From positions 1-64,000 of the forward strand of contig CACHCY010000001.1 of the NCBI GenBank assembly GCA_902578495.1: a stretch of DNA of 64,000 nt, in the 5' to 3' direction. Below are positions 1-64,000 of the stretch, in pieces; within the stretch, counting starts at the first letter, position 1; each line of letters starts with the position of its first letter. The translations under genes and the position numbers were made by a program. The notes under the pieces are model-generated. The model saw nothing but the letters and a program-made list of their open reading frames with translations. It was not told where the DNA came from and did no database searches. The stretch is from an uncultured SAR86 cluster bacterium. Lineage in GTDB: Bacteria; Pseudomonadota; Gammaproteobacteria; Magnimaribacterales; AG-339-G14.

Positions 1-705
1 GCTCTCAGTGCAAGACTCAAGGAGATCTTAGATCAGGCATGTGCGGATGATTCTATTAAAGTAATCGTTCTTACCGGAGAAGGGAGAGGATTTACTGCAG
101 GTGCTGACATGGACGGTCTTGCTAGTACCTCTGAAGGAAAATCAGACTCCTCTGAACAATCTAAAGATGATGAGCCTTGGAAAGGATTCAGTTATGTGCG
201 TAATTTAGATAAACCGGTTATAGCAGCTATTAATGGTCCTGCTGCCGGGGTTGGTTTTATTCTATCTCTTTACTGTGATATCAGATTTGCATCCGAGACT
301 GCTGTTTTTTCAACAGCTTTCTCTAAAAGAGGTTTGATTGCTGAGTGGGGCGTTGGCTGGATGCTTAGTAGGATAATTGGTTTATCTCATGCTAATGATC
401 TTCTTTTTTCTGCAAGAAAATTTGACGGAAAAGAAGCTGAAAGAATTGGTCTCGTAAATAAAGCTATTCCGGCTGATTCATTTATGGATGAAGTCATTGC
501 TTACGCAGAAGATCTAGCAAAGAATGTTTCGCCAAGATCTGTGAAAATTATGAAAGAGCAAATGTATGCGTCTCTGGAAGAGTCATTTGATGATCATATT
601 CAAAAAGCATTTAAAAAGATGGTTGAAAGCTTCGGGTCTGATGATTTCAAAGAAGGAGTCAAACATTTCATAGAAAAAAGACCAGCGAATTTCACAGGTA
701 AGTAA
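1..705 (+). CDS. Enoyl-CoA hydratase/isomerase family protein (5' partial)
   Basis: The reading frame is open from base 1, so the gene begins upstream and only its last 234 codons are here. The crotonase fold is clear: a GADM stretch just before residue 40 of the visible part, then KPVIAAINGPAAGVGF, the oxyanion-hole segment, followed by CDIRFAS. The usual second-site glutamate seems kept in LIAEWG; the first acidic position is not obvious. Such enzymes hydrate trans-2-enoyl-CoA in beta-oxidation or act on related acyl-CoAs in the cytoplasm. It lies 3 nt before an acyl-CoA synthetase and a short-chain dehydrogenase, which suggests one catabolic operon. The exact substrate cannot be read from sequence. 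Confidence 0.9.
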   Translation, partial: ALSARLKEILDQACADDSIKVIVLTGEGRGFTAGADMDGLASTSEGKSDSSEQSKDDEPWKGFSYVRNLDKPVIAAINGPAAGVGFILSLYCDIRFASETAVFSTAFSKRGLIAEWGVGWMLSRIIGLSHANDLLFSARKFDGKEAERIGLVNKAIPADSFMDEVIAYAEDLAKNVSPRSVKIMKEQMYASLEESFDDHIQKAFKKMVESFGSDDFKEGVKHFIEKRPANFTGK

Positions 706-708
706 ATT

Positions 709-2424
709 ATGGCTGGCCAGTTGGATCTGATTGATCCTCAAAAAAGATTAGAGACCTTTGAAAAGATTTCTTCTGAAGGACTTCTTGGAGTTAGTAAAGA
801 GACAATTAGAGGGAACGAATATTACGTTTTTTCTGAATCTCCAGACAATCTCTTAGGATATTATCAGCTGGGTTTAACTCATGGGGAGTGGACTCATGTC
901 GTTTTTGAAGATCAACAAATTACTTATAGTGAAACTCTTTCAAGATCCTATCAGCTGGCAAACTCTCTTCAGAACATTTATGGCATTAAGAAAGGAGATA
1001 AAGTTGCTTTTTCGATGCGAAATTATCCTGAGTGGATGTTCGCATACATGGCGGTGACATCGATAGGTGCAGTTGCTGTTCCCTTAAATTCCTGGTGGCA
1101 AGGAGATGAACTTGAATACGGATTAAATAATAGTGAATCAAAATTATTTATTGCTGACCAAGAACGTTTAGAACGACTTGGAGATAAGTGTCCTGAAATT
1201 GAAAGAATTTCGGTAAGATCTGAAAATCCAGATCATTCAGACATAGACTTTTATAAAGTTATCGAAAATCAGAATAAAACTCTTGATAATGAAGTTGCCG
1301 TCAGTCCTGATGATGATGCATCAATAATGTATACATCTGGAAGCACAGGGCATCCTAAAGGAGTTGTTTCATCGCATAGATCGGTAATGTTTGCGCCTTT
1401 TTACTGGATTGCTCTTCAAACCTTATTGAAAGAGTCTTCAGATGAAGAAAATCTAGGAATTATGGGCGAAGGAGATCAAGCTGCTGTTCTTGTAAGCGTT
1501 CCTTTATTTCATGTGACAGGTTCTCATGCCATATTTTTGTTATCGATTCCTGTTGGCAGAAAAACAGTGCTCATGCATAAATGGGATCCAGAAGTTGCCT
1601 TGGACTTAATCGAAAGAGAGAAAATTTCTGATTTTACTGGCGTGCCAACAATGTCATATGAGCTTGTTGAAGCACAAAAAAAGAACCCGAGAGATATATC
1701 TTCTCTAAGAGGATTAAACGGTGGTGGCGCTGCTCGACCTCCTGAGCAAGTAAAAGAAATGAGAGAAAATTTTAAAGATACATCTCCCGGAATTGGTTAC
1801 GGTCTCACGGAAACGAACGCCTTAGCAGCGAATAATGCCGGCGACTTATATTCAGAAAAACCCTCAAGCACAGGGTTTCCTTTACCAAAATTAATAGACC
1901 TAAAAATAGTTGATGACGATGGTAATGACCTCGGAACAGACGAAATTGGAGAAGTCTGTATCAGAGGTGCTTGTAACTTTAAAAATTATTGGAAAAATCA
2001 GGATGCCACTGATGAAGTTTTAGATGCTGAAGGTTGGTTTAGATCAGGAGATTTAGGCTTATTAGACAGCGATGGCTTTTTATATATAAAAGATAGAAAG
2101 AAAGATATTGTTATCAGGGGTGGTGAAAATATTGCTTGTCTCGAGGTTGAAGCCGCTATAACTGAACACCCTTCTGTTTTAGAAGCATCTGTCTTTGGAA
2201 TTTCTGATGAAAGACTTGGTGAGAAACTAGCAACTGTTGTATCGTGTAGAGAAGATCAAATGATTGATGAAGTCGAATTATCAGGCTTTTTAGCATCCAA
2301 ACTAGCTAAATTTAAAATTCCAGAATTTATGAAATTTCAAACAGAAAAACTTCCAAGAATTGCTTCTGGAAAAATTGCAAAAAAACAACTGAGGGAAGAA
2401 GCAGTTACTACCATAGGAAAATAA
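709..2424 (+). CDS. AMP-dependent acyl-CoA synthetase/ligase
   Basis: A 571-residue adenylate-forming enzyme that activates a carboxylic acid with ATP and CoA. The family motifs come in order: the phosphate-binding loop YTSGSTGHPKG near residue 207, GYGLTE in the middle, SGDLG, then RKKDIVIRGGENI, and a C-terminal lysine in RIASGKI. These cover both the large N-terminal domain and the mobile C-terminal domain. The ATG follows the preceding hydratase stop by 3 nt and the next gene starts 2 nt after its stop, so it should be co-transcribed with beta-oxidation-like genes. A medium or long-chain fatty acid or an aromatic/cyclic acid are possible substrates. Confidence 0.92.
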   Translation: MAGQLDLIDPQKRLETFEKISSEGLLGVSKETIRGNEYYVFSESPDNLLGYYQLGLTHGEWTHVVFEDQQITYSETLSRSYQLANSLQNIYGIKKGDKVAFSMRNYPEWMFAYMAVTSIGAVAVPLNSWWQGDELEYGLNNSESKLFIADQERLERLGDKCPEIERISVRSENPDHSDIDFYKVIENQNKTLDNEVAVSPDDDASIMYTSGSTGHPKGVVSSHRSVMFAPFYWIALQTLLKESSDEENLGIMGEGDQAAVLVSVPLFHVTGSHAIFLLSIPVGRKTVLMHKWDPEVALDLIEREKISDFTGVPTMSYELVEAQKKNPRDISSLRGLNGGGAARPPEQVKEMRENFKDTSPGIGYGLTETNALAANNAGDLYSEKPSSTGFPLPKLIDLKIVDDDGNDLGTDEIGEVCIRGACNFKNYWKNQDATDEVLDAEGWFRSGDLGLLDSDGFLYIKDRKKDIVIRGGENIACLEVEAAITEHPSVLEASVFGISDERLGEKLATVVSCREDQMIDEVELSGFLASKLAKFKIPEFMKFQTEKLPRIASGKIAKKQLREEAVTTIGK

Positions 2425-2425
2425 T

Positions 2426-3223
2426 ATGAATATTGAAAATAAAGTTGTAGTTGTTACAGGAGCTGCTAGCGGAATTGGAAGAGCTCTTGCTCAGGCTTTT
2501 AAAAACGCTCGAGCGGATAAAGTTTACATAGCAGATCTTAATGAAGAAGGATTAGCAGAAACGGCTGATTTAATGGATGGTATTGCAATAAAAACTGATG
2601 TCTCAAAAGAATCAGAAATTAGGAGTCTCATTGAAGAAGTTAATAAAGAAAACGACATAGATATATTTTGTTCAAATGCTGGGATTGGAGGAGAATTTGG
2701 CCTCCTCGATACCACTGCGCAAGGTTGGCAAAGTATATGGGATATCAATGTCATGTCTCATATCCACGCAGCTAAATATTGTTTGCCTAACATGCTAAAA
2801 CGCGAATCCGGTTACTTTATGAATACCGCATCAGCAGCTGGGCTTTTGACTCAAATCGGAGCCGCACCTTACTCAGTTACTAAAGCAGCCGCTGTTTCTT
2901 TTGCTGAATGGCTGAAGATTACATACGGGTCGAATGGGATTGGCGTTACCTGCTTGTGCCCTCAGGCAGTAAGAACAGCGATGACTGCTAATGGACCTGG
3001 TGTTGCAGGAGTTGACGGAATGATTGAACCTGAAGAATGTGCCGCTGAAGTTTTGGATGCCATAGTCAATGAAAGATTTTTAGCAGCTCCGCATAAAGAA
3101 GTCCTTGAGTATGTATCCAGAAAAGGGAATGATCGAGACAGATGGATTTCAGGCATGCAACGATTACAAACACAGTTTACTGATTTCATAGAATCGGCTG
3201 ATCCTAATAAAGACAGTCATTGA
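2426..3223 (+). CDS. Short-chain dehydrogenase/reductase (SDR)
   Basis: A 265-residue Rossmann-fold oxidoreductase. The N-terminal cofactor motif TGAASGIG (about residues 11-18), the NAGIGG motif near residue 85 and the catalytic YSVTK (Y and K four apart) near residue 150 are all present, with an upstream serine in NTASAAG. It would reduce or oxidise a hydroxyl/keto group with NAD(P). It is the third gene of a tight run with an enoyl-CoA hydratase and an acyl-CoA synthetase, so a hydroxyacyl substrate is plausible. Its last 20 nt overlap the convergent lipoprotein gene. Substrate is not determinable. Confidence 0.9.
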   Translation: MNIENKVVVVTGAASGIGRALAQAFKNARADKVYIADLNEEGLAETADLMDGIAIKTDVSKESEIRSLIEEVNKENDIDIFCSNAGIGGEFGLLDTTAQGWQSIWDINVMSHIHAAKYCLPNMLKRESGYFMNTASAAGLLTQIGAAPYSVTKAAAVSFAEWLKITYGSNGIGVTCLCPQAVRTAMTANGPGVAGVDGMIEPEECAAEVLDAIVNERFLAAPHKEVLEYVSRKGNDRDRWISGMQRLQTQFTDFIESADPNKDSH

Positions 3224-3563
3224 CGACCACATAGTTCATAGATACATACATCTCAGAATTTCCCCAGATTCTGCAAAATTTGACTCCGTCTACTCTCATT
3301 TCTTTTTCTATTAATTCGACAGAAAAATTATCGATAATTTCTCCTTCAGGAAAGGAAAATATATTTATTCGCGTGCCAATTTCCATAGAAGTTACATCCA
3401 AAGTGACGGAATAATCAATTTTATATTCATCATTCTCTCTGTTAACGTAAAAAGAATCACCTTCCCAACTGATTTTATTTGATATCTGATTTTCAGAGCA
3501 CGAAATTAAAAAAGCTAAAAAGATATAGAATAAATATGTGCCTTTGACATAAGATTTAAACAT
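3204..3563 (-). CDS. Small hypothetical lipoprotein
   Basis: About 119 residues starting MFKSYVKG. I chose this ATG at 3563 rather than the frame's first codon 7 residues earlier because it gives a compact signal: basic start, hydrophobic stretch YLFYIFLAF, and lipobox LISC, which suggests lipid attachment at the cysteine followed by SENQ. The mature part is polar and beta-rich looking, with no family I recognise. Its start codon is palindromically interlocked with the opposite gene (CATG at 3561-3564), and its tail overlaps the SDR gene by 20 nt, so it is boxed in on both sides. Function unknown; envelope location inferred. Confidence 0.6.
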   Translation of the reverse strand: MFKSYVKGTYLFYIFLAFLISCSENQISNKISWEGDSFYVNRENDEYKIDYSVTLDVTSMEIGTRINIFSFPEGEIIDNFSVELIEKEMRVDGVKFCRIWGNSEMYVSMNYVVVNDCLY

Positions 3564-4284
3564 GTTTACTGAAGAGCCTTTCATAATATTTGGATCCGAT
3601 CACTTGATAGCTCTGGGTTTGATTTTTATTTCAATAATCATTATTCCCTATTTAGTCCTAACCTTGAAAGAAAAAACTCAAAATGTAATTTCCACCTCGT
3701 TGGCATTGTTGATTCTACTTAATGAATTTTCTAAACCAATATACTACCCTGCCCTTTATCCTGATTATTTTTCCATATTAAAGATATTGCCTCTTCATTT
3801 TTGTCACTTATCAGCAATCTGTGCAGCCATTTTTTTACTCTCTAGAAAAAAGATTTTTTTTGAAATATCTTTTTTTTGGGGAATTGCGGGAGGATTGATT
3901 GCTAATACACAGCCAGATATCAGATTTGCCTTTCCTGATCCAAATTTCATTCTCTTTTTCTTTGGTCATGGATTAATGTGGTTAGGAATATTCTTTTCCT
4001 TAATTGTCTACAAGGTAAGACCCTATTTTAAAACTTTCATAAAGATTTTCTTCATTACTGTCTTTTTATCTCCAGTTGTCTTCTCTATTAATAGTTTTAT
4101 AAATTATTTTGCTGAGGGTAACCCTGCAAATTATTGGTACCTAATGGCAAGACCTGATGGTGCATCAATTGCTGATTTTCTGCCTGATCCACCAGCTCAA
4201 ATTCCAATTTTTGTTCTTCTTGCATTCATAATTTTTGCATTGATATATACTCCTTTTGCAGTCTGGGATAAATTAAAGAAATGA
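3562..4284 (+). CDS. TIGR02206/YwaF-like integral membrane protein
   Basis: 240 residues with about six or seven hydrophobic segments. It resembles the YwaF/TIGR02206 family of multi-pass proteins: an early FGSDHLIALG, a central LPLHFCHLSAICAA segment and a late GHGLMWLGI segment carry the characteristic histidines. The biochemical role of the family is not known to me. Its ATG shares the CATG tetramer with the divergent lipoprotein gene, leaving no intergenic space. The downstream gene begins inside its stop codon (ATGA), so the two are probably translated together. Confidence 0.75.
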   Translation: MFTEEPFIIFGSDHLIALGLIFISIIIIPYLVLTLKEKTQNVISTSLALLILLNEFSKPIYYPALYPDYFSILKILPLHFCHLSAICAAIFLLSRKKIFFEISFFWGIAGGLIANTQPDIRFAFPDPNFILFFFGHGLMWLGIFFSLIVYKVRPYFKTFIKIFFITVFLSPVVFSINSFINYFAEGNPANYWYLMARPDGASIADFLPDPPAQIPIFVLLAFIIFALIYTPFAVWDKLKK

Positions 4285-4736
4285 ACTTAGAGAAAAATGC
4301 TCCTTATTTAGCGATGGCTCTTATCGCCATTATTTTAATTTTTAGTCAAATAGGAATATTCGATGAAAAATATAATTTGGACCTTAATTTATTGATTCAA
4401 GAGTCAGAAAATGATGCCTTTATAGAGTTAAATGAATATTCGCTATCCAAGATCCCACGACTACAGTTATCTGTCAGAAATTCATCAGAGAGCAATCAAT
4501 CAGAGGATTTAACGATTTTTGTGGATATTTATCGAGCAAAGAGCGGTCAAAGTGATGCAGAAAAATGGAAAACTTTTGATTGCCCACCTAATCCCGATGG
4601 GTGTTTAGTATATTTTTCGGATACGTCTTTTCCTTCGGGAAATGATCACATGACTTATTTCGCAAAAGCATCATTGAGCAATTCCGGTGAAAAAAAGTTT
4701 ATATCCAATAAGATTAAAGCGATATTTAAAAAATAA
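4281..4736 (+). CDS. Hypothetical single-pass/secreted protein
   Basis: 151 residues with an N-terminal hydrophobic segment (about residues 9-26, YLAMALIAIILIFSQIGIF) that could be an anchor or an uncleaved signal, then a polar domain with FDCPPNPDGC (two cysteines that could pair outside the cytoplasm). It overlaps the stop of the upstream membrane protein by 4 nt and is followed 5 nt later by an M3 peptidase lipoprotein, so it likely belongs to the same transcript. No family recognised. The exported orientation of the C-terminal part is inferred from the cysteine pair and the neighbours. Confidence 0.65.
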   Translation: MNLEKNAPYLAMALIAIILIFSQIGIFDEKYNLDLNLLIQESENDAFIELNEYSLSKIPRLQLSVRNSSESNQSEDLTIFVDIYRAKSGQSDAEKWKTFDCPPNPDGCLVYFSDTSFPSGNDHMTYFAKASLSNSGEKKFISNKIKAIFKK

Positions 4737-4741
4737 ACATT

Positions 4742-6832
4742 GTGTTTAAAATAAGTTACATTTTTCTTATTTCATTTCTAATTTTAAGTTGTTCGGAGGA
4801 AAGTGAGATGTCAAATCCATTCTATGAAGATTATAAAAACGAGTTTCTAGTACCTAATTTCAAATCAATAAAAATAGATCATTACCTACCTGCATTTGAG
4901 GAAGGCATTAAGGCGCATGAAAAAGAGATAATTAATATTTCAAAGAACAATGAAAATCCATCGTTCAAAAACACGATCGCTGAACTTGAGAGATCTGGAG
5001 AGTTATTAACCAAAGTTACAGCTGTTTTCTATAATTTATTATCTGCAGATACTAACGATGACTTAGATAAACTATCTGAGAAGATTGGTCCTAAACTTTC
5101 TGCCCACAGAGATTCGTTATTCCTGAATGAGAAAATATTCAAAAGACTTAAAGCTATTAAAACTAATGAGTACTCTTCTTTAAGTTTGGAACAACAAAGA
5201 TTAACCGATGAGATGATAAGAAACTTTGAGATGAATGGTGCAAACCTTTCTGAACAAAGCAAAGAAAGATTTATTCAAATCAATAAAAAACTCACTGAGC
5301 TCTCTATAAAATTTGATCAAAATGTTTTAAAAGATACCAACAATTCTGAATTGTACATAAGCGATGAAAAAGAATTAGGCGGCCTTTCAGAGAAAATTAA
5401 AGACCAAGCTAAACGTTTAGCAAAAAATAAAGGTTATTCATCCGGTTGGGTCTTCAATCCCACAAGAATTAGTATGTATCCGTTCTTAACAAGTTCTACA
5501 AATAGGGACTTACGTGAGCAACTTTATAAAATGTATATAAACAGAGGAAAAAATCCTAATGAATTCAATAACGAGGAAATCGTCAGGGAAATGGCTAATT
5601 TGAGGTTAGAAAAAGCTCAACTGATGGGTTTTACAAACCACGCCGAACTCTCTTTACAGAAAACCATGGCGAAATCTTCGAATGGAGTTAACGCTCTTCT
5701 CAATCAAGTATGGGAGCCTGCAAAAGCAATGGCCCAAGAAGAGATAAAAGATATGCAAGACCTTATTCAAGAGGAAGGTAATAATTTTGCTCTTCAAGCT
5801 TGGGATTGGATGCATTATTCTGAAAAAGTTAGAAAAAGAAAATACGACTTTGATTCAGCGGAGGTTCAACCGTATCTTGAAATGGATGCAATCAGGGATT
5901 CTGCCTTTGAGCTTGCTAACAGACTATTTGGAATAAAGTTTATTCAAAAAAATGATATTCCTAAATATCATCCAGACGTAGATACCTTTGAGGTACTAGA
6001 TAAAAATGGAGATCATTTAGGAGTTTTTCTAACCGATTATTTTGCCAGACCTTCTAAGCAAGGTGGTGCTTGGATGAACACTTTTAGAGATCAAAGCAAT
6101 TTCGATGGAAGAGTTAGACCTATTGTGTTGAATGTTTGTAATTTTGCAAAACCCAATGATGGTGAAAAAGCATTTCTAACGTTTGAGCATGCCGAGACTC
6201 TGTTTCATGAATTCGGTCATGCCTTGCATGGATTACTTTCGGATGTGGATTACCCTTATCTATCAGGAACAAGCGTCACAAGAGATTATGTCGAGTTTCC
6301 CTCTCAATTAATGGAAAATTGGATAAGACATTCTGATTTTTTAGCCGAATTTGCAAAGCATTTTGAAACCGGCAAACCTATTCCAAAAAGATTGTTAGAA
6401 AAAATGTCATCTGCTGGTACTTTTAATCAAGGATTTGCTACCACTGAATACATGATAGCTTCAATGTTGGATCTTGCTTGGCACACAATTGAATCGCCAG
6501 TAAAGAACACAGAAGAATTTGAGCAAACTCTTTTCAAAGAAATTGGAAAGCCAGTCGAAATAGATAGTAGGTATGGAAGCACCTATTTTGGTCATATTTT
6601 TGCTGGAGGTTATGCTGCGGGTTATTACAGTTATATGTGGTCTGAAGTTCTTGATTCTCATGCTTTTGAGATATTTGATAAAGAAGGATTATATGACAGT
6701 GAATATGCTGAAAAACTAGAAGATTTTGTTTATAGTTCAGGTAACTCAGTTGATTTGATGAATCAATATAAAAAATTTAGAGGTGAGGAGCCAAACGTGA
6801 TTTCTTTGCTGAGAAAACGCGGTTTAAATTAA
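4742..6832 (+). CDS. M3 family zinc oligopeptidase, predicted lipoprotein (Dcp/PrlC-like)
   Basis: 696 residues beginning with GTG. The zinc site HEFGH (H489, E490, H493) sits in the typical FHEFGHALHG context and is followed about 25 residues later by VEFPSQLMENW, which supplies the third ligand glutamate of the M3 family. These are oligopeptidases or peptidyl-dipeptidases that trim short peptides. Unlike cytoplasmic OpdA, this one starts with a signal ending in LILSC, a lipobox, so it is probably anchored in the envelope, like other predicted lipoprotein Dcp homologues of marine bacteria. It would help use peptides taken into the periplasm. Substrate length preference cannot be stated. Confidence 0.92.
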   Translation: MFKISYIFLISFLILSCSEESEMSNPFYEDYKNEFLVPNFKSIKIDHYLPAFEEGIKAHEKEIINISKNNENPSFKNTIAELERSGELLTKVTAVFYNLLSADTNDDLDKLSEKIGPKLSAHRDSLFLNEKIFKRLKAIKTNEYSSLSLEQQRLTDEMIRNFEMNGANLSEQSKERFIQINKKLTELSIKFDQNVLKDTNNSELYISDEKELGGLSEKIKDQAKRLAKNKGYSSGWVFNPTRISMYPFLTSSTNRDLREQLYKMYINRGKNPNEFNNEEIVREMANLRLEKAQLMGFTNHAELSLQKTMAKSSNGVNALLNQVWEPAKAMAQEEIKDMQDLIQEEGNNFALQAWDWMHYSEKVRKRKYDFDSAEVQPYLEMDAIRDSAFELANRLFGIKFIQKNDIPKYHPDVDTFEVLDKNGDHLGVFLTDYFARPSKQGGAWMNTFRDQSNFDGRVRPIVLNVCNFAKPNDGEKAFLTFEHAETLFHEFGHALHGLLSDVDYPYLSGTSVTRDYVEFPSQLMENWIRHSDFLAEFAKHFETGKPIPKRLLEKMSSAGTFNQGFATTEYMIASMLDLAWHTIESPVKNTEEFEQTLFKEIGKPVEIDSRYGSTYFGHIFAGGYAAGYYSYMWSEVLDSHAFEIFDKEGLYDSEYAEKLEDFVYSSGNSVDLMNQYKKFRGEEPNVISLLRKRGLN

Positions 6833-6848
6833 AAATTAGGGGATAAAA

Positions 6849-8615
6849 ATGGAGAACTTATATTGGAAATTTCATGGAATATTTGAGGATATTTATTACT
6901 ACGTAACTGCCCTACCTCGCTTTATTCTTTATTGGGGTGAAAAATCTCCACTTAACCTTTACACGTTTGTTAAATGGAACATTAAAAAGTATCCAAACGA
7001 GAACGCATTTCTATTCAAAGAAGAAGTTCTTACTTGGAAACAAGCTTCAGACAAAATCGATAGTTACTCTGGAGTGATTAGATCTCTAGGCTTAAACAAA
7101 GGAGATTCTTTTGCTCTATTAATGGATAACCGAATCGAGTATCTTTTGTTGATTTTGGCTGCTGTTAAGTCAGGAACTATAGCTGCATTAATAAATACGA
7201 CTGTCAGAGGTGAAGGTTTAAGACACGTTTTGAACGTGGCAAATGCCAAGGCTGTATTCATCGGTGCTTCGCACCTTGATAAATTTAATTCTTCTCTTAC
7301 AGATGAAGAAAGGGGAAATTTAATTATTGTAGGAATAGACGATCAAGAGCAAGTTCCATCAGATATCCAAGATTTAGAAAGCTTAGAAAAAAATTCGACT
7401 CCTTGCGATGAAGTAACTACGACATTCAAAGAAGCATGTATGTATATGTATACATCTGGAACAACAGGTTTACCAAAAGCAGCCCTAATTACAAACGAGA
7501 GAGCTGTTCGTATGACTTATTTTGGTCAATTTTTAGGTTTTAATTTTAAACAGAGCGATGTTCTCTACAATACCCTGCCGCTCTATCATGCAACCGGTCT
7601 TCTCTATTGTTGGGCAGCTTCTTTAAGGGCTGGTAATGCTATTGTGATTAAAGAAAAATTTTCAGCCTCTGATTTTTGGTCAGACATACAGAAATACGAA
7701 GCTACAATTTTTCCATATGTGGGGGAACTTTGTAGATATCTTTTGAACTCTAAAGAAGTTCCTGAGGAGAAAGGTCATAAAATAAGAAGAATTTCTGGAA
7801 ACGGTCTGAGACCGGATATTTGGGAAAAATTCCAAGAAAGATTTCAGATTCCTGAAATAAGGGAAATTTATGGTGCTACGGAAGGCGTGACTGGCTTTAT
7901 AAACAGAGCTGGCAGACCTGGCATGATAGGCAGACATAGATCAGCTGATAGGATCGTTAAATGTGATTTAGAAAGCGGTGAATTAATAAGAAATGAAGAA
8001 GGTCGTTGTGAAAAGGTTAACGTTGGTGAAACTGGTCTTTATATCAGTGAAATTTCAAAATTAGCTTCTTTTGACGGTTACCTAGATTCGCAAGCTTCTC
8101 AAAAGAAAATTCTGACAGATTGCTTTAAGGATGGAGACAGATACTTTAACAGTGGAGATCTGTTAACCCTTCATGAAAATAATTGGTTGTCTTTTGCCGA
8201 TAGAGTTGGCGATACTTTTAGATGGAAAGGAGAAAATGTTTCAACCATGGAAGTAGCAGCAATAGTTAATAAAGCTGAAGGTGTTCTTGATGCTAATGTT
8301 TACGGAGTTCAAGTTGAGAATACCGAAGGACGAGCTGGCATGGCGCAGATGAATGTAAGCGAAAGCTTTAATTTAAGTTCGTTTGCTGACCACGTAGAAA
8401 AAAATCTTAATGGTTTTCAAAAACCCTACTTTTTACGTCTAACAAAAGAAATGCAGACGACTGGTACCTTTAAGCATCAAAAAGAAGACTTAAAAAAATT
8501 AGGTTTTGATCCATCTAAATCTCAAGATCCAGTGTATTTTTTAAATGGCAATAAATACGAAGAAATTAACGAAGAGTTATACAGAAGCATCCAATCGGGC
8601 AATGTAAGATTTTAA
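6849..8615 (+). CDS. Long-chain acyl-CoA synthetase, FATP/FadD6-like
   Basis: 588 residues. The AMP-binding loop YTSGTTGLPKAAL lies near residue 201, followed by YGATEG and NSGDLL. The late region DRVGDTFRWKGENVST is the FATP/very-long-chain acyl-CoA synthetase version of the ADP-binding motif, which differs from the gene at 709. The N-terminus has a hydrophobic, aromatic stretch, suiting membrane association. Family members couple uptake and activation of long-chain fatty acids. It begins 16 nt after the M3 peptidase with an AGGGG ribosome site, and its stop overlaps the next start (TAATG). Confidence 0.9.
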   Translation: MENLYWKFHGIFEDIYYYVTALPRFILYWGEKSPLNLYTFVKWNIKKYPNENAFLFKEEVLTWKQASDKIDSYSGVIRSLGLNKGDSFALLMDNRIEYLLLILAAVKSGTIAALINTTVRGEGLRHVLNVANAKAVFIGASHLDKFNSSLTDEERGNLIIVGIDDQEQVPSDIQDLESLEKNSTPCDEVTTTFKEACMYMYTSGTTGLPKAALITNERAVRMTYFGQFLGFNFKQSDVLYNTLPLYHATGLLYCWAASLRAGNAIVIKEKFSASDFWSDIQKYEATIFPYVGELCRYLLNSKEVPEEKGHKIRRISGNGLRPDIWEKFQERFQIPEIREIYGATEGVTGFINRAGRPGMIGRHRSADRIVKCDLESGELIRNEEGRCEKVNVGETGLYISEISKLASFDGYLDSQASQKKILTDCFKDGDRYFNSGDLLTLHENNWLSFADRVGDTFRWKGENVSTMEVAAIVNKAEGVLDANVYGVQVENTEGRAGMAQMNVSESFNLSSFADHVEKNLNGFQKPYFLRLTKEMQTTGTFKHQKEDLKKLGFDPSKSQDPVYFLNGNKYEEINEELYRSIQSGNVRF

Positions 8616-9955
8616 TGTTAAAAACCCTTTTGAAATTTTTTAACAGATCGACAATTGCAGCTCCAGTGCGAAATCGCAATATGATGGGTTTTGCAGATAA
8701 ACAGGCTTTTCTTGATCAAAGACTAAAAGCTGAAGAAACAAGAACTAAAGAAAATCGGCCTCATGAAGTTTTATATTTTCATAAAGTTGATGATCCCTAC
8801 TCGTATTTAACTGCATCTTATGCAGGAGAAATAAGCAAAAGATTTAACGTTGAAGTTACCCCAATATTAGTTGGCGATGATGTCTCTGAGACAGTTCATG
8901 AGCCCAACATGTATGACGTTCATTGTTTGAATGATGCAAAAAGAATTGGACCGTATTACGACGTGCATTATCACAAAGATACGTATCCAGATAATAAACT
9001 CGTTCAGCAAGCTAATTCTGTTCTAATCAAAAGCGACAAAAAAGAATTCATCCACAATGCCCTAGAAATTGCCAAGGTTATATGGGGAGATAAAAATGAA
9101 ATATCCAACGAACTATCAAATAATGAATTATCGGGCACAGAGATTCAAAAAGCTCTTAAAGAAGGAAGCACGGTACGAGATAAAGTCGGCTATTATTTTG
9201 GTTCAGCCTTTCATTATGAAGGAGAAAATTATTGGGGCCTCGATAGGCTCAATCATCTAGAAGATAGGCTGATAGATCTTAAATTAAATAAAGAAAATTT
9301 TAACGACTATATCATTTCACCTGCATTAACTGCCCCTGCTGAGATTACTTCAGAAAAAAAATTGAATTTACATTTTTTTCCTTCTTTGAATAGTCCTTAC
9401 ACGTATGTGAGCATTAATAGAACAAGAGATTTTGCAGCTAAATATAATTTAAATCTCATTACGCGCCCTGTCCTTCCTATGCTGATGAGAGAAATGTATA
9501 TTCCTTTATATAAAGCCAAATACATAATTTCTGATGCGGCTAGAGAAGGAAGAAGGTACGAGCAAGAGATTGATAAAATTTATTCGCCTCTAGGTCAACC
9601 AGCCAGAAGAGCTTATTCTCTCTTTCCGGTTATTGATTCTTTAGGAAAAGGTTTTGAGTATATTGCTTTGTTGATGGATGCTTCCTTTAATCAAGGAATT
9701 AACATAGGTGAGATTGATAAATTGAAAGCAATAGCTAAAAAGTTAAATATCAGCTGGGATGTGTTGGACCCTCATCTTGATTCTGAAGAATGGAAAAAAG
9801 TATTATCGGATAATCTCGAAGATATGTATTCAGGTAACTGCTGGGGAGTGCCAAGTTATAAATTAACCAATGAAGATGGCTCAAATCCTTTTTATGTATG
9901 GGGTCAAGATAGAATCTGGCTTCTAAAAGAAGAAGCCTACATGCGTCTTTCTTAA
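8615..9955 (+). CDS. Doubled DsbA-fold protein, 2-hydroxychromene-2-carboxylate isomerase-like
   Basis: 446 residues built from two similar halves. The first has LYFHKVDDPYSYLTASYAG (near residue 50) and the second HFFPSLNSPYTYVSI (near residue 248). Both match the start of the HCCA isomerase/GST-kappa branch of the DsbA superfamily, where a serine or threonine in S/DPYSY replaces the CxxC of true disulfide oxidases. No CxxC is visible, so a redox role is unlikely; a glutathione-type isomerase or a binding function is more likely. No signal peptide. It overlaps the acyl-CoA synthetase by 1 nt. The tandem duplication is unusual; function uncertain. Confidence 0.75.
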   Translation: MLKTLLKFFNRSTIAAPVRNRNMMGFADKQAFLDQRLKAEETRTKENRPHEVLYFHKVDDPYSYLTASYAGEISKRFNVEVTPILVGDDVSETVHEPNMYDVHCLNDAKRIGPYYDVHYHKDTYPDNKLVQQANSVLIKSDKKEFIHNALEIAKVIWGDKNEISNELSNNELSGTEIQKALKEGSTVRDKVGYYFGSAFHYEGENYWGLDRLNHLEDRLIDLKLNKENFNDYIISPALTAPAEITSEKKLNLHFFPSLNSPYTYVSINRTRDFAAKYNLNLITRPVLPMLMREMYIPLYKAKYIISDAAREGRRYEQEIDKIYSPLGQPARRAYSLFPVIDSLGKGFEYIALLMDASFNQGINIGEIDKLKAIAKKLNISWDVLDPHLDSEEWKKVLSDNLEDMYSGNCWGVPSYKLTNEDGSNPFYVWGQDRIWLLKEEAYMRLS

Positions 9956-9959
9956 AGTC

Positions 9960-10097
9960 GTGCCTACAGAGAAGAAAAAATCCAAAAAAAACCCTGTCGC
10001 AAAAAATCTCTATAAATTTAATAAACCAAAGGTTTTTAAAGATAAAAGTAAATACAATAGAAAAAAAACTATCAAGGAAGATGAATCTACACAATGA
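9960..10097 (+). CDS. Small basic protein, 45 aa (NPVAK-type; ArfA/DUF7230-like)
   Basis: A 45-codon frame starts at GTG 9960, 4 nt after the preceding stop, and ends at TGA 10097 inside the next gene. The product is very lysine-rich: MPTEKKKSKKNPVAKNLYKF, then NKPKVFKDKSKYNRKK. The NPVAK start and the basic K.YNRK tail recall small gammaproteobacterial proteins annotated as DUF7230, and loosely the core of ribosome-rescue factor ArfA; I cannot decide between them. The high charge and tiny size suggest RNA or ribosome binding. It overlaps the PLP synthase gene by 17 nt and contains that gene's ribosome site, so translation of the two is probably coupled. Confidence 0.6.
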   Translation: MPTEKKKSKKNPVAKNLYKFNKPKVFKDKSKYNRKKTIKEDESTQ

Positions 10098-11046
10098 TAT
10101 TTTAGAAAGCATAGGAAATACTCCTATGGTTAAGGTCAATAATATTGACACTGGAAAATGTGACCTTTTTTTAAAATTGGAAAACCTAAATCCAGGAGGC
10201 TCTATCAAGGATAGAGTTGGGAAAAGCATAATAGAGTCTGCTGAAGAAAATGGTCTTTTAAAACCCGGAGGGACAATTATTGAATGTACTGCAGGAAATA
10301 CAGGCTTGGGATTGGCTCTTCCTGCAATTTTGAAGGGATATAAACTGATTTTAGTTATCCCAGATAAGATGAGTGAAGAAAAATTGGCTCATTTAAGCGC
10401 AATGGGAATTGAGATCATTCTAACTCGTTCAGATGTTCAAAAAGGAGATCCAGAGTATTACACTGAGGTTGCAGCAAAATTAGTTGAAGATACACCAAAT
10501 TCTTTTTTTGCAAATCAATTCTCTAATCCTGCAAACCCATTCATACACGAAACAACAACAGGGCCGGAAATATGGGATCAAACAAATCAAAAAGTAGATG
10601 CATTTGTTGCTGGCGTTGGTACAGGTGGAACCATTAGTGGAATAGGAAGATATTTAAAAAGTCAGAATCCAGAGATAGATATTATTGTCGCTGATCCAGA
10701 AGGTTCTGTTGTTGCAGATGCTGTAAATCATGGAACTTTTGAATATTCCGGTGGTCAGTGGCTTGTTGAAGGAATTGGTGAGGATTACATCCCAGATAAC
10801 CTAGATTTGAGTGTTATTGATGAAGGAATCTATGTTTCAGACAAAGAAGCTTTTGAAATGGTTAATCTGCTTTTAAAAAAGGAAGGTATACTAGCCGGCT
10901 CTTCTTGCGGGACTCTTGTGAAAGCAGCTGTAGATTACTGCAAGAGACAGAAAAGTCACAAAACTGTAGTTTCTTTGATTTGTGATACTGGAAATAAATA
11001 TTTATCTAAGGCTTTTAATAATGCTTGGTTAAGTGAGAATTTATAA
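10081..11046 (+). CDS. Cysteine synthase / cystathionine beta-synthase family PLP enzyme
   Basis: 321 residues, fold-type II PLP enzyme. The PLP lysine is K43 in PGGSIKDR; the substrate/phosphate loop is TAGNTG (70-75), a variant more often seen in CBS-like enzymes than the TSGNTG of classic CysK; the glycine-rich GVGTGGTISGIG near residue 177 binds the PLP phosphate. There are no C-terminal CBS domains. It joins serine or O-acetylserine with sulfide or homocysteine. A cystathionine gamma-synthase/lyase begins at its last base (TAATG), so a two-step transsulfuration unit is likely, with this enzyme making cystathionine or cysteine. Confidence 0.88.
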   Translation: MNLHNDILESIGNTPMVKVNNIDTGKCDLFLKLENLNPGGSIKDRVGKSIIESAEENGLLKPGGTIIECTAGNTGLGLALPAILKGYKLILVIPDKMSEEKLAHLSAMGIEIILTRSDVQKGDPEYYTEVAAKLVEDTPNSFFANQFSNPANPFIHETTTGPEIWDQTNQKVDAFVAGVGTGGTISGIGRYLKSQNPEIDIIVADPEGSVVADAVNHGTFEYSGGQWLVEGIGEDYIPDNLDLSVIDEGIYVSDKEAFEMVNLLLKKEGILAGSSCGTLVKAAVDYCKRQKSHKTVVSLICDTGNKYLSKAFNNAWLSENL

Positions 11047-12206
11047 TGAAAAATAAAGATTTAGATTTTGAGACAAAAGCAATTCATATTGGTCAGGATC
11101 CTGATCCAGTAACAGGTGCAGTAATTCCACCAATATATACTACTTCTACTTATGCTCAGAAAAGTCCAGGGGAACACAAAGGATATGATTACTCTCGAAC
11201 ATCCAATCCAACCCGACATGCTTTTGAGGTTTGCGTAGCCAGTTTAGAGGAAGGCGAGAAGGCGCATGCTTTTTCTTCGGGTGTTGCTGCAATTTCAGCT
11301 TGTGTGGAGCTATTGCAACCTGGCGATCATATCATTGCGATGGATGATCTCTACGGAGGAACCGTTAGACTCTTCAATGAAATAAAAAGCATTTCTCAAG
11401 GTATTGAGATTTCATATGTTGATATGTCCAAAGAGGAAAACATTGAAGCATCCATTAAACCTAATACAAAAATGCTGTTTGCAGAGACGCCTACTAATCC
11501 CCTTTTAAAGATTATTGATCTCGAAAAACTAGCTGATTTTGCAAGATCTAAAAATATCATTACGGTAGCAGACAATACGTTTTGTTCACCCTACATACAA
11601 AGACCTCTTACCAAAGGTTTTGATTATGTGATCCATTCGGCAACAAAATACTTATGCGGCCATTCAGATGTCATCATGGGTGTTTTAGTAATGAAAGATG
11701 CTGAGTCAGATAATTCCAAAAGACTATCGAATATACATAACTCTTTGGGACCTATAAGCAGCCCTTTTGATAGTTATCTTGCATTAAGGAGCCTTAAAAC
11801 TCTTGCCCTTAGAATGGAAAGACACTCTTCAAATGCCGAAAAAATTGCTGATTTTTTAGAATCTCATCCTAAAATATCAAATGTTATTTATCCAGGCTTA
11901 GAAAGTCATCCTCAACATTCTGTTGCTAAAAAACAGATGGATTTCTTTGGAGGAATGATTTCTGTAGAGATAAAAGATGGACTTAAGGCTTCAAAAAACT
12001 TTTTAGAAAAGACATCACTTTTCACCCTCGCTGAAAGCCTGGGTGGAGTTGAGAGTTTAATTGAACATCCTGCTTTAATGACTCATGCATCCATATCAAA
12101 AGAAGTTAGAGACCAGATTGGTATTACTGATGGACTGGTTAGATTGTCGGTTGGAATTGAATCAGCAGATGATTTAATAAACGATTTAGATAAAGCTTTA
12201 AATTAA
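11046..12206 (+). CDS. Cystathionine gamma-synthase/gamma-lyase (Cys/Met metabolism PLP enzyme)
   Basis: 386 residues, fold-type I PLP enzyme of the MetB/MccB group. The PLP lysine is K201 in HSATKYLCGHSD. Upstream YSRTSNPTR and SSGVAAISA and the late SLGGVESLIEHPALMTHA are family hallmarks. Depending on partner it makes cystathionine from O-acyl-homoserine and cysteine, or splits cystathionine to cysteine and 2-oxobutyrate. Pairing with the upstream CBS-like gene favours reverse transsulfuration (lyase), as in MccAB, though MetB activity is not excluded. Its last 4 nt overlap the convergent purU gene. Confidence 0.9.
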   Translation: MKNKDLDFETKAIHIGQDPDPVTGAVIPPIYTTSTYAQKSPGEHKGYDYSRTSNPTRHAFEVCVASLEEGEKAHAFSSGVAAISACVELLQPGDHIIAMDDLYGGTVRLFNEIKSISQGIEISYVDMSKEENIEASIKPNTKMLFAETPTNPLLKIIDLEKLADFARSKNIITVADNTFCSPYIQRPLTKGFDYVIHSATKYLCGHSDVIMGVLVMKDAESDNSKRLSNIHNSLGPISSPFDSYLALRSLKTLALRMERHSSNAEKIADFLESHPKISNVIYPGLESHPQHSVAKKQMDFFGGMISVEIKDGLKASKNFLEKTSLFTLAESLGGVESLIEHPALMTHASISKEVRDQIGITDGLVRLSVGIESADDLINDLDKALN

Positions 12207-13060
12207 TCAAAGACAACAGTTTTTTTATCGTTGATAAAAACCTTTCCTTCCAAATGTTTTTTTACGGCTCTTGTAAGAGTAATGGATTCAATATCCTGAC
12301 CGATAAGCTCAAGTTCGTCTGGACTCTGCGAATGATCAACTCTCTCAACAGTTTGCTCAATAATAGGTCCAGCATCTAATTCTTCAGTAATGTAATGGGC
12401 CGTAGCGCCCATTATTTTCACTCCTTTTTCATATGCCTGTTTATAAGGTTTTGCTCCCTTAAAACTTGGTAAAAAAGAGTGGTGAATATTAATAACTTTA
12501 CCTGAATATTTCGAACAGAAGTCGGGTGAAAAAATTTGCATATACCTTGCTAAAATCATTAACTCAATATTGTTATCATTAATTAATCCCTCAATTTCAA
12601 CTTCAGCTTTTTCTCTTATTTCTGAATTATTTTTAATATAAAAGAAAGGAATTGAATAATTGTCTGCAATGGTTTTTAAATTTTCATGGTTTGAAACGAT
12701 CCCACATACATTCATCTTCAAAGAATCAATGCTATTTTTGTAAAGTAAGTCTTGTAGACAGTGCCCATATTTAGAAACAAAAATTAATGTATTCGGAGAC
12801 GAGGGCTCATTTTCTAAAGTCCACTCCATCTTTAGATCACTACAGGCTTCATCAAAAGCATTCGAAAAATTAGAGAATTCAATCTCTCCTTTACTTGAGA
12901 ATATTTTTAATCTCATGAAATAGCTTTTCGTTACAGGATCACTGAAAAAAGAAGAGTCCATAATGAAAATATCCATATCATTTAAAGATGTCGAAACTTT
13001 GGCAACAATGCCATAAGCATCGGGACATTTGATTCTTAATATATATGTTGTATTTTTCAT
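12203..13060 (-). CDS. purU: Formyltetrahydrofolate deformylase
   Basis: 285 residues, the normal length. The N-terminal third is an ACT domain (ILRIKCPDAYGIVAKVSTSL), and the C-terminal part is a formyl-transferase fold with NIHHSFLPSFKGAKPY and TEELDAGPIIEQ, carrying the N-H-D catalytic set. It hydrolyses 10-formyl-THF to formate and THF, balancing the one-carbon pool and, in E. coli, supplying formate to PurT under regulation by Met/Gly. Transcribed alone, convergent with the PLP gene and divergent from the acyl-CoA dehydrogenases over a 91-nt AT-rich gap. Confidence 0.95.
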   Translation of the reverse strand: MKNTTYILRIKCPDAYGIVAKVSTSLNDMDIFIMDSSFFSDPVTKSYFMRLKIFSSKGEIEFSNFSNAFDEACSDLKMEWTLENEPSSPNTLIFVSKYGHCLQDLLYKNSIDSLKMNVCGIVSNHENLKTIADNYSIPFFYIKNNSEIREKAEVEIEGLINDNNIELMILARYMQIFSPDFCSKYSGKVINIHHSFLPSFKGAKPYKQAYEKGVKIMGATAHYITEELDAGPIIEQTVERVDHSQSPDELELIGQDIESITLTRAVKKHLEGKVFINDKKTVVFD

Positions 13061-13151
13061 AATCTTTGCAGCCGCATAATATAAAGCAAAAATAATACAA
13101 ATAAAGACTAAATCTAATTAGAATAATAAATACAAAAAAAAGGAGTTTTAT

Positions 13152-14345
13152 ATGAATCTTGAATATGGTCCAGAATACGAAGATTTTAGAGCCGAAGTTA
13201 TAGATTTTTGTATGGAGTACGAGGGTATCTCCTTTGAAAATACATCAAGTAAAAATATCTCTAGATCCGAATGGCAGAAGATACTTATTGAGAAAGGCTT
13301 CATAGCAAGAGCCATTCCGAAAGAGTATGGTGGCTTTGGAGGGGAAACAGACATCATCAAAAGCAGAATCATTGCTACAGAACTTTCTAAGGCAAAAATT
13401 CCTGGAGGTATGGGCGGTCAAGGAATCGATATGCTAGTACCTACCCTGTTGGAATGGGGAACCGAGGAACAAAAACAACACTACATTCAACCTACGTTGC
13501 ACGGAGAAATGATTTGGTGTCAGGGATATTCTGAACCCAATGCCGGCTCAGATTTGGCTAGCTTACAAACTAAAGGTGAGCTTAAGGACGGCAATTGGGT
13601 CATAAATGGACAAAAAATTTGGACAAGCACAGCGCAATACTCACAAATGATGTTTTGCCTAGTTAGAACTGAACCACAAGCTCCAAAACACTCTGGCATT
13701 AGCTTTATATTAATTCCCATGGATACTCCAGGTATTGAAATTAGACCGTTAGTAGATATGACTCTAAATGCTGGATTTAATGAGGTTTTCTTTACTGATG
13801 TTACGGTTCCTGAGGGAAATATTGTGGGCAAAAGAGGAGACGGCTGGTCGGTAGCTAATTCTGTTCTAGGACATGAGAGAGGATCTTTAGCAGATCCTAA
13901 TGCAACGATGAATCGACTCAATACCCTTATCAATATGATGAAAGAAGAGACTATCGATGGAAGAAGGTTGATAGATATTCCATCGTATAGAGATCGTCTT
14001 ATGCAAGTTCAGGGTAAGGTTATGGCTAATCAAGCTCACTCCTTGAGGTTGCTTTCTTCAAAAATTAATCCTGGTCAGAATGTTAAATTAGGCGGCATGA
14101 TTCAAAAACTAGTCGGTACAGAACTTAGACATGAAATGGAGGCTTTGGCGATTGATGTACTGGGTGAAATAGGAACCTTATATGAAGAGACACCAAGATT
14201 AAAAGAAAACGGATCATTTCAATTTCATTACATGTATTTCCTTGGGTTGATAATCGGAGGAGGTACTAATCAAATACAGAAAAATATCATTTCTGAAAGA
14301 GGGCTTGGAATGCCTAAAGAACCTAAAGTACAAGAGGCTTCATAA
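13152..14345 (+). CDS. Acyl-CoA dehydrogenase (first of a pair)
   Basis: 397 residues, flavoprotein that introduces a trans-2 double bond into acyl-CoA. WCQGYSEPNAGSDLASL (near residue 118) and GQKIWTSTAQ are the two family FAD/substrate segments; GGGTNQIQKNIISERGLG closes the protein. A ribosome site AAAAGGAG stands 6-10 nt before the ATG. The second dehydrogenase overlaps its stop by 1 nt, and such adjacent unequal pairs are known as heteromeric dehydrogenases for sterol or bulky acyl-CoAs in some bacteria, so a heteromeric enzyme is possible. Electrons would go to ETF. Confidence 0.9.
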   Translation: MNLEYGPEYEDFRAEVIDFCMEYEGISFENTSSKNISRSEWQKILIEKGFIARAIPKEYGGFGGETDIIKSRIIATELSKAKIPGGMGGQGIDMLVPTLLEWGTEEQKQHYIQPTLHGEMIWCQGYSEPNAGSDLASLQTKGELKDGNWVINGQKIWTSTAQYSQMMFCLVRTEPQAPKHSGISFILIPMDTPGIEIRPLVDMTLNAGFNEVFFTDVTVPEGNIVGKRGDGWSVANSVLGHERGSLADPNATMNRLNTLINMMKEETIDGRRLIDIPSYRDRLMQVQGKVMANQAHSLRLLSSKINPGQNVKLGGMIQKLVGTELRHEMEALAIDVLGEIGTLYEETPRLKENGSFQFHYMYFLGLIIGGGTNQIQKNIISERGLGMPKEPKVQEAS

Positions 14346-15439
14346 TGTATTTCGGACTATCTGAAGAGCAAAATCAGTTTCAAGACTACGTAAAAAAATT
14401 TTTATCAGATAACGTATCCGTAGATGAGATCCGAAAAATAGCCAACGGAGATGATCAAAAACTTCATGAAGATATTAAATCTGGTTTGATGAATCTTGGA
14501 TTAAGTAGCTTATTAATTCCTGAAAATTATGGTGGCTTAGGTGGAGATTTATTATCTGCAGTGTCCATTGCTCAAGGATTGGGGACCGGAGTAGGGCCAA
14601 TATCCTTTGCTGGATCTTATGTTATGGCTCCTATTGCATTAAGTCTTGGTGGTAATGATGATCAAAAAGATAAATACCTACCAAAAATTGCATCAAATGA
14701 AATTAAGTTTGGTGTTGGTCTAAGTGAGTACGTTGCTGCAAGGGAAGATTCTGGCATTGAACTAAATAAAGGCAAGGCCTCGGGTAAAGCCCTTTTTGTG
14801 ATAGATGGAGACGATGCAGATTTCTTTATTTTATCGGACAAGGGTGGAACCATGTTTATCGTTGATAAAAATGAAAAAGGTCTTGAAATCATTCAGCTAA
14901 CCACGGTGGATAAAACTAGATTGTATTTAGAACTTAATCTTAAAAATGTTAAAGCTGAGGTTCTGCAAGAAACAGAAAATAATCCTTTTGTTATCCAGAA
15001 GGTTATAGACGCGGGAAGAATTATTCTTTCGGCAGACTCAATAGGTGCTTCTGAAACAATGATTGAGAAAGCAGTTTCATATGCAAAAGAAAGAAAGCAA
15101 TTCAATCGTGTAATAGGATCATTTCAAGCCGTAAAACACATGTGTGCAGAGATGGCTGCTGATTTAGAGCCTTGCTACGCAATGCTATGGCAAGCTGCTC
15201 ATTCTTTTGATCATGATCCTGACGAGGCTCGCCTACAAGCTTGCCAAGCAAAATCACATATTTCTGAGGTTGCAAAAATGGTTTCTAAAAAAGCAACAGA
15301 AGTACATGGAGGCATGGGATTTACAGATCTCTTAGGATTGCATTACTGGTTTAAAAGAATTGGATTAAATAGACAAATTCTTGGTGGTCCAGAGCTAGTT
15401 AGAGAGGAAGCTGCAGAATTGCAGGGTTTTAATCAGTAA
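14345..15439 (+). CDS. Acyl-CoA dehydrogenase (second of a pair)
   Basis: 364 residues. It has the N-terminal helical domain (EEQNQFQDYVKKFL), a central beta domain that is weaker than usual (the strong EP.AGSD motif is replaced by GLSEYVAAREDSG), and a well-conserved C-terminal domain with RKQFNRVIGSFQAVKH and EVHGGMGFTD. The degraded middle and good C-terminus suggest a specialised or partner subunit of the preceding dehydrogenase rather than an independent copy. It starts in the upstream stop (TAATG), indicating coupled translation, and ends 3 nt from the convergent amidohydrolase gene. Confidence 0.88.
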   Translation: MYFGLSEEQNQFQDYVKKFLSDNVSVDEIRKIANGDDQKLHEDIKSGLMNLGLSSLLIPENYGGLGGDLLSAVSIAQGLGTGVGPISFAGSYVMAPIALSLGGNDDQKDKYLPKIASNEIKFGVGLSEYVAAREDSGIELNKGKASGKALFVIDGDDADFFILSDKGGTMFIVDKNEKGLEIIQLTTVDKTRLYLELNLKNVKAEVLQETENNPFVIQKVIDAGRIILSADSIGASETMIEKAVSYAKERKQFNRVIGSFQAVKHMCAEMAADLEPCYAMLWQAAHSFDHDPDEARLQACQAKSHISEVAKMVSKKATEVHGGMGFTDLLGLHYWFKRIGLNRQILGGPELVREEAAELQGFNQ

Positions 15440-15442
15440 ACA

Positions 15443-16447
15443 TCAGATTGAGTAAGCATTTTTAGCACAATCGTAAAACATACTGTTTTTTTCATCTTCG
15501 CTAAAATTTTCTGATATTTTCTTAAAAAAATTCCATAAGACATGATAGGAAATAGATTGCTTATCAACTGGAAAATTACTTTCAAACATACATCTAGATG
15601 GCTCAAAAGATTCTATACATTCTAGGTAATAACGTTTTTGCTTTTCTACCATTTGGTCTGAAGTTGCTGGCATTTCTTGCTCATGAAATTTAAAGCCATT
15701 CACGGGCATGGCAAGTCCGCCTAGTTTAGCTAATACATTTGGTCTTTTAGACAGCTCTTTTATATCTTTTTGCCAAACTTTAAAAATATCATCTCCTTTA
15801 CCCTCGTAAGGTCCTATTCCTATCGGCCCGCTAAAATGATTGAGAATGATTGTGAGGTCCTCATTTCTATCAGCAATTTCTACAACTTGATTAATCTGAT
15901 GATAATATTGCCACGCCTCAAAAACTAGATCTTTTTCTCCAAGAATCTTAAGAGATTGATTAAAAACATCGCTTAAATACATATTTTTTGGTGGACTGTG
16001 ATGAGAATTTCTCATGTTTTCATGCGGATCCCAGCCTCCAGCATGTCGAATACCTTTGAATAAAGATTCTCCATATTGAAAATGTAAATCTAAAACTTCA
16101 TTAATACCCTCTCCTAAAGTCATATCAGCGTGAGAAACTATTCCTGATATTTGTGATTTGGATGGTTCTTTTGTTGCCTCATCCGCAATTTTTTTGACAA
16201 AAATTGTTTCGCCAACAGGTTTTAGATGGTCAGGTCCAGAGGTAAGAAATTCTTGAGTGCACTCTATGAATACCGTGTGCTTTATATTGTGTCCCGATGA
16301 AGTATCGTCCCAAAGATCTTCCAATAAATATTGTGATTCTCCAGGCCATAAATGATGATGAGGATCTATTATTGGCCTTTCAGCATCGATGATCTCTTCC
16401 GTATGTTGATTCAGCCATTCTAAATGGCGATCAAGCGGATTACTCAT
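15443..16447 (-). CDS. Amidohydrolase family protein (TIM-barrel metal-dependent hydrolase)
   Basis: 334 residues. The opening DPHHHLWPG is the H-x-H strand-1 metal motif of the amidohydrolase-2 group (lactonases, decarboxylases), followed by HTVFIECTQEF, ILNHFSGP (strand-5/6 histidine) and MFESNFPVDK, with the final aspartate/asparagine ligand region. Such enzymes hydrolyse lactones or decarboxylate cyclic acids in the cytoplasm. Its start codon overlaps the stop of malate synthase G by 1 nt, so the two are co-transcribed leftward; this suggests the product feeds central carbon metabolism, but the substrate is unknown. Confidence 0.85.
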   Translation of the reverse strand: MSNPLDRHLEWLNQHTEEIIDAERPIIDPHHHLWPGESQYLLEDLWDDTSSGHNIKHTVFIECTQEFLTSGPDHLKPVGETIFVKKIADEATKEPSKSQISGIVSHADMTLGEGINEVLDLHFQYGESLFKGIRHAGGWDPHENMRNSHHSPPKNMYLSDVFNQSLKILGEKDLVFEAWQYYHQINQVVEIADRNEDLTIILNHFSGPIGIGPYEGKGDDIFKVWQKDIKELSKRPNVLAKLGGLAMPVNGFKFHEQEMPATSDQMVEKQKRYYLECIESFEPSRCMFESNFPVDKQSISYHVLWNFFKKISENFSEDEKNSMFYDCAKNAYSI

Positions 16448-18606
16448 TAGCTGCCTAAAAACTCTTGTCTTTTTTCATGGAGAATAGGTTCCGTGTAACC
16501 ACTAGGCTGGACTCTTCCCTTAATAACAAGGTCGCATGCAGCCTTAAATGCTACGCCATCGAAACTAGGCGCCATGTTTACATATTCTGGATCACCAGCA
16601 TTTTGTTCATCGACCACCAAGGCCATTTTTTTCATGGTCTCTATAACTTGTTCTTCTGAACAAAGTCCGTGATGAAGCCAATTTGCCATATGTTGGCTGG
16701 ATATTCTGCAAGTTGCTCTATCCTCCATTAAGCCTATGTTATTTATATCAGGAACTTTAGAGCATCCAATTCCTTGATCAATCCATCTGACAACGTAGCC
16801 TAATATTCCTTGAGCATTATTATCTAATTCTGCCTGTATTTCATCGGCTGAAAGCGACCCTTCATCCTCTAATAAAGGAATTGTTAAAATATCATCAAGA
16901 CTTGCCCTCTCTCTTTTTAACAAATCTGATTGTTCAGAGGAGACACTTATTTGATGATAATGCATTGCGTGCAAGGTTGCTGCAGTAGGTGAAGGCACCC
17001 AAGCACAATTTGCTCCTGCTTTTGGATGCATGGTTTTAGTATTAAACATATCTAGCATCATATCGGGCATGGGCCACATACCTTTTCCAATTTGAGCTTT
17101 ACCCTTAAAGCCTGAAGATAAACCATTGTCTACATTCCAATCCTCGTAAGATAAGATCCAAGGTTGCTGTTTCATTTCTGCCTTTCTTATCATTGGGCCA
17201 GCTTCCATACTTGTGTGAATCTCATCGCCGGTTCTATCTAAAAATCCAGTATTGATAAAAATAACTCTTTCTTTTGCAACTCTGATGCATTCTTTTAAAT
17301 TTACCGTTGTCCGTCTCTCCTCATCCATTATCCCGATCTTCACGGAATTTTTTTCTAAACCAAGAGAGCTTTCAACATCGGAAAATAGATCGCAAGTAAA
17401 CTGAACCTCCTCAGGACCGTGCATCTTAGGTTTTACGATATATATACTGCCTGTTTTAGAATTCTGGACAGATCCCGTTTGATCTAAATCATGCTTACCT
17501 ATCGCAATTGTGAACATTGCATCGATTATTCCTTCGGGTATTTCTTTACCGTCAAGTAAAACCGCTGGATTAGTCATCAAATGACCAACGTTTCTAACAA
17601 GCATTAGACTTCTGGCTGCAATCGTCATCGGTTTTCCGTCTGGAGATAAAAAGGATAAATCTTCATTTAGACTTCTTGTAAGAGTTGACCCACCCTTTTC
17701 GAAAGTTTCTGCAAGGGTTCCTTTCATTAGACCAAGCCAATTTTTATAAACATCAGTTTTATCTTCGCCATTCACAGCAGCAACAGAATCTTCTAGATCC
17801 TGAATAGTGGTTACAGCAGATTCTAGAAAAACGTCTTTAATTCCTGCAGGATCTGTGGAACCAACTGAGTCATTTCTATCAATTTTGATTTCTACATGTA
17901 AATCATTATTTTTCAATAATATGCTTTCGGGATTTGATTCATCACCTTTAAAACCAACAAATGCTGAGTCATTTTCTAGAGAGGTTTTTGATTGATCTGA
18001 TAAAGAAATTTCCAAGTCTCCATTTGATATTTGAAAAGAAACAACCTCTTGATATTTACCTTCAGTCAAAGGAAGGTAATCGTTTAAAAAGTTTTTTGAA
18101 AAATCGATAACTTTGTCACCCCTTACGGGATTGTAAGCACCTCCTCTATCAGCCCCATCATCTTCAGATATCATATCCGTTCCATAAAGAGCATCATATA
18201 AACTGCCCCACCTGGCATTAGCAGCATTTAAAGAAAATCGAGCGTTCATGACAGGTACTACTAATTGAGGACCGGCGATTTGAGCTATTTCTGCATCCAC
18301 ATTTGCGGTAGAAATTTCAAAGTCAGCGCCTTCTTCAACTAAATATCCTATATCTTTTAAAAAAGATTTATATGAATCGAAATCAAAGTCCTTATTAGAT
18401 AAATGCCATTCATCTATTTTTGTTTGCAACTCTTCCCTTTTCTTTAATAGATCTTCATTGATAGGAATATATTTTTCTGCAATTTTTTGAAAATCTTGCC
18501 AGAATTTTGCAGTATCAAGGTTGAGATCGGGAGCAATTTCTTGCTCTAATAAAGCATGCAATGATGTGCTGATACTTAATTTTCCTTCGTTAACTCTTTC
18601 AGTCAT
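16447..18606 (-). CDS. glcB: Malate synthase G
   Basis: 719 residues from the ATG at 18606, chosen over an upstream frame start because AGGAG lies 5-9 nt before it and the length matches the family (about 720). It condenses glyoxylate with acetyl-CoA to malate. [19 protein letters not shown], the [23 protein letters not shown] block and [18 protein letters not shown], which holds the catalytic aspartate, are characteristic. No isocitrate lyase is in the window, so the glyoxylate source may be glyoxylate shunt, glycolate or purine breakdown. The divergent dapE start is only 63 nt away, so promoters share that gap. Confidence 0.96.
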
Positions 18607-18669
18607 ATGCTCCTCTTTTTTAAATAGAAAAATTTCAGATTGTATTTTTTTACAATAGAATGTGCTTGT

Positions 18670-19791
18670 ATGAACTTGATTGAATTTACACAAAAATTAT
18701 TACGAATACAATCTATTACTCCCAGAGATATGGGATGTTTTGATTTAATCGAACCAGAGTTAAAAAAGTTGGGCTTCTCAACAAAAAGAATTAATTACCT
18801 GAACGTTGAAAACCTCTATGCTGAAATTGGTTCTGGAGAGAATTTTTGCTTTCTTGGTCATACCGATGTAGTACCTACTGGGCCAGTTGAATCATGGTCT
18901 TGCGATCCGTTTGCGGCAGAAATTAAGGAAAATGTTATTACTGCAAGAGGTGCAGCGGACATGAAAAGCAGTATCTCTGCTTTTTTATTTGCCCTAAAAG
19001 ATATTGATCTCAGTAAAAATAGAAAAAAAATATCCATATTGCTTACTTCCAACGAGGAAGGAGATGCTAAAGATGGAACCATTGAAAAAGTCTTAGATGA
19101 GTTAAAACAGAATAACAATGCAATCAATTACTGTTTGGCTGGGGAGCCTTCTTCAAAGAATGAACTTGGAGACACGGTTAGAATTGGCAGAAGAGGATCT
19201 TTATCTGGATCATTAACAATAATTGGTAAACAAGGTCACGTGGCCTACCCTAGCGATGTTATAAACCCTATTATGCTCTCTGGAGGAGTAATAAAAGAGC
19301 TTTCAGAAAAACAGTGGGATCAAGGAAATGAAAATTTTCCTCCAACATCCTTCCAGATATCAAATATTAATGCAGGAACTGGAGCAAAAAATGTTGTTCC
19401 GGGAGATTTAAAGATTGAATTCAATTTTAGATTTTCTCCAGAAATAACAGAAGATGAAATTAAAGCTGAGGTAGTTAAAGTTATTGAAGAACATATTAAA
19501 AACTACGAGTTAGATTGGGAGCTTAATGCAAAACCCTTTTATACAGATAAACCTTTTCTAAGAAATATTGTTACAAAATCTATTAAAAGGATTACCGGTA
19601 TTAATACTATTGAAGATACCGGCGGTGGCACATCCGATGGAAGATTCATGCACCCCCATGGAGCTGAAGTAGTTGAACTAGGACCCATCAATGCCTCAAT
19701 ACATAAAATTGATGAGCACATAAAAATTGATCATCTTGAAGTTCTCAAGGACATATACCGAGATATTTTAATTAGCTACATAGAGAGTTAA
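18670..19791 (+). CDS. dapE: Succinyl-diaminopimelate desuccinylase
   Basis: About 373 residues from the ATG at 18670, preferred to the frame's first codon because it begins with the normal [16 protein letters not shown]20 metallopeptidase: [11 protein letters not shown] gives the first histidine and catalytic aspartate, GAADMKSS the bridging aspartate, [10 protein letters not shown] the catalytic glutamate, and GGGTSDGRF the late histidine-loop region. It removes succinate from N-succinyl-LL-DAP in lysine and peptidoglycan synthesis. No clear ribosome site precedes the start and the gap to divergent glcB is short, so a short or leaderless transcript is possible. Confidence 0.94.
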
Positions 19792-19809
19792 TTTTTCCTT
19801 ATTCTCTTA

Positions 19810-19823
19810 AGATATATATATCT
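19810..19823. promoter_or_regulatory. 14-bp perfect palindrome upstream of the alternative oxidase
   Basis: AGATATATATATCT is a perfect 14-bp palindrome 54-67 nt before the oxidase ATG, inside an 85-nt, almost pure A/T gap after dapE. It could be an operator (AOX genes in some marine bacteria are controlled by the NO sensor NsrR, whose sites are AT-rich inverted repeats). Alternating TA in AT-rich DNA can also arise by chance, so the assignment is weak. Confidence 0.3.
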
Positions 19824-19876
19824 ATTTTATAGAATAAATATTTTATTTATAACTTAAAGGTATATATCATGAGGGC

Positions 19877-20518
19877 ATGAAAAACGTTCCATTCGAAAAA
19901 ACAATTGGATTTACTGATCAAGACAGTAAACACAAGTATCCTCACGGATTAAGTGACAGATCGGCATATTTGATTACTAGAGCTTTAAGAATAGCTGCAG
20001 ACCTTTTCTTTAGAAAAAGATACGGACATAGGGCCGTTGTTTTAGAGACAGTAGCAGCTGTGCCGGGAATGGTCGCTGGAATGCTTCATCACTTCAAGAG
20101 TCTGCGTAGCATGACTGATGATGACGGAATTATTAAAGAACTCTTAGATGAAGCTGAAAACGAGAGAATGCATCTTATGACTTTCATAGAAATTTCAAAA
20201 CCCACATTATTTGAAAGACTTCTTGTTTTGAGTGCTCAGATTGTTTTCGGAACCTTTTATTTTTTCTTATACGTATTTTTCAGAGGAACAGCTCATCGAA
20301 TGATAGGATATTTTGAGGAGGAAGCAGTTACTTCATATACAGAATTTCTCGATGAAATAGATAAAGGAACTATTGAAAACGTAGCTGCTCCTAAGATTGC
20401 GGTTGATTATTGGAATCTTGGAAATAAGGCCACCCTAAGAGATGTAGTCGTGGCCGTAAGAAACGATGAAGCTGGTCATCGTGATAAGAACCACGAAATA
20501 GCTGACAATTTATTGTAA
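19877..20518 (+). CDS. aox: Alternative oxidase (AOX), cyanide-insensitive ubiquinol oxidase
   Basis: 213 residues. The four diiron motifs are all recognisable: LETVAAVPGM (E57), ENERMHLM (E96, H99), FEEEAVTSYTEF and RNDEAGHRDKNH. Two hydrophobic segments surround LVLSAQIVFGTFYFFLYVFF, which suits the monotopic membrane binding of AOX. The enzyme passes electrons from ubiquinol to oxygen without pumping protons. The third motif has T-S where many homologues have H-T. A palindrome lies upstream, and its stop codon is directly followed by the CCA end of a convergent tRNA gene. Expression under NO, low iron or excess reductant is suggested by the family, not shown here. Confidence 0.92.
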   Translation: MKNVPFEKTIGFTDQDSKHKYPHGLSDRSAYLITRALRIAADLFFRKRYGHRAVVLETVAAVPGMVAGMLHHFKSLRSMTDDDGIIKELLDEAENERMHLMTFIEISKPTLFERLLVLSAQIVFGTFYFFLYVFFRGTAHRMIGYFEEEAVTSYTEFLDEIDKGTIENVAAPKIAVDYWNLGNKATLRDVVVAVRNDEAGHRDKNHEIADNLL

Positions 20519-20594
20519 TGGAGCGAGTAACGGGGTTCGAACCCGTGGCCTCGACCTTGGCAAGGTCGCGCTCTACCAGCTGAGCTATACTCGC
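20519..20594 (-). tRNA. tRNA-Gly (GCC)
   Basis: 76 nt including an encoded CCA. The acceptor arm GCGAGTA pairs with TACTCGC; the anticodon stem CGACC/GGTCG holds the loop TTGCCAA with anticodon GCC; the T arm is ACGGG-TTCGAAC-CCCGT. It is convergent with the alternative oxidase and its CCA end starts at the base after that gene's stop codon. Confidence 0.97.
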
Positions 20595-20747
20595 AAAAGA
20601 TGATTCAATTTACCTATTAAATATTACCTTTTCAAGCTATATTCGAAATCATTAGCTAATTAATTTCTGTTATTTAAATTGAAACTATAGTAGTTTTACT
20701 TATAATTAAATTTCCTAATTTTAATTATTAATCTTACTTATAAATAG
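20595..20747. other. AT-rich gap between tRNA-Gly and a LysR regulator
   Basis: 153 nt, almost all A/T. It must hold the tRNA promoter (leftward) and the LysR gene promoter (rightward). Several T-rich/A-rich partial inverted repeats of the LysR T-N11-A kind occur (for example AATTAAATTT near 20704), but they cannot be told from background composition. No ORF or terminator seen. Confidence 0.4.
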
Positions 20748-21665
20748 ATGAGCAGCATTAAATTATTCAAATCAGCGCAAGCTTTAATTAAGCATGAATC
20801 CTTTGGAAAAGCCTCAAAAAGCATTGGTCTAACCCAATCTGCTCTGAGCCAAAACATAAAAAAATTAGAAAATCATTACGGAGTAAAGTTCTTTCAAAGA
20901 GAAAATGGCAAAACAAAGCCAACTGTGTACGGTGAGATGCTTCTTTCTCTGACAGATGAGATAGTTGATATTGAAGAAAAAATCGTCAATCAAATAAGTC
21001 TCATAAATAATTCAGATTCAGGCCTTTTAAAAATTGGTTTAGATCCTTACCTATCTGGAACCATCCTTGAGCCTGTAATTTCTGAAATGATGGGAATATA
21101 TCCAGATATAAAATATCGATTTTTTTATCTGTCAACCTATTCCGGTGTTGCTCAGTTAAAAGAAAATAAATTCGACATATTAATCAGTTTTGATGAACGT
21201 GAATATCGTCTTAATTCAAATAAGAATTTAGATACTTTAGATGTGATTCCTATAAAAATTAATCCACCGAAATTTTATGCTAGAGAAGACCATGAGATTT
21301 TTAATCAAAATGAAATTTCAATTGAAAATATTTTTGATCACAATATATATACAACGCTTCCGCCGGCATGGTTTCATAATTTTTATGAAAAGGAACTAGG
21401 AAAAGATGTGACTTATTCATATATTGTGGATAAAGTCTCTTTAGTTTCAGCTGATCAAAATCTACATCTGAGAATGGTTGAAAAAGGAAATGGCATTGGA
21501 ATTTTTTATGAATTTGATTTACTAAATTCAAAAGAACAACTTAAAACTATCCCAATCAGAAATTATCCAAAAAAACTCAACGCGATGATTGCAATAAATA
21601 AAAAATGGGTAAAACCGCAAATTGCAAAAATTTTCTTAGAAATGGTCTCAGGAAGATTCAGTTAA
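20748..21665 (+). CDS. LysR-family transcriptional regulator
   Basis: 305 residues. The N-terminal winged helix-turn-helix is clear: SFGKASKSIGLTQSALSQNIKKLENHYGVKFFQR style, with recognition helix SQSALSQ-like residues 27-36, then the linker helix. The rest (from about residue 90) is a periplasmic-binding-like effector domain. It is followed 47 nt downstream by a metallo-beta-lactamase-fold-like gene on the same strand, a possible target. Effector unknown. The gene is more AT-rich than its neighbours, but not enough to claim transfer. Confidence 0.9.
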   Translation: MSSIKLFKSAQALIKHESFGKASKSIGLTQSALSQNIKKLENHYGVKFFQRENGKTKPTVYGEMLLSLTDEIVDIEEKIVNQISLINNSDSGLLKIGLDPYLSGTILEPVISEMMGIYPDIKYRFFYLSTYSGVAQLKENKFDILISFDEREYRLNSNKNLDTLDVIPIKINPPKFYAREDHEIFNQNEISIENIFDHNIYTTLPPAWFHNFYEKELGKDVTYSYIVDKVSLVSADQNLHLRMVEKGNGIGIFYEFDLLNSKEQLKTIPIRNYPKKLNAMIAINKKWVKPQIAKIFLEMVSGRFS

Positions 21666-21712
21666 ATATTTCTTTACCCTAATTTATTGATATTCATAAA
21701 TAAGCTATTTAA

Positions 21713-22450
21713 ATGAAAATTACTAAAATTGATGATTATCAGTCTTGGTACATAGAGTCTGCTCATGCTGCAATAATTATTGATCCTTGGCTCGATAAGG
21801 TAATGCAACCTAAATCTAATCTCTTTATAAATCGTTCTAGAAATGAAAATGCCCTTGTCACTAAAGAGATGATCAGCAAGGTATCGTGCATCATAATAAG
21901 TGCTCCTTTTGAAGATCATTTTCATGAAAAAAGCTTGATGAGATTTGATCGCAACATACTTGTCTTAACCAGCAAACCTTCAGAAAAAAAATTAAGGAAA
22001 CTGGGTTTTAATAATATTGAAGTGCTGAAAACTGGAATTCAAAAAAATATAGGTGACCTTACAATCAAAGCTCATGAAGCAGGCTTTCCTTATAATTATC
22101 TATGGACGTTTAGTTTCGAGATAACCCAAGGAGAAAAGGTTTTATATTTTGAAAGCCACGTTGATAAGCCATCTCGCATCAAACACAATAATTTAAAGGC
22201 TGATTGTGCTATTCTCACTACCGAAGAGGTAAAAATTCTTGGCTTACTACCTCTCTCAAATTCCTCTGAAACCACTCTAGAAATATTAAAAGAACTTGAA
22301 TGCAAAAATATTATGATTCAAGGTTCTGATCCTGCAGAAACAAAAGGCTTCATAAGTTATTTCCTAAAAATTGGTAAAGAGAACTTAAGAATTTTTAAAA
22401 GTAACAATATAAATGTTTACAAAGATCCTGGATCCGAAGTAGTTATATAA
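21713..22450 (+). CDS. Metallo-beta-lactamase-fold-like protein with degraded metal site
   Basis: 245 residues. The opening (KITKIDDYQSWYIESAHAAIIIDPWL) looks like the UlaG-type beta-lactamase-fold start, where IDPW follows two strands. The position of the HxHxDH motif reads SAPFEDHFH: the last D and H remain, the first two histidines are A and F. Later KAHEAGFPY and FESHVDKP are where further ligands would be. It may be a non-catalytic or single-metal relative. A strong hairpin terminator follows directly. It lies downstream of a LysR gene; function unknown. Confidence 0.6.
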   Translation: MKITKIDDYQSWYIESAHAAIIIDPWLDKVMQPKSNLFINRSRNENALVTKEMISKVSCIIISAPFEDHFHEKSLMRFDRNILVLTSKPSEKKLRKLGFNNIEVLKTGIQKNIGDLTIKAHEAGFPYNYLWTFSFEITQGEKVLYFESHVDKPSRIKHNNLKADCAILTTEEVKILGLLPLSNSSETTLEILKELECKNIMIQGSDPAETKGFISYFLKIGKENLRIFKSNNINVYKDPGSEVVI

Positions 22451-22483
22451 AAAAAACCCCAGTAAATACTGGGGTTTTTTTAT
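22451..22483. terminator. Bidirectional rho-independent terminator
   Basis: CCCCAGT and ACTGGGG form a 7-bp stem with loop AAAT (22457-22474), flanked by a run of A on the left and T on the right, so it works for both strands. It ends the transcript of the beta-lactamase-fold-like gene (+) and of proteorhodopsin (-). Confidence 0.9.
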
Positions 22484-22493
22484 TTGCAGTTGG

Positions 22494-23192
22494 TTACGTT
22501 ACGTGACCAGAGGCTTTTTTAGCAGCTGCCCAAATTGCTAAACCGAACGCAGCTTTGTTAATTAAGTCTGCAAGGTTATAAACAATGTTTAGAGCATCTT
22601 CATTTAAGCCATCTCCGAAGTAACCCCAAGCGTATCCAATTGGGTAAATTGCCCAACCAATAGTCACAATCCATTTGATTGTGTTGAATGCTTGTTGACT
22701 TGCAAGGTGTCCACTGCCAGCGTTTGCTTTTGCAGTTTCACCCATGAAGATTTCATAAATGATGTAAAGCCAAGCGATCATTCCAACGATCCACCATACG
22801 ACTACATCACCAAGACCTGCTTCTCCAATGAAACCACCAACTAACATCACAAGTGATGCAATTAAAAGTTTCCAGAAAACCGCTGAGCTTACTGCTGTAA
22901 CAGCAGCAATAATTAAATAAAACTCAACAATTTGAAGAGGTACAGTGATCAACCAGTCGATGTATCTGAATACAGTCGGAGTTTCACCTGCGTAAATCCA
23001 AACACCTCTCATGTATAAGTAGTGCCAGAAGGCAATACCAGTCACTAAACCAGCAACAGTTAGAGATGTCTTCCATTTAGCCGGAACATCTGATCTTTCA
23101 ACAAAAAAGAAAACAGTTGCAGCTAACATGATAGCGGTAGCTAACCAAAACGATATACCAACGTAATCGTCAACAGCTAATATTTCTCCCAT
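22494..23192 (-). CDS. Proteorhodopsin, blue-absorbing type (light-driven proton pump)
   Basis: 232 residues with seven membrane helices. Key residues are visible: H57, D79 (proton acceptor, in RYIDW), E90 (donor) and K213 (retinal Schiff base, in DLINKAAFG), corresponding to H75, D97, E108 and K231 of the classic protein. The tuning residue is Q87 (Q105 numbering), which predicts blue absorption. The protein starts MGEILAVDDYVG, about 18 residues shorter than typical homologues and without their signal peptide; an in-frame TGA two codons upstream rules out a longer frame. AGGTG precedes the ATG. No retinal or carotenoid genes are in the window. It would create proton motive force in light. 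Confidence 0.97.
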   Translation of the reverse strand: MGEILAVDDYVGISFWLATAIMLAATVFFFVERSDVPAKWKTSLTVAGLVTGIAFWHYLYMRGVWIYAGETPTVFRYIDWLITVPLQIVEFYLIIAAVTAVSSAVFWKLLIASLVMLVGGFIGEAGLGDVVVWWIVGMIAWLYIIYEIFMGETAKANAGSGHLASQQAFNTIKWIVTIGWAIYPIGYAWGYFGDGLNEDALNIVYNLADLINKAAFGLAIWAAAKKASGHVT

Positions 23193-23227
23193 AATTCACC
23201 TATTTAAATAAGTTAAAAATTTTATAT

Positions 23228-23256
23228 ATAAAATATAACAGTTTGCATTCTGACAA
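23228..23256 (-). promoter_or_regulatory. Candidate sigma-70-type promoter of proteorhodopsin
   Basis: In the 80-nt gap after the MATE gene, reading leftward, TTGTCA (23256-23251) is followed after 17 nt by TTTTAT (23233-23228) and then by an AT-rich stretch to the AGGTG ribosome site. The -35 element is good, the -10 matches four of six. It supports transcription of proteorhodopsin separately from the upstream MATE gene. Confidence 0.35.
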
Positions 23257-23272
23257 AATAATGCCTAAAAAG

Positions 23273-24640
23273 CTAGTTTAATGCTTTTACCCACCTGCCA
23301 GATTTGAAACGCATTGTAAATAAGATACCTTTAGCTAAATAATCAGCAATTAAGGCTGAAAAAACTATCTCAACAGGCATTTTTAATAAAAGAAATATCG
23401 AAGCTAGGACCAATCTAAAGAAAATCAGACCTATCATAGTAATAATTAAGGGTGATTTTGTATCTCCTGCGCCTCTAAGAGCTCCACCCAGAGAAAATTC
23501 TATGCCCATAAGCGGTTGTAATAGAGCAAAAATCCACAAAAAAACGACTGTTAACCTTATTACTTCAGAATCATCTATAAAGAATCCTGAAACGGGTCTG
23601 GAAAATATTGCTATTACTAATCCGACAATAGTCATGGAAAATACGGTTAATCTAGCTGATTTCCAGCCGCTTCTTCTAGCTTCCTTGGGATTTTCAGCCC
23701 CTAAATATTGTCCAGTTAATGTAGCGCCTGCAATAGAGAAGCCATGACCAATCATAAAGCTAATCATTAGTATATTTATAGCTACGTTATATGCTGCAAT
23801 GGGTTCGTTTCCATATACCGAAATAATCCAAAAGTAGGCCAAGAGGCCAAAATTGAAGACAACGGATTCTATTCCTGCAGGAACGGAAATTTCTATGAGA
23901 TTTTTTAACCTTGAATATGTATAGAATTTTAGCGTTGGCATCGGAATGATAAATCTATTACTAAACCATATGCACAAAGCCAATACTGCACCAATAGAAA
24001 ATGAAATACCCCAAGCATAAGCTGCCCCTACTACACCCATCGCCTCAAATCCAAACTGACCGTTCACTAAAGCAATTAGCAGAAAAACATTAATTACATT
24101 TACGATAAGATTTATGATTAACGGAGTGATTACATCTCCAGCTGCTCTTAACGCTGCACCGACAATAAATAAGATTGCCAAACCAGGGACAAAAGATAAA
24201 GATATCTGCAAATATTCCACGGCCAATTTCTGACTAAGCTCATCAAGCCCAAAGGCTCCAATGATTTCATCTCCAGCAATAAAAAATATTAAAGTAGAAG
24301 TAACTCCAAAGATAATGGCAACTATGGTCGATAACAAAGTTACTTCGGCTGCCTCGATTGGTTTATTTCCTCCAATTGCTCTTGCTACTAAAGCATGCGT
24401 GCCTGTAGCCGTTGCCATGAGAACTGCCTGTAAAAAAAAGAATATCCTTTGGCCTGTTCCTACAGCAGCCATAGCTTCTGTTCCTAAAGAACCAACAGCT
24501 TTTAGGGCAACAATACTTACAAAAGCAAATAAGATGTTATTTAAAATTGATGGCCAAGCGAGACCCCAGACTGATAAAGTCTCTGGACTAGATGGAGAAT
24601 CTACCAGTTCTTCATTTTCGCTTTTATCTAAAGAATTCAA
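23273..24640 (-). CDS. MATE-family multidrug/organic cation exporter
   Basis: 455 residues with twelve hydrophobic segments in two similar halves (each with an A.GTG/GAALRAAGD type loop). LGGALRGAGDTKSPLI near residue 390 and IVGAALRAAGDVITPLI near residue 180 are the internal-repeat MATE signature. Transporters of this family expel cationic compounds using sodium or protons. It is the gene before proteorhodopsin on the same strand and starts 3 nt after the sugar-dehydrogenase fusion gene ends, so it may share that transcript. Substrate unknown. Confidence 0.92.
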   Translation of the reverse strand: MNSLDKSENEELVDSPSSPETLSVWGLAWPSILNNILFAFVSIVALKAVGSLGTEAMAAVGTGQRIFFFLQAVLMATATGTHALVARAIGGNKPIEAAEVTLLSTIVAIIFGVTSTLIFFIAGDEIIGAFGLDELSQKLAVEYLQISLSFVPGLAILFIVGAALRAAGDVITPLIINLIVNVINVFLLIALVNGQFGFEAMGVVGAAYAWGISFSIGAVLALCIWFSNRFIIPMPTLKFYTYSRLKNLIEISVPAGIESVVFNFGLLAYFWIISVYGNEPIAAYNVAINILMISFMIGHGFSIAGATLTGQYLGAENPKEARRSGWKSARLTVFSMTIVGLVIAIFSRPVSGFFIDDSEVIRLTVVFLWIFALLQPLMGIEFSLGGALRGAGDTKSPLIITMIGLIFFRLVLASIFLLLKMPVEIVFSALIADYLAKGILFTMRFKSGRWVKALN

Positions 24641-24643
24641 ATT

Positions 24644-26203
24644 TTATCCTTCTATCCATCTAGAAAGATAATCAGTTAAATCTTCCGGTTTTTTTGTTCT
24701 AGCAGTTGTCCAATCCTCAATAAAAGGTGAATTAAGAACATCCTCATCTTGATCAATAACTAAAACAGTTGGAACTCCATATAATTTTTCAATTCCAAAT
24801 TTTTTTGGTATGTGTAGGTTTTTATCAAACCTTCCAACATCAATGTGCTGGACAACGTAGTTTTTTTCAATCACTTTCTTTACATTTTGACTTTTCAGCA
24901 TGCCGGCAAGAACTCTGCAATCCGGGCACCAATTACCTCCAAGAATTAACAATAATTTTTTATTTTTATCTAAAGAATCTAATGCATTCTTTAACAAAAC
25001 ATCTGCATCTGCAGAAATATCATAAGGTTTTGCCGGAACTTGAAGGGATTCGGGATTTCTTAAAAAGAAGGCAGTTATTCCATCTGGTGTAACAATTTCT
25101 AGATTCTTTAATGGACTAATTTCAATTAACTTACCTCTTGGTCCATCAGTCAATAGGAATATATTTCCATTAGGATGCTGAAGAATGTTTCTAAACCTAT
25201 GGTTTAACTCTTGAAATAAATTATCTTCAGATGAGCTTATTCTATTATTGAACGAAATTTTGGAAACTTTCTTAGCTTTTAAAGATGAAATCATTAATGA
25301 ATTTTTCCATTCAGGAAAAGCATCACCTGTGTAATAAATCATTCCTGAGGGTGCAATCGACGGTACCCAATATTTAACTGGCTGCTCCATGCCATCCATT
25401 TCTGTAAAGGGAGATATGATTGCTCCAGAATAGTCACGTCCGTAGGTAATGGCAGGCCAACCGTAATTTTTACCTGGTCGAATAATATTTATCTCGTCAC
25501 CACCAAAAGGCCCGTGCTCATGTTCAATGATTGTTCCATCGTTAAGTTGGATTAATCCTTGAGGATTTCTATGACCGTAAGAAAAGATATCTTCGAGGGA
25601 TCCATCAACATTAACAAAAGGATTATCATCTGGCACAGACCCATCTTTATTAATTCTAATTAATTTTCCAAAGTGGTTATCAAGGAATTGAGCTTTCTCT
25701 CTGTGATCAAAGCCATCTCCGCTTGAAATTAGTAAAGTGCCGTCTCTAAGAAAAATTATTTTTGCTCCATAATGAGCGCCAGTTCTTCTATTTGCCTTTG
25801 CTCTAAAAATTTCTTTAACGTTTTCTAGATTTTCTCCATTTAAAGAAGCTGAAGATACAGCCAAGGTATTGGTCCCATCAGCAAGGTTCAAACTTGTATA
25901 AGAGAAAAAAATTATTTTATCTTCTTTGAAATTTGGACTGACTTTAATTTCAGACAATCCTCCTTGATTTCTAAAGTGAATCTTAGGAAGGCCTTTAATA
26001 TCCTGCACCTCTCCGGAAGATAAGTCTAAAAGTTTAAGATTTCCAACTTTCTCTGTAATTAATATCTTATTTTCAGAAATCAAATCCATACCCCAAGGCT
26101 GATTTAAACCATCCAATAATGTATTTGAGGAGTAATCTAATTGCTGAGAATAAATTCCAAAACTATATGAAAGAAAAATTAAAAAAATAAAATTTTTGAG
26201 CAT
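24644..26203 (-). CDS. PQQ-type glucose/sorbosone dehydrogenase-like beta-propeller fused to thioredoxin domain
   Basis: 519 residues. A signal peptide (MLKNFIFLIFLSYSFGIYSQ) leads to a periplasmic six-bladed propeller of the soluble glucose/sorbosone dehydrogenase type: GLNQPWGMDL, RNQGGLSEIKVSP, AHYGAKIIFLRDGTLLISSGD, SYGHRNPQGLI, and EHEHGPFGGDEINII are its blade and PQQ/calcium motifs. From about residue 390 a different domain follows, with WCPDC at 425-429 and a GVPT cis-proline loop, a thioredoxin fold. The C-x-x-C (C426, C429) predicts redox activity. The fusion is unusual and suggests thiol-linked electron handling or self-protection. Aldose-sugar oxidation is the family role; substrate not shown. 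Confidence 0.88.
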   Translation of the reverse strand: MLKNFIFLIFLSYSFGIYSQQLDYSSNTLLDGLNQPWGMDLISENKILITEKVGNLKLLDLSSGEVQDIKGLPKIHFRNQGGLSEIKVSPNFKEDKIIFFSYTSLNLADGTNTLAVSSASLNGENLENVKEIFRAKANRRTGAHYGAKIIFLRDGTLLISSGDGFDHREKAQFLDNHFGKLIRINKDGSVPDDNPFVNVDGSLEDIFSYGHRNPQGLIQLNDGTIIEHEHGPFGGDEINIIRPGKNYGWPAITYGRDYSGAIISPFTEMDGMEQPVKYWVPSIAPSGMIYYTGDAFPEWKNSLMISSLKAKKVSKISFNNRISSSEDNLFQELNHRFRNILQHPNGNIFLLTDGPRGKLIEISPLKNLEIVTPDGITAFFLRNPESLQVPAKPYDISADADVLLKNALDSLDKNKKLLLILGGNWCPDCRVLAGMLKSQNVKKVIEKNYVVQHIDVGRFDKNLHIPKKFGIEKLYGVPTVLVIDQDEDVLNSPFIEDWTTARTKKPEDLTDYLSRWIEG

Positions 26204-26253
26204 AATGCGGATTAATAATAGAATGCGATTTTCTCATAGAAAAGTTCTGAACA

Positions 26254-26700
26254 GTGAAAATCTTATTTAAAAATTTTTCCTTATATCTGTTGGCAACATT
26301 AATTCTGACTTTGCTCATTGTTCCAATTACTTCCTTCTCAAACCTTATTTGGTTAAATTCCATGAATATGCCCATAGGTATAAAAATAGTTTTTGAAGTC
26401 TTACTTTCAGATTTCATCAATTTAGGAGCTATTTTATTTTTAATTCTTATGATTCCAGTAGGTCTTAGTCTGATCATCTCTAGATATACTTCGAGATTGC
26501 CTGCTATATCTGATTTTGCTCGATACTTTATTATTTCAGCTCTTACTATGTGGCTTGTCTTGATCGGAACTGTTGAGCTGCTCTATGAGACGGAGGTAAT
26601 TGCTGGAAATAGAACTAGCATCGGTACGTTTCTCCATGTTATGGCTGGAGGGCTATCTGGTGGAATTTTCTATAAATTAAGATATAAAATGTTTGCATGA
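26254..26700 (+). CDS. Hypothetical four-helix membrane protein
   Basis: 148 residues from GTG, with about four hydrophobic segments (residues 8-28, 45-75, 88-108, 125-140). The start is 50 nt from the divergent fusion gene. No family recognised. The next gene begins in its stop codon (ATGA), so both are probably made together, and both are small inner-membrane proteins. Confidence 0.65.
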   Translation: MKILFKNFSLYLLATLILTLLIVPITSFSNLIWLNSMNMPIGIKIVFEVLLSDFINLGAILFLILMIPVGLSLIISRYTSRLPAISDFARYFIISALTMWLVLIGTVELLYETEVIAGNRTSIGTFLHVMAGGLSGGIFYKLRYKMFA

Positions 26701-27125
26701 GAAATAAATTTGTTATTCGCCTGATGTCTCTAATCCCTTGTATTTTGCTTGGCTTGGTTAGTTACCAATGGTTTACAGATCCGGCAACCACTGCATTAGG
26801 ATTTGGAATTGATTATGAAGCCATGTCGAATCATGGACAAAATTCACTTTTTAGAGACTTTACAGCTTTTTTTGCTGCATCCTCTCTGTTTTGTCTTTTT
26901 GCATTCTTTACTTTTAAATCATCTTGGCTCTTAGCTGCTGGATTAATTTACCTGTTTGCCTTAGGTTTTAATGTTTATCACGTTATGTACTTAGGAGGCG
27001 AAGTTCAAACTCAATTATTTGTAGAAGTCTTTTTATCCGTTTGGATTTTAGGTACCGCCCTGCTGATGAGAAGTGCAGCAAATAGCAAGCCAGTTGTTAA
27101 AGAAGCTACAGCTGATACTGAATAG
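26697..27125 (+). CDS. Hypothetical membrane protein (DUF4345-like)
   Basis: 142 residues with four predicted membrane segments. Around residues 45-60 there is NSLFRDFTAFFAASSLFCLFAFF, similar in pattern to small four-helix proteins annotated as DUF4345 (an R-D-F/x-x-G motif after the first loop), but I am not certain. Starts in the stop of the preceding gene and its tail overlaps the convergent TonB receptor by 20 nt. Function unknown. Confidence 0.65.
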   Translation: MRNKFVIRLMSLIPCILLGLVSYQWFTDPATTALGFGIDYEAMSNHGQNSLFRDFTAFFAASSLFCLFAFFTFKSSWLLAAGLIYLFALGFNVYHVMYLGGEVQTQLFVEVFLSVWILGTALLMRSAANSKPVVKEATADTE

Positions 27126-29709
27126 AAAAAGTAAAAGTTCTTCCTGTAGGATCATGAAGCCTGGTATCAAAACTAAAATCAGGAGCGTCAAATAATTTTG
27201 GTGCAGGCTCGTTTGTCAAATTTATAATTCCAAGCTTTAAATCTATAGTTCCATCCTTTAAGTTTATTGGTCTCGTAATTGATAAGTCATGAATTAGAAA
27301 AGAACTCACTTTATTTGTATAACCCAAGGATATCGCGTAATCACTTAGCTGCCTTTCATTCGTATATCCAGAAATATATCTCGAGGTCCAATTAAGTAAA
27401 AATTCGCTATATTCCCAATCAAGAAAGAGATTAATTTTATTTTTAGGAAGCGAGTGTATGTGGGCATCGTAATTAAATTTACCTACTCTATTAATTAATT
27501 TTTCGTCATCTCTTTGATGATCGTGATCTTCTGTATCATCATTATGTTCATCATGCTCAGGAGTTAAAAAAGAAAAGAGCGTTGTGGATGTTATTTTCAA
27601 ATTTAAAGAACCAAAATCATACAAGTCAAATAAAGAGTTAAATTCAAAGTCCATTCCAGTGATAATTGATTTTTCTTCGTTCACATAAGAAGCGATGACA
27701 CCAATAATTTCTCCTGAAGAGTTCCTAGAGATTTTTGAACTATTTGGATTATTTAAAACTATAGCTTGAGCACTTTCAGCTTCAATTCGATCTTTATAGT
27801 TAATTTCAAAAAAATCAAAGCTTAATGAATACTCTTCCCTAGGATAAAAGATAAAACCAAGGTTGGAATTAATAGATTTAGCAGGTTTTAATGTAGGATT
27901 TCCTGTTTGACCCTGCCTAACAAAAACACTTCCATTAACGTCTCTTACACTACCCAGGACTATATCTGATCCAAACATCTGAGACATCGAAGGCATAGTG
28001 AAAGAAGTGCCTGTAGAGAACCTTAAAGAAAAAATATCATTAGGTTGAAACCTCAATGATATTTTCGGATCCAATGAATTTTCATTCTTAAAATCCTCAT
28101 ATCTCAAGGCTGCTCTTATATCTAAAGTTTGCGAGATAGACTTATTGAGTTCCCCAAATAAAGCAGCCTTTGATCTTGATTTATTAACATCTGTTCCACC
28201 CCCAAGAAAAAAAAGGTCTGCTTGTTTTGTAATTTGTCCCTCTTTATCAACTTCTATTCTTCCCAAATCATTGTATTTGATATCTAAAGTATCTCTTGTT
28301 ATCTGGAATCCAGCAGAAAAATCAAAATCATTTAAATTTGTTAAATATATTCCATCAATTGAACTCAAAGATCCTTTCTTTTTTGCTACAAGGTTCCCAC
28401 TGACATATTGAACTAACTCATCCTCATTAGTATCGCTGAACAAATTCCAAGACAGATTTTTTTTCTCTCCCCCTCTGCCAGCAAGAGCTTCTAGAAATCT
28501 TGAATTAATTATGTCTGGTCTTACAGCAAGATTACTATGAGCGCTATGAGTAACTGATATATCTAAGAAATCATTATCAGAAAAAGAAAATTTCATAGAA
28601 TCAGTCACATGGTACTGAAAAATATCTTTTGTTGAAAAAGGCGAAGGATAATTTGAACCAAGAGGTCTTCCTCGCCATTTAATTTCATTTTTAAAAGGAC
28701 TACCTCCTTCGCCAGGAAAAATATTCCTTGTTAGAAAAGGAAGTGCTGGATAGGAAGGAGACTGGGGGTTATCTAGAACATTTACTTTTGCATAGATAAT
28801 ATTGAGGTCGTTAGAAATGAGATAAGAATCTTCAATAGAAGTATTTAAATTGAAATAAGCTTTATGATGTCTTTCTTTATTTATGATATTAAATCTTTCT
28901 CCATACGCAAATTTACAAAATCCGCTAAGCAAGATTCCACCGTTATTTTTGCAATTAGGATCGGGGATTTTTTCTCCTTTTTCGTAAGTGCCTTTATAAG
29001 GTCCAGATAAGATCTCTTCCTTTTCAGTTGTAATAAAAGTCTTTCCAAATGTACTGATTGATAAGTCGGCGATTCCATCAATTTGTCTCGCAGATAACGG
29101 AGACCTATAAAAACTTTCTAATCCAAAGACAAGTTTGTTTATATCGTTTTTGAACCCATATAAAAAACCTACTTTATTATCGTTTTGTTTATGAGACTCA
29201 GTGATCTGATGATCCGATCTGAGCAAGAATCCCTCAAAATCCTTTTGAGTTAAAACATTTACCACTCCAGCAACAGCATCTGATCCATAAATAGACGTAG
29301 CCCCTTCTTTGAGGATTTCAATGGATTTTATTGCAATCTCAGGAATGACGTTTGCATCAATATATCCTTCTCCCTCGTGAGATGGTATTCCTGCGAAAGT
29401 TTGTCTTTTTGTATTGATCATTAACAATGTTGAAGCGTGATTAAGGCCTCTTAATGTGATTGCTGACATTCCTTGATCTTCTCCATCCATTGAATTTGTT
29501 TGAAAATGCGATCCAGATATAGAAGGAACATATCTAGAAATTTCAGACAAAGACATCGTATTAAATTTGAGATAATCGTCTCTAGAGAAGGTTTCTATTG
29601 GACTTAATTCATTATCGGTATTTTTTATATATGAACCAGTCACAACTATTTCCTCTTCAGCAGACAAAAAAGCTGAAAAAAATAGCAAAGAGTAAAATAA
29701 GAATTTCAC
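27106..29709 (-). CDS. TonB-dependent outer-membrane receptor
   Basis: 867 residues. Signal peptide MKFLFYSLLFFSAFLSA, then EEEIVVTGSYI as the likely TonB-box/plug start, plug motifs (ITLRGLNHASTLLMIN, YGSDAVAGVVNVLT) and a long beta-barrel ending in a C-terminal aromatic strand (FTFSIQYQL). Extracellular loop near residues 716-735 is very acidic and histidine-rich (HDEHNDDTEDHDHQRDDE), suggesting divalent-metal capture such as zinc or copper. It would import a scarce ligand with TonB energy. A PhyH-type dioxygenase lies immediately upstream (19 nt) on the same strand, so the ligand could instead be an organic molecule. Ligand unknown. Confidence 0.92.
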   Translation of the reverse strand: MKFLFYSLLFFSAFLSAEEEIVVTGSYIKNTDNELSPIETFSRDDYLKFNTMSLSEISRYVPSISGSHFQTNSMDGEDQGMSAITLRGLNHASTLLMINTKRQTFAGIPSHEGEGYIDANVIPEIAIKSIEILKEGATSIYGSDAVAGVVNVLTQKDFEGFLLRSDHQITESHKQNDNKVGFLYGFKNDINKLVFGLESFYRSPLSARQIDGIADLSISTFGKTFITTEKEEILSGPYKGTYEKGEKIPDPNCKNNGGILLSGFCKFAYGERFNIINKERHHKAYFNLNTSIEDSYLISNDLNIIYAKVNVLDNPQSPSYPALPFLTRNIFPGEGGSPFKNEIKWRGRPLGSNYPSPFSTKDIFQYHVTDSMKFSFSDNDFLDISVTHSAHSNLAVRPDIINSRFLEALAGRGGEKKNLSWNLFSDTNEDELVQYVSGNLVAKKKGSLSSIDGIYLTNLNDFDFSAGFQITRDTLDIKYNDLGRIEVDKEGQITKQADLFFLGGGTDVNKSRSKAALFGELNKSISQTLDIRAALRYEDFKNENSLDPKISLRFQPNDIFSLRFSTGTSFTMPSMSQMFGSDIVLGSVRDVNGSVFVRQGQTGNPTLKPAKSINSNLGFIFYPREEYSLSFDFFEINYKDRIEAESAQAIVLNNPNSSKISRNSSGEIIGVIASYVNEEKSIITGMDFEFNSLFDLYDFGSLNLKITSTTLFSFLTPEHDEHNDDTEDHDHQRDDEKLINRVGKFNYDAHIHSLPKNKINLFLDWEYSEFLLNWTSRYISGYTNERQLSDYAISLGYTNKVSSFLIHDLSITRPINLKDGTIDLKLGIINLTNEPAPKLFDAPDFSFDTRLHDPTGRTFTFSIQYQL

Positions 29710-29728
29710 TTGTATAGTTAAAATTAAA

Positions 29729-30628
29729 TTATTGGTTTGATTTTATAGATTTATTAACCAAATCTTTTGGGTCAGGAATGTCAGAAAATCTGTCAAATGA
29801 ATCACTGAACATATTTTCTGGTGAAACCGATTCATGTTTTGCACTATCGTCATAAGGATCTGAGTAAAATCCGAGGACATACCCACCTTTAGAATAACCT
29901 ATAAGCGACCTAAGCTCAGGACTAAGACCTTTAGCTATTTCTGGTGGACAGGACAAGTATTGATTTTCTTCTTGTCTTATCCAGTTCACAGCGTAATGTA
30001 GAAAAACTCCTGTTCTAATTTCATCTGACGTGACATTATCGCCGCCGCCGTGCAAGACCGTGCCTGTATAAATGAGCACAGAACCAGCTTCCATTTCGGC
30101 GTATGCTATTTCATCTGGATTAGGAAGTCGGTCTTTATCCCATTTATGAGAACCGGGCACAATCTGAGTGGCCCCGTTTTCTTTAGTAAATTTAGATGCA
30201 GCCCAAATGGTGCTGAACAAGGGTTCGACTTTTCTTGGAAGATACCCACCCCATATACCTCTATCTCTGTGGAGAATTTGAGGAGACTCACCAGGGCCAA
30301 TGCAAACAGCCGAAGTAAAGTGTAACTGCAGTCCATCACAGTAAGGTTGAAGAAAATTCTTTGCTGATTTATTTATGAGAGGATCTAGAGCTAATTCCCT
30401 GCATTTTTCAGATCGAGCAATCAAAGCTCCGATTCTTTTTGTCTTAAATCCCGTAAATTCATCTCGGCCAAAATTATCATGAGATAAAAAAGGATCTAGT
30501 TCGTTATTTAAAGTTTCCAGAAAGTTTGAATCAAGAACGTTGTCGATAATAACGCAAGCATCGTCATGAAGAACTTCAATTATGCTGTCTACTGACGTAT
30601 TCGAAGATAAATGCTTTAACTCAGTCAT
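29729..30628 (-). CDS. Phytanoyl-CoA dioxygenase (PhyH) family protein
   Basis: 299 residues from ATG 30628; a TTG 33 nt upstream could extend it but lacks better support. Iron ligands are HRD (H-x-D in QILHRDRGIW) and the distal histidine VLHGGGDN, with an arginine in EIRTGVFLHY that would hold 2-oxoglutarate. Such enzymes hydroxylate aliphatic or small molecules using Fe(II) and 2-oxoglutarate. It is 19 nt from the TonB receptor and likely co-transcribed with it, so it may process the imported compound. Cytoplasmic; no signal peptide seen. Substrate unknown. Confidence 0.88.
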   Translation of the reverse strand: MTELKHLSSNTSVDSIIEVLHDDACVIIDNVLDSNFLETLNNELDPFLSHDNFGRDEFTGFKTKRIGALIARSEKCRELALDPLINKSAKNFLQPYCDGLQLHFTSAVCIGPGESPQILHRDRGIWGGYLPRKVEPLFSTIWAASKFTKENGATQIVPGSHKWDKDRLPNPDEIAYAEMEAGSVLIYTGTVLHGGGDNVTSDEIRTGVFLHYAVNWIRQEENQYLSCPPEIAKGLSPELRSLIGYSKGGYVLGFYSDPYDDSAKHESVSPENMFSDSFDRFSDIPDPKDLVNKSIKSNQ

Positions 30629-30661
30629 ATTAATACAAGATTTTACCTGATAATGTTTCAA

Positions 30662-30693
30662 TAAAAAAAGGGAGGTTAAAAAACCTCCCTTTA
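30662..30693 (-). terminator. Rho-independent terminator of the microprotein gene
   Basis: An 11-bp stem, AAAGGGAGGTT paired with AACCTCCCTTT around a 4-nt A loop, is followed on the minus transcript by TTTTTTTAT. It lies just after the small YRG-repeat gene and just before the PhyH start codon, so it separates their transcripts. Confidence 0.88.
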
Positions 30694-30708
30694 ATTCATA
30701 ACTTTATG

Positions 30709-30870
30709 CTATGCAGCAGTCTCAACACCACGGTAAATACCAGGTGTTTTAGACGACTTTTTGACAACGTTTGCGTCGTGCTTAGTTCCTCTGTAGTTTA
30801 AATCAGAAGCCTTATTAGACTTTGACTTAACATCAGCAGAAACTTCAACGCCTCTATAGTAAGTAGTCAT
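30709..30870 (-). CDS. 53-aa microprotein with three YRG repeats (DUF4278-like)
   Basis: The frame is 53 codons, ATG 30870 to TAG, with a strong ribosome site (GGAGG, 7 nt before the start). The protein is MTTYYRGVEVSADV..., then NYRGTKHDANVV, then IYRGVETAA: YRG recurs at residues 5-7, 26-28 and 46-48 about 20 apart. This pattern matches the short DUF4278 repeat (YRGV-Y) best known in cyanobacteria. It has its own terminator and a leader of about 200 nt upstream, signs of an independent, possibly well-expressed gene. Basic, no membrane segment. Function unknown. Confidence 0.8.
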   Translation of the reverse strand: MTTYYRGVEVSADVKSKSNKASDLNYRGTKHDANVVKKSSKTPGIYRGVETAA

Positions 30871-31096
30871 ATCGTTCCTCCAGTTTTCGTTTCAAACGTC
30901 CATATACCAATCGGTATACACCCTTATCAACGCGTTCCTTCGGTAGATATTCGGTCTCGTTCCCAATTTCTTGGTACTTGCTTACCTTTCTTTAAGATCA
31001 AAGAAAGAGGTTTTCCTATCTTCCTACTTCCGTTTAGTAAATTTAAATGAAAAATACTAAATGAACGTAAGACAATTGTACCATTTTTTTTAAAAA
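30871..31096 (-). promoter_or_regulatory. Long structured leader/promoter region of the microprotein gene
   Basis: About 226 nt without a gene. Notable items are an inverted repeat TATACC-AATC-GGTATA (30903-30918), which lies 33-48 nt before the ATG and near the ribosome site, and an 8-bp hairpin CTTTCTTT/AAAGAAAG (30986-31007). The inverted repeat could be an operator or, in RNA, a small hairpin close to the ribosome site. The promoter itself is not clear to me; the start of transcription is unknown. Confidence 0.5.
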
Positions 31097-31134
31097 ACAA
31101 AAAAAACAGGCGAGATAAAATCTCGCCTGTTTGC
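31097..31134 (-). terminator. Rho-independent terminator of glnK-amtB
   Basis: A 13-bp stem, AAACAGGCGAGAT with ATCTCGCCTGTTT (31104-31132), is followed on the minus transcript by a T-rich tract (TTTTTTG then T run). It lies 18 nt beyond the amtB stop codon. Confidence 0.92.
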
Positions 31135-31149
31135 GGGAGGAAAATAAAC

Positions 31150-32385
31150 TTAGTCGAACTCTGGGTAAGCCTCTACTCCAATTTCAGTGGAATCAAGACC
31201 TGCCGCTTGTTCTTCATCAGTAGCTCTTATTGATATGAACATATTGATGACGTAGATAACTATTAAGCTAGCAACATAAGTGAATCCTGCGATAGCAACA
31301 ACACCGTAAAGCTGCCATAAGAATGAGGCATCTGAAGTAAATGGAACAACCATTACTCCGTAAATACCTACGATGCCGTGAGCAGATATAGCTCCGACTG
31401 GATCATCTATTTTTAAGCGTTTCTCGAAGAATAAAATTGAGAAATAGACTATAACACCACCGATAGCACCGATGATGACTGCCTCACCACCTGAAGGTGC
31501 GCTAGGACCAGCAGTAATGGCTACTAAACCAGCAATGGCACCATTGATGGCCATTGTGACATCCATTTTGCCAGTCGCAAAAAGACTTGTGAGTAATGCA
31601 GCAACTACACCGCCTGCTGCGGCCATGTTTGTATTCATGAATACTTGGCTCACTGCTATAGCGCTTGCTTCGTCACTAATAATTAACTCAGATCCTCCGT
31701 TGAATCCAAACCAACCCAACCAAAGTATCCATGCTCCTAATGCGGCGATAGGAATGTTTGAACCTGGCATAGCATTCACTGAACCATCCATACCGTACTT
31801 TCCGTTTCGAGGACCGAGGGCTGTGACTAAAGCTAAAGCTGCAGCTGCTCCACATAAGTGAACTGTTCCTGAACCAGCGTAGTCTGAATAACCACCTGAA
31901 CTCAAGAAACCACCACCCCAATTCCAGTAACCTTGAATAGGATAAATGAAACCAGTGAGGATTACTGCGAACAAGAAGAATGGTAAAAGTTTCATTCTTC
32001 CAGCTACTGCTCCTGAAACAATTGACATAGCTGTCGCAACAAAGACTACTTGAAAAAAGAAGTCAGCTTGTTGAGAATAGTCCATTCCATATTCCATTCC
32101 AATTTCTTCTATTGGAAGAGCTGTTGATAGACCCCATGAAGATCCAATACCTGGAATAACTCCATCAATTAATGAGGATCCGGGATACATTAAAATAAAT
32201 CCGCATGCTAGATACATGATGCAAGCAATTGAATATAAACCTAAATTTTTTGTTACGATTTCTGATACATCTTTCTTTTGAACCAATCCAGCTTCCAGCA
32301 TTGTGAAACCAGCAGCCATCCACATAACTAAGGCGCCAGCCATAATTGCGTAAAAGGTATCTACCGCAAATTTTATTTCATCCAT
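31150..32385 (-). CDS. amtB: Ammonium transporter
   Basis: 411 residues with about eleven membrane helices. The twin-histidine pore pair is present: GSGTVHLCGAAAALA (near residue 175) and ISAHGIVGIYG (near residue 325), and the early MAAGFTMLEAGLV and later FGFNGGSE are family segments. It conducts ammonium across the inner membrane and is blocked by PII protein. No classic signal peptide is seen, unlike E. coli AmtB; the first segment is a membrane helix. It follows glnK by 15 nt on the same strand, the widespread glnK-amtB operon. Confidence 0.96.
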   Translation of the reverse strand: MDEIKFAVDTFYAIMAGALVMWMAAGFTMLEAGLVQKKDVSEIVTKNLGLYSIACIMYLACGFILMYPGSSLIDGVIPGIGSSWGLSTALPIEEIGMEYGMDYSQQADFFFQVVFVATAMSIVSGAVAGRMKLLPFFLFAVILTGFIYPIQGYWNWGGGFLSSGGYSDYAGSGTVHLCGAAAALALVTALGPRNGKYGMDGSVNAMPGSNIPIAALGAWILWLGWFGFNGGSELIISDEASAIAVSQVFMNTNMAAAGGVVAALLTSLFATGKMDVTMAINGAIAGLVAITAGPSAPSGGEAVIIGAIGGVIVYFSILFFEKRLKIDDPVGAISAHGIVGIYGVMVVPFTSDASFLWQLYGVVAIAGFTYVASLIVIYVINMFISIRATDEEQAAGLDSTEIGVEAYPEFD

Positions 32386-32400
32386 TAAAATCTCCTAAAA

Positions 32401-32739
32401 TTAAATAGCTTTTGAGCCTGTCTCACCAGTTCTAATTCTTACAACATCAGTGAGTTCAGTTATAAAAATTTTTCCATCGCCAATCTTTCCCGTACCTGCA
32501 GCATTTCTTACAGCTTCAATGATTGAAGAAGTATCTCCATCATCACAAGCTACTTGAAACATTACTTTAGGGTTGGTATCTGCTCGATACTCAGTTCCCC
32601 GGTAAGTTTCAGACTGACCTTTTTGTGACCCATAACCTGAAGCTTCTATTATTGTTGCACCACCTATACCTGAAGAATGTAAAGCTTCCTTAACTAATTC
32701 AGTTTTTGATGGTTTTACAATCAAAGTAAGTAACTTCAT
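32401..32739 (-). CDS. glnK: PII nitrogen regulatory protein
   Basis: 112 residues. The T-loop QKGQSETYRGTEY includes Y46 and the uridylylation site Y51; the B-loop GTGKIGDGKIF and C-loop IRTGE are typical of ATP/ADP and 2-oxoglutarate binding. Trimeric sensor that reports nitrogen/energy state and gates AmtB. Placed first in the operon, with an NtrC-like inverted repeat 53-69 nt upstream. GlnB versus GlnK cannot be settled by sequence alone; linkage to amtB favours GlnK. Confidence 0.95.
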   Translation of the reverse strand: MKLLTLIVKPSKTELVKEALHSSGIGGATIIEASGYGSQKGQSETYRGTEYRADTNPKVMFQVACDDGDTSSIIEAVRNAAGTGKIGDGKIFITELTDVVRIRTGETGSKAI

Positions 32740-32881
32740 AAGAGCTCAACAACTAAGCACTGTTTATGTTAAGGAAATAATACAAGTAGATTGAACTAAA
32801 TTAGTGCATTAACATTACTTGAAAATAGGTGTTTTTAAAAGGGATTAAAGGCTTTGCCTTATAATTGATCAATGTATTTAG
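32740..32881 (-). promoter_or_regulatory. glnK upstream region with an NtrC-box-like inverted repeat
   Basis: 142 nt between glnK and tRNA-Glu. TGAACTAA-A-TTAGTGCA at 32792-32808 is a near-perfect 17-bp inverted repeat (7 of 8 arm bases) resembling the NtrC site TGCAC-N5-GTGCA. A TATTAT sequence nearer the gene (about 32775-32780) may be a -10 element. I did not find a GG-N10-GC sigma-54 core, so classic NtrC/sigma-54 control is not shown. Confidence 0.4.
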
Positions 32882-32956
32882 TGGCGTCCCCTAGGGGATT
32901 CGAACCCCTGTTGCCGAGATGAAAACCCGGTGTCCTAACCACTAGACGAAGGGGAC
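32882..32956 (-). tRNA. tRNA-Glu (UUC)
   Basis: 75 nt with encoded CCA. The acceptor GTCCCC pairs with GGGGAC; the anticodon loop TTTTCAT in a C-G-rich stem gives TTC; the T arm is CAGGGG-TTCGAAT-CCCCT. Closely matches the E. coli tRNA-Glu layout. Confidence 0.97.
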
Positions 32957-32983
32957 TTAACAGGTGAGCGATTTTAACACGCT

Positions 32984-33709
32984 TTAGTTATTTGTTAAGC
33001 GATCTTCAAGCTTAGTCAAAATTCCTCTAAGGATACCTATTTCAAGTTTATCTAGTTGCATTCTCTTTATTAATCTAGTTAATCTAGCAGGAACTTGTTT
33101 TGGATTTTGGTGATCATAAAAATCTAACAATTCTAGAACTATCTCAATATGTTCCATCAACTTTTCTTTTTGCATACTCGTAGCTAATTCAACCTCCCTT
33201 ACTTGGATGGAGAGATCTGATAGAGATTCTTTGTGTATTTCATGAGCAACTATTTGAACTGCATGAGACAAATTTAATGAGCTATCCTTCGTGGTAGGAA
33301 TCTGAAGATGAAAATCACATTTCCCTAGATCTTCATTGTCTAATCCAAAAGCTTCGTTGCCAAAAACTATCGATACTTTTTCTTTTCTAGCTAAAGTTTC
33401 ATTAATTACTTTTCCTAAGTCATTTATCTCCATCATTGGCCATGGCATGGAACGTGATCGTGCACTTGTTCCAATCACTAAGTTGGATGTATTTATTGCC
33501 TCATTTAAATTTTCATGAATCTTTGCTTTATCTAAAACTTTTTTTCCTGATTTGGCTCTTGCCTCAGATTCTTTGCTTGGAAACTCCTTAGGATTTACTA
33601 ATGATAAGTTAAGGATTCCCATCGAGTTCATTGCTCTAGCGCATGCCCCTATGTTTCCAGGATGAGAAGTATCTACGAGAACAAAATTTAAATTTTGAAA
33701 TATTTTCAT
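32984..33709 (-). CDS. trmJ: tRNA (cytidine/uridine-2'-O-)-methyltransferase
   Basis: 241 residues, SPOUT-class. NFVLVDTSHPGNIGACARAMNSMG opens the protein with the conserved N-G-A-A/R run; VSIVFGNEAFGLDNEDLGKCD and IPTTKDSSLNLSHAVQIVAHEI form the trefoil-knot SAM site. It methylates position 32 of tRNA. It is transcribed alone, divergent from suhB across 56 nt, an arrangement seen in other gammaproteobacteria where trmJ and suhB are neighbours. Confidence 0.93.
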   Translation of the reverse strand: MKIFQNLNFVLVDTSHPGNIGACARAMNSMGILNLSLVNPKEFPSKESEARAKSGKKVLDKAKIHENLNEAINTSNLVIGTSARSRSMPWPMMEINDLGKVINETLARKEKVSIVFGNEAFGLDNEDLGKCDFHLQIPTTKDSSLNLSHAVQIVAHEIHKESLSDLSIQVREVELATSMQKEKLMEHIEIVLELLDFYDHQNPKQVPARLTRLIKRMQLDKLEIGILRGILTKLEDRLTNN

Positions 33710-33765
33710 AATAAATTTACCAATCTAATTATGATTCATCATCGTCTGTTACACTAGCACCCCTT

Positions 33766-34557
33766 ATGGAGCCAAAAGTAAACATCGCAATCAAAGCAGC
33801 CCGTCTTGCTGCTAAGGAAATACACTACTTTTATAAAAGAAGAGAAAAACTGACTATATCCGAGAAAGCTCCAGTTGATTTTGTGACTCAAGTCGATAAG
33901 AAAGTTGAAACAATACTTGTGGATTCAATAAGGGAATCATTCCCTGATCATTCTTTTCAGGGCGAAGAACTGGGGTTTGTTGGAAATCCTAAGGCTGAGT
34001 GTAAGTGGATAATTGATCCGCTTGATGGAACCACAAACTTCATTCATGGATTTCCATATTTTTCTATTTCTATCGCTTGTTATATAAATGGAAAACCTGA
34101 ACATGCAATTATCGTAGATGTTTCTAGAAATGATGAGTTCACTGCTAGTAAAGGCAAAGGAGCTTATCTCAATCAAACAAGAATAAGGGTAAGTAAAATT
34201 AAAAGCTTAAGAGGATCCCTTCTCTCTTCGTCATCTCATTTAGACGAAGATAACGAGCCTAAATTGGATCAATTGATGGCAATGAGGAATTTATATTCAA
34301 ACGGTTTAACTATCAGGCGAACTGGATCTACAGCTCTCGACCTTGCTTACGTAGCAGCTGGGTATCTAGATGGTTTTTGGGGTTATGGTTTGAAGCAGTG
34401 GGATGTTGCTGCTGGAATATTGCTAGTCAAAGAAGCAGGAGGACTTGTCAGTGATCTTTTGGGAAACCCTGATCCCTATGACAGCCATCATTTAATTGCC
34501 TGCAGTCCTAAATGCATGCCTCAAATGATCAAGGCTTTCAGAGACGCAACCTCTTAA
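33766..34557 (+). CDS. suhB: Inositol-1-monophosphatase family
   Basis: 263 residues. The Li-sensitive phosphatase motifs are WIIDPLDGTTNFIHGFPYFSISIA and QWDVAAGILLVKEAGG; DFVTQVDKKVE and GEE supply other metal ligands. It dephosphorylates inositol phosphate; in E. coli SuhB also joins rRNA antitermination complexes. Divergent from trmJ, and its tail overlaps convergent secF by 4 nt. Confidence 0.93.
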   Translation: MEPKVNIAIKAARLAAKEIHYFYKRREKLTISEKAPVDFVTQVDKKVETILVDSIRESFPDHSFQGEELGFVGNPKAECKWIIDPLDGTTNFIHGFPYFSISIACYINGKPEHAIIVDVSRNDEFTASKGKGAYLNQTRIRVSKIKSLRGSLLSSSSHLDEDNEPKLDQLMAMRNLYSNGLTIRRTGSTALDLAYVAAGYLDGFWGYGLKQWDVAAGILLVKEAGGLVSDLLGNPDPYDSHHLIACSPKCMPQMIKAFRDATS

Positions 34558-35465
34558 GGCATTCCATCATCAAAACTGTCTTTAGTTCTTTCTGCAAGAT
34601 CATCAGCAGTAATGTTCATTGACAGCAAAACATTTGTTAGAACATAGATAGACGAATAAGTTCCTACAACCACCCCAATCGATAAGGCGATCGCAAAATT
34701 TCTAATAATCTCTCCGCCTAAGAATAAGAGTGAAAAAAGGACTAACAATGTTGTCAGTGACGTGATTAAAGTTCTGCCTAAAGTATTGTTGAGAGATCTG
34801 TTAATTACTTGTTCGCTATTTAGCTTTCTCTTGGCTCTAAAATTTTCTCTGATCCTATCGGATACGACAATTGTATCGTTTAAAGAATATCCAATAACCG
34901 CCATCAATGCTGCTAAAACAGAAAGATCAAATTCCAATCTAAGTATCGAGAATATACCCAAAACGATCAACACATCATGAAAAAGAGCAACTACGGCTCC
35001 TATTGCAAATTTATATTGAAACCTAAACATGATGTATATCATCATTACTAAAAGGGCTGCTAAAAGACCCAAGCCTCCCTGATCTCTTAATTCGCCACCA
35101 ACTTGGGGGCCAACAAAGCCTGACCTTCTTAGTTGAAATGAATATTGCTGCTGCAAAGAATCAATAACAATATTCGCATTTTCAATATTTTCTGAACTTG
35201 GAATTTTAATAAGTAAATCTTTATCAGAACCAAAAGCTTGAACTAGTGCATCTATTTGTTTCCCCTCAAGATAAGTTCTGATCTCCTCAGGATCAACAGT
35301 TTCAGAGAATCCTACTTCTACAAGCGTTCCTCCGGTGAAATCTAAACCTAGTTGCAGTTGTTGAATAGAAATCGTAGTAAGAGATACCAAAATAAAAGAA
35401 ACCGACGCAATCAGTGCAATGAATCTGAATCTTAGAAAATCTAGATTAAAGTTCATTAGATCCAA
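34554..35465 (-). CDS. secF: Protein translocase subunit SecF
   Basis: 303 residues with six membrane segments. Early DFTGGTLVEVGF is the SecF signature, and the last part has AALMAVIGYSLNDTIVVSDRIREN, the RND-like channel motif. With SecD and YajC it uses proton motive force to help export through SecYEG. Overlaps the end of secD by 10 nt. Confidence 0.96.
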   Translation of the reverse strand: MDLMNFNLDFLRFRFIALIASVSFILVSLTTISIQQLQLGLDFTGGTLVEVGFSETVDPEEIRTYLEGKQIDALVQAFGSDKDLLIKIPSSENIENANIVIDSLQQQYSFQLRRSGFVGPQVGGELRDQGGLGLLAALLVMMIYIMFRFQYKFAIGAVVALFHDVLIVLGIFSILRLEFDLSVLAALMAVIGYSLNDTIVVSDRIRENFRAKRKLNSEQVINRSLNNTLGRTLITSLTTLLVLFSLLFLGGEIIRNFAIALSIGVVVGTYSSIYVLTNVLLSMNITADDLAERTKDSFDDGMP

Positions 35466-37285
35466 AGCCTCCTTACGTTATTTTTTCGATATATCAATGA
35501 AACCATAGCTCTCGTTCCTAAAATTGATGTGAACATCGAGGTAACTATTCCAATACTTAAAGTGATAGCAAAGCCTTTTATAGGACCTGTGCCAATAGCA
35601 TAGAGAATAACCGCAACTATTAAAGTAGTGATATTTGCATCAAGAATGGTAACGAAAGCTCTGTCGTAGCCAGCAATAATTGCATCTGTAGCTCTTGAGT
35701 TACTTTTAAGCTCTTCTCGAATCCTTGAAAAAATTAATACGTTGGCATCGACTGCCATACCAACGGTTAAAACAATTCCTGCAATACCCGGCAAGGTTAG
35801 AGTAGCAGATAAAATTGACATGATTGCTGTAATGAGAATTAGGTTAAAAATTACTGCTATGTTGGCAAATAGGCCAAAGATTTTGTAATAAACGACCATG
35901 AATATCAAAACTAAAAAGAGCCCCAATATTAAAGACTGAACTCCCAATCGAATATTTTCAGCTCCGAGACTTGGGCCTACTGTGCTTTCCTCAACAAACT
36001 CCATTGGAGCTGCTAAAGCACCTGCACGCAGCAATAGAGCCAATTCGGATGCCTCATTAGGTGAATCAAGTCCAGTGATCCTGAATCTATTAGGTAGTGC
36101 TGATTGAATTGTTGCCAGACTTATTACCCTCTTAGTGATTACTGGCTCAATGATCAAATCTAAAGTTCCGTTAGGAAGAACAACTTCTTTAGCTGCTGAC
36201 TTTCTTTCAATAAAAAGAACAGCCATTTTTCTGCCGACATTATTTCTTGTCGACCTATGCATTTTGGCTCCTCCCTCTCCATCTAAAGTAATGTTAACTT
36301 GTGGAAATCCACTTTCATCATATCCAACATTTGCATCTGCTACCTTGTCTCCTGAAATGATAATATTTTTTTCGAGATCAACACTAACTCCCCTGAAGTC
36401 AAAGGGTTCTTTTCTTGATCTAAGCGTGCGATTATTTGCTTCGAGTCTGAATTCTAAGTTAGCAGTTTTACCAATTATTTTTTTAGCCTCAGCAGTATCT
36501 TGTATTCCAGGTAATTGAACAGAAATTCTTTTGGCCCCTTCCCTTTGAACCACAGGTTCAGATACGCCTAACTCATTAACTCTATTTCTGAGAGTAGTTA
36601 AATTTTGCTGAACTGCATAATCTTGTATTGATGTAATGCCTTCTCTAGAAAATTTTATTTTAAATGATTCAGATTCCTCGATGATTTCAAAGTCTGTTAA
36701 GAAGCCTCTGAGAAATGACAAAGAGTCTGATTTATCTTCATCAGTTGCGAAAAGAAAAGTAACTGATTCTTTATCGCTTTCTATGGATCTGAACTTTAAA
36801 GATCCCTCTCTGAGTCTTCTTTTAAAATCTTCTGCATTAGCTTCAAGCCTTGTTTCGATAAGCGAGTCAGTATCTACCTCTAATAAAAAGTAGATTCCTC
36901 CTCTTAAATCTAAACCAAGCTTTAAAGGAGAAGCATTAAGATTTTGGAGCCAATCGGGCGTTGAGTAAGCTAAGTTTAAAGCAACAACATAATCTGGCCC
37001 TAATTCTCGTCGCAATTCATCCTTTAATTTGATTTGTTCATCATATGAATCTGTTCTTAAAAGTAATGATTTTTGATTTATCTCGATATTTTCGTCCGAG
37101 ATGCCTTCATTTCTGGCTATATTTTTAACTGACTGAACTAGACGACTATCAAAAGAATCGCCAGCACTTTGGAGGGAAACCTGGACAGCTGGATCAGGCG
37201 GGCTCAGATTAGGCAAAGCATAAATAATTCCAAATAAGAACACACCCAAAACAAGGATGTATTTCCATAAAGAGAAATTGTTCAA
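35456..37285 (-). CDS. secD: Protein translocase subunit SecD
   Basis: 609 residues, close to the usual 615. One N-terminal helix, a large periplasmic P1 region (LGLDLRGGIYFLLEVD near residue 118), then five helices with the GMAVDANVLIFSRIREE motif that forms the proton path. It starts 2 nt after yajC and overlaps secF by 10 nt, the standard yajC-secD-secF order. Tgt and QueA, usual upstream partners, are missing here; a tRNA-Leu gene lies there instead. Confidence 0.96.
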   Translation of the reverse strand: MNNFSLWKYILVLGVFLFGIIYALPNLSPPDPAVQVSLQSAGDSFDSRLVQSVKNIARNEGISDENIEINQKSLLLRTDSYDEQIKLKDELRRELGPDYVVALNLAYSTPDWLQNLNASPLKLGLDLRGGIYFLLEVDTDSLIETRLEANAEDFKRRLREGSLKFRSIESDKESVTFLFATDEDKSDSLSFLRGFLTDFEIIEESESFKIKFSREGITSIQDYAVQQNLTTLRNRVNELGVSEPVVQREGAKRISVQLPGIQDTAEAKKIIGKTANLEFRLEANNRTLRSRKEPFDFRGVSVDLEKNIIISGDKVADANVGYDESGFPQVNITLDGEGGAKMHRSTRNNVGRKMAVLFIERKSAAKEVVLPNGTLDLIIEPVITKRVISLATIQSALPNRFRITGLDSPNEASELALLLRAGALAAPMEFVEESTVGPSLGAENIRLGVQSLILGLFLVLIFMVVYYKIFGLFANIAVIFNLILITAIMSILSATLTLPGIAGIVLTVGMAVDANVLIFSRIREELKSNSRATDAIIAGYDRAFVTILDANITTLIVAVILYAIGTGPIKGFAITLSIGIVTSMFTSILGTRAMVSLIYRKNNVRRLWI

Positions 37286-37287
37286 TT

Positions 37288-37608
37288 TTATTCAAATAAT
37301 GATTTTACGGTTCCTTTTGGAAGAACGCTGTTGATCTGCTGACGTTGTAAAACTATTTCTTGATTATTTCCAGTTCTGGCAGTCACATATGCATCTGAAA
37401 GTTTAACTAGAGTGCATACTATGCCTCCGGAGGTGATAACTTCGTCTCCAATTTCTAAGTTATTTACTAACTCTTGATGAGCCTTGAGCCTTTTATTTTG
37501 TGGTCTGATTAGCAAAAAATAGAGCAACAATATAAACCCAAAAATCATTATGAGTTGGGTTCCAAAAAAACCTGATGTTTGGGCAGTTAATATTTCTACT
37601 TCTTTCAT
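37288..37608 (-). CDS. yajC: Preprotein translocase subunit YajC
   Basis: 106 residues with a single hydrophobic helix (LIMIFGFILLLYFLLIRPQNKR, about 18-38) and a C-terminal soluble domain with GDEVITSGGIVCTLVKL. Small partner of SecDF. It begins just after the tRNA-Leu gene on the same strand (14 nt between), so it may be transcribed through that tRNA or from a promoter within it. Confidence 0.94.
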   Translation of the reverse strand: MKEVEILTAQTSGFFGTQLIMIFGFILLLYFLLIRPQNKRLKAHQELVNNLEIGDEVITSGGIVCTLVKLSDAYVTARTGNNQEIVLQRQQINSVLPKGTVKSLFE

Positions 37609-37621
37609 AATTCCTCACTTT

Positions 37622-37708
37622 TGGTGCCGGAGGAGAGACTCGAACTCTCACGCCTTGTGGGCACTCGATTTTGAATCGAGCGCGTCTACCAATTCCGCCA
37701 CTCCGGCA
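37622..37708 (-). tRNA. tRNA-Leu (CAA)
   Basis: 87 nt with encoded CCA and the long variable arm of leucine tRNAs. The acceptor TGCCGGAG pairs with CTCCGGCA; the anticodon stem CTCGA/TCGAG encloses TTCAAAA, anticodon CAA; the T arm is GAGAG-TTCGAGT-CTCTC. Reads UUG codons. Confidence 0.97.
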
Positions 37709-37760
37709 AATCATGTAAAATTCGATCGAAATCTGAAATTTACTTAGCGGATTCTATCTA

Positions 37761-40199
37761 ATGGCGAATATTAACATCTTTAATGGATTTCTTAAGGCAT
37801 TCATTCGCGCTGAAGCTGAATTTGAAAATGACAATATCCCTGAATTACTCAAGGGTGAGTTTATTTTTGCTCTATCTAATGACTCCTCTACTAATCTTGC
37901 GGCAGTAGATAAGATCTGCAAAAAAATGGGCTTTATAAGACCCAGTAATAGAAGAGCAATTTCTCCAATCAATAGAAACTATTTTCAATTGAGAGAACCT
38001 AAACAACTTCTTCCCTGGGCCAGATCAAAAAGAAAACACTCTAATGACCTCTATGAAATAAGCAGATATCCAGATATTTCTAAAAAATTAAAAATAATAC
38101 CGGTAGATGTTTACTGGGGAAAAGGTGCTGAAAGCCAAGACAACCTTATGAAAAAATTATTTTCTGAATCTTGGGAAGGAACATCAATTATTAAAAGATA
38201 CCTTCGATTACTTATCAACGGCAGACAAGTAAAAGTTAGATTTTTAAATACATTGGAGATGGAAGATATTTTCGAAGATAGAGAATCTCCAGAAAAAATT
38301 CTTCTTAAGACAGAAAGGCTGTTGCGAGGTCGTTTCAGAAAAAATAAACAAGCTATTCTCGGATTGGATGTTTCTCACAGAAGAAATTGGATTAAAACTT
38401 TAGTGAATTCAAAAGAAATTAATAAATACATTGGATCCGAGGCTGGAAGCAATAAGAGAAAAGCCATGCTTCTCAATAGAAGAGCAATAAAATATGCAGA
38501 AGAGATTTGCTCAGACGTGTCCTATACAGTGGTTGGTTCATTATACGATGCAGCTTTATCCTGGTTTTGGAATAATAGATATGAGGAGCTAAAGTTTATA
38601 GGGCTAGAAAAAGTTAAAAATCTTGCTGTCGATAATTCCTTAATTTTTACTCCCTGCCATAGAAGTCATGTTGATTATCTAGCACTTTCTTACATCCTTT
38701 ATAAAAATGACTTAATGCTGCCTCAAATAGCGGCTGGTATAAATTTAAATTTACCTATTCTCGGCAGAATTCTCAGAAACGGCGGTGCTTTTTTCATGAG
38801 AAGATCTTTTAGTGAGAATAGACTTTATTCAATTGTATTTTTTGAACATCTAAAAAAACTTTTAATCAGAGGTAATTCAATCGAGTTTTTTCCTGAAGGT
38901 GCCAGAAGCAGATCAGGCAAGCTTCTTCCACCAAGACCTGGCCTTCTTTCCATGTTGATAAGATCATTTAAGAGCAGAACAGAAAAACCTGTGAAATTTA
39001 TACCGGTAAGTATTAATTACGAGAAAGTTCTTGAGGGAAATTCATATTTATCTGAACTCATGGGCGGGAAAAAACGAAAAGAGAGAATTTCAGATATCTT
39101 TAGAGTCGCCAGTGATTTTAGAGGTTTTCTAGGTAATGCCTATTTGCAATTTGGGGATCCAATTGATTTAAAAGATTTCCTTGATGCCCAAAACCCAGAT
39201 TGGGAAACTAATGATTCACAAACTGATGAATCATCTTCTGACGATAATGCTTGGCTATTTAATGCAACGCCAAAATTAGGTGAGAAAATCATGATGAACA
39301 TAAACGAAAGTACTGTAGTAACCTCTTCAAGTCTGGTTGCAGCAGCCCTTTTAAATTCAAATAATCATAGTCTTCCAAAAGATAAACTTGAGAGTCGAAT
39401 AGATCTATATATTTCTCTTATGAATTCATCGCGATATTCCAATAAAACAATCCTCCCGAGTCAATCAAGCAAAAAATTACTTGAACAAGTTAATGCGTTA
39501 AAACTAATTCCGAAACTAGAGGATGGCGAGAAGTCCCTTGTTAAATTAGATAGAGCACAAGGAGCAATGATGAGTTTCTACAGAAATACCATTCTCCATT
39601 TGTTGGCATTAGAATCTTTTATTTGCGGCATTTTTCAGGCTAGAGAAGAAGTTTCGAAGAATGAAATCATAGAGATCATAGAAATGCTCTATCCGTATTT
39701 GAAGGGAGAGCTATTTTTAAAATGGAATAACGAGGAACTAAAACATGAGATTGATAAGCGGTTAGATGCTTTAGTAGCACTAAAATTATTGTCTAATGAT
39801 AGAGATTTATACAAGAGACCTTCTTTTGATTCGCCTCATTATTTGGAAACAAAATCTCTTGGAAGAATGATCCAGCCAACAATAGATAGGTTTTATATTC
39901 TTATGTTGCAGCTATGGAAAAATCAAAGCGATCATATTTCCAAGAATCAATTGGAAATATCTTGTAAAGAAATAGCAACTAGTCTTCAAGCTAAGTATGA
40001 CTGGATGGCGCCAGAATTTTCAGATAGATGGACTTTCATGCAATTCTTGTCAAAGCTGATAGAACAGCGCTTTGTTAAAGAAGATGAGCACGGACTAATT
40101 TACGCATCAAGAATTACGAAAAAAATGCAAGTTGCTGCCTCTAAATTCATAATGCCTGATTGGCGCGAGGAGTTGAATCAAACTTCCTATAAGTCTTGA
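37761..40199 (+). CDS. plsB: Glycerol-3-phosphate 1-O-acyltransferase
   Basis: 812 residues, matching PlsB (about 807). The acyltransferase blocks are TPCHRSHVDYLALSY (HxxxxD, near residue 300), GGAFFMRRSF, and EFFPEGARSRSGKLLPPRPG, followed by VSINYEKVLEG. It places the first acyl chain on glycerol-3-phosphate at the inner membrane. The start is 53 nt after the divergent tRNA-Leu. Its stop codon is part of a sigma-32-like promoter for the next gene (hsp20). Confidence 0.96.
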   Translation: MANINIFNGFLKAFIRAEAEFENDNIPELLKGEFIFALSNDSSTNLAAVDKICKKMGFIRPSNRRAISPINRNYFQLREPKQLLPWARSKRKHSNDLYEISRYPDISKKLKIIPVDVYWGKGAESQDNLMKKLFSESWEGTSIIKRYLRLLINGRQVKVRFLNTLEMEDIFEDRESPEKILLKTERLLRGRFRKNKQAILGLDVSHRRNWIKTLVNSKEINKYIGSEAGSNKRKAMLLNRRAIKYAEEICSDVSYTVVGSLYDAALSWFWNNRYEELKFIGLEKVKNLAVDNSLIFTPCHRSHVDYLALSYILYKNDLMLPQIAAGINLNLPILGRILRNGGAFFMRRSFSENRLYSIVFFEHLKKLLIRGNSIEFFPEGARSRSGKLLPPRPGLLSMLIRSFKSRTEKPVKFIPVSINYEKVLEGNSYLSELMGGKKRKERISDIFRVASDFRGFLGNAYLQFGDPIDLKDFLDAQNPDWETNDSQTDESSSDDNAWLFNATPKLGEKIMMNINESTVVTSSSLVAAALLNSNNHSLPKDKLESRIDLYISLMNSSRYSNKTILPSQSSKKLLEQVNALKLIPKLEDGEKSLVKLDRAQGAMMSFYRNTILHLLALESFICGIFQAREEVSKNEIIEIIEMLYPYLKGELFLKWNNEELKHEIDKRLDALVALKLLSNDRDLYKRPSFDSPHYLETKSLGRMIQPTIDRFYILMLQLWKNQSDHISKNQLEISCKEIATSLQAKYDWMAPEFSDRWTFMQFLSKLIEQRFVKEDEHGLIYASRITKKMQVAASKFIMPDWREELNQTSYKS

Positions 40200-40222
40200 A
40201 TTTTCTCATTTAATCCCTAAAT
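40195..40222 (+). promoter_or_regulatory. Sigma-32-like heat-shock promoter of hsp20
   Basis: CTTGAA (40195-40200) overlaps the plsB stop codon and is followed after 14 nt by CCCTAAAT (40215-40222). This fits the heat-shock consensus CTTGAA-N13/14-CCCCATNT well. Transcription would begin about 90 nt before the hsp20 ATG, making room for a long leader. Confidence 0.55.
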
Positions 40223-40312
40223 AAATACTGAGATAGATTGCTTTATGGATCTGTCCCTTGGAGGTGCGCTCATTAGAGGTGCCATTTGAAATTAACTTGC
40301 TTTATTAAGGAG
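40223..40312 (+). ncRNA. ROSE-like RNA thermometer candidate in the hsp20 leader
   Basis: The last hairpin pairs CTTGCT (40296-40301) with AGGAG (40308-40312), the ribosome site, leaving a bulged G in the 5' arm. That is the hallmark ROSE pairing (U-U-G-C-U against the Shine-Dalgarno with a bulged G) known before small heat-shock genes. Upstream is GGA-TCTG-TCC and a direct repeat GAGGTGC (40261 and 40276). Not folded by computer; the first hairpins are not assigned. Confidence 0.5.
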
Positions 40313-40319
40313 TAAAATT

Positions 40320-40781
40320 ATGACTAATAGAAGTTTACTGGATCTTTCCGATCCTTTCTTTTCATCAAGATGGTTGGGTTTTGAAAACCTTTTCGATTCA
40401 CTTAGAACTTTCAGCGAATTACCTGAGACAAGGTCTTCTAGTTATCCTCCCTATAATCTAAGAAGGGAAGGTAATGAGTACACGATTGAAGTTGCTGTTG
40501 CTGGTCTTGGTGATAAAGATATTGAAGTAGAAACTAAAGATAATGTTTTATCCATCAAGCACGATAATCAGAAAAACGATAAAAGTAACGTTGTGCATAG
40601 AGGAATAGCAGCAAGATCTTTCCTGCTTCAATTCACCTTATCTCCTGAGATTCTTGTGAAAGGGGCTGATTTAAATAATGGTCTTTTATCCATTAACATG
40701 GAAAGGATTGTCCCTGAATCAGAGAAACCTAAGAAGATTGAGATAAATTCTGGGAAAGTTATAAACGGCGAAACAGCTTAA
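40320..40781 (+). CDS. Hsp20/alpha-crystallin small heat-shock protein (IbpA-like)
   Basis: 153 residues with the alpha-crystallin domain: YPPYNLRREGNEYTIEVAVAGL starts it and the RSFLLQFTLS and LLSINMERIVPESEKPKKIEI parts close it, including the usual I-x-I/V C-terminal anchor (IEI). The N-terminal Phe-rich arm is typical of oligomeric holdases. It binds denaturing proteins at high temperature. Controlled by the sigma-32-like promoter and, likely, by the ROSE-like leader. Followed by a strong hairpin terminator. Confidence 0.95.
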   Translation: MTNRSLLDLSDPFFSSRWLGFENLFDSLRTFSELPETRSSSYPPYNLRREGNEYTIEVAVAGLGDKDIEVETKDNVLSIKHDNQKNDKSNVVHRGIAARSFLLQFTLSPEILVKGADLNNGLLSINMERIVPESEKPKKIEINSGKVINGETA

Positions 40782-40794
40782 TATTATTTTCTAC

Positions 40795-40828
40795 AAAGAG
40801 GCTGCTGTTGCAGCCTCTTTTATTTTTG
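40795..40828 (+). terminator. Rho-independent terminator after hsp20
   Basis: AAAGAGGCTGC and GCAGCCTCTTT (11 bp) around TGTT, followed by TATTTTT. It overlaps the end of the convergent rsmJ stop codon, so the two genes end back to back. Confidence 0.9.
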
Positions 40829-41527
40829 ATACACGTCAAAGGCAACAGACTTTCCTATAACAGAAAAAGTAATAAATTTTTGAAGGGTTGATTTTTGTTT
40901 TTTGTGTCGTTTATAGATTAATCTCTCTGAACAGCAGTCTAGAAGTTGTTCAATGCAGTCTTGAGGATTTTTATCAGATGCTATTGATCTCAGAAGTTCC
41001 ATGGGTTGTTTAGCAGTTGCTTTTTTTTTGAGATCAAAGACCGGATCAAAGTAAATGACGTCGGGCCTCATTTTTTCTGCTAATTCAAGCGAGTCTCCAT
41101 ACTGGAGATTGATGTTTTTTAATTCAGAGTCTCCTAATTTTGCTAAATCTAGTTCGTTTTTCATGACTTCATACAGCCATGAGATCTTCTCTACTGCAGT
41201 AACTTGGAAACCCATATTAGCAATGTGAACAGAATCATTTAATAAACCGGCCGTAGAGTCAAATACTTGTAAATTTTTATCAAGGGAAAGGAAACATTTT
41301 GAAAAATTGGATTTAAAAATTTTATCAACATTCATAGGCTTGAGATCTAAAGAAAAAAAATGTGATTTTTTTCTTCTGAGATCTTTGAACAGAAATTGTT
41401 CATTTCTTTCAGTAACTAAATATTTCAATTTCGATGAACCTATATCCGATACTGCAGGTATCCGATGCCTAGCAGCAAATTCTCTAAGTTTTAAATTATC
41501 GTCAAGCTTATCAATTACTAAATCCAC
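40820..41527 (-). CDS. rsmJ: 16S rRNA (guanine-1516-N2)-methyltransferase
   Basis: 235 residues. SAM-binding DSTAGLLNDSVHIANMGFQVTAVEK (about residue 90) and the catalytic-type DVIYFDPVFDLKKKA follow the RsmJ/YhiQ pattern. It methylates a guanine in 16S rRNA. Last gene in the leftward housekeeping run; its start overlaps uppP by 10 nt. Confidence 0.88.
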   Translation of the reverse strand: MDLVIDKLDDNLKLREFAARHRIPAVSDIGSSKLKYLVTERNEQFLFKDLRRKKSHFFSLDLKPMNVDKIFKSNFSKCFLSLDKNLQVFDSTAGLLNDSVHIANMGFQVTAVEKISWLYEVMKNELDLAKLGDSELKNINLQYGDSLELAEKMRPDVIYFDPVFDLKKKATAKQPMELLRSIASDKNPQDCIEQLLDCCSERLIYKRHKKQKSTLQKFITFSVIGKSVAFDVYQK

Positions 41528-42297
41528 AAGATTCCAACTAATGTGATCGATAGGATAATTCTGTACAAAACAAAGGGAGTGAATCCTATTTTTTGTATTA
41601 AAGATAAAAATAAATTAATGCATAAAAGCGATATAGCAAAGGAAATTAATCCGCCAAGAATTAAAATAAACCAGTCAATAGTCTCTTCTGATTGAATTGC
41701 TTCTATTGAGCTTCCCAATAAGACTGCCGACAATGTAGGTATTGATAAAAGAAAAGAGAATCTAGCTGCATCTTCCCTTCTATAACCTAATATTAAAGCT
41801 CCGATCATAGTGATGGCCGATCTTGAGACCCCTGGCATGAGAGCAAATATTTGAAACATGCCAACGATAAAAGAATCTTTGAGATCAATGGATTCGATTG
41901 AATTCGTTTTTCTACCGTATTTATCTGCAATGTATAAAAAAATTGCAAATAAAAAAGTGGTGAGAATTAGAAATTCCAAAGAACGAAAATTCTGTTCAAT
42001 AAAATCCCCTCCTAGGAAACCAACTAATGCAACAGGTAAGGTTGCTACTATTAAACACAATAATAGATTTTGCTTGTAAGGGGAAAATACTCTTTGAATT
42101 AATACGCTGACTTCCTTTCTAAAGGCGTAAATTATCGCAAAAAGGCTACCGCCATGAACATATATGTCAAAGAGTATTCCTTGATCCTGCCAGCCAAACA
42201 ACTTTGAAATTAGGATCAAATGAGCTGAACTACTTATAGGAAGAAATTCGGTTATTCCTTGTACTATTGATAAAACGACTATCTGAATTAAATCCAT
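41518..42297 (-). CDS. uppP: Undecaprenyl-diphosphate phosphatase
   Basis: 259 residues with about eight membrane segments. QGITEFLPISSSAHLILI near the start and PGVSRSAITMIGALILGYRREDAARFSFLLSIPT mid-protein are the two BacA/UppP catalytic blocks. It regenerates the C55 lipid carrier for peptidoglycan and other glycans. 6 nt after tsaB. Confidence 0.95.
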   Translation of the reverse strand: MDLIQIVVLSIVQGITEFLPISSSAHLILISKLFGWQDQGILFDIYVHGGSLFAIIYAFRKEVSVLIQRVFSPYKQNLLLCLIVATLPVALVGFLGGDFIEQNFRSLEFLILTTFLFAIFLYIADKYGRKTNSIESIDLKDSFIVGMFQIFALMPGVSRSAITMIGALILGYRREDAARFSFLLSIPTLSAVLLGSSIEAIQSEETIDWFILILGGLISFAISLLCINLFLSLIQKIGFTPFVLYRIILSITLVGILWI

Positions 42298-42303
42298 GTG
42301 GAA

Positions 42304-42960
42304 CTATTTCCAGTGATCTTTATTGGATAGGTAATTCGGCACTATAAAGCTATCGCCTTGAGGAGGCGCTAAATCACTGATGGTAATAAACTCGAACATA
42401 CTTTTTGCCTCAGGCTGTATAAAAGAAAAATTTTTGCTTTTAAGCATATTCATCATATCTGTATTTTCTGACGAAGTTATCAAATGATAATCTTTATGCT
42501 CCTTTAAGAAAGTTGCAAGATCCTCATTTTGCAAGATAAATTCTTCAGTTTTACTATCTAAAAGACTTTCTTTGTCATCAAATTTTGAGGCAGCAAATTC
42601 TCCCATACCTAAGCTAATTAAACTGACTACTTTTCCTTTTAATTCATTTTGATAAGCAGTTGAAGCTAGAACTTTGAGGCTAGAAATTCCGAAACATTTA
42701 ATTCTGTGAATTAAATTAAAGGATTGTGCAACCCCACATCCGACTCTCAAGCCCGTAAAAGATCCTGGACCGTAACTTATTAAAATTTTATCTAATTGCT
42801 CCAAGGATAATTGAGATTGGTCCAAAAGCTCATCGATCAATGCAAGAATGACTTTTCCATGCTGACTTTTATTCGTATCTTCTTTAAAAAATATTTGCCC
42901 ATCTTTGAAAACTGCAATTGAGCAATATATTGCAGACGTTTCGATTGCAAGTACGTTCAC
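42304..42960 (-). CDS. tsaB: tRNA t6A modification protein TsaB
   Basis: 218 residues of the ASKHA fold. [20 protein letters not shown] and [21 protein letters not shown] are typical of TsaB, with the catalytic metal residues of TsaD absent. It scaffolds TsaD and TsaE in the N6-threonylcarbamoyl-A37 pathway. Its start overlaps adk by 4 nt. Confidence 0.93.
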
Positions 42961-43607
42961 TTATTTCTGAAGAAATTTAGAATAAATTGACTGATTGATT
43001 CAACGCTCCCGGAACCATCAACTGTAAGATAATCAAGATCATTATTTGTTTGCTTGGCTTTATAGAAACTTATTAATGGCTCAGTCTGATTTCTATAGAC
43101 AATCAATCTCTCTTCAACCACCTCTCTTTTATCATCATCTCTTTGAATTAACTCTTCCCCAGTTAAGTCATCAAAACCCTCTTTTTTTGGGGGATTAAAT
43201 TTAACGTGGTAGTTTCTGCCAGACGATATGTGAACTCTTCTTCCGGACATTCTTTCAATAATATTTTCATCATCTAGCTGAATTTCAATAATTAAATCAA
43301 TTCCTATATTGGCATCATCTAATGCTTGGGCCTGAGGAATTGTTCTTGGAAAACCATCAAATAAGGCTCCATTTGAGCAGTCAGGTTTTTTTAATCTTTC
43401 CACTACCAATCCTACAATAATGTCATCAGAAACAAGTGCTCCTTTATCCATGACCTTTTTAGCTTCAATTCCTAAAGGCGACCCCTCCTCAATGGCTTCT
43501 CTAAGCATATTTCCGGTGGAGATATGAGGTATATTGAGAGCCTGTATTATGTTTTCAGCTTGAGTTCCTTTTCCTGCTCCTGGTGGCCCAAGTAAAATAA
43601 TTCTCAT
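42957..43607 (-). CDS. adk: Adenylate kinase
   Basis: 216 residues. P-loop [28 protein letters not shown] (AMP/ATP site) and the long lid with [23 protein letters not shown]. It balances ADP with AMP and ATP. The lid lacks zinc cysteines. It shares its first base with the acpS stop. Confidence 0.97.
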
Positions 43608-44020
43608 TAGATATCCTCTTTTATCGCGTGAGCAACGGCAACGGCAAGAGAATCGGTATCGCTTAGACTTATGGATATTTCAGTTAATTTTATTTTTTTA
43701 GCGATATCTTTCGCTTTCCCTTTAAGTTCCACTTCTGGGCCGCCGTAACGTCTGTGAATAATAATATCTCTAGGACGAACTCCGTTCGTGAAACCATACC
43801 CCAAAACTTTTGAAACAGCTTCCTTTCCAGCAAAATTTTTAGCAAGGTACCTTGCACCGTTGTAACCTTTTCTTTTTGAAAAAATATCAATTTCACTTTC
43901 ATCATAAAGTCTTGTTAGCATTCGCATTCCAAATTTTTCATAAGATTTTTCTAGTCTTTTAATCTCGATGAGATCTATACCACTTCTCAGCTTTTTATTA
44001 ATTGAAATATTTTCTTGCAT
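43607..44020 (-). CDS. acpS: Holo-[acyl-carrier-protein] synthase
   Basis: 137 residues. [18 protein letters not shown] holds the first metal aspartate, and [19 protein letters not shown] the conserved F-A-x-K-E. It attaches 4'-phosphopantetheine to ACP. Its beginning overlaps recO by 23 nt. PdxJ, often between recO and acpS, is absent. Confidence 0.95.
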
Positions 44021-44690
44021 TCAACTCTTTACCCAGGATCGCTTCCAATGATTCTCTAAAAATAGATTTTATTACTTTCTTAGTCATATTATTTGAAAAC
44101 TTTCCAGACATAAAATCTAATAAATGCTGCCCTTTAAAGGATGATTCTATTTCTCCTTTATCCAAGGAATATATTCCTCTTAATGGACTGAATAGATAAT
44201 ACTGATCGGGTTCAATTGAGCTTCCGACATCATTTTTAGTCAAATCAAAACCATAACCTAAATCTGTAATTAATCTATATTCAAATTTTCTTAAAGATAG
44301 TTCTAAGAACTCATCTTTATTATCTAATGTCATAAGGCTCATTAATTCATCATAGTCTTTAAATACGACAGGAATATCATGTTCTTTTTCAAAAATTTTT
44401 AAAATCAGTTCATTGAGGTAAATAAGAATTTTAAGATTTTTGGGAGCTATTGGAATTTGCTTATTTATTTCGCATTCGAAGATAGTTTTCAGAGCATTTT
44501 TATCAGAGAAACTGATATAAAGTTCTGAGCCTGGCGATAAGATATTTACAAATTTACTCCCTTTTCGTTTAGCACCTTTTATCAAGGCATTGAGGATTCC
44601 AAAATCCTTTGTCAAAAAACTTACTATAACGCTTGTCTCTGAATAATCTCTTGCATGCAGAAGAAAGGCTAGACTATTTCTAGTTTTCAT
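43998..44690 (-). CDS. recO: DNA repair protein RecO
   Basis: 230 residues. N-terminal OB domain (FLLHARDYSETSVIVSFLTKDFG) and a later helical part (YELFR-like PDQYYLFSPLRGIYS). It helps RecR load RecA at single-strand gaps. The zinc cysteines found in some homologues are not evident. Overlaps era by 11 nt. Confidence 0.88.
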   Translation of the reverse strand: MKTRNSLAFLLHARDYSETSVIVSFLTKDFGILNALIKGAKRKGSKFVNILSPGSELYISFSDKNALKTIFECEINKQIPIAPKNLKILIYLNELILKIFEKEHDIPVVFKDYDELMSLMTLDNKDEFLELSLRKFEYRLITDLGYGFDLTKNDVGSSIEPDQYYLFSPLRGIYSLDKGEIESSFKGQHLLDFMSGKFSNNMTKKVIKSIFRESLEAILGKELNARKYFN

Positions 44691-45582
44691 ATTTTTTCAA
44701 GTCGTAGCCAAGTTGAGAGATCCAGTTAACATCATCTGTCCATTTTTTTTTGACTTTCACCCATAATTCTAAAAATACTTTTTTATCGTACTCAAATTGA
44801 ATTTCTTTTCTTGCTGCCGTTCCAATAGATTTCATCATATCCCCTTTTTTACCCAGTAATATAGGTTTATGTGACTTACTATCCACGTAAATGGTTGCAG
44901 AAATACTGAGTAATTTCTTATCTTCCTTTAAGGCATCTATGATGATGCTGATGCTGTAAGGTAGTTCATCGCCCAACCTATTTATGGCCTTTTCTCTGAT
45001 AATCTCTGAGATAAAAAATTCCTTAGACAAGTCTGTTACAAAATCTTCCTCATAATGCGGTTGGCCATGAGGTAGATAATTATTAATTACTTCATACAGC
45101 TCTTTTGGAGCATTTTTATTTTTCAGGGCTGATATAGGGATGATCTCTTCAAAATCGAACTTTGCTTTTAATTTTTCTATTGTTGGTAATAAATCTTCTT
45201 TATTCTTTATCCTGTCTATCTTATTTATCACCAGAATTACGGGGATTTTAGATCCGTTTAATTGCTTGATAATTCTTTCTTCTTCCTCGCCCCATCTATC
45301 TCGATCGACAATGAACAAAATAAGGTCAACATTCTTTAAAGCATGCATTGCCACCTGATTCATATATTTATTTAGAGCTTTTTTATGACCAGTATGAACA
45401 CCGGGAGTATCAAGAAATATTGCCTGCATATCTTCATGATTCCATGCTCCAAGAATTCTATTTCTTGTGGTTTGAGGCTTCCTTGATGTAATCGCTAACT
45501 TTCTTTCCAAAATTTTATTGAGCAAGGTAGATTTACCAACATTAGTTTTTCCAACTATTGATATAAATCCAAACTTACTCAT
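44680..45582 (-). CDS. era: GTPase Era
   Basis: 300 residues. The G1 loop GKTNVGKSTLLNKILE, switch motif DTPGVHTG, NKID and SALK are the GTPase motifs; the C-terminal KH domain has the GKKGDMMKSIG loop. It binds the 3' end of 16S rRNA in 30S maturation. It overlaps rnc by 8 nt. Confidence 0.97.
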   Translation of the reverse strand: MSKFGFISIVGKTNVGKSTLLNKILERKLAITSRKPQTTRNRILGAWNHEDMQAIFLDTPGVHTGHKKALNKYMNQVAMHALKNVDLILFIVDRDRWGEEEERIIKQLNGSKIPVILVINKIDRIKNKEDLLPTIEKLKAKFDFEEIIPISALKNKNAPKELYEVINNYLPHGQPHYEEDFVTDLSKEFFISEIIREKAINRLGDELPYSISIIIDALKEDKKLLSISATIYVDSKSHKPILLGKKGDMMKSIGTAARKEIQFEYDKKVFLELWVKVKKKWTDDVNWISQLGYDLKKYEN

Positions 45583-46240
45583 TTTTCATCAAGTGTTTCA
45601 AATAATTTTCAGCAGCATCTTTCTCTGCCTCTTTGATACTCGAGCCTTTACCTAAAAAGTGTTTCTTTTGTTCAGATACTATGGAGCTTTCGAATAAACC
45701 TTCTTTCGGTGAAGTATTCAGATATTTTGGTAAAGGTAATTGCCTTTTTTGCAGGAGCTCTTGGAGCTCTGTTTTTGAGTCTTTTTCCAGAGATAAGTCC
45801 ATCAAATCGCTGTATTTTTCAAAAACCTGAGACAACCAATTAGAAGTATTCTCAAAGTCTGAATCGAAGTAGATGGCGGCAACTAATGACTCAAAAGTAT
45901 TCCCTAAAATTTCTGTTTGATGGATTTTTTTTCTACTAATTGAATTTCCCAGTATTACAAATTCCTCCAATTTAAAATTTTTAGCAAGCCTTCCTAGATT
46001 TTTTCTGCTAACAATTTTTGATCTTAGAGAACTTAGCTCACCCTCACTTAAATCTCTATTTTTATTCATTAGCCAGATTGATGTACACAGATTAATAATT
46101 GAGTCGCCTAAAAATTCATAAATTTCATTATTTTCTTGAGAAAAACTCCTATGAGTTAGTGAAAGTTTTAATAATTCTCTTTTAGAAAATTTATATGAGA
46201 GTAGTTCCTCTAAAGAATCTAAATTATTTGATAAGTCCAT
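45575..46240 (-). CDS. rnc: Ribonuclease III
   Basis: 221 residues. Catalytic block YEFLGDSIINL near residue 40 (the acidic E and D) and a C-terminal dsRNA-binding domain ending in KEAEKDAAENYLKHL. It cuts dsRNA in rRNA precursors. The usual HRSF/Y start is intact. Its 5' end overlaps lepB by 17 nt. Confidence 0.96.
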   Translation of the reverse strand: MDLSNNLDSLEELLSYKFSKRELLKLSLTHRSFSQENNEIYEFLGDSIINLCTSIWLMNKNRDLSEGELSSLRSKIVSRKNLGRLAKNFKLEEFVILGNSISRKKIHQTEILGNTFESLVAAIYFDSDFENTSNWLSQVFEKYSDLMDLSLEKDSKTELQELLQKRQLPLPKYLNTSPKEGLFESSIVSEQKKHFLGKGSSIKEAEKDAAENYLKHLMKNE

Positions 46241-47204
46241 TTCTTGATAATGACGGCAAACACGAAAAACACTCCCAATGCATCCAGATTAGTGAGGCTT
46301 TACCGGTAATTTCTTCTTGTGGAACTAGTCCCCATCTTCTGCTATCAAGGCTGTTATCTCTATTATCTCCAGCAAGAAAATAATATCCTTCGGGAACATT
46401 CCAGGAACCGTTCTCAGGTTTTCTAGAAAGTTTTCGAACAATATATTCCTTGCCTTCGTTTATTTCCTCGATTAATTCCTCTTGATCTCTCTTATCAAGA
46501 ATTTTTTGATCAAGTTTAATGCCGTTAATGATGAATTCTTTATTTCTGTAGATAACTTCATCGCCCGGTTCAGCTATTACCCTCTTAATATATTTAACAC
46601 CCTGTGATGTGCAATTTTCAGACAAGATACTCCAGTAATACATTCTCTGATTTTTCTCTCTATCTGATGAATAAGATCCTTTAGGATTAGCAATATCAAA
46701 ATCAGAGCTACATTTAGTGTGTTCTGGAACAAAAATTACCACATCACCTCTTTTTGGTTTTCCCGTAGGAATGAAAGTTTTTTGATTTACTGGGTTTCTT
46801 AATCCATATGTAAATTTCTCTACTAACAAAAAATCTCCTATTTTTAATCCTGGAAACATAGAAGATGAAGGAATTTGGAAAGGTTCATATAAAAAAGAAC
46901 GAAAGATCGTTATTGCTAATATGATGATAAAAAAACTTCTACTCTCTTTGCTTGCTTTAGGAATGGCTAAATATTTGGCAAGCAGCCAAATCAACAGGGA
47001 GCCAAAAGTCAAAAAAACAAGAACTACGCCAAAGTCTAGATTCAGTCTAAACCAAGCATAAAGAGCAAAAAATGGAAAAACAAAGGTTATTCTGTTAATT
47101 AATTTTGAGTGTCGTCCTTCGTATTTAGCCTCGGAAACTAACCAGCCAACGATACCTAATGAAGAAATCAGCAAAGAAAAATAAAGAAGAAAATAATAAT
47201 TCAT
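46224..47204 (-). CDS. lepB: Signal peptidase I
   Basis: 326 residues with two N-terminal membrane helices, then the catalytic serine in IPSSSMFPGLKIGDFLLVEKF and lysine in YIKRVIAEPGDEV, and the late GDNRDNSLDSRRWG box. It removes signal peptides. It overlaps lepA by 1 nt and rnc by 17 nt. Confidence 0.97.
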   Translation of the reverse strand: MNYYFLLYFSLLISSLGIVGWLVSEAKYEGRHSKLINRITFVFPFFALYAWFRLNLDFGVVLVFLTFGSLLIWLLAKYLAIPKASKESRSFFIIILAITIFRSFLYEPFQIPSSSMFPGLKIGDFLLVEKFTYGLRNPVNQKTFIPTGKPKRGDVVIFVPEHTKCSSDFDIANPKGSYSSDREKNQRMYYWSILSENCTSQGVKYIKRVIAEPGDEVIYRNKEFIINGIKLDQKILDKRDQEELIEEINEGKEYIVRKLSRKPENGSWNVPEGYYFLAGDNRDNSLDSRRWGLVPQEEITGKASLIWMHWECFSCLPSLSRNGLIK

Positions 47205-48985
47205 TATTTATTTACTTTCAGGACTGAAAGGAAAGCTTCTTGGGGAACTTCAACCTTTCCAATATGTCTCATTTTTTTCTTCCCAGCTTTTTGTTTCTCT
47301 AAAAGTTTTTTCTTTCTAGTAACGTCTCCTCCATAGAGTTTAGCAGTAACATCTTTTCTAAAAGCTTTGACTGTTTCTCTTGCAAGAATCTTTCCTCCTA
47401 TTGCAGCTTGGATAGCGACATCATACATCTGACGAGGAATAACTTCTCTTAACGATTTAACGAGTTGCCTTCCTTTAAAATCAGATTGGGATTTGTGAAC
47501 CATAGAGCTTAGGGCATCAACTTTTTCTCCATTTAATAAGATATCCATTTTCACCATTTGGCTTTCTTGAAAACGATCAAAATCATAATCAAGAGAAGCG
47601 TATCCTTTGCTAGTTGATTTTAGCCGATCAAAAAAATCTAAAATTATCTCATTCATAGGTAAGTCATAAACTAATTCAATTTGCCCACCGACATACCTTA
47701 ATGATTTCTGTACGCCTCTTTTTTCAACGCATAATTCGATTACGTTTCCTACATAGGTTTCTGGAGTAAGCACGGTAGCTTTCGCAATAGGTTCACGAAT
47801 CTTCTCGATAGAAGAAGGATCAGGAAATTTGCTAGGGTTTTCAACTTCCTCAATCTCTCCTCCCTTGTTTTCAATTTCATAAACAACCGTAGGAGCTGTA
47901 GCTAGAAGCTCTATGCCATACTCTCTTTTAATTCTCTCAATCACAATTTCCATATGAAGAGTGCCTAAAAACCCACATCTAAAACCCGACCCTAAAGCTT
48001 GACTCTGCTCTGGGTGAAAAGATAAAGCCGCATCATTAATGGCTAATTTTTCTAAAGATTCTCTAAATGATTCAAATTCTCCTGAGTCTAAAGGGTATAA
48101 AGCAGCAAAAACCTGAGGATTAATCTTTTTAAATCCAGGAAGTATTTTTGTATCTTTAGGTAAACATATAGTGTCGCCTACTGGAGCTCCTCTTACCTCT
48201 CTTACCCCCGCACAAATAAATCCAACATCTCCTTTGGAGAGTGATTTTCTATCTTCAGGTTTTGGAGTGAATACACCAATTTTTTCAACAGTATGAATTT
48301 GATTATTTGAACTAATTTTTACTTTTTGACCTAGGTCTATTGATCCAGAAAAAATTCTTATCAAAGATACTACCCCAAGGTATTGATCAAACCATGAGTC
48401 AATTATGAGAGCTTGTAGAGAATCATCTTTATCATCTGGGGGCGGAACTTGAACTACCAATTGTTCAAGAAGATTATCAATACCCTGTCCATTCTTTGCA
48501 CTGATTTCAGGGCAATCAGAAGCATCTATTCCTATAATTTCTTCAATTTCCTTCCTAACCTTATCTGGATCAGCTTGAGGAAGATCGATTTTATTCAATA
48601 CTGGAAAAATATTAACGCCCTGCTCTATCGCTGTATAACAAGTTGAAACTGTCTGAGCTTCAACGCCTTGTGAAGCATCAACAAGGAGAATTGCTCCTTC
48701 GCATGCTGCCAGAGATCTCGAAACTTCGTAAGAAAAGTCTACATGTCCCGGAGTATCAATTAGGTTTAATTGATAATTAGTCCCTTCTTTAGTTGAGTAT
48801 TCAAGAAAAACAGATTGAGCCTTGATTGTAATGCCCCTTTCTCTTTCTAGCTCGAGAGAATCTAAGACTTGCTCTTTCATCTCTCTAGAAGATAAGCCTC
48901 CACAGTATTCTATGAGCCTATCAGCTAGAGTGGATTTGCCGTGATCGATGTGAGCTATGATCGAAAAATTTCTTATGTTGTCCAT
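47204..48985 (-). CDS. lepA: Elongation factor 4 (LepA)
   Basis: 593 residues. GTPase domain begins with [32 protein letters not shown], and NKIDLPQAD; the C-terminal LepA domain ([30 protein letters not shown]) distinguishes it from EF-G. Ribosome-associated translation factor. 37 nt after mucD and 1-nt overlap with lepB. Confidence 0.97.
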
Positions 48986-49022
48986 TATTTAGTGCTTTTT
49001 AAAAAAGCTGGACAATTATCCC

Positions 49023-50441
49023 TTATTTTTTAATTTTTATCGTAACAAATGCGCCATTTTTATTTCTTACAAACCTTAAAGGGATAACATTTTCATTATT
49101 CAAATCTTCAAGAGCATTTTCATATTCTGTTTTGGACGAAACATTAGTCATGCCGATTCTTGTGATCACATCTCCTCTTCTTAGCCCTGCATCAAAGGCA
49201 GGCCCAGAAACTACCCTGCTCACCACAACGCCTTCTTTAACGCCAAAATTTTCTTTTATCTTTTCAACATCCGTATTTCTTCTCTCAGCTATGTCTTCAA
49301 AATCTTCAACCATCATGCCAAGTCTGTTATTTTTTGGTGCTGAAGCAATTGGGTTACTATCCTCTTCAGGTTCTTCTAGTTCTCCTACAGTCACCCTGAT
49401 AGATTTTTTTCTACCGTCTCTGTAAACAGTAGCCTTGACTTCCTCTCCAGGGGAGATTCTACCGACAACCATTGGCAGATCACCTGAATAAATAATTTCA
49501 TTCCCATCAAAATCTACAATCACGTCACCATCTTTAAGGCCTGAAGATTCAGCAGGGCTATCGGTTAAAACGCTTCCGATTAGTGCTCCTCTAGGTACAT
49601 CCAATCCAAAAGAATCCGCTAGATCCTTTGTTACTTCTTGAACGCTTACTCCTAACCAGCCTCTTTTAACAAAGCCATCTTCTCTTAATTGATCAATAAT
49701 TTCTTGGGCATAGTTGATAGGAATTGTGAAAGAAATCCCCATGTATCCCCCTCTGTTTGAGTAAATCATTGCATTGATACCGATTACTTCACCATCTAAA
49801 TTGAATAGAGGACCTCCTGAATTTCCTGGATTAATCGCAACATCAGATTGTAAAAAAGGAATATAAGAAGTTCCTTGACCAGGAACACTTCTAGCTTTGG
49901 CGCTAATAATTCCTGCTGTGACCGAAAAATTTAGTCTATAAGGCGAACCAATGGCTAGTACCCAGTCACCTACATCCACATCATCAGAGTCTCCCAGATC
50001 TAAAAAAGGTAAGGATTCTTTTGCAGATATCTTCAATAGAGCTACATCAGATTTTTTATCACTTCCAATAAGTTCAGCTATGAATTCTCGCCTATCGTTT
50101 AGGCTGACAAAAATCTGTGAAGCATCTTCTACGACATGATGATTCGTTATTATGTAACCGTCTTTTGAAATAATAAAACCAGAACCGCCTGATCTGACCT
50201 CTCTTTCTTGCTCTCTTCTGGGTTCATCTTCAAATGGAAAAGGGAAATTAAAAAAATCATCAAATGGATTTTGTCTTCTATTAAAGGGACTCATCCTATT
50301 CTGGGTGCTGATTGTTTTAATGACACTTACATTTACTACAGCAGGAGCTGCTTCATCAACTAAGTCAGAAAAATCTGGATAATCCGCTGTTACAGAAATG
50401 CTAAGCAGAAGAAAAATCAGTGATATTGAAAATTTTTTCAT
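49023..50441 (-). CDS. mucD: Do-family periplasmic serine protease (MucD/DegQ-like)
   Basis: 472 residues with signal peptide MKKFSISLIFLLLSISVTA. Catalytic triad H102 (in TNHHVV), D132 (SDVALL) and S208 (NPGNSGGP); then two PDZ domains (from about residue 270 and 390). It degrades or chaperones misfolded envelope proteins. It follows rseA by 1 nt, next to rpoE, the known sigma-E stress set. Among names DegP, DegQ and MucD, location favours MucD. Confidence 0.95.
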   Translation of the reverse strand: MKKFSISLIFLLLSISVTADYPDFSDLVDEAAPAVVNVSVIKTISTQNRMSPFNRRQNPFDDFFNFPFPFEDEPRREQEREVRSGGSGFIISKDGYIITNHHVVEDASQIFVSLNDRREFIAELIGSDKKSDVALLKISAKESLPFLDLGDSDDVDVGDWVLAIGSPYRLNFSVTAGIISAKARSVPGQGTSYIPFLQSDVAINPGNSGGPLFNLDGEVIGINAMIYSNRGGYMGISFTIPINYAQEIIDQLREDGFVKRGWLGVSVQEVTKDLADSFGLDVPRGALIGSVLTDSPAESSGLKDGDVIVDFDGNEIIYSGDLPMVVGRISPGEEVKATVYRDGRKKSIRVTVGELEEPEEDSNPIASAPKNNRLGMMVEDFEDIAERRNTDVEKIKENFGVKEGVVVSRVVSGPAFDAGLRRGDVITRIGMTNVSSKTEYENALEDLNNENVIPLRFVRNKNGAFVTIKIKK

Positions 50442-50442
50442 T

Positions 50443-51144
50443 TTATTTCCTTAAATTTAAAAAAATCCTGTTCGACAATTCAACCAAGCCTTGGTTATTG
50501 ATTTCATCGCTTGATAAGTTTATGACTACTGGTTTATCGTTTGCCAAAGAATGGACCGTTATACCCGAAGAAGATAACTTAATTCTATCTTCTAATGAAA
50601 GGTCTCTGAATAAAACTCTAAGCTTAAAACTCCTTTTTGAATCGTTCTCTACATAATTTGCGATTATGTCCCCTTCTTCCATAAATTCTATTTTCTTGAG
50701 GCTGCCTTTAAGATTGTTACCAATCTCTTGTAAATAGCTTTCATTTGAAGATACCGGGATATTTCCAATTGATAGCGCAGGTATAACAGAAGTTGACTGA
50801 AACGACTCTTCTTCTTGAGCTATAAAAGGTTGAAAAACAAGGCCCAATGATAATAAAACGCCAAATGCAAAGCCGTAATATTTTAATTGTTTTGATTTTT
50901 CATCTTTTGAGAATTTTATTTGCTTGATGTCAGAACCATCTAACTCCTCCATGACTGTTGAAGCGATGTTTCTTGGAGAGAAATCAATTTCTGCAGTCAG
51001 TAAGGATTTGGTCTTATTCATTCTTATCCAAAGATCTTTAATCTCAGGATTTTTATTTATTTCTTCAACAAGCCGTCTAGTCTCAAATTCAGACGTTTCT
51101 CCGTCAAGGAGAGCAGACAGTCTATGTTCTATGCTATCTTCCAT
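50443..51144 (-). CDS. rseA: Anti-sigma-E factor (RseA-like)
   Basis: 233 residues. N-terminal helical ASD domain (LSALLDGETSEFETRRLVEEINKN), a single membrane segment (YYGFAFGVLLSLGLVFQPF, about 93-111) and a periplasmic region. It would hold RpoE at the membrane until proteolysis by DegS/RseP under outer-membrane stress. It overlaps rpoE by 11 nt. RseB/RseC are absent at this place. Confidence 0.88.
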   Translation of the reverse strand: MEDSIEHRLSALLDGETSEFETRRLVEEINKNPEIKDLWIRMNKTKSLLTAEIDFSPRNIASTVMEELDGSDIKQIKFSKDEKSKQLKYYGFAFGVLLSLGLVFQPFIAQEEESFQSTSVIPALSIGNIPVSSNESYLQEIGNNLKGSLKKIEFMEEGDIIANYVENDSKRSFKLRVLFRDLSLEDRIKLSSSGITVHSLANDKPVVINLSSDEINNQGLVELSNRIFLNLRK

Positions 51145-51715
51145 TATTGCCTTTAGCCTCGTTATTTATAGAAATTTGTATTTCATCTAATAATTGCCTT
51201 CCTCTGAATATTCTTGACCTTACTGTACCAACTGGACAATTGCATATTTTTGCAATCTCCTCGTAGTTAAGGCCATTGAATTCTCTAAGAGTTATGGCAG
51301 ATTTAATCTCTTCTGGCATGTCATTAAGACATTGAAATAGCCTATCTCTTAAAGTATTGGCTTCTAAAATTGATTCCGGGCTTGGTGAATCAATGCCTAT
51401 ATGAGTAAGGATATTTTCATCTATTTCTGACTCCATAATTTCGTTTTTATTGTATTTACTAGAAAGATGGTTCTTTGCTGTATTTACTGCAATTCGGTAA
51501 AGCCAGGTAAAAAAAGCACTATCTTCCTTGAAGCCTCCGATATTTATATAAGCCTTAATAAAAGCTTCCTGTGCTATATCTTCAGAAAAAGTTGGATTTT
51601 TGAAAAGTTTGTTTAATGAACCCATTAACTTATCTTGATGTTTAATGACAAGGGCCTCAAAAGCATTTTTATTGCCTTCCTTGCTGAGTTTGATTAATGT
51701 TTTTTCAGAATTCAC
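51134..51715 (-). CDS. rpoE: RNA polymerase sigma-E factor
   Basis: 193 residues from GTG 51715. Region 2 (FSEDIAQEAFIKAYINIGGFKEDSAFFTWLYRIAVNTAKNHL) and region 4 (SAITLREFNGLNYEEIAKICNCPVGTVRSRIFRGR) are near-canonical sigma-E. The first residues align with E. coli RpoE, supporting the GTG. It drives the envelope-stress regulon. It precedes rseA and mucD. A candidate self-promoter stands directly before the start. Confidence 0.96.
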   Translation of the reverse strand: MNSEKTLIKLSKEGNKNAFEALVIKHQDKLMGSLNKLFKNPTFSEDIAQEAFIKAYINIGGFKEDSAFFTWLYRIAVNTAKNHLSSKYNKNEIMESEIDENILTHIGIDSPSPESILEANTLRDRLFQCLNDMPEEIKSAITLREFNGLNYEEIAKICNCPVGTVRSRIFRGRQLLDEIQISINNEAKGNNGR

Positions 51716-51720
51716 TTTAA

Positions 51721-51747
51721 TTTGACAATTTTTTTGTTAAAAAGTTT
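51721..51747 (-). promoter_or_regulatory. Candidate sigma-E autoregulatory promoter of rpoE
   Basis: Reading leftward, AAACTT (51747-51742) is followed by a 16-nt spacer and TCAAA (51725-51721), close to the sigma-E pattern GAACTT-N16-TCNNA. The -10 is only about 6 nt from the GTG, so the transcript would be practically leaderless. The first base of the -35 box (A for G) is off consensus. Confidence 0.3.
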
Positions 51748-51748
51748 A

Positions 51749-51985
51749 TCAATCACTTAAAATTTTTTTGATAATAGCCCTATGAGCATCTTTTGGGGTC
51801 CCAGTCTTATAAATTAACAAATCTGCCAAATCGTTATCTTCCATATCTAATATCTCGATAAGCACTTTTAAGCTAGATTCATCTAAATTAGATAAATGTT
51901 TTTCCAAGAATCTTTTTAGAAGAATATCAAGCTCTTGAAGACCTCTTCTTGACCTGAAGTTAATTTCGTTCCTTAGTGATTCCAT
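51749..51985 (-). CDS. sdhE: Succinate dehydrogenase assembly factor 2 (FAD assembly)
   Basis: 78 residues. The RRG motif in NFRSRRGLQELDILLKRF is what promotes flavinylation of SdhA. Usual length about 88; the C-terminus is short. It starts 19 nt from the divergent ygfZ gene, the E. coli sdhE(ygfY)-ygfZ arrangement. Confidence 0.9.
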   Translation of the reverse strand: MESLRNEINFRSRRGLQELDILLKRFLEKHLSNLDESSLKVLIEILDMEDNDLADLLIYKTGTPKDAHRAIIKKILSD

Positions 51986-52004
51986 ATTTTGTTAAAATTC
52001 ATGC

Positions 52005-52685
52005 GTGCTCATATCAAAATATCACAAAATTATAGTAGTTGAAGGAAAAGACTCAATTGATTTCTTGCAGGGACAGATTTCAACAGACGTATTAAAACAA
52101 GAAATTGAACAAATCGATCGTTCAGCCATTTGCAACTTAAAAGGGAGAGTTATAGCTAGTTTTTTATGTAAAAAAATCAGTAATGACCAATTTCATTTAA
52201 TCACTCATCAATCTATTGCAAAAAAACTAGTGGATACATTAAAAAAGTATGCTGTTTTCTCTAAAGTATCAATTGAGGAGGGAGATGAAAATGTGAGTGA
52301 TTATATCGATGATAAAGCTTGGAAAAGCTCAATAATCGATAACCTTGATCCAGAAATATACTTAGAGAACTCTGAAAAATATACTCCTCAAGAATTAGGA
52401 TACGATAAAAACGGAAGAATTGACTTTAAAAAAGGATGTTTTACTGGACAAGAAATTATTGCAAGGATGCATTACAGATCGCCTGGCATTTTTTCCATTG
52501 CTAGAGTAGAAATTGATGATACAAACAAGTCATTTAATGAAGTATTTACTGTAAATGATAAAAAGGTTGGAAATATTATTGAATATGTAAATGGCAAATA
52601 CTTAGTGAGCGGAAAAACAAAGAATTTTGATTCTTTAAAAGACAATACAGAAAATACAGGCATTAAGTCTGTAGAATTAAACTAA
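52005..52685 (+). CDS. ygfZ: YgfZ/GcvT-like folate-binding protein for Fe-S cluster maintenance
   Basis: 226 residues from GTG. The conserved DFLQGQISTDV at the start and KGCFTGQEIIARMHYR (the K-G-C-x-T-G-Q-E motif) are YgfZ marks. It uses tetrahydrofolate to help Fe-S enzymes. A nearby ATG at 52001 is in another frame with a quick stop. Its end overlaps the convergent ung by 9 nt. Confidence 0.93.
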   Translation: MLISKYHKIIVVEGKDSIDFLQGQISTDVLKQEIEQIDRSAICNLKGRVIASFLCKKISNDQFHLITHQSIAKKLVDTLKKYAVFSKVSIEEGDENVSDYIDDKAWKSSIIDNLDPEIYLENSEKYTPQELGYDKNGRIDFKKGCFTGQEIIARMHYRSPGIFSIARVEIDDTNKSFNEVFTVNDKKVGNIIEYVNGKYLVSGKTKNFDSLKDNTENTGIKSVELN

Positions 52686-53354
52686 TTTCCAATTAATTGG
52701 CCCCTTCCCCTTATCAATGAGGTAATCATTTGTTCTGCTAAACGGCTTTGATCCAAAGAAACCTTTATCGGCAGAAAATGGTGAGGGATGAGCTGACTCA
52801 ATAACTAAGTTTTCTTGAGTATTTATTAAAGATTTTTTAAGTTGTGCATTTTTACCCCAAAGAATGTAAACCATATCCTTTTTATTACCCAAAACTTTGA
52901 TTACTTTATCAGTAAAAAATTTCCATCCGATATTTTGATGTGAGTTCGGATTATTTGACTCTACTGTAAGAGAGCTGTTGAGGAGCAGCACTCCCTCTAA
53001 AGCCCAAGAAGTCAAATTTCCTGAAGAAGGTATCTTAATCTTTAAATCAGAATTCAATTCCTTGAATATATTTTTGAGCGACGGCGGTATAGAGATATTA
53101 TCTTTTACAGAAAAGCTGAGACCATGTGCTTGACCAGCTCCATGATAGGGATCCTGACCCAGAATTACTACTTTAGTGTCTTCGTAAGAAGTAAAATTAA
53201 AGCAATTGAATATTTCTTTACCAGGCGGATAGATAGTTTTTCTTTGACTAATTTGATTTCTTAAAAATTCTTTGATTTCAATCATATATGTCTTACTAAA
53301 TTCATCTTCGAGATGATTGAGCCATGAATTAGTAAGGTCAATTTTTAAGGACAT
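52677..53354 (-). CDS. ung: Uracil-DNA glycosylase (family 1)
   Basis: 225 residues. VVILGQDPYHGAGQAHGLSFSV includes the catalytic aspartate, and ESAHPSPFSADKGFFGSKPFS the HPSP loop that holds DNA. It removes uracil from DNA. The transcript starts at the edge of the 336-nt AT-rich gap that has DnaA boxes. Confidence 0.97.
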   Translation of the reverse strand: MSLKIDLTNSWLNHLEDEFSKTYMIEIKEFLRNQISQRKTIYPPGKEIFNCFNFTSYEDTKVVILGQDPYHGAGQAHGLSFSVKDNISIPPSLKNIFKELNSDLKIKIPSSGNLTSWALEGVLLLNSSLTVESNNPNSHQNIGWKFFTDKVIKVLGNKKDMVYILWGKNAQLKKSLINTQENLVIESAHPSPFSADKGFFGSKPFSRTNDYLIDKGKGPINWKLV

Positions 53355-53690
53355 TTAACACTAGAATATCAAAAAAATTTATCCACAGAAACTGTGGATA
53401 AGTCTTTGGATAAATAAGCCAGGATTAAACGCATAGACTATGAATTAAAGGTTTGAGTCAATTTGATCAAATTTTGATCAATATAAATAATATCAATAAA
53501 ATCAATAACTTACATAAATTAGACTATTGAGTAAGAAAAATTTTCAAATAATCTTAAAAAATGCACTTTTAGGTATTTACAAAGTTTTCAATGTGTGTAA
53601 GTCACATGAAAAAACGTCAAAATAGTTTTAAAAAATGATTTTTTTAGGTGATAATCTTATAAATATTCAAGTACAAAATTAACTAACAAT
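53355..53690. other. AT-rich gap with DnaA boxes (possible replication origin)
   Basis: 336 nt without a gene. At its left, TTATCCACA (53379-53387) and its inverse TGTGGATAA (53393-53401) form a 10-bp perfect inverted repeat, both matching the DnaA consensus; a third, one-mismatch box TTTGGATAA is at 53405-53413. Then A/T DNA with two TTGATCAA copies 11 bp apart (53463, 53474) and two ATCAATAA copies 9 bp apart (53492, 53501). Boxes beside an AT-rich tract are an origin-like layout; a DnaA-controlled promoter is the alternative. Confidence 0.45.
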
Positions 53691-54782
53691 ATGGAAACAC
53701 TTTTTAATCCTATAAAAATTAATAACTTAGATATTCCGAATAGATTTGCCATGGCGCCAATGACAAGGAATAAGTCACCCAATGGAATTCCTGGTCAAAA
53801 TGTTGCTGACTATTACGAAAGAAGAGCTAAGGGTGGTGTTGGCCTAATTATCACCGAAGGAGTTGAGGTATCCCACCCATCTTCTAGTGGATATCCTGAT
53901 GTGCCGGGTTTGAAACCTGAAACTCATGAAGGCTGGAGGAACGTAATATCTCAAGTTCACAAATATGATTCTAAAATTTTCTGTCAACTCTGGCATGTAG
54001 GAGCAATAAGAAAACCTGGCTTGCCGCCAGAACCAGATGTTCCGGGATTCACTCCCTCCGGCTTAGTTAGAAAAGATAAAAAGGTTGCATATGAAATGAC
54101 AGCTGATGATGTAGAAAATATGATCGAAATTTATGTAAGAGATATCGAAATTATCAAGGATTTAGGTTTTGATGGAGTTGAATTACATGGTGCTCATGGA
54201 TATTTGATAGATCAATTTTTCTGGGAAGATATGAATCAAAGAAAAGATGGTTTTGGGGGAAGTATCCAATTAAGGTCATCTTTTGCATCAGAAATAATAA
54301 AAAGAGCTAGAGCTAAGGTAGGTAATGATTTCTGCATAGCTATAAGGTTTTCTCAATGGAAACAGCAAGACTACGAAGCAAAGTTAGCAAAAAATCAGGA
54401 TGATTTAGAGACTCTTCTTAGACCGCTTGTTGATGCAGGAGTTGATGTAATTCATGCTAGCAACAGAAGGTTTTGGGAACCAGAGTTTGAAGGATCTAAT
54501 CTTAATTTGGCAGGTTGGACAAAAAAAATAACCGGTTTACCTACCATTACTGTTGGCAGTGTGGGTCTGGAGTCAGATTTCATAGGTTTTTATCAAGGTG
54601 AAGACGAAGTTAAATCAGCTCCAATTGATGATTTAGTTAAACGAATGGATGACAAGGAATTTGATATGGTTGCTGTGGGCAGAGCTTTACTCTCGGACCC
54701 TGAATGGGTTAATAAAGTTAAAGAAGGTCGTTACGATGAAGTTATTCCCTTTTCTAAGAAGCACGCAGAGAATTATTATTAA
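53691..54782 (+). CDS. NADH:flavin oxidoreductase / Old Yellow Enzyme family
   Basis: 363 residues. FMN barrel motifs: NRFAMAPMTRNK near residue 17, FCQLWHVGAIRKP, and FDGVELHGAHGYLIDQFFW with the tell-tale H-G-A-H-G. It reduces activated C=C bonds with NAD(P)H. C-terminal AVGRALLSDPEWVNKVKEG is standard. It sits right of the DnaA-box gap and is transcribed away from it. Substrate unknown. Confidence 0.93.
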   Translation: METLFNPIKINNLDIPNRFAMAPMTRNKSPNGIPGQNVADYYERRAKGGVGLIITEGVEVSHPSSSGYPDVPGLKPETHEGWRNVISQVHKYDSKIFCQLWHVGAIRKPGLPPEPDVPGFTPSGLVRKDKKVAYEMTADDVENMIEIYVRDIEIIKDLGFDGVELHGAHGYLIDQFFWEDMNQRKDGFGGSIQLRSSFASEIIKRARAKVGNDFCIAIRFSQWKQQDYEAKLAKNQDDLETLLRPLVDAGVDVIHASNRRFWEPEFEGSNLNLAGWTKKITGLPTITVGSVGLESDFIGFYQGEDEVKSAPIDDLVKRMDDKEFDMVAVGRALLSDPEWVNKVKEGRYDEVIPFSKKHAENYY

Positions 54783-54783
54783 T

Positions 54784-55542
54784 TTAGCGCCCTAGGTGCA
54801 TACCTCCATCTAAGATCAAAGTCTCTCCAGTTACAGTCACCGATTCTGTCATAAAATGAAATGTGGTCTCTGCAACCTGTCTTGGTGAGCAAGTTAGGCT
54901 TAATGGAGCCATATCCTCAATAGATTTTTTTGTTAATTCATAGGCTTCATCTCCTAGCCCGCCTCTCAGCCAATCTCCTTGGATAAAACCAGGACAAATA
55001 GCATTTACCCTAATAGGACCAAGCGCCCTAGCAAGAGATTTGGTCATATTTATTAGCGCTCCTTTAGATGCAGCATATGCAACCGAGCTTCCAATCCCCA
55101 TAACGCCAGCAATAGAGGCAATATTAACAACGCTTGGGCTTTCAGCTTTCATAAGATGATCTTTAGCATATTTAATCATTTGATAAGGGCCAACAGTATT
55201 AGTGGAATAAAGATCAATAAAATCATCCGAAGATAATCCTTCCAAATTATGATGAGCATTAAACTTAGTTTTCCCAGCATTATTTACCAGAGAATCAAGC
55301 CTGCCCCACTTTTCTATTGTTTTAGAAACTGTTTCCTCACAATCTTTATCTGAAGAAACATCTGCTTGTAATACAAGGACTTCGGATCCCAGTTTTTCGC
55401 ACTCTTTGGCAACATTCTTTGCGTCATCAATTGAATTAGAACAAGTAATTGTCATATTCCAGCCTTTCTCTGCGCAGAGTTTCGCTAAATCAGCTCCGAC
55501 TCCTCTACTGCCGCCAGTGATGATTACAACTTTCTTATCCAT
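54784..55542 (-). CDS. Short-chain dehydrogenase/reductase (SDR)
   Basis: 252 residues. Cofactor motif ITGGSRGVGADLA, NNAGKTKF, active site SVAYAASKGAL (Y-x-x-x-K), and the end GETLILDGGMHLG, the classical FabG-like SDR. It overlaps serA by 8 nt on the same strand. A beta-ketoacyl or sugar/alcohol reductase role is possible; the substrate is not readable. Confidence 0.9.
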   Translation of the reverse strand: MDKKVVIITGGSRGVGADLAKLCAEKGWNMTITCSNSIDDAKNVAKECEKLGSEVLVLQADVSSDKDCEETVSKTIEKWGRLDSLVNNAGKTKFNAHHNLEGLSSDDFIDLYSTNTVGPYQMIKYAKDHLMKAESPSVVNIASIAGVMGIGSSVAYAASKGALINMTKSLARALGPIRVNAICPGFIQGDWLRGGLGDEAYELTKKSIEDMAPLSLTCSPRQVAETTFHFMTESVTVTGETLILDGGMHLGR

Positions 55543-56722
55543 TAATTTGCCTCACATTTATTATGTTTTCTTCGCCTTTTATGGCTTCTATTGATTTAGT
55601 TGATGGCTCTGAGTCCAGATCGATTACATTGTAAGCAATATCATCTCTACTTCTATTCTTCATATCAATTATATTTAAGCCTTCTTCAGCAATAATTGCC
55701 GTAATTTTTCCTATCATTCCAGAAACGTTCTTATTAGCAATAGTTAGCCTATAACTTGTTTCCATGGGTTCAATGATTTGCGGATAATTTACTGAATTTT
55801 TAATATTTCCATGTTCTAGAAAGTTAATTATTTGATTCGCTGCCATAACTGAGCAATTTTCTTCCGCTTGCATTGTGCTAGCCCCGATATGAGGCAATAA
55901 AACGACATCCTCGTTTGACTTAGATCGCTCTATTAAGGGTAAATCGGCAAAATCTGTAACATATTTATTGAGTTTATCGTTTTCTAAAGCATCAATTATG
56001 GCTTCGCTGTTAACAATCTCGTCTCTTGCAAAATTAATTAACCTCAATCCTTTATTGCTGTGTGAGAGAAGGTCCTTATTTATCATTCCTGTTGTATGTT
56101 CATTTGCTGGAACATGGAGAGTCACATAGTCAGACTCTTTAAAGATCTCTTCTATTGTCTCTTTACGTTCTACCTCATTTGGAAGCGCCCATGCTGCCTC
56201 AACTGTGATCTGAGGATCAAAGCCAATCACTCTCATGCCTAACATTACCCCCATTTCTGCTACCTTGGCGCCAATCGCACCCATGCCCACTACTCCTAAA
56301 CATCCATCTTTAAGTTCTCTCCCCTTAAATGATTTTTTCCCACTTTCAATATGAGCTTTCAAGTTTTCTTTTGAAATATCTTCAATTCCATGAACAAACT
56401 TCACACCATCAAAAATTCCTCTAGATGACATCAATAAAGCCGCTAAAACCATTTCCTTAACTGCGTTAGCATTCGCTCCTGGTGTATTAAAGACAGGAAT
56501 ACCTATTTTTGAACACTCTTCAACAGGAATATTGTTAACTCCTGCTCCTGCTCTGACTATTGCTTTAACCGATGAAGGAATTTCGCTCATTTGTAATTTA
56601 TGGCTTCTTAAAATAATGGCGTCGGGTTCAGACTCTCCTTCTCCAACTTCATAACCTTTGTTTTTAAGAATATCTAAACCCTTATCGGAAATATTATTAA
56701 TAGTTTTAACTTTGTAATTCAT
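55535..56722 (-). CDS. serA: D-3-phosphoglycerate dehydrogenase with ACT domain
   Basis: 395 residues. NAD site GVVGMGAIGAKVAEM (residues about 142-156), HVPANEHTTGMI, active-site R/E/H in FARDEIVN and LLPHIGAST, then a C-terminal ACT-like domain (YRLTIANKNVSGMIGKITAI). It makes 3-phosphohydroxypyruvate for serine. The shorter form with ACT suggests serine feedback control. Co-transcribed with the SDR. Confidence 0.92.
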   Translation of the reverse strand: MNYKVKTINNISDKGLDILKNKGYEVGEGESEPDAIILRSHKLQMSEIPSSVKAIVRAGAGVNNIPVEECSKIGIPVFNTPGANANAVKEMVLAALLMSSRGIFDGVKFVHGIEDISKENLKAHIESGKKSFKGRELKDGCLGVVGMGAIGAKVAEMGVMLGMRVIGFDPQITVEAAWALPNEVERKETIEEIFKESDYVTLHVPANEHTTGMINKDLLSHSNKGLRLINFARDEIVNSEAIIDALENDKLNKYVTDFADLPLIERSKSNEDVVLLPHIGASTMQAEENCSVMAANQIINFLEHGNIKNSVNYPQIIEPMETSYRLTIANKNVSGMIGKITAIIAEEGLNIIDMKNRSRDDIAYNVIDLDSEPSTKSIEAIKGEENIINVRQING

Positions 56723-56785
56723 AAGGTTTTTTGTTTTTATCTATAGTATTATTTTTGAAAGCTAAGATTCTATCCCGCATTATCA

Positions 56786-57667
56786 ATGACGACAAAACAT
56801 TTCTTAAATCTTAGAGATTTATCTAATCAAGATATTTTGAATATCTTAGATAGAGCTATTGAAAGGAAAAGTCAGAAACAAAAAGAAAAAACCTTAGCTG
56901 GCTCAAAATTAGGTCTAATTTTTGAAAAGCCTTCTACGCGAACAAGAATTTCTTTCGAATCTGGAATTTTAAACTTGGGTGGAAATGCAATATTTATGTC
57001 CTCAACTGATTTACAGCTATCCAGAGGAGAACCAGTGTCTGATACAGCAAAAGTAGCATCTTCTATGTTAGATGTAATTGCCTTAAGAGTTGATAAGCAT
57101 GAGACATTGGATATGTTTGCAGCTAATTCTTCTGTTCCTGTAATTAATGCTCTTTCAGATTTATCTCATCCTTGCCAAATATTGGCTGACTTGATGACTT
57201 TCAAGGAAAATTCAGTAAATGAACTTGAAAAAGTTTGCTGGATTGGAGATGGTAATAACGTATGTAACTCATACGTCGAAGCATCGAAGATATTAGATTT
57301 TGAGCTCTCTATTTATTGTCCTAAAGAATATTCGCCTGACCCTTCTTTCCTCAATTATGCAAAGGAAAATTCCAGTTTTGCTAATTCCAGGGAAGAGGCA
57401 GCAAAAGGAGCTGACATAATTACTACAGATGTTTGGGTCTCTATGGGGGATGAAAAAACTAAAGAAAGAGCTTTTGAAGGATATTTTGTAGATACTGATC
57501 TTATTGAAAATACTGGTAAAAAAAGCATTTTCCTTCACTGTCTTCCTGCCCATAGAGGTCAAGAAATTACATTTGAACTAATGGAACATCCATCTAGTAA
57601 AGTTTTACAACAAGCAGAGAACAGAATGCACGTTCAAGAAGCATTGATTGAGAATTTACTAAGCTAA
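56786..57667 (+). CDS. argF: Ornithine carbamoyltransferase
   Basis: 293 residues. Carbamoyl-phosphate loop FEKPSTRTRISFES near residue 43, LSDLSHPCQILADLMTF, and the ornithine-specific HCLPAHRG near residue 250, with DVWVSMGDE. It makes citrulline in arginine synthesis. It is divergent from serA over 63 nt and its end overlaps glpK by 9 nt convergently. No ARG box found by eye. Confidence 0.96.
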   Translation: MTTKHFLNLRDLSNQDILNILDRAIERKSQKQKEKTLAGSKLGLIFEKPSTRTRISFESGILNLGGNAIFMSSTDLQLSRGEPVSDTAKVASSMLDVIALRVDKHETLDMFAANSSVPVINALSDLSHPCQILADLMTFKENSVNELEKVCWIGDGNNVCNSYVEASKILDFELSIYCPKEYSPDPSFLNYAKENSSFANSREEAAKGADIITTDVWVSMGDEKTKERAFEGYFVDTDLIENTGKKSIFLHCLPAHRGQEITFELMEHPSSKVLQQAENRMHVQEALIENLLS

Positions 57668-59098
57668 AATTTTAGTGACTAAATTCTTCCAGCTCTGATA
57701 TTTGCTGTCTCTAGATTCTAACGGAGTGAACTGTTCGTACGATCCAACAAATTCGTTGAGATCGGACAGCGAGTTCGTATGTTTAGAGCCCAAGGAAGCT
57801 AGAAAAGCAGCTCCTTTTGCAGTTGCCTCTTTATTATCCGGCAAAAGAATTTTTAAATTTAGTACATCCGCTAAAATCTGATTGAAATATTTATTTTCTA
57901 CCATTCCGCCATCAATTTTGAGGGACTTCAGGTCTACTCCATCAGAAGACATGCATTCAAAAACATCTTTAGTTTGGAATGCTATTGCTTCAAGGAGCGC
58001 TTGAGAAATATCATTTTTTGTTGTCTCTCTGGATAATCCAAATATAGCCCCTCTGGCTTCTGGATCCCAATAAGGTGCTCCAAGACCAGTAAATGCTGGG
58101 ATGAAGGAAACATTTGAATTCTTATTGGAATTTTTTGCTAAATTTTCTATTTCCGGAGCAGAGGAAAAAAACTTTAAATTATCCCTTAGCCATTGAATAG
58201 ACGCGCCAGCCATAAATATACTTCCTTCTAACGCATAACTTACTTTCCCATCAATTTGATATCCTATCGTGGAAAGCAGTTTAGATTTTGAAAACTTTAT
58301 GTCTGGTCCAGTATTCAGCATCATAAAACAGCCTGTTCCATAAGTGCTTTTGGCTTCTCCTACTTTAAAGCAACCTTGTCCAAATAAAGCTGCTTGTTGA
58401 TCTCCAGCAATACCGGAAATTTTGATTTTCCCGCCAAACAGGGAGGTTTCTCCATATTCATCGGCAGAATTTTTGATTTCTGGCAATCTATCAATAGGGA
58501 TATTAAGTAAATTACACATTTCTTCTGACCACGAAACATTATTTATATCCATCAATAGAGTTCTAGAAGCATTTGTGGCATCAACGGAATAAGACCTGCC
58601 CTCTGTTAGCTTCCAAACCAGAAAAGTATCGATCGTCCCCATGTAAAAGTCCTTTGGAGTTTCAGTATCTTCTAATAGCCAACTTAACTTTGTACCTGAG
58701 AAGTAAGGATCAGGCAGCAGGCCAGTTATTTGATTAATTTTTTTGTCTAGCCCTTCTTTTTTAAATTTATTACAAAGTTCTGCGGTTCTTCTGTCTTGCC
58801 AAACAATAGCTTTTCCTAAAGGGTTGCCATTCTTATCCCATAAAAGACATGTTTCTCTTTGATTCGTGATTCCAATTGCTATGATTTCTTTGTGAGTTGT
58901 TTCGGACTTTTTCAGCACGTCTTTGATACAGTCTATAACCGTGTCAAAAATTTCATTAGCATCATGCTCAACCCATCCATCTTTTGGAAAAAATTGTTTG
59001 AATTCGGTCTGTGAAACATTAACCACGGCAAATTTCTCATCAAATAGAATTGCTCTTGTGCTGGATGTCCCCTGATCTATTACTAAAAAATATTTCAT
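57659..59098 (-). CDS. glpK: Glycerol kinase
   Basis: About 479 residues from ATG 59098, where MKYFLVIDQGTSSTRAILFD is the standard start; the frame could reach a GTG 33 nt upstream, but this would overlap the DnaA box. GIAGDQQAALFGQGC, STYGTGCFMM and the final GGMVENKYFNQILADVL blocks fit FGGY kinases. It makes glycerol-3-phosphate, the PlsB substrate. Shares its upstream region with nrdA. Confidence 0.95.
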   Translation of the reverse strand: MKYFLVIDQGTSSTRAILFDEKFAVVNVSQTEFKQFFPKDGWVEHDANEIFDTVIDCIKDVLKKSETTHKEIIAIGITNQRETCLLWDKNGNPLGKAIVWQDRRTAELCNKFKKEGLDKKINQITGLLPDPYFSGTKLSWLLEDTETPKDFYMGTIDTFLVWKLTEGRSYSVDATNASRTLLMDINNVSWSEEMCNLLNIPIDRLPEIKNSADEYGETSLFGGKIKISGIAGDQQAALFGQGCFKVGEAKSTYGTGCFMMLNTGPDIKFSKSKLLSTIGYQIDGKVSYALEGSIFMAGASIQWLRDNLKFFSSAPEIENLAKNSNKNSNVSFIPAFTGLGAPYWDPEARGAIFGLSRETTKNDISQALLEAIAFQTKDVFECMSSDGVDLKSLKIDGGMVENKYFNQILADVLNLKILLPDNKEATAKGAAFLASLGSKHTNSLSDLNEFVGSYEQFTPLESRDSKYQSWKNLVTKILA

Positions 59099-59286
59099 CT
59101 TTTGAGGTTTATACAATTTAGCATTATCCACAAGAAATTAAGTGTTTTTTAAAGGTTTTTCTATTGATTTTTTGAGAAAAACACTTTATCTTGTGTTTAT
59201 AGGATCTTATAACCACAACATCTTGTGTTTCATCAAGGATTATAAGCAGCCAAAAAGACAAGAAAACCAATTATTGGGGTGTTTCA
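59099..59286. promoter_or_regulatory. glpK-nrdA divergent control region: DnaA box and two NrdR boxes
   Basis: TTATCCACA at 59124-59132 is a perfect DnaA box. ACACTTTATCTTGTGT (59181-59196) and CCACAACATCTTGTGT (59213-59228) match the NrdR box ACACWATATMTTGTGT in form; they lie 32 bp apart centre to centre, three helical turns, the known NrdR arrangement. Between the second box and the GTG of nrdA are 58 nt. Confidence 0.7.
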
Positions 59287-62106
59287 GTGGAAGAAACAAA
59301 AACTACAGAACAGACAGAAAGTATAAAAGAAGCAAAGATATCTGAGAGCACGCCTCTTGATGAACTTAAGCCAGGACAACTTAGAATCATCAAAAGAAAT
59401 GGAAAAGTAGTACTTTTTGATGTTTCTAAAATAGAAGTAGCTATAACAAAAGCTTTTTTAGCCGTCTACAGCAGCACTGCTGCTGCCTCCTCAAGTGTGC
59501 ATCAAAAAGTTGACGAACTATCCAAAAAAGTAGAAACAACTTTTAGGAATAGAATGCCCTCTGGAGGAACTATTCACATAGAAGAAGTGCAAGATCAAGT
59601 TGAGCTAGAGTTGATGAGATCTGACGAAAGAAAAGTTGCTAGAGAATATATTTTATATAGAGAAGCAAGAGCTCAAGTTAGAAAAGAAGAGCTCTTAGAT
59701 TCTCAAGAAGATGTAAAAGAGGAGCCTCTGAAAGGAGTCGCGAGAATTAATAAAGTGGCGACTGAAGCGTGTGACGGCCTAGATGGTACAAATCCAGATC
59801 AGATAGTCACAGAAGCTGAAAAAAACTTATACGAAGGCGCTCCAGAAGAGGAAATCAAACAAGCAATGATTCTTGCTTCTCGAGCCTTGGTTGAAATGGA
59901 ACCAAATTATACTTTTGCAACAGCAAGAATTTTACTAGATTCATTAAGGTATGAAGCTCTCAATTTCTTAGACTTAGACAAAGATGCCCTTCAAGAAGAT
60001 ATGAAAGATTTATATCCAAAGGCCTTATCTTCATTTATAACAAAAGGCATAGATTTGAAATTGTTAAATCCAAAGCTTGCAGAGATGGACTTAGAAAAAC
60101 TAGGCAAAGAAATAATGCCAGAGAGGGATAACTTATTTACTTATCTAGGGCTTCAAACGCTTTATGACAGATATTTCATCCATAGCGATGAAGTTAGGTT
60201 TGAATTACCTCAAGTTTTCTTTATGCGTGTATCCATGGGCCTAGCTCTTAACGAAGAAAACAAAGAAGAAAAAGCAATAGAATTTTATAAGCTTCTGTCG
60301 AGTTTTGATTACATGAGTTCTACACCAACTTTGTTTAATTCAGGCACTCTTCATTCTCAATTGTCATCATGTTATCTAACAACCGTGCCAGATGATCTTT
60401 ATGGTATCTACGGAGCGATGAGAGACAATGCAATGCTCTCCAAGTGGGCTGGAGGCCTTGGAAATGATTGGACTCCAGTGAGGGGAATGGGGGCGCACAT
60501 AAAAGGAACTAATGGCAGGTCGCAAGGTGTTGTTCCCTTCTTAAAAGTTGTAAACGACACTGCTGTAGCAGTGAATCAAGGCGGAAAGAGAAAAGGTGCT
60601 GTATGCGCTTATTTAGAAACATGGCACCTAGATATAGAAGAATTTTTGGAACTAAGGAAAAACACTGGAGATGATAGAAGAAGAACCCACGATATGAATA
60701 CTGCTAACTGGATACCTGACCTGTTCATGGAGAGGGTTATGAACAAAGAAACCTGGACTCTTTTTTCTCCAAACGAAGCGAAAGATTTACATGACTTAAC
60801 GGGTAATGAGTTTAAGGAACAGTATGAAAAATACGAGGACGAAGCAAAAAAAGGAAATATAAAAGCATTCAAAGAAGTTGATGCTGAAGAACTCTGGAGA
60901 AAAATAATTTCAATGCTTTTTGAGACAGGCCATCCTTGGCTAACCTTCAAAGATGCCTGTAATTTAAGATCTCCACAACAACATACAGGCGTAATTCATT
61001 CATCTAATCTGTGTACGGAGATAACACTTAATACATCTCAAGATGAAATTGCGGTATGTAACTTAGGTTCAGTAAATTTAAAAAATCATTTGGATAAAGA
61101 TAACAACCTCGATAAAGAAAAACTTCAGAAAACAATATCAACTGCAATAAGAATGTTAGATAACGTAATAGACATAAATTATTACGCGGTTCCGCAAGCT
61201 GAAAACTCTAACTTTAAACATAGACCAATAGGTCTTGGAATAATGGGTTTTCAAGATATCTTGCAAATAAAGAAAATACCCTACTCTTCTGGCGAAGCCG
61301 TTGAATTAGCAGATGACTCTATGGAAACAGTCAGCTATTTTGCTATTGAGGCATCGTCTGACCTAGCAAAAGAGAGAGGATCTTACAGTTCTTATGAAGG
61401 ATCTTTATGGAGTCAGGGTATATTTCCTATCGATTCAATATCTATCTTAAAAGAACATAGAACAGAAGGATTTCTCGATCAGAATGAAGAGAGAAAAATG
61501 GACTGGGATATACTGAAAGAAAAGGTCAAAAAACAAGGTATTAGAAATTCAAATGTGATGGCAATTGCTCCAACTGCAACAATTGCAAACATTACTGGGG
61601 TCACTCAATCAATAGAGCCAACCTACTCAAATCTTTTTGTTAAATCAAACCTATCAGGGGAATTTACTGTAATAAATGAAAACTTGGTCAACGCATTGAA
61701 AGAAATAGATATGTGGGATGAGGTTATGGTTTATGACCTCAAAAACTTAAATGGGAGCCTCGAAACAATTAGCAGGGTCCCAGAAGAAATAAAGAGAATT
61801 TTTGCAACATCTTTTGAAATTGAGCCTAAATGGCTTATTGAGTCTGCGAGTAGAAGACAAAAATGGATAGATCAAAGTCAATCTCTAAACCTTTATGTTG
61901 CGGAACCAAATGGAAAGAAACTAGATGTTATGTATAAGATGGCTTGGTTGAGAGGTCTAAAAACAACCTACTATTTAAGATCTAAGGGAGCAACAACATC
62001 AGAGAAATCTACCATATCGAATTCAGAATTGAATAAAGTTCAAGCTGCAGTTGCAGTAAACAATCCAAGCGCTATTGACGACGAAGAGTGCGAAGCTTGC
62101 CAATAA
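59287..62106 (+). CDS. nrdA: Ribonucleotide reductase class I, large (alpha) subunit
   Basis: 939 residues from GTG 59287. An ATP-cone (LRIIKRNGKVVLFDVSKIEVAITKAF, about residues 32-57) opens the protein. Active-site cysteine SSCYLTTVPD, the NLCTEI loop with the thiyl-radical cysteine and its asparagine and glutamate, the TTYYLR tyrosine pair, and the C-terminal CEAC tail for reduction by thioredoxin are all present. It makes dNDPs from NDPs. It is 12 nt upstream of nrdB. NrdR boxes upstream. Confidence 0.96.
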   Translation: MEETKTTEQTESIKEAKISESTPLDELKPGQLRIIKRNGKVVLFDVSKIEVAITKAFLAVYSSTAAASSSVHQKVDELSKKVETTFRNRMPSGGTIHIEEVQDQVELELMRSDERKVAREYILYREARAQVRKEELLDSQEDVKEEPLKGVARINKVATEACDGLDGTNPDQIVTEAEKNLYEGAPEEEIKQAMILASRALVEMEPNYTFATARILLDSLRYEALNFLDLDKDALQEDMKDLYPKALSSFITKGIDLKLLNPKLAEMDLEKLGKEIMPERDNLFTYLGLQTLYDRYFIHSDEVRFELPQVFFMRVSMGLALNEENKEEKAIEFYKLLSSFDYMSSTPTLFNSGTLHSQLSSCYLTTVPDDLYGIYGAMRDNAMLSKWAGGLGNDWTPVRGMGAHIKGTNGRSQGVVPFLKVVNDTAVAVNQGGKRKGAVCAYLETWHLDIEEFLELRKNTGDDRRRTHDMNTANWIPDLFMERVMNKETWTLFSPNEAKDLHDLTGNEFKEQYEKYEDEAKKGNIKAFKEVDAEELWRKIISMLFETGHPWLTFKDACNLRSPQQHTGVIHSSNLCTEITLNTSQDEIAVCNLGSVNLKNHLDKDNNLDKEKLQKTISTAIRMLDNVIDINYYAVPQAENSNFKHRPIGLGIMGFQDILQIKKIPYSSGEAVELADDSMETVSYFAIEASSDLAKERGSYSSYEGSLWSQGIFPIDSISILKEHRTEGFLDQNEERKMDWDILKEKVKKQGIRNSNVMAIAPTATIANITGVTQSIEPTYSNLFVKSNLSGEFTVINENLVNALKEIDMWDEVMVYDLKNLNGSLETISRVPEEIKRIFATSFEIEPKWLIESASRRQKWIDQSQSLNLYVAEPNGKKLDVMYKMAWLRGLKTTYYLRSKGATTSEKSTISNSELNKVQAAVAVNNPSAIDDEECEACQ

Positions 62107-62118
62107 AAGGAGGTATTT

Positions 62119-63312
62119 ATGCTTAGTTGGGATGATTTTGAAGAAAAGGAAGTGAAACCACTTCCACAAACGGAAATAGAGAGTTCTGTAAAAGAGGAGC
62201 CAAAAAAGTCTGTTTCTAGTGAAGAAACACTTGGAGTTGCTTCACTTGACGATCTTGATATTGAAGCAGGGTTAGAGGATCTAGAAGGAGCATCATCACG
62301 TGTGGATGTTGATCAAAAACAAATGATTAACTGTAGAGCAGATGTAAATCAACTTGTGCCATTCAAATACGACTGGGCCTGGCAAAAATATCTTGATGGT
62401 AGTGCCAATCACTGGATGCCGCAGGAAATTAATATGACTGCTGATGTGGCTTTATGGAAAAGTAAGGACGGTCTTTCAGAGCAGGAAAGAATGATAGTGA
62501 TGAGAAATCTAGGTTTTTTCTCAACTGCTGATTCACTTGTTGCTAATAATATTGTTTTGTCTGTGTACAAACATATTACTAACCCTGAATGCAGGCAATA
62601 CCTTTTGAGACAAGCATTGGAAGAAGCAATTCATACCCATGCTTATCAATACGTCATTGAATCCTTAGGTATGGATGAAGGAGAAATATTTAATATGTAT
62701 AGAGAAGTGCCATCCGTTGCAAAAAAAGCCGCGTGGGCCCTCCCTTTCACTCAATCCTTATCAAATCCTGACTTCAAAACAGGAACGACTGAAGAAGATA
62801 AAATTCTTTTAAGAAACTTAATTGCATTCTATTGTGTTCTGGAAGGTATTTTCTTTTACTGTGGATTTACACAAATCCTTTCAATGGGTAATAGAAATAA
62901 GATGACAGGCACAAGCGAGCAATTCCAATACATTCTTAGAGACGAATCTATGCATGTTAATTTTGGAATAGACATGATTAATCAAATAAAAATAGAGAAT
63001 CCAGAGCTTTGGGATGAAGAAATGCAATCAACTGCTCGAGAAATGATTCTTCAAGGGACTCAACTAGAAATTGAGTATGCTGAAGACACCATGCCTAATG
63101 GAATCCTTGGCATGAGCGCTGAAAGTATGACGGAATATCTAAAATTCATAGCTAACAGAAGGCTTACCCAAATTGGTTTGGAGGAAGCTTTTCCTAAAGC
63201 CTCAAATCCTTTCCCTTGGATGTCCGAAATCATGGACCTTAGAAAAGAGAAAAACTTCTTCGAAACTAGAGTTATTGAATATCAAACTGGCGGCGCACTC
63301 TCCTGGGATTAA
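62119..63312 (+). CDS. nrdB: Ribonucleotide reductase class I, small (beta) subunit
   Basis: 397 residues with a good ribosome site (AAGGAGG). Metal-binding acids are found in [19 protein letters not shown], and [10 protein letters not shown]. The tyrosine at the radical site is present four residues after the ligand histidine (H-T-H-A-Y), so it is not the tyrosine-less class Ic type. An acidic, unrelated N-terminal stretch of about 70 residues precedes the core. It carries the diiron-tyrosyl radical that starts nrdA catalysis. Confidence 0.95.
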
Positions 63313-63329
63313 GCCGCTTGAAGTGACTT

Positions 63330-64000
63330 GTGACACCTAAAATAATTGCTCATAGAGGTGTCACAAGGAACGATCAAGAAAACACCCTTCCTGCATTCCA
63401 TAAAGCCTTTTCAGAAGGCGCTGATGGCTTAGAAATAGACGTAAGACTATCAAAAGATAAAAAACCTATTATTTTTCATGATGAAGATACATCGAGACTG
63501 TTCAAAAAAAGTCTAGAAATAAAAAAATCAAACTTCTTAGAACTTGAGGCTCTCGGAAATAATGAAAATCGAATTCCTCTTCTGGATGAGGTATTAGATT
63601 TTTTACCTCAAAATAAAGAATGCTTTATTGAGATAAAGTCAGATGCTAGTACCGTCCCATTTTTAGATAAGCTGAGAATAGAAAAAAAGAACATAACTTT
63701 TTTGTCTTTCGATAAAAATGTTGTATCTGCTTTAAAAAAAAGATTCCCTAATAAATTGGCGTTTCAGAGTTTTCATACACTTCAGATTGAAAAGTATGGG
63801 ATAAAAAAAATTTTAGAATTTTATAAAAAAGGTAATTCGGATGGTTTATCAATTGATGTTACAGACCTTTCGAATAAAACAATCGATAAACTTCTTGAGA
63901 AGAAAATAGATTTGATTATATGGACCTTAAATTCAATGGGAAGATTAAAGGAATTAAGTAAAAAAAATATACGAGCCATAATCACTGACGAGGTGAAAGA
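63330..64000 (+). CDS. Glycerophosphodiester phosphodiesterase (3' partial)
   Basis: The frame starts at GTG 63330 and is open to the window end (about 223 codons seen). IIAHRGVTRNDQENTLPAF has the H-R-G metal/catalytic start, GADGLEIDVRLSKDKKPIIFHDE the E-x-D and catalytic H-D-E, and the end (NIRAIITDEVK) is near the usual C-terminal ITD motif. It splits glycerophosphodiesters to glycerol-3-phosphate and an alcohol. No signal peptide. It lies 17 nt after nrdB. Confidence 0.88.
   Translation, partial: MTPKIIAHRGVTRNDQENTLPAFHKAFSEGADGLEIDVRLSKDKKPIIFHDEDTSRLFKKSLEIKKSNFLELEALGNNENRIPLLDEVLDFLPQNKECFIEIKSDASTVPFLDKLRIEKKNITFLSFDKNVVSALKKRFPNKLAFQSFHTLQIEKYGIKKILEFYKKGNSDGLSIDVTDLSNKTIDKLLEKKIDLIIWTLNSMGRLKELSKKNIRAIITDEVK

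Follow-up and report, generated by a model that had tools for sequence, protein, structure and literature searches.

A three-box DnaA array upstream of ung in SAR86 genomes is probably a DARS element

The closest described counterparts of the locus reported here are the E. coli elements DARS1 and DARS2, which have the same structure: box I points against boxes II and III, and the boxes are spaced identically in the two (PMC5742627). When ADP-DnaA occupies boxes I and II head to head, its ADP is released, and the apo-DnaA then binds ATP (PMC5742627, PMC8682772). In E. coli MG1655 the DARS1 core reads TTATCCACT-5-TGTGGATAA-3-TGTGTATTA and the DARS2 core TTATTCACC-5-TGTGGATAG-3-TGTGAAGAA (numerals are spacer lengths in bp). 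DARS2 requires both IHF and Fis, arranged in the order core-IHF-Fis (PMC4245941); minimal datA has an IHF site between boxes 2 and 3 (PMC5742627). Conservation of DARS2 has been reported for E. coli and seven nearby species, of which the most distant ones named are Vibrio cholerae and Shewanella denitrificans (PMC8682772), and wider reports may exist. Our literature search found no paper linking SAR86 with DnaA boxes.

We identified an array with the orientation and spacing of both E. coli cores in the window (the whole stretch of 64,000 nucleotides of SAR86 DNA that was analysed), where the core, at 53379-53413, lies in the gap between ung and an OYE-type gene (Table 1). The preliminary description of this DNA had pointed out two perfect DnaA boxes in inverted orientation and a third copy with one mismatch, and all three were recovered; box I is opposite in orientation to boxes II and III, all within 35 bp and with 9-5-9-3-9 spacing. 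Judged by this anatomy, the element is very probably the DARS of SAR86, and from the same anatomy we infer its likely function, the conversion of ADP-DnaA to ATP-DnaA. A site for DnaA titration or activation had been the alternative named in the preliminary description, and the geometry of the E. coli DARS cores speaks for it.

Table 1. Features at and around the DnaA-box array (window coordinates; offsets are counted from the end of the core)
Feature	Position	Strand	Remarks
ung, uracil-DNA glycosylase	52677-53354	-	Pfam UDG; left neighbour, constant
DnaA box I, TTATCCACA, perfect	53379-53387	+	98-100% conserved per base (60 SAR86 loci)
5-bp spacer between boxes I and II, GAAAC	53388-53392		Length as in E. 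coli DARS1/DARS2; sequence varies more than the boxes
DnaA box II, TGTGGATAA on the top strand, TTATCCACA on the - strand, perfect	53393-53401	-	Inverted relative to box I; invariant in 60 loci
3-bp spacer between boxes II and III, GTC	53402-53404		Length as in E. coli DARS1/DARS2; sequence variable
DnaA box III, TTTGGATAA on the top strand, TTATCCAAA on the - strand, one mismatch	53405-53413	-	Oriented like box II
Predicted Fis-consensus site, GATCAAATTTTGATC (GnnYAnnnnnTRnnC)	53465-53479		+51
Predicted IHF-consensus site, AATCAATAACTTA (WATCAAnnnnTTR)	53500-53512	+	+86
Possible weak fourth DnaA box, TTACACACA on the - strand	53592-53600	-	+178
OYE-type FMN oxidoreductase	53691-54782	+	Pfam Oxidored_FMN; right neighbour, variable

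The box cluster is not a chance occurrence, since both the inverted perfect pair and the three-box array are so rare in the genome: the pair TTATCCACA-N(1-20)-TGTGGATAA occurs a single time in 1.175 Mb (control, 0), and three-box arrays, with spacings of any length to a limit of 40 bp, number one in contig C1, none in contig C2, and one in a closed relative (G006). DnaA boxes with at most one mismatch show no clear enrichment over the window as a whole (24 vs 18.1 expected). For the possible fourth box, TGTGTGTAA is found at +174..178 from the core end in 30/30 loci of the window's own family and is absent in other families. An Rfam search of 53300-53750 with E up to 1 matched no RNA element, and a small protein is not apparent at the site, where the ORFs are of 21-41 aa only. 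Separately, a stretch of ~100 bp inside 53540-53660, after the IHF-like site and before the OYE gene begins, is nearly unchanged among five genus relatives, more so than its surroundings; it contains no ORF above 41 aa and has no Rfam match.

The same box arrangement is present in related genomes throughout the order. With up to three mismatches allowed, the array was detected in 166 of the 203 genomes of the order, in 37 of the 40 near-complete ones and in 21 of the 22 genera (reversed-pattern control, 0), a count that by itself is no proof of the spacing, which the pattern fixes. Loci found by the palindrome alone, where box III lies outside the pattern, again have box III after 3 bp, so that this spacing was not built in by the search; in addition, relatives reached through ung alone carry the same array. 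Across 60 SAR86 loci hardly any change is seen in the boxes, with more variation in the spacers and flanks (flank mean 0.50-0.56). Three close boxes, two of them perfect, together with an IHF-consensus site, might also make up a site that simply titrates DnaA, or one that inactivates it as datA does; E. coli DARS1, DARS2, and datA all titrate DnaA as well (PMC12371093). Titration, however, needs no fixed orientation or spacing of three boxes, yet both are kept across four families; and unlike minimal datA with its internal IHF site, the SAR86 locus has its IHF-consensus site outside the array, with all three boxes on one side of it. We regard titration or datA-like inactivation as quite improbable.

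Beyond the order, a count with the core geometry fixed at 5- and 3-bp spacers and up to three mismatches allowed gave the same array in 261 of 370 gammaproteobacterial genomes (control, 0).

The AT-rich tract with phased TTGATCAA and ATCAATAA repeats, reported in the preliminary description, is indeed present at 53463-53512, and these repeats include perfect consensus sequences for both Fis and IHF, predicted sites that keep fixed distances from the core. In 59 of the 60 SAR86 loci a match to the Fis consensus falls at +39..51 from the core, compared with 2.9% in shuffles; the strict IHF consensus near +85 was found in 37 (1.1% in shuffles), and the relaxed form WATCARnnnnTTR in 51, at about the same place. 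Two observations here count against a DARS: most loci of family f4 have a weak IHF-type site or none; and the predicted order in SAR86, core-Fis-IHF, all within about 100 bp, is reversed relative to E. coli DARS2. Covariation across the dyad of the Fis-like site is little above independence, and we therefore left it out as evidence.

The left neighbour is constant: each of the 60 SAR86 loci examined has ung next to the core, with the core a short way upstream of the start of that gene. The nearest relatives of the window's own ung are from SAR86 genomes, at 92-99% identity, which places the window in a gammaproteobacterium of the SAR86 cluster. In contrast, the right-hand gene, typed from translations and against the genes of the window, varies among OYE-like, SDR-like, and serA-like, the last two in many other genera; because this neighbour varies, the element is not part of the right-hand gene. 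The fixed linkage to ung is also compatible with a cis-regulatory role and to that extent counts against a DARS; here DnaA bound upstream of the ung start would couple uracil repair to the replication cycle, and DnaA does double as a transcription regulator (PMC11317965). We consider such a control site improbable as a full explanation: the DARS geometry is more than a simple repressor site requires, conservation extends to the Fis- and IHF-consensus sites on the flank, and 30 other gammaproteobacterial loci have the same geometry with no ung (and also no uvrB or mutH) within their flanks of ~1.5 kb. Control of ung may be an added role of the element rather than an alternative to a DARS. The ung leader could also contain, in the palindrome, an intrinsic terminator or attenuator of transcription: the - strand has a 10-bp stem, a 3-base loop, and a T-run. 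Within family f1, however, the T-run was seen only in the window's genus, and g2-g4 have an A-run on the same strand with the boxes kept; box III, moreover, is left unexplained. We rejected this reading, whose probability is negligible, because other genera do not keep the T-run.

The leading proposal of the preliminary description, a candidate chromosome origin of a non-canonical kind away from dnaA, fails the GC-skew check that this description had itself called for. In its favor, contigs C1 and C2 yielded no stronger DnaA-box cluster, the site lies next to AT-rich DNA, and within 10 kb on each side the GC skew goes from -0.114 on the left to +0.020 on the right, which explains the initial impression of an origin; this change is not sustained at larger scale, the 50-kb flanks being both negative (-0.028 left, -0.070 right). 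The absence of dnaA, dnaN, and mnmG beside the site had been seen correctly: dnaA and dnaN are on another contig (C2, near 91-93 kb), and there the 50-kb skew does change sign, from -0.024 to +0.027. No denser box cluster accompanies dnaA, since the region upstream of it has only two boxes with at most one mismatch, fewer than the site. This oriC region, between rpmH and dnaA at about 93.5 kb of C2, resembles the element in its two inverted DnaA boxes and AT-rich DNA; it differs in that the boxes are 19 bp apart, there is no third box, and the skew changes sign. With only two boxes in the true oriC region, a search for box clusters alone misplaces the origin; counts of DnaA boxes should be read with this warning in mind, the box-richest place not being oriC.

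Chromosome maps of two relatives place the element away from the origin. In G006, a single contig of 1,194,046 bp, the cumulative skew has its minimum at 1,193,974, beside dnaA (also after trend removal), and its maximum at 619 kb, and a dif-like site lies at 596,419, half a chromosome from dnaA; the record begins at dnaA, and the detrended minimum and the dif position are independent of this numbering. The element is located between 310,142 and 310,176 (310,154 in the comparison with the skew minimum and dif), i.e. at 310 of 1194 kb, mid-replichore. The sequence of G190, a more distant relative, has 1,070,029 bp and is numbered from dnaA; its copy of the element, at 381 kb, is close to where a coarsely sampled cumulative skew (one sample being all N) peaks. 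In both genomes the element is intergenic and between oriC and terminus, as are both E. coli DARS. The skew and the positions of dnaA and dif, on which we rule out an origin at this site, leave that reading only a very slight probability. In the window's own genome the element has no exact map position, as the assembly is in 27 contigs and 88% complete; the dif-like site of this genome is on contig C3 at 89284-89308, and a dif search within the window found none. Compared with G006, the own genome (window 10000-64000 and C1 100000-350000, matching 269-343 kb inverted and then 758-979 kb) seems rearranged, perhaps by an inversion between replichores around the terminus or through an assembly join.

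Gene orientation around the site agrees in part with the divergence described for an origin. On the left, the genes from 40820 to 51715 are all leftward as described, the sole exception being 52005-52685 (+); on the right, the OYE and nrdA-like genes (both +) fit, but the overall picture is mixed (SDR-like -, serA-like -, argF-like +, glpK-like -). The nrdA-like gene is preceded, at ~155 bp, by another perfect DnaA box (59124-59132), and DnaA boxes are likewise present in the E. coli nrdAB promoter (PMC8682772).

We also looked for genes of the DnaA cycle. The window's own genome contains fis; G006 contains dnaA, fis, two IHF-like genes, one HU-like gene, and one Hda-like gene, some of the fis, IHF-, HU-, and Hda-like calls being below the NCBIfam curated cut-offs. 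A tblastn search of G006 with E. coli SeqA, Dam, MutH, and DiaA gave no match at E up to 0.01, and the lack of a DiaA match at this threshold counts against a DARS.

For the element as a DARS we propose the following course, in which the binding of DnaA, Fis, and IHF, the nucleotide exchange, and the effect on timing are all modeled on E. coli biochemistry. Two DnaA molecules would sit head to head on boxes I and II, and a third on box III beside box II; assembly of ADP-DnaA on the core would loosen the ADP, and the apo-DnaA would leave the element and take up ATP. The level of ATP-DnaA would thus rise before initiation at the real oriC beside dnaA, and the action of Hda would be undone. Fis and IHF on the AT-rich stretch (at ~+50 and ~+85) would probably activate it, as they do DARS2 in E. 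coli.

SAR86 is a streamlined ocean lineage, and the exact core, present once per genome in nearly all near-complete SAR86 genomes, suggests that recharging DnaA is worth keeping even at 1.2 Mb, with SeqA and Dam undetected. Tentatively, and as a possibility rather than the expected outcome, SAR86 may have a pared-down DnaA cycle with a single compact DARS, in which control of the DARS2 type, rearranged to put Fis ahead of IHF, is joined to a DARS core; its fixed place at ung might give the repair of uracil and the recharging of the initiator a common control region, in genomes with no SeqA, Dam, or DiaA homologue detected. As part of the same tentative picture, DARS may be a class-wide control element of Gammaproteobacteria, beyond enterics and their close relatives. 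The class-wide count opens the question of when DARS arose and whether it is tied to Hda and Fis.

Set against the individual E. coli elements, the SAR86 locus combines features of both. Like DARS1, in the bioD-uvrB intergenic region, it has three boxes, with I opposed to II/III and 5- and 3-bp spacers, and it is intergenic, between oriC and terminus, and upstream of a DNA-repair gene; it differs in the neighbour (uvrB there, ung in SAR86), in box III (TGTGTATTA in DARS1, TTTGGATAA in SAR86), and in that DARS1 acts in vitro without additional factors, whereas SAR86 keeps Fis- and IHF-consensus sites. All three elements, DARS1 (uvrB), DARS2 (near mutH), and the SAR86 element (ung), are beside a DNA-repair gene, which could be chance. 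With DARS2 it shares the core geometry and, by prediction, sites for IHF and Fis that follow the core beyond box III; DARS2, however, has core-IHF-Fis in a regulatory region of ~400 bp, and SAR86 has core-Fis-IHF, as predicted sites, in ~100 bp. E. coli has two DARS, while SAR86 genomes show one. In its predicted layout, the SAR86 element is thus distinguished from the E. coli DARS by its single copy, by Fis before IHF, and by its fixed linkage to ung.
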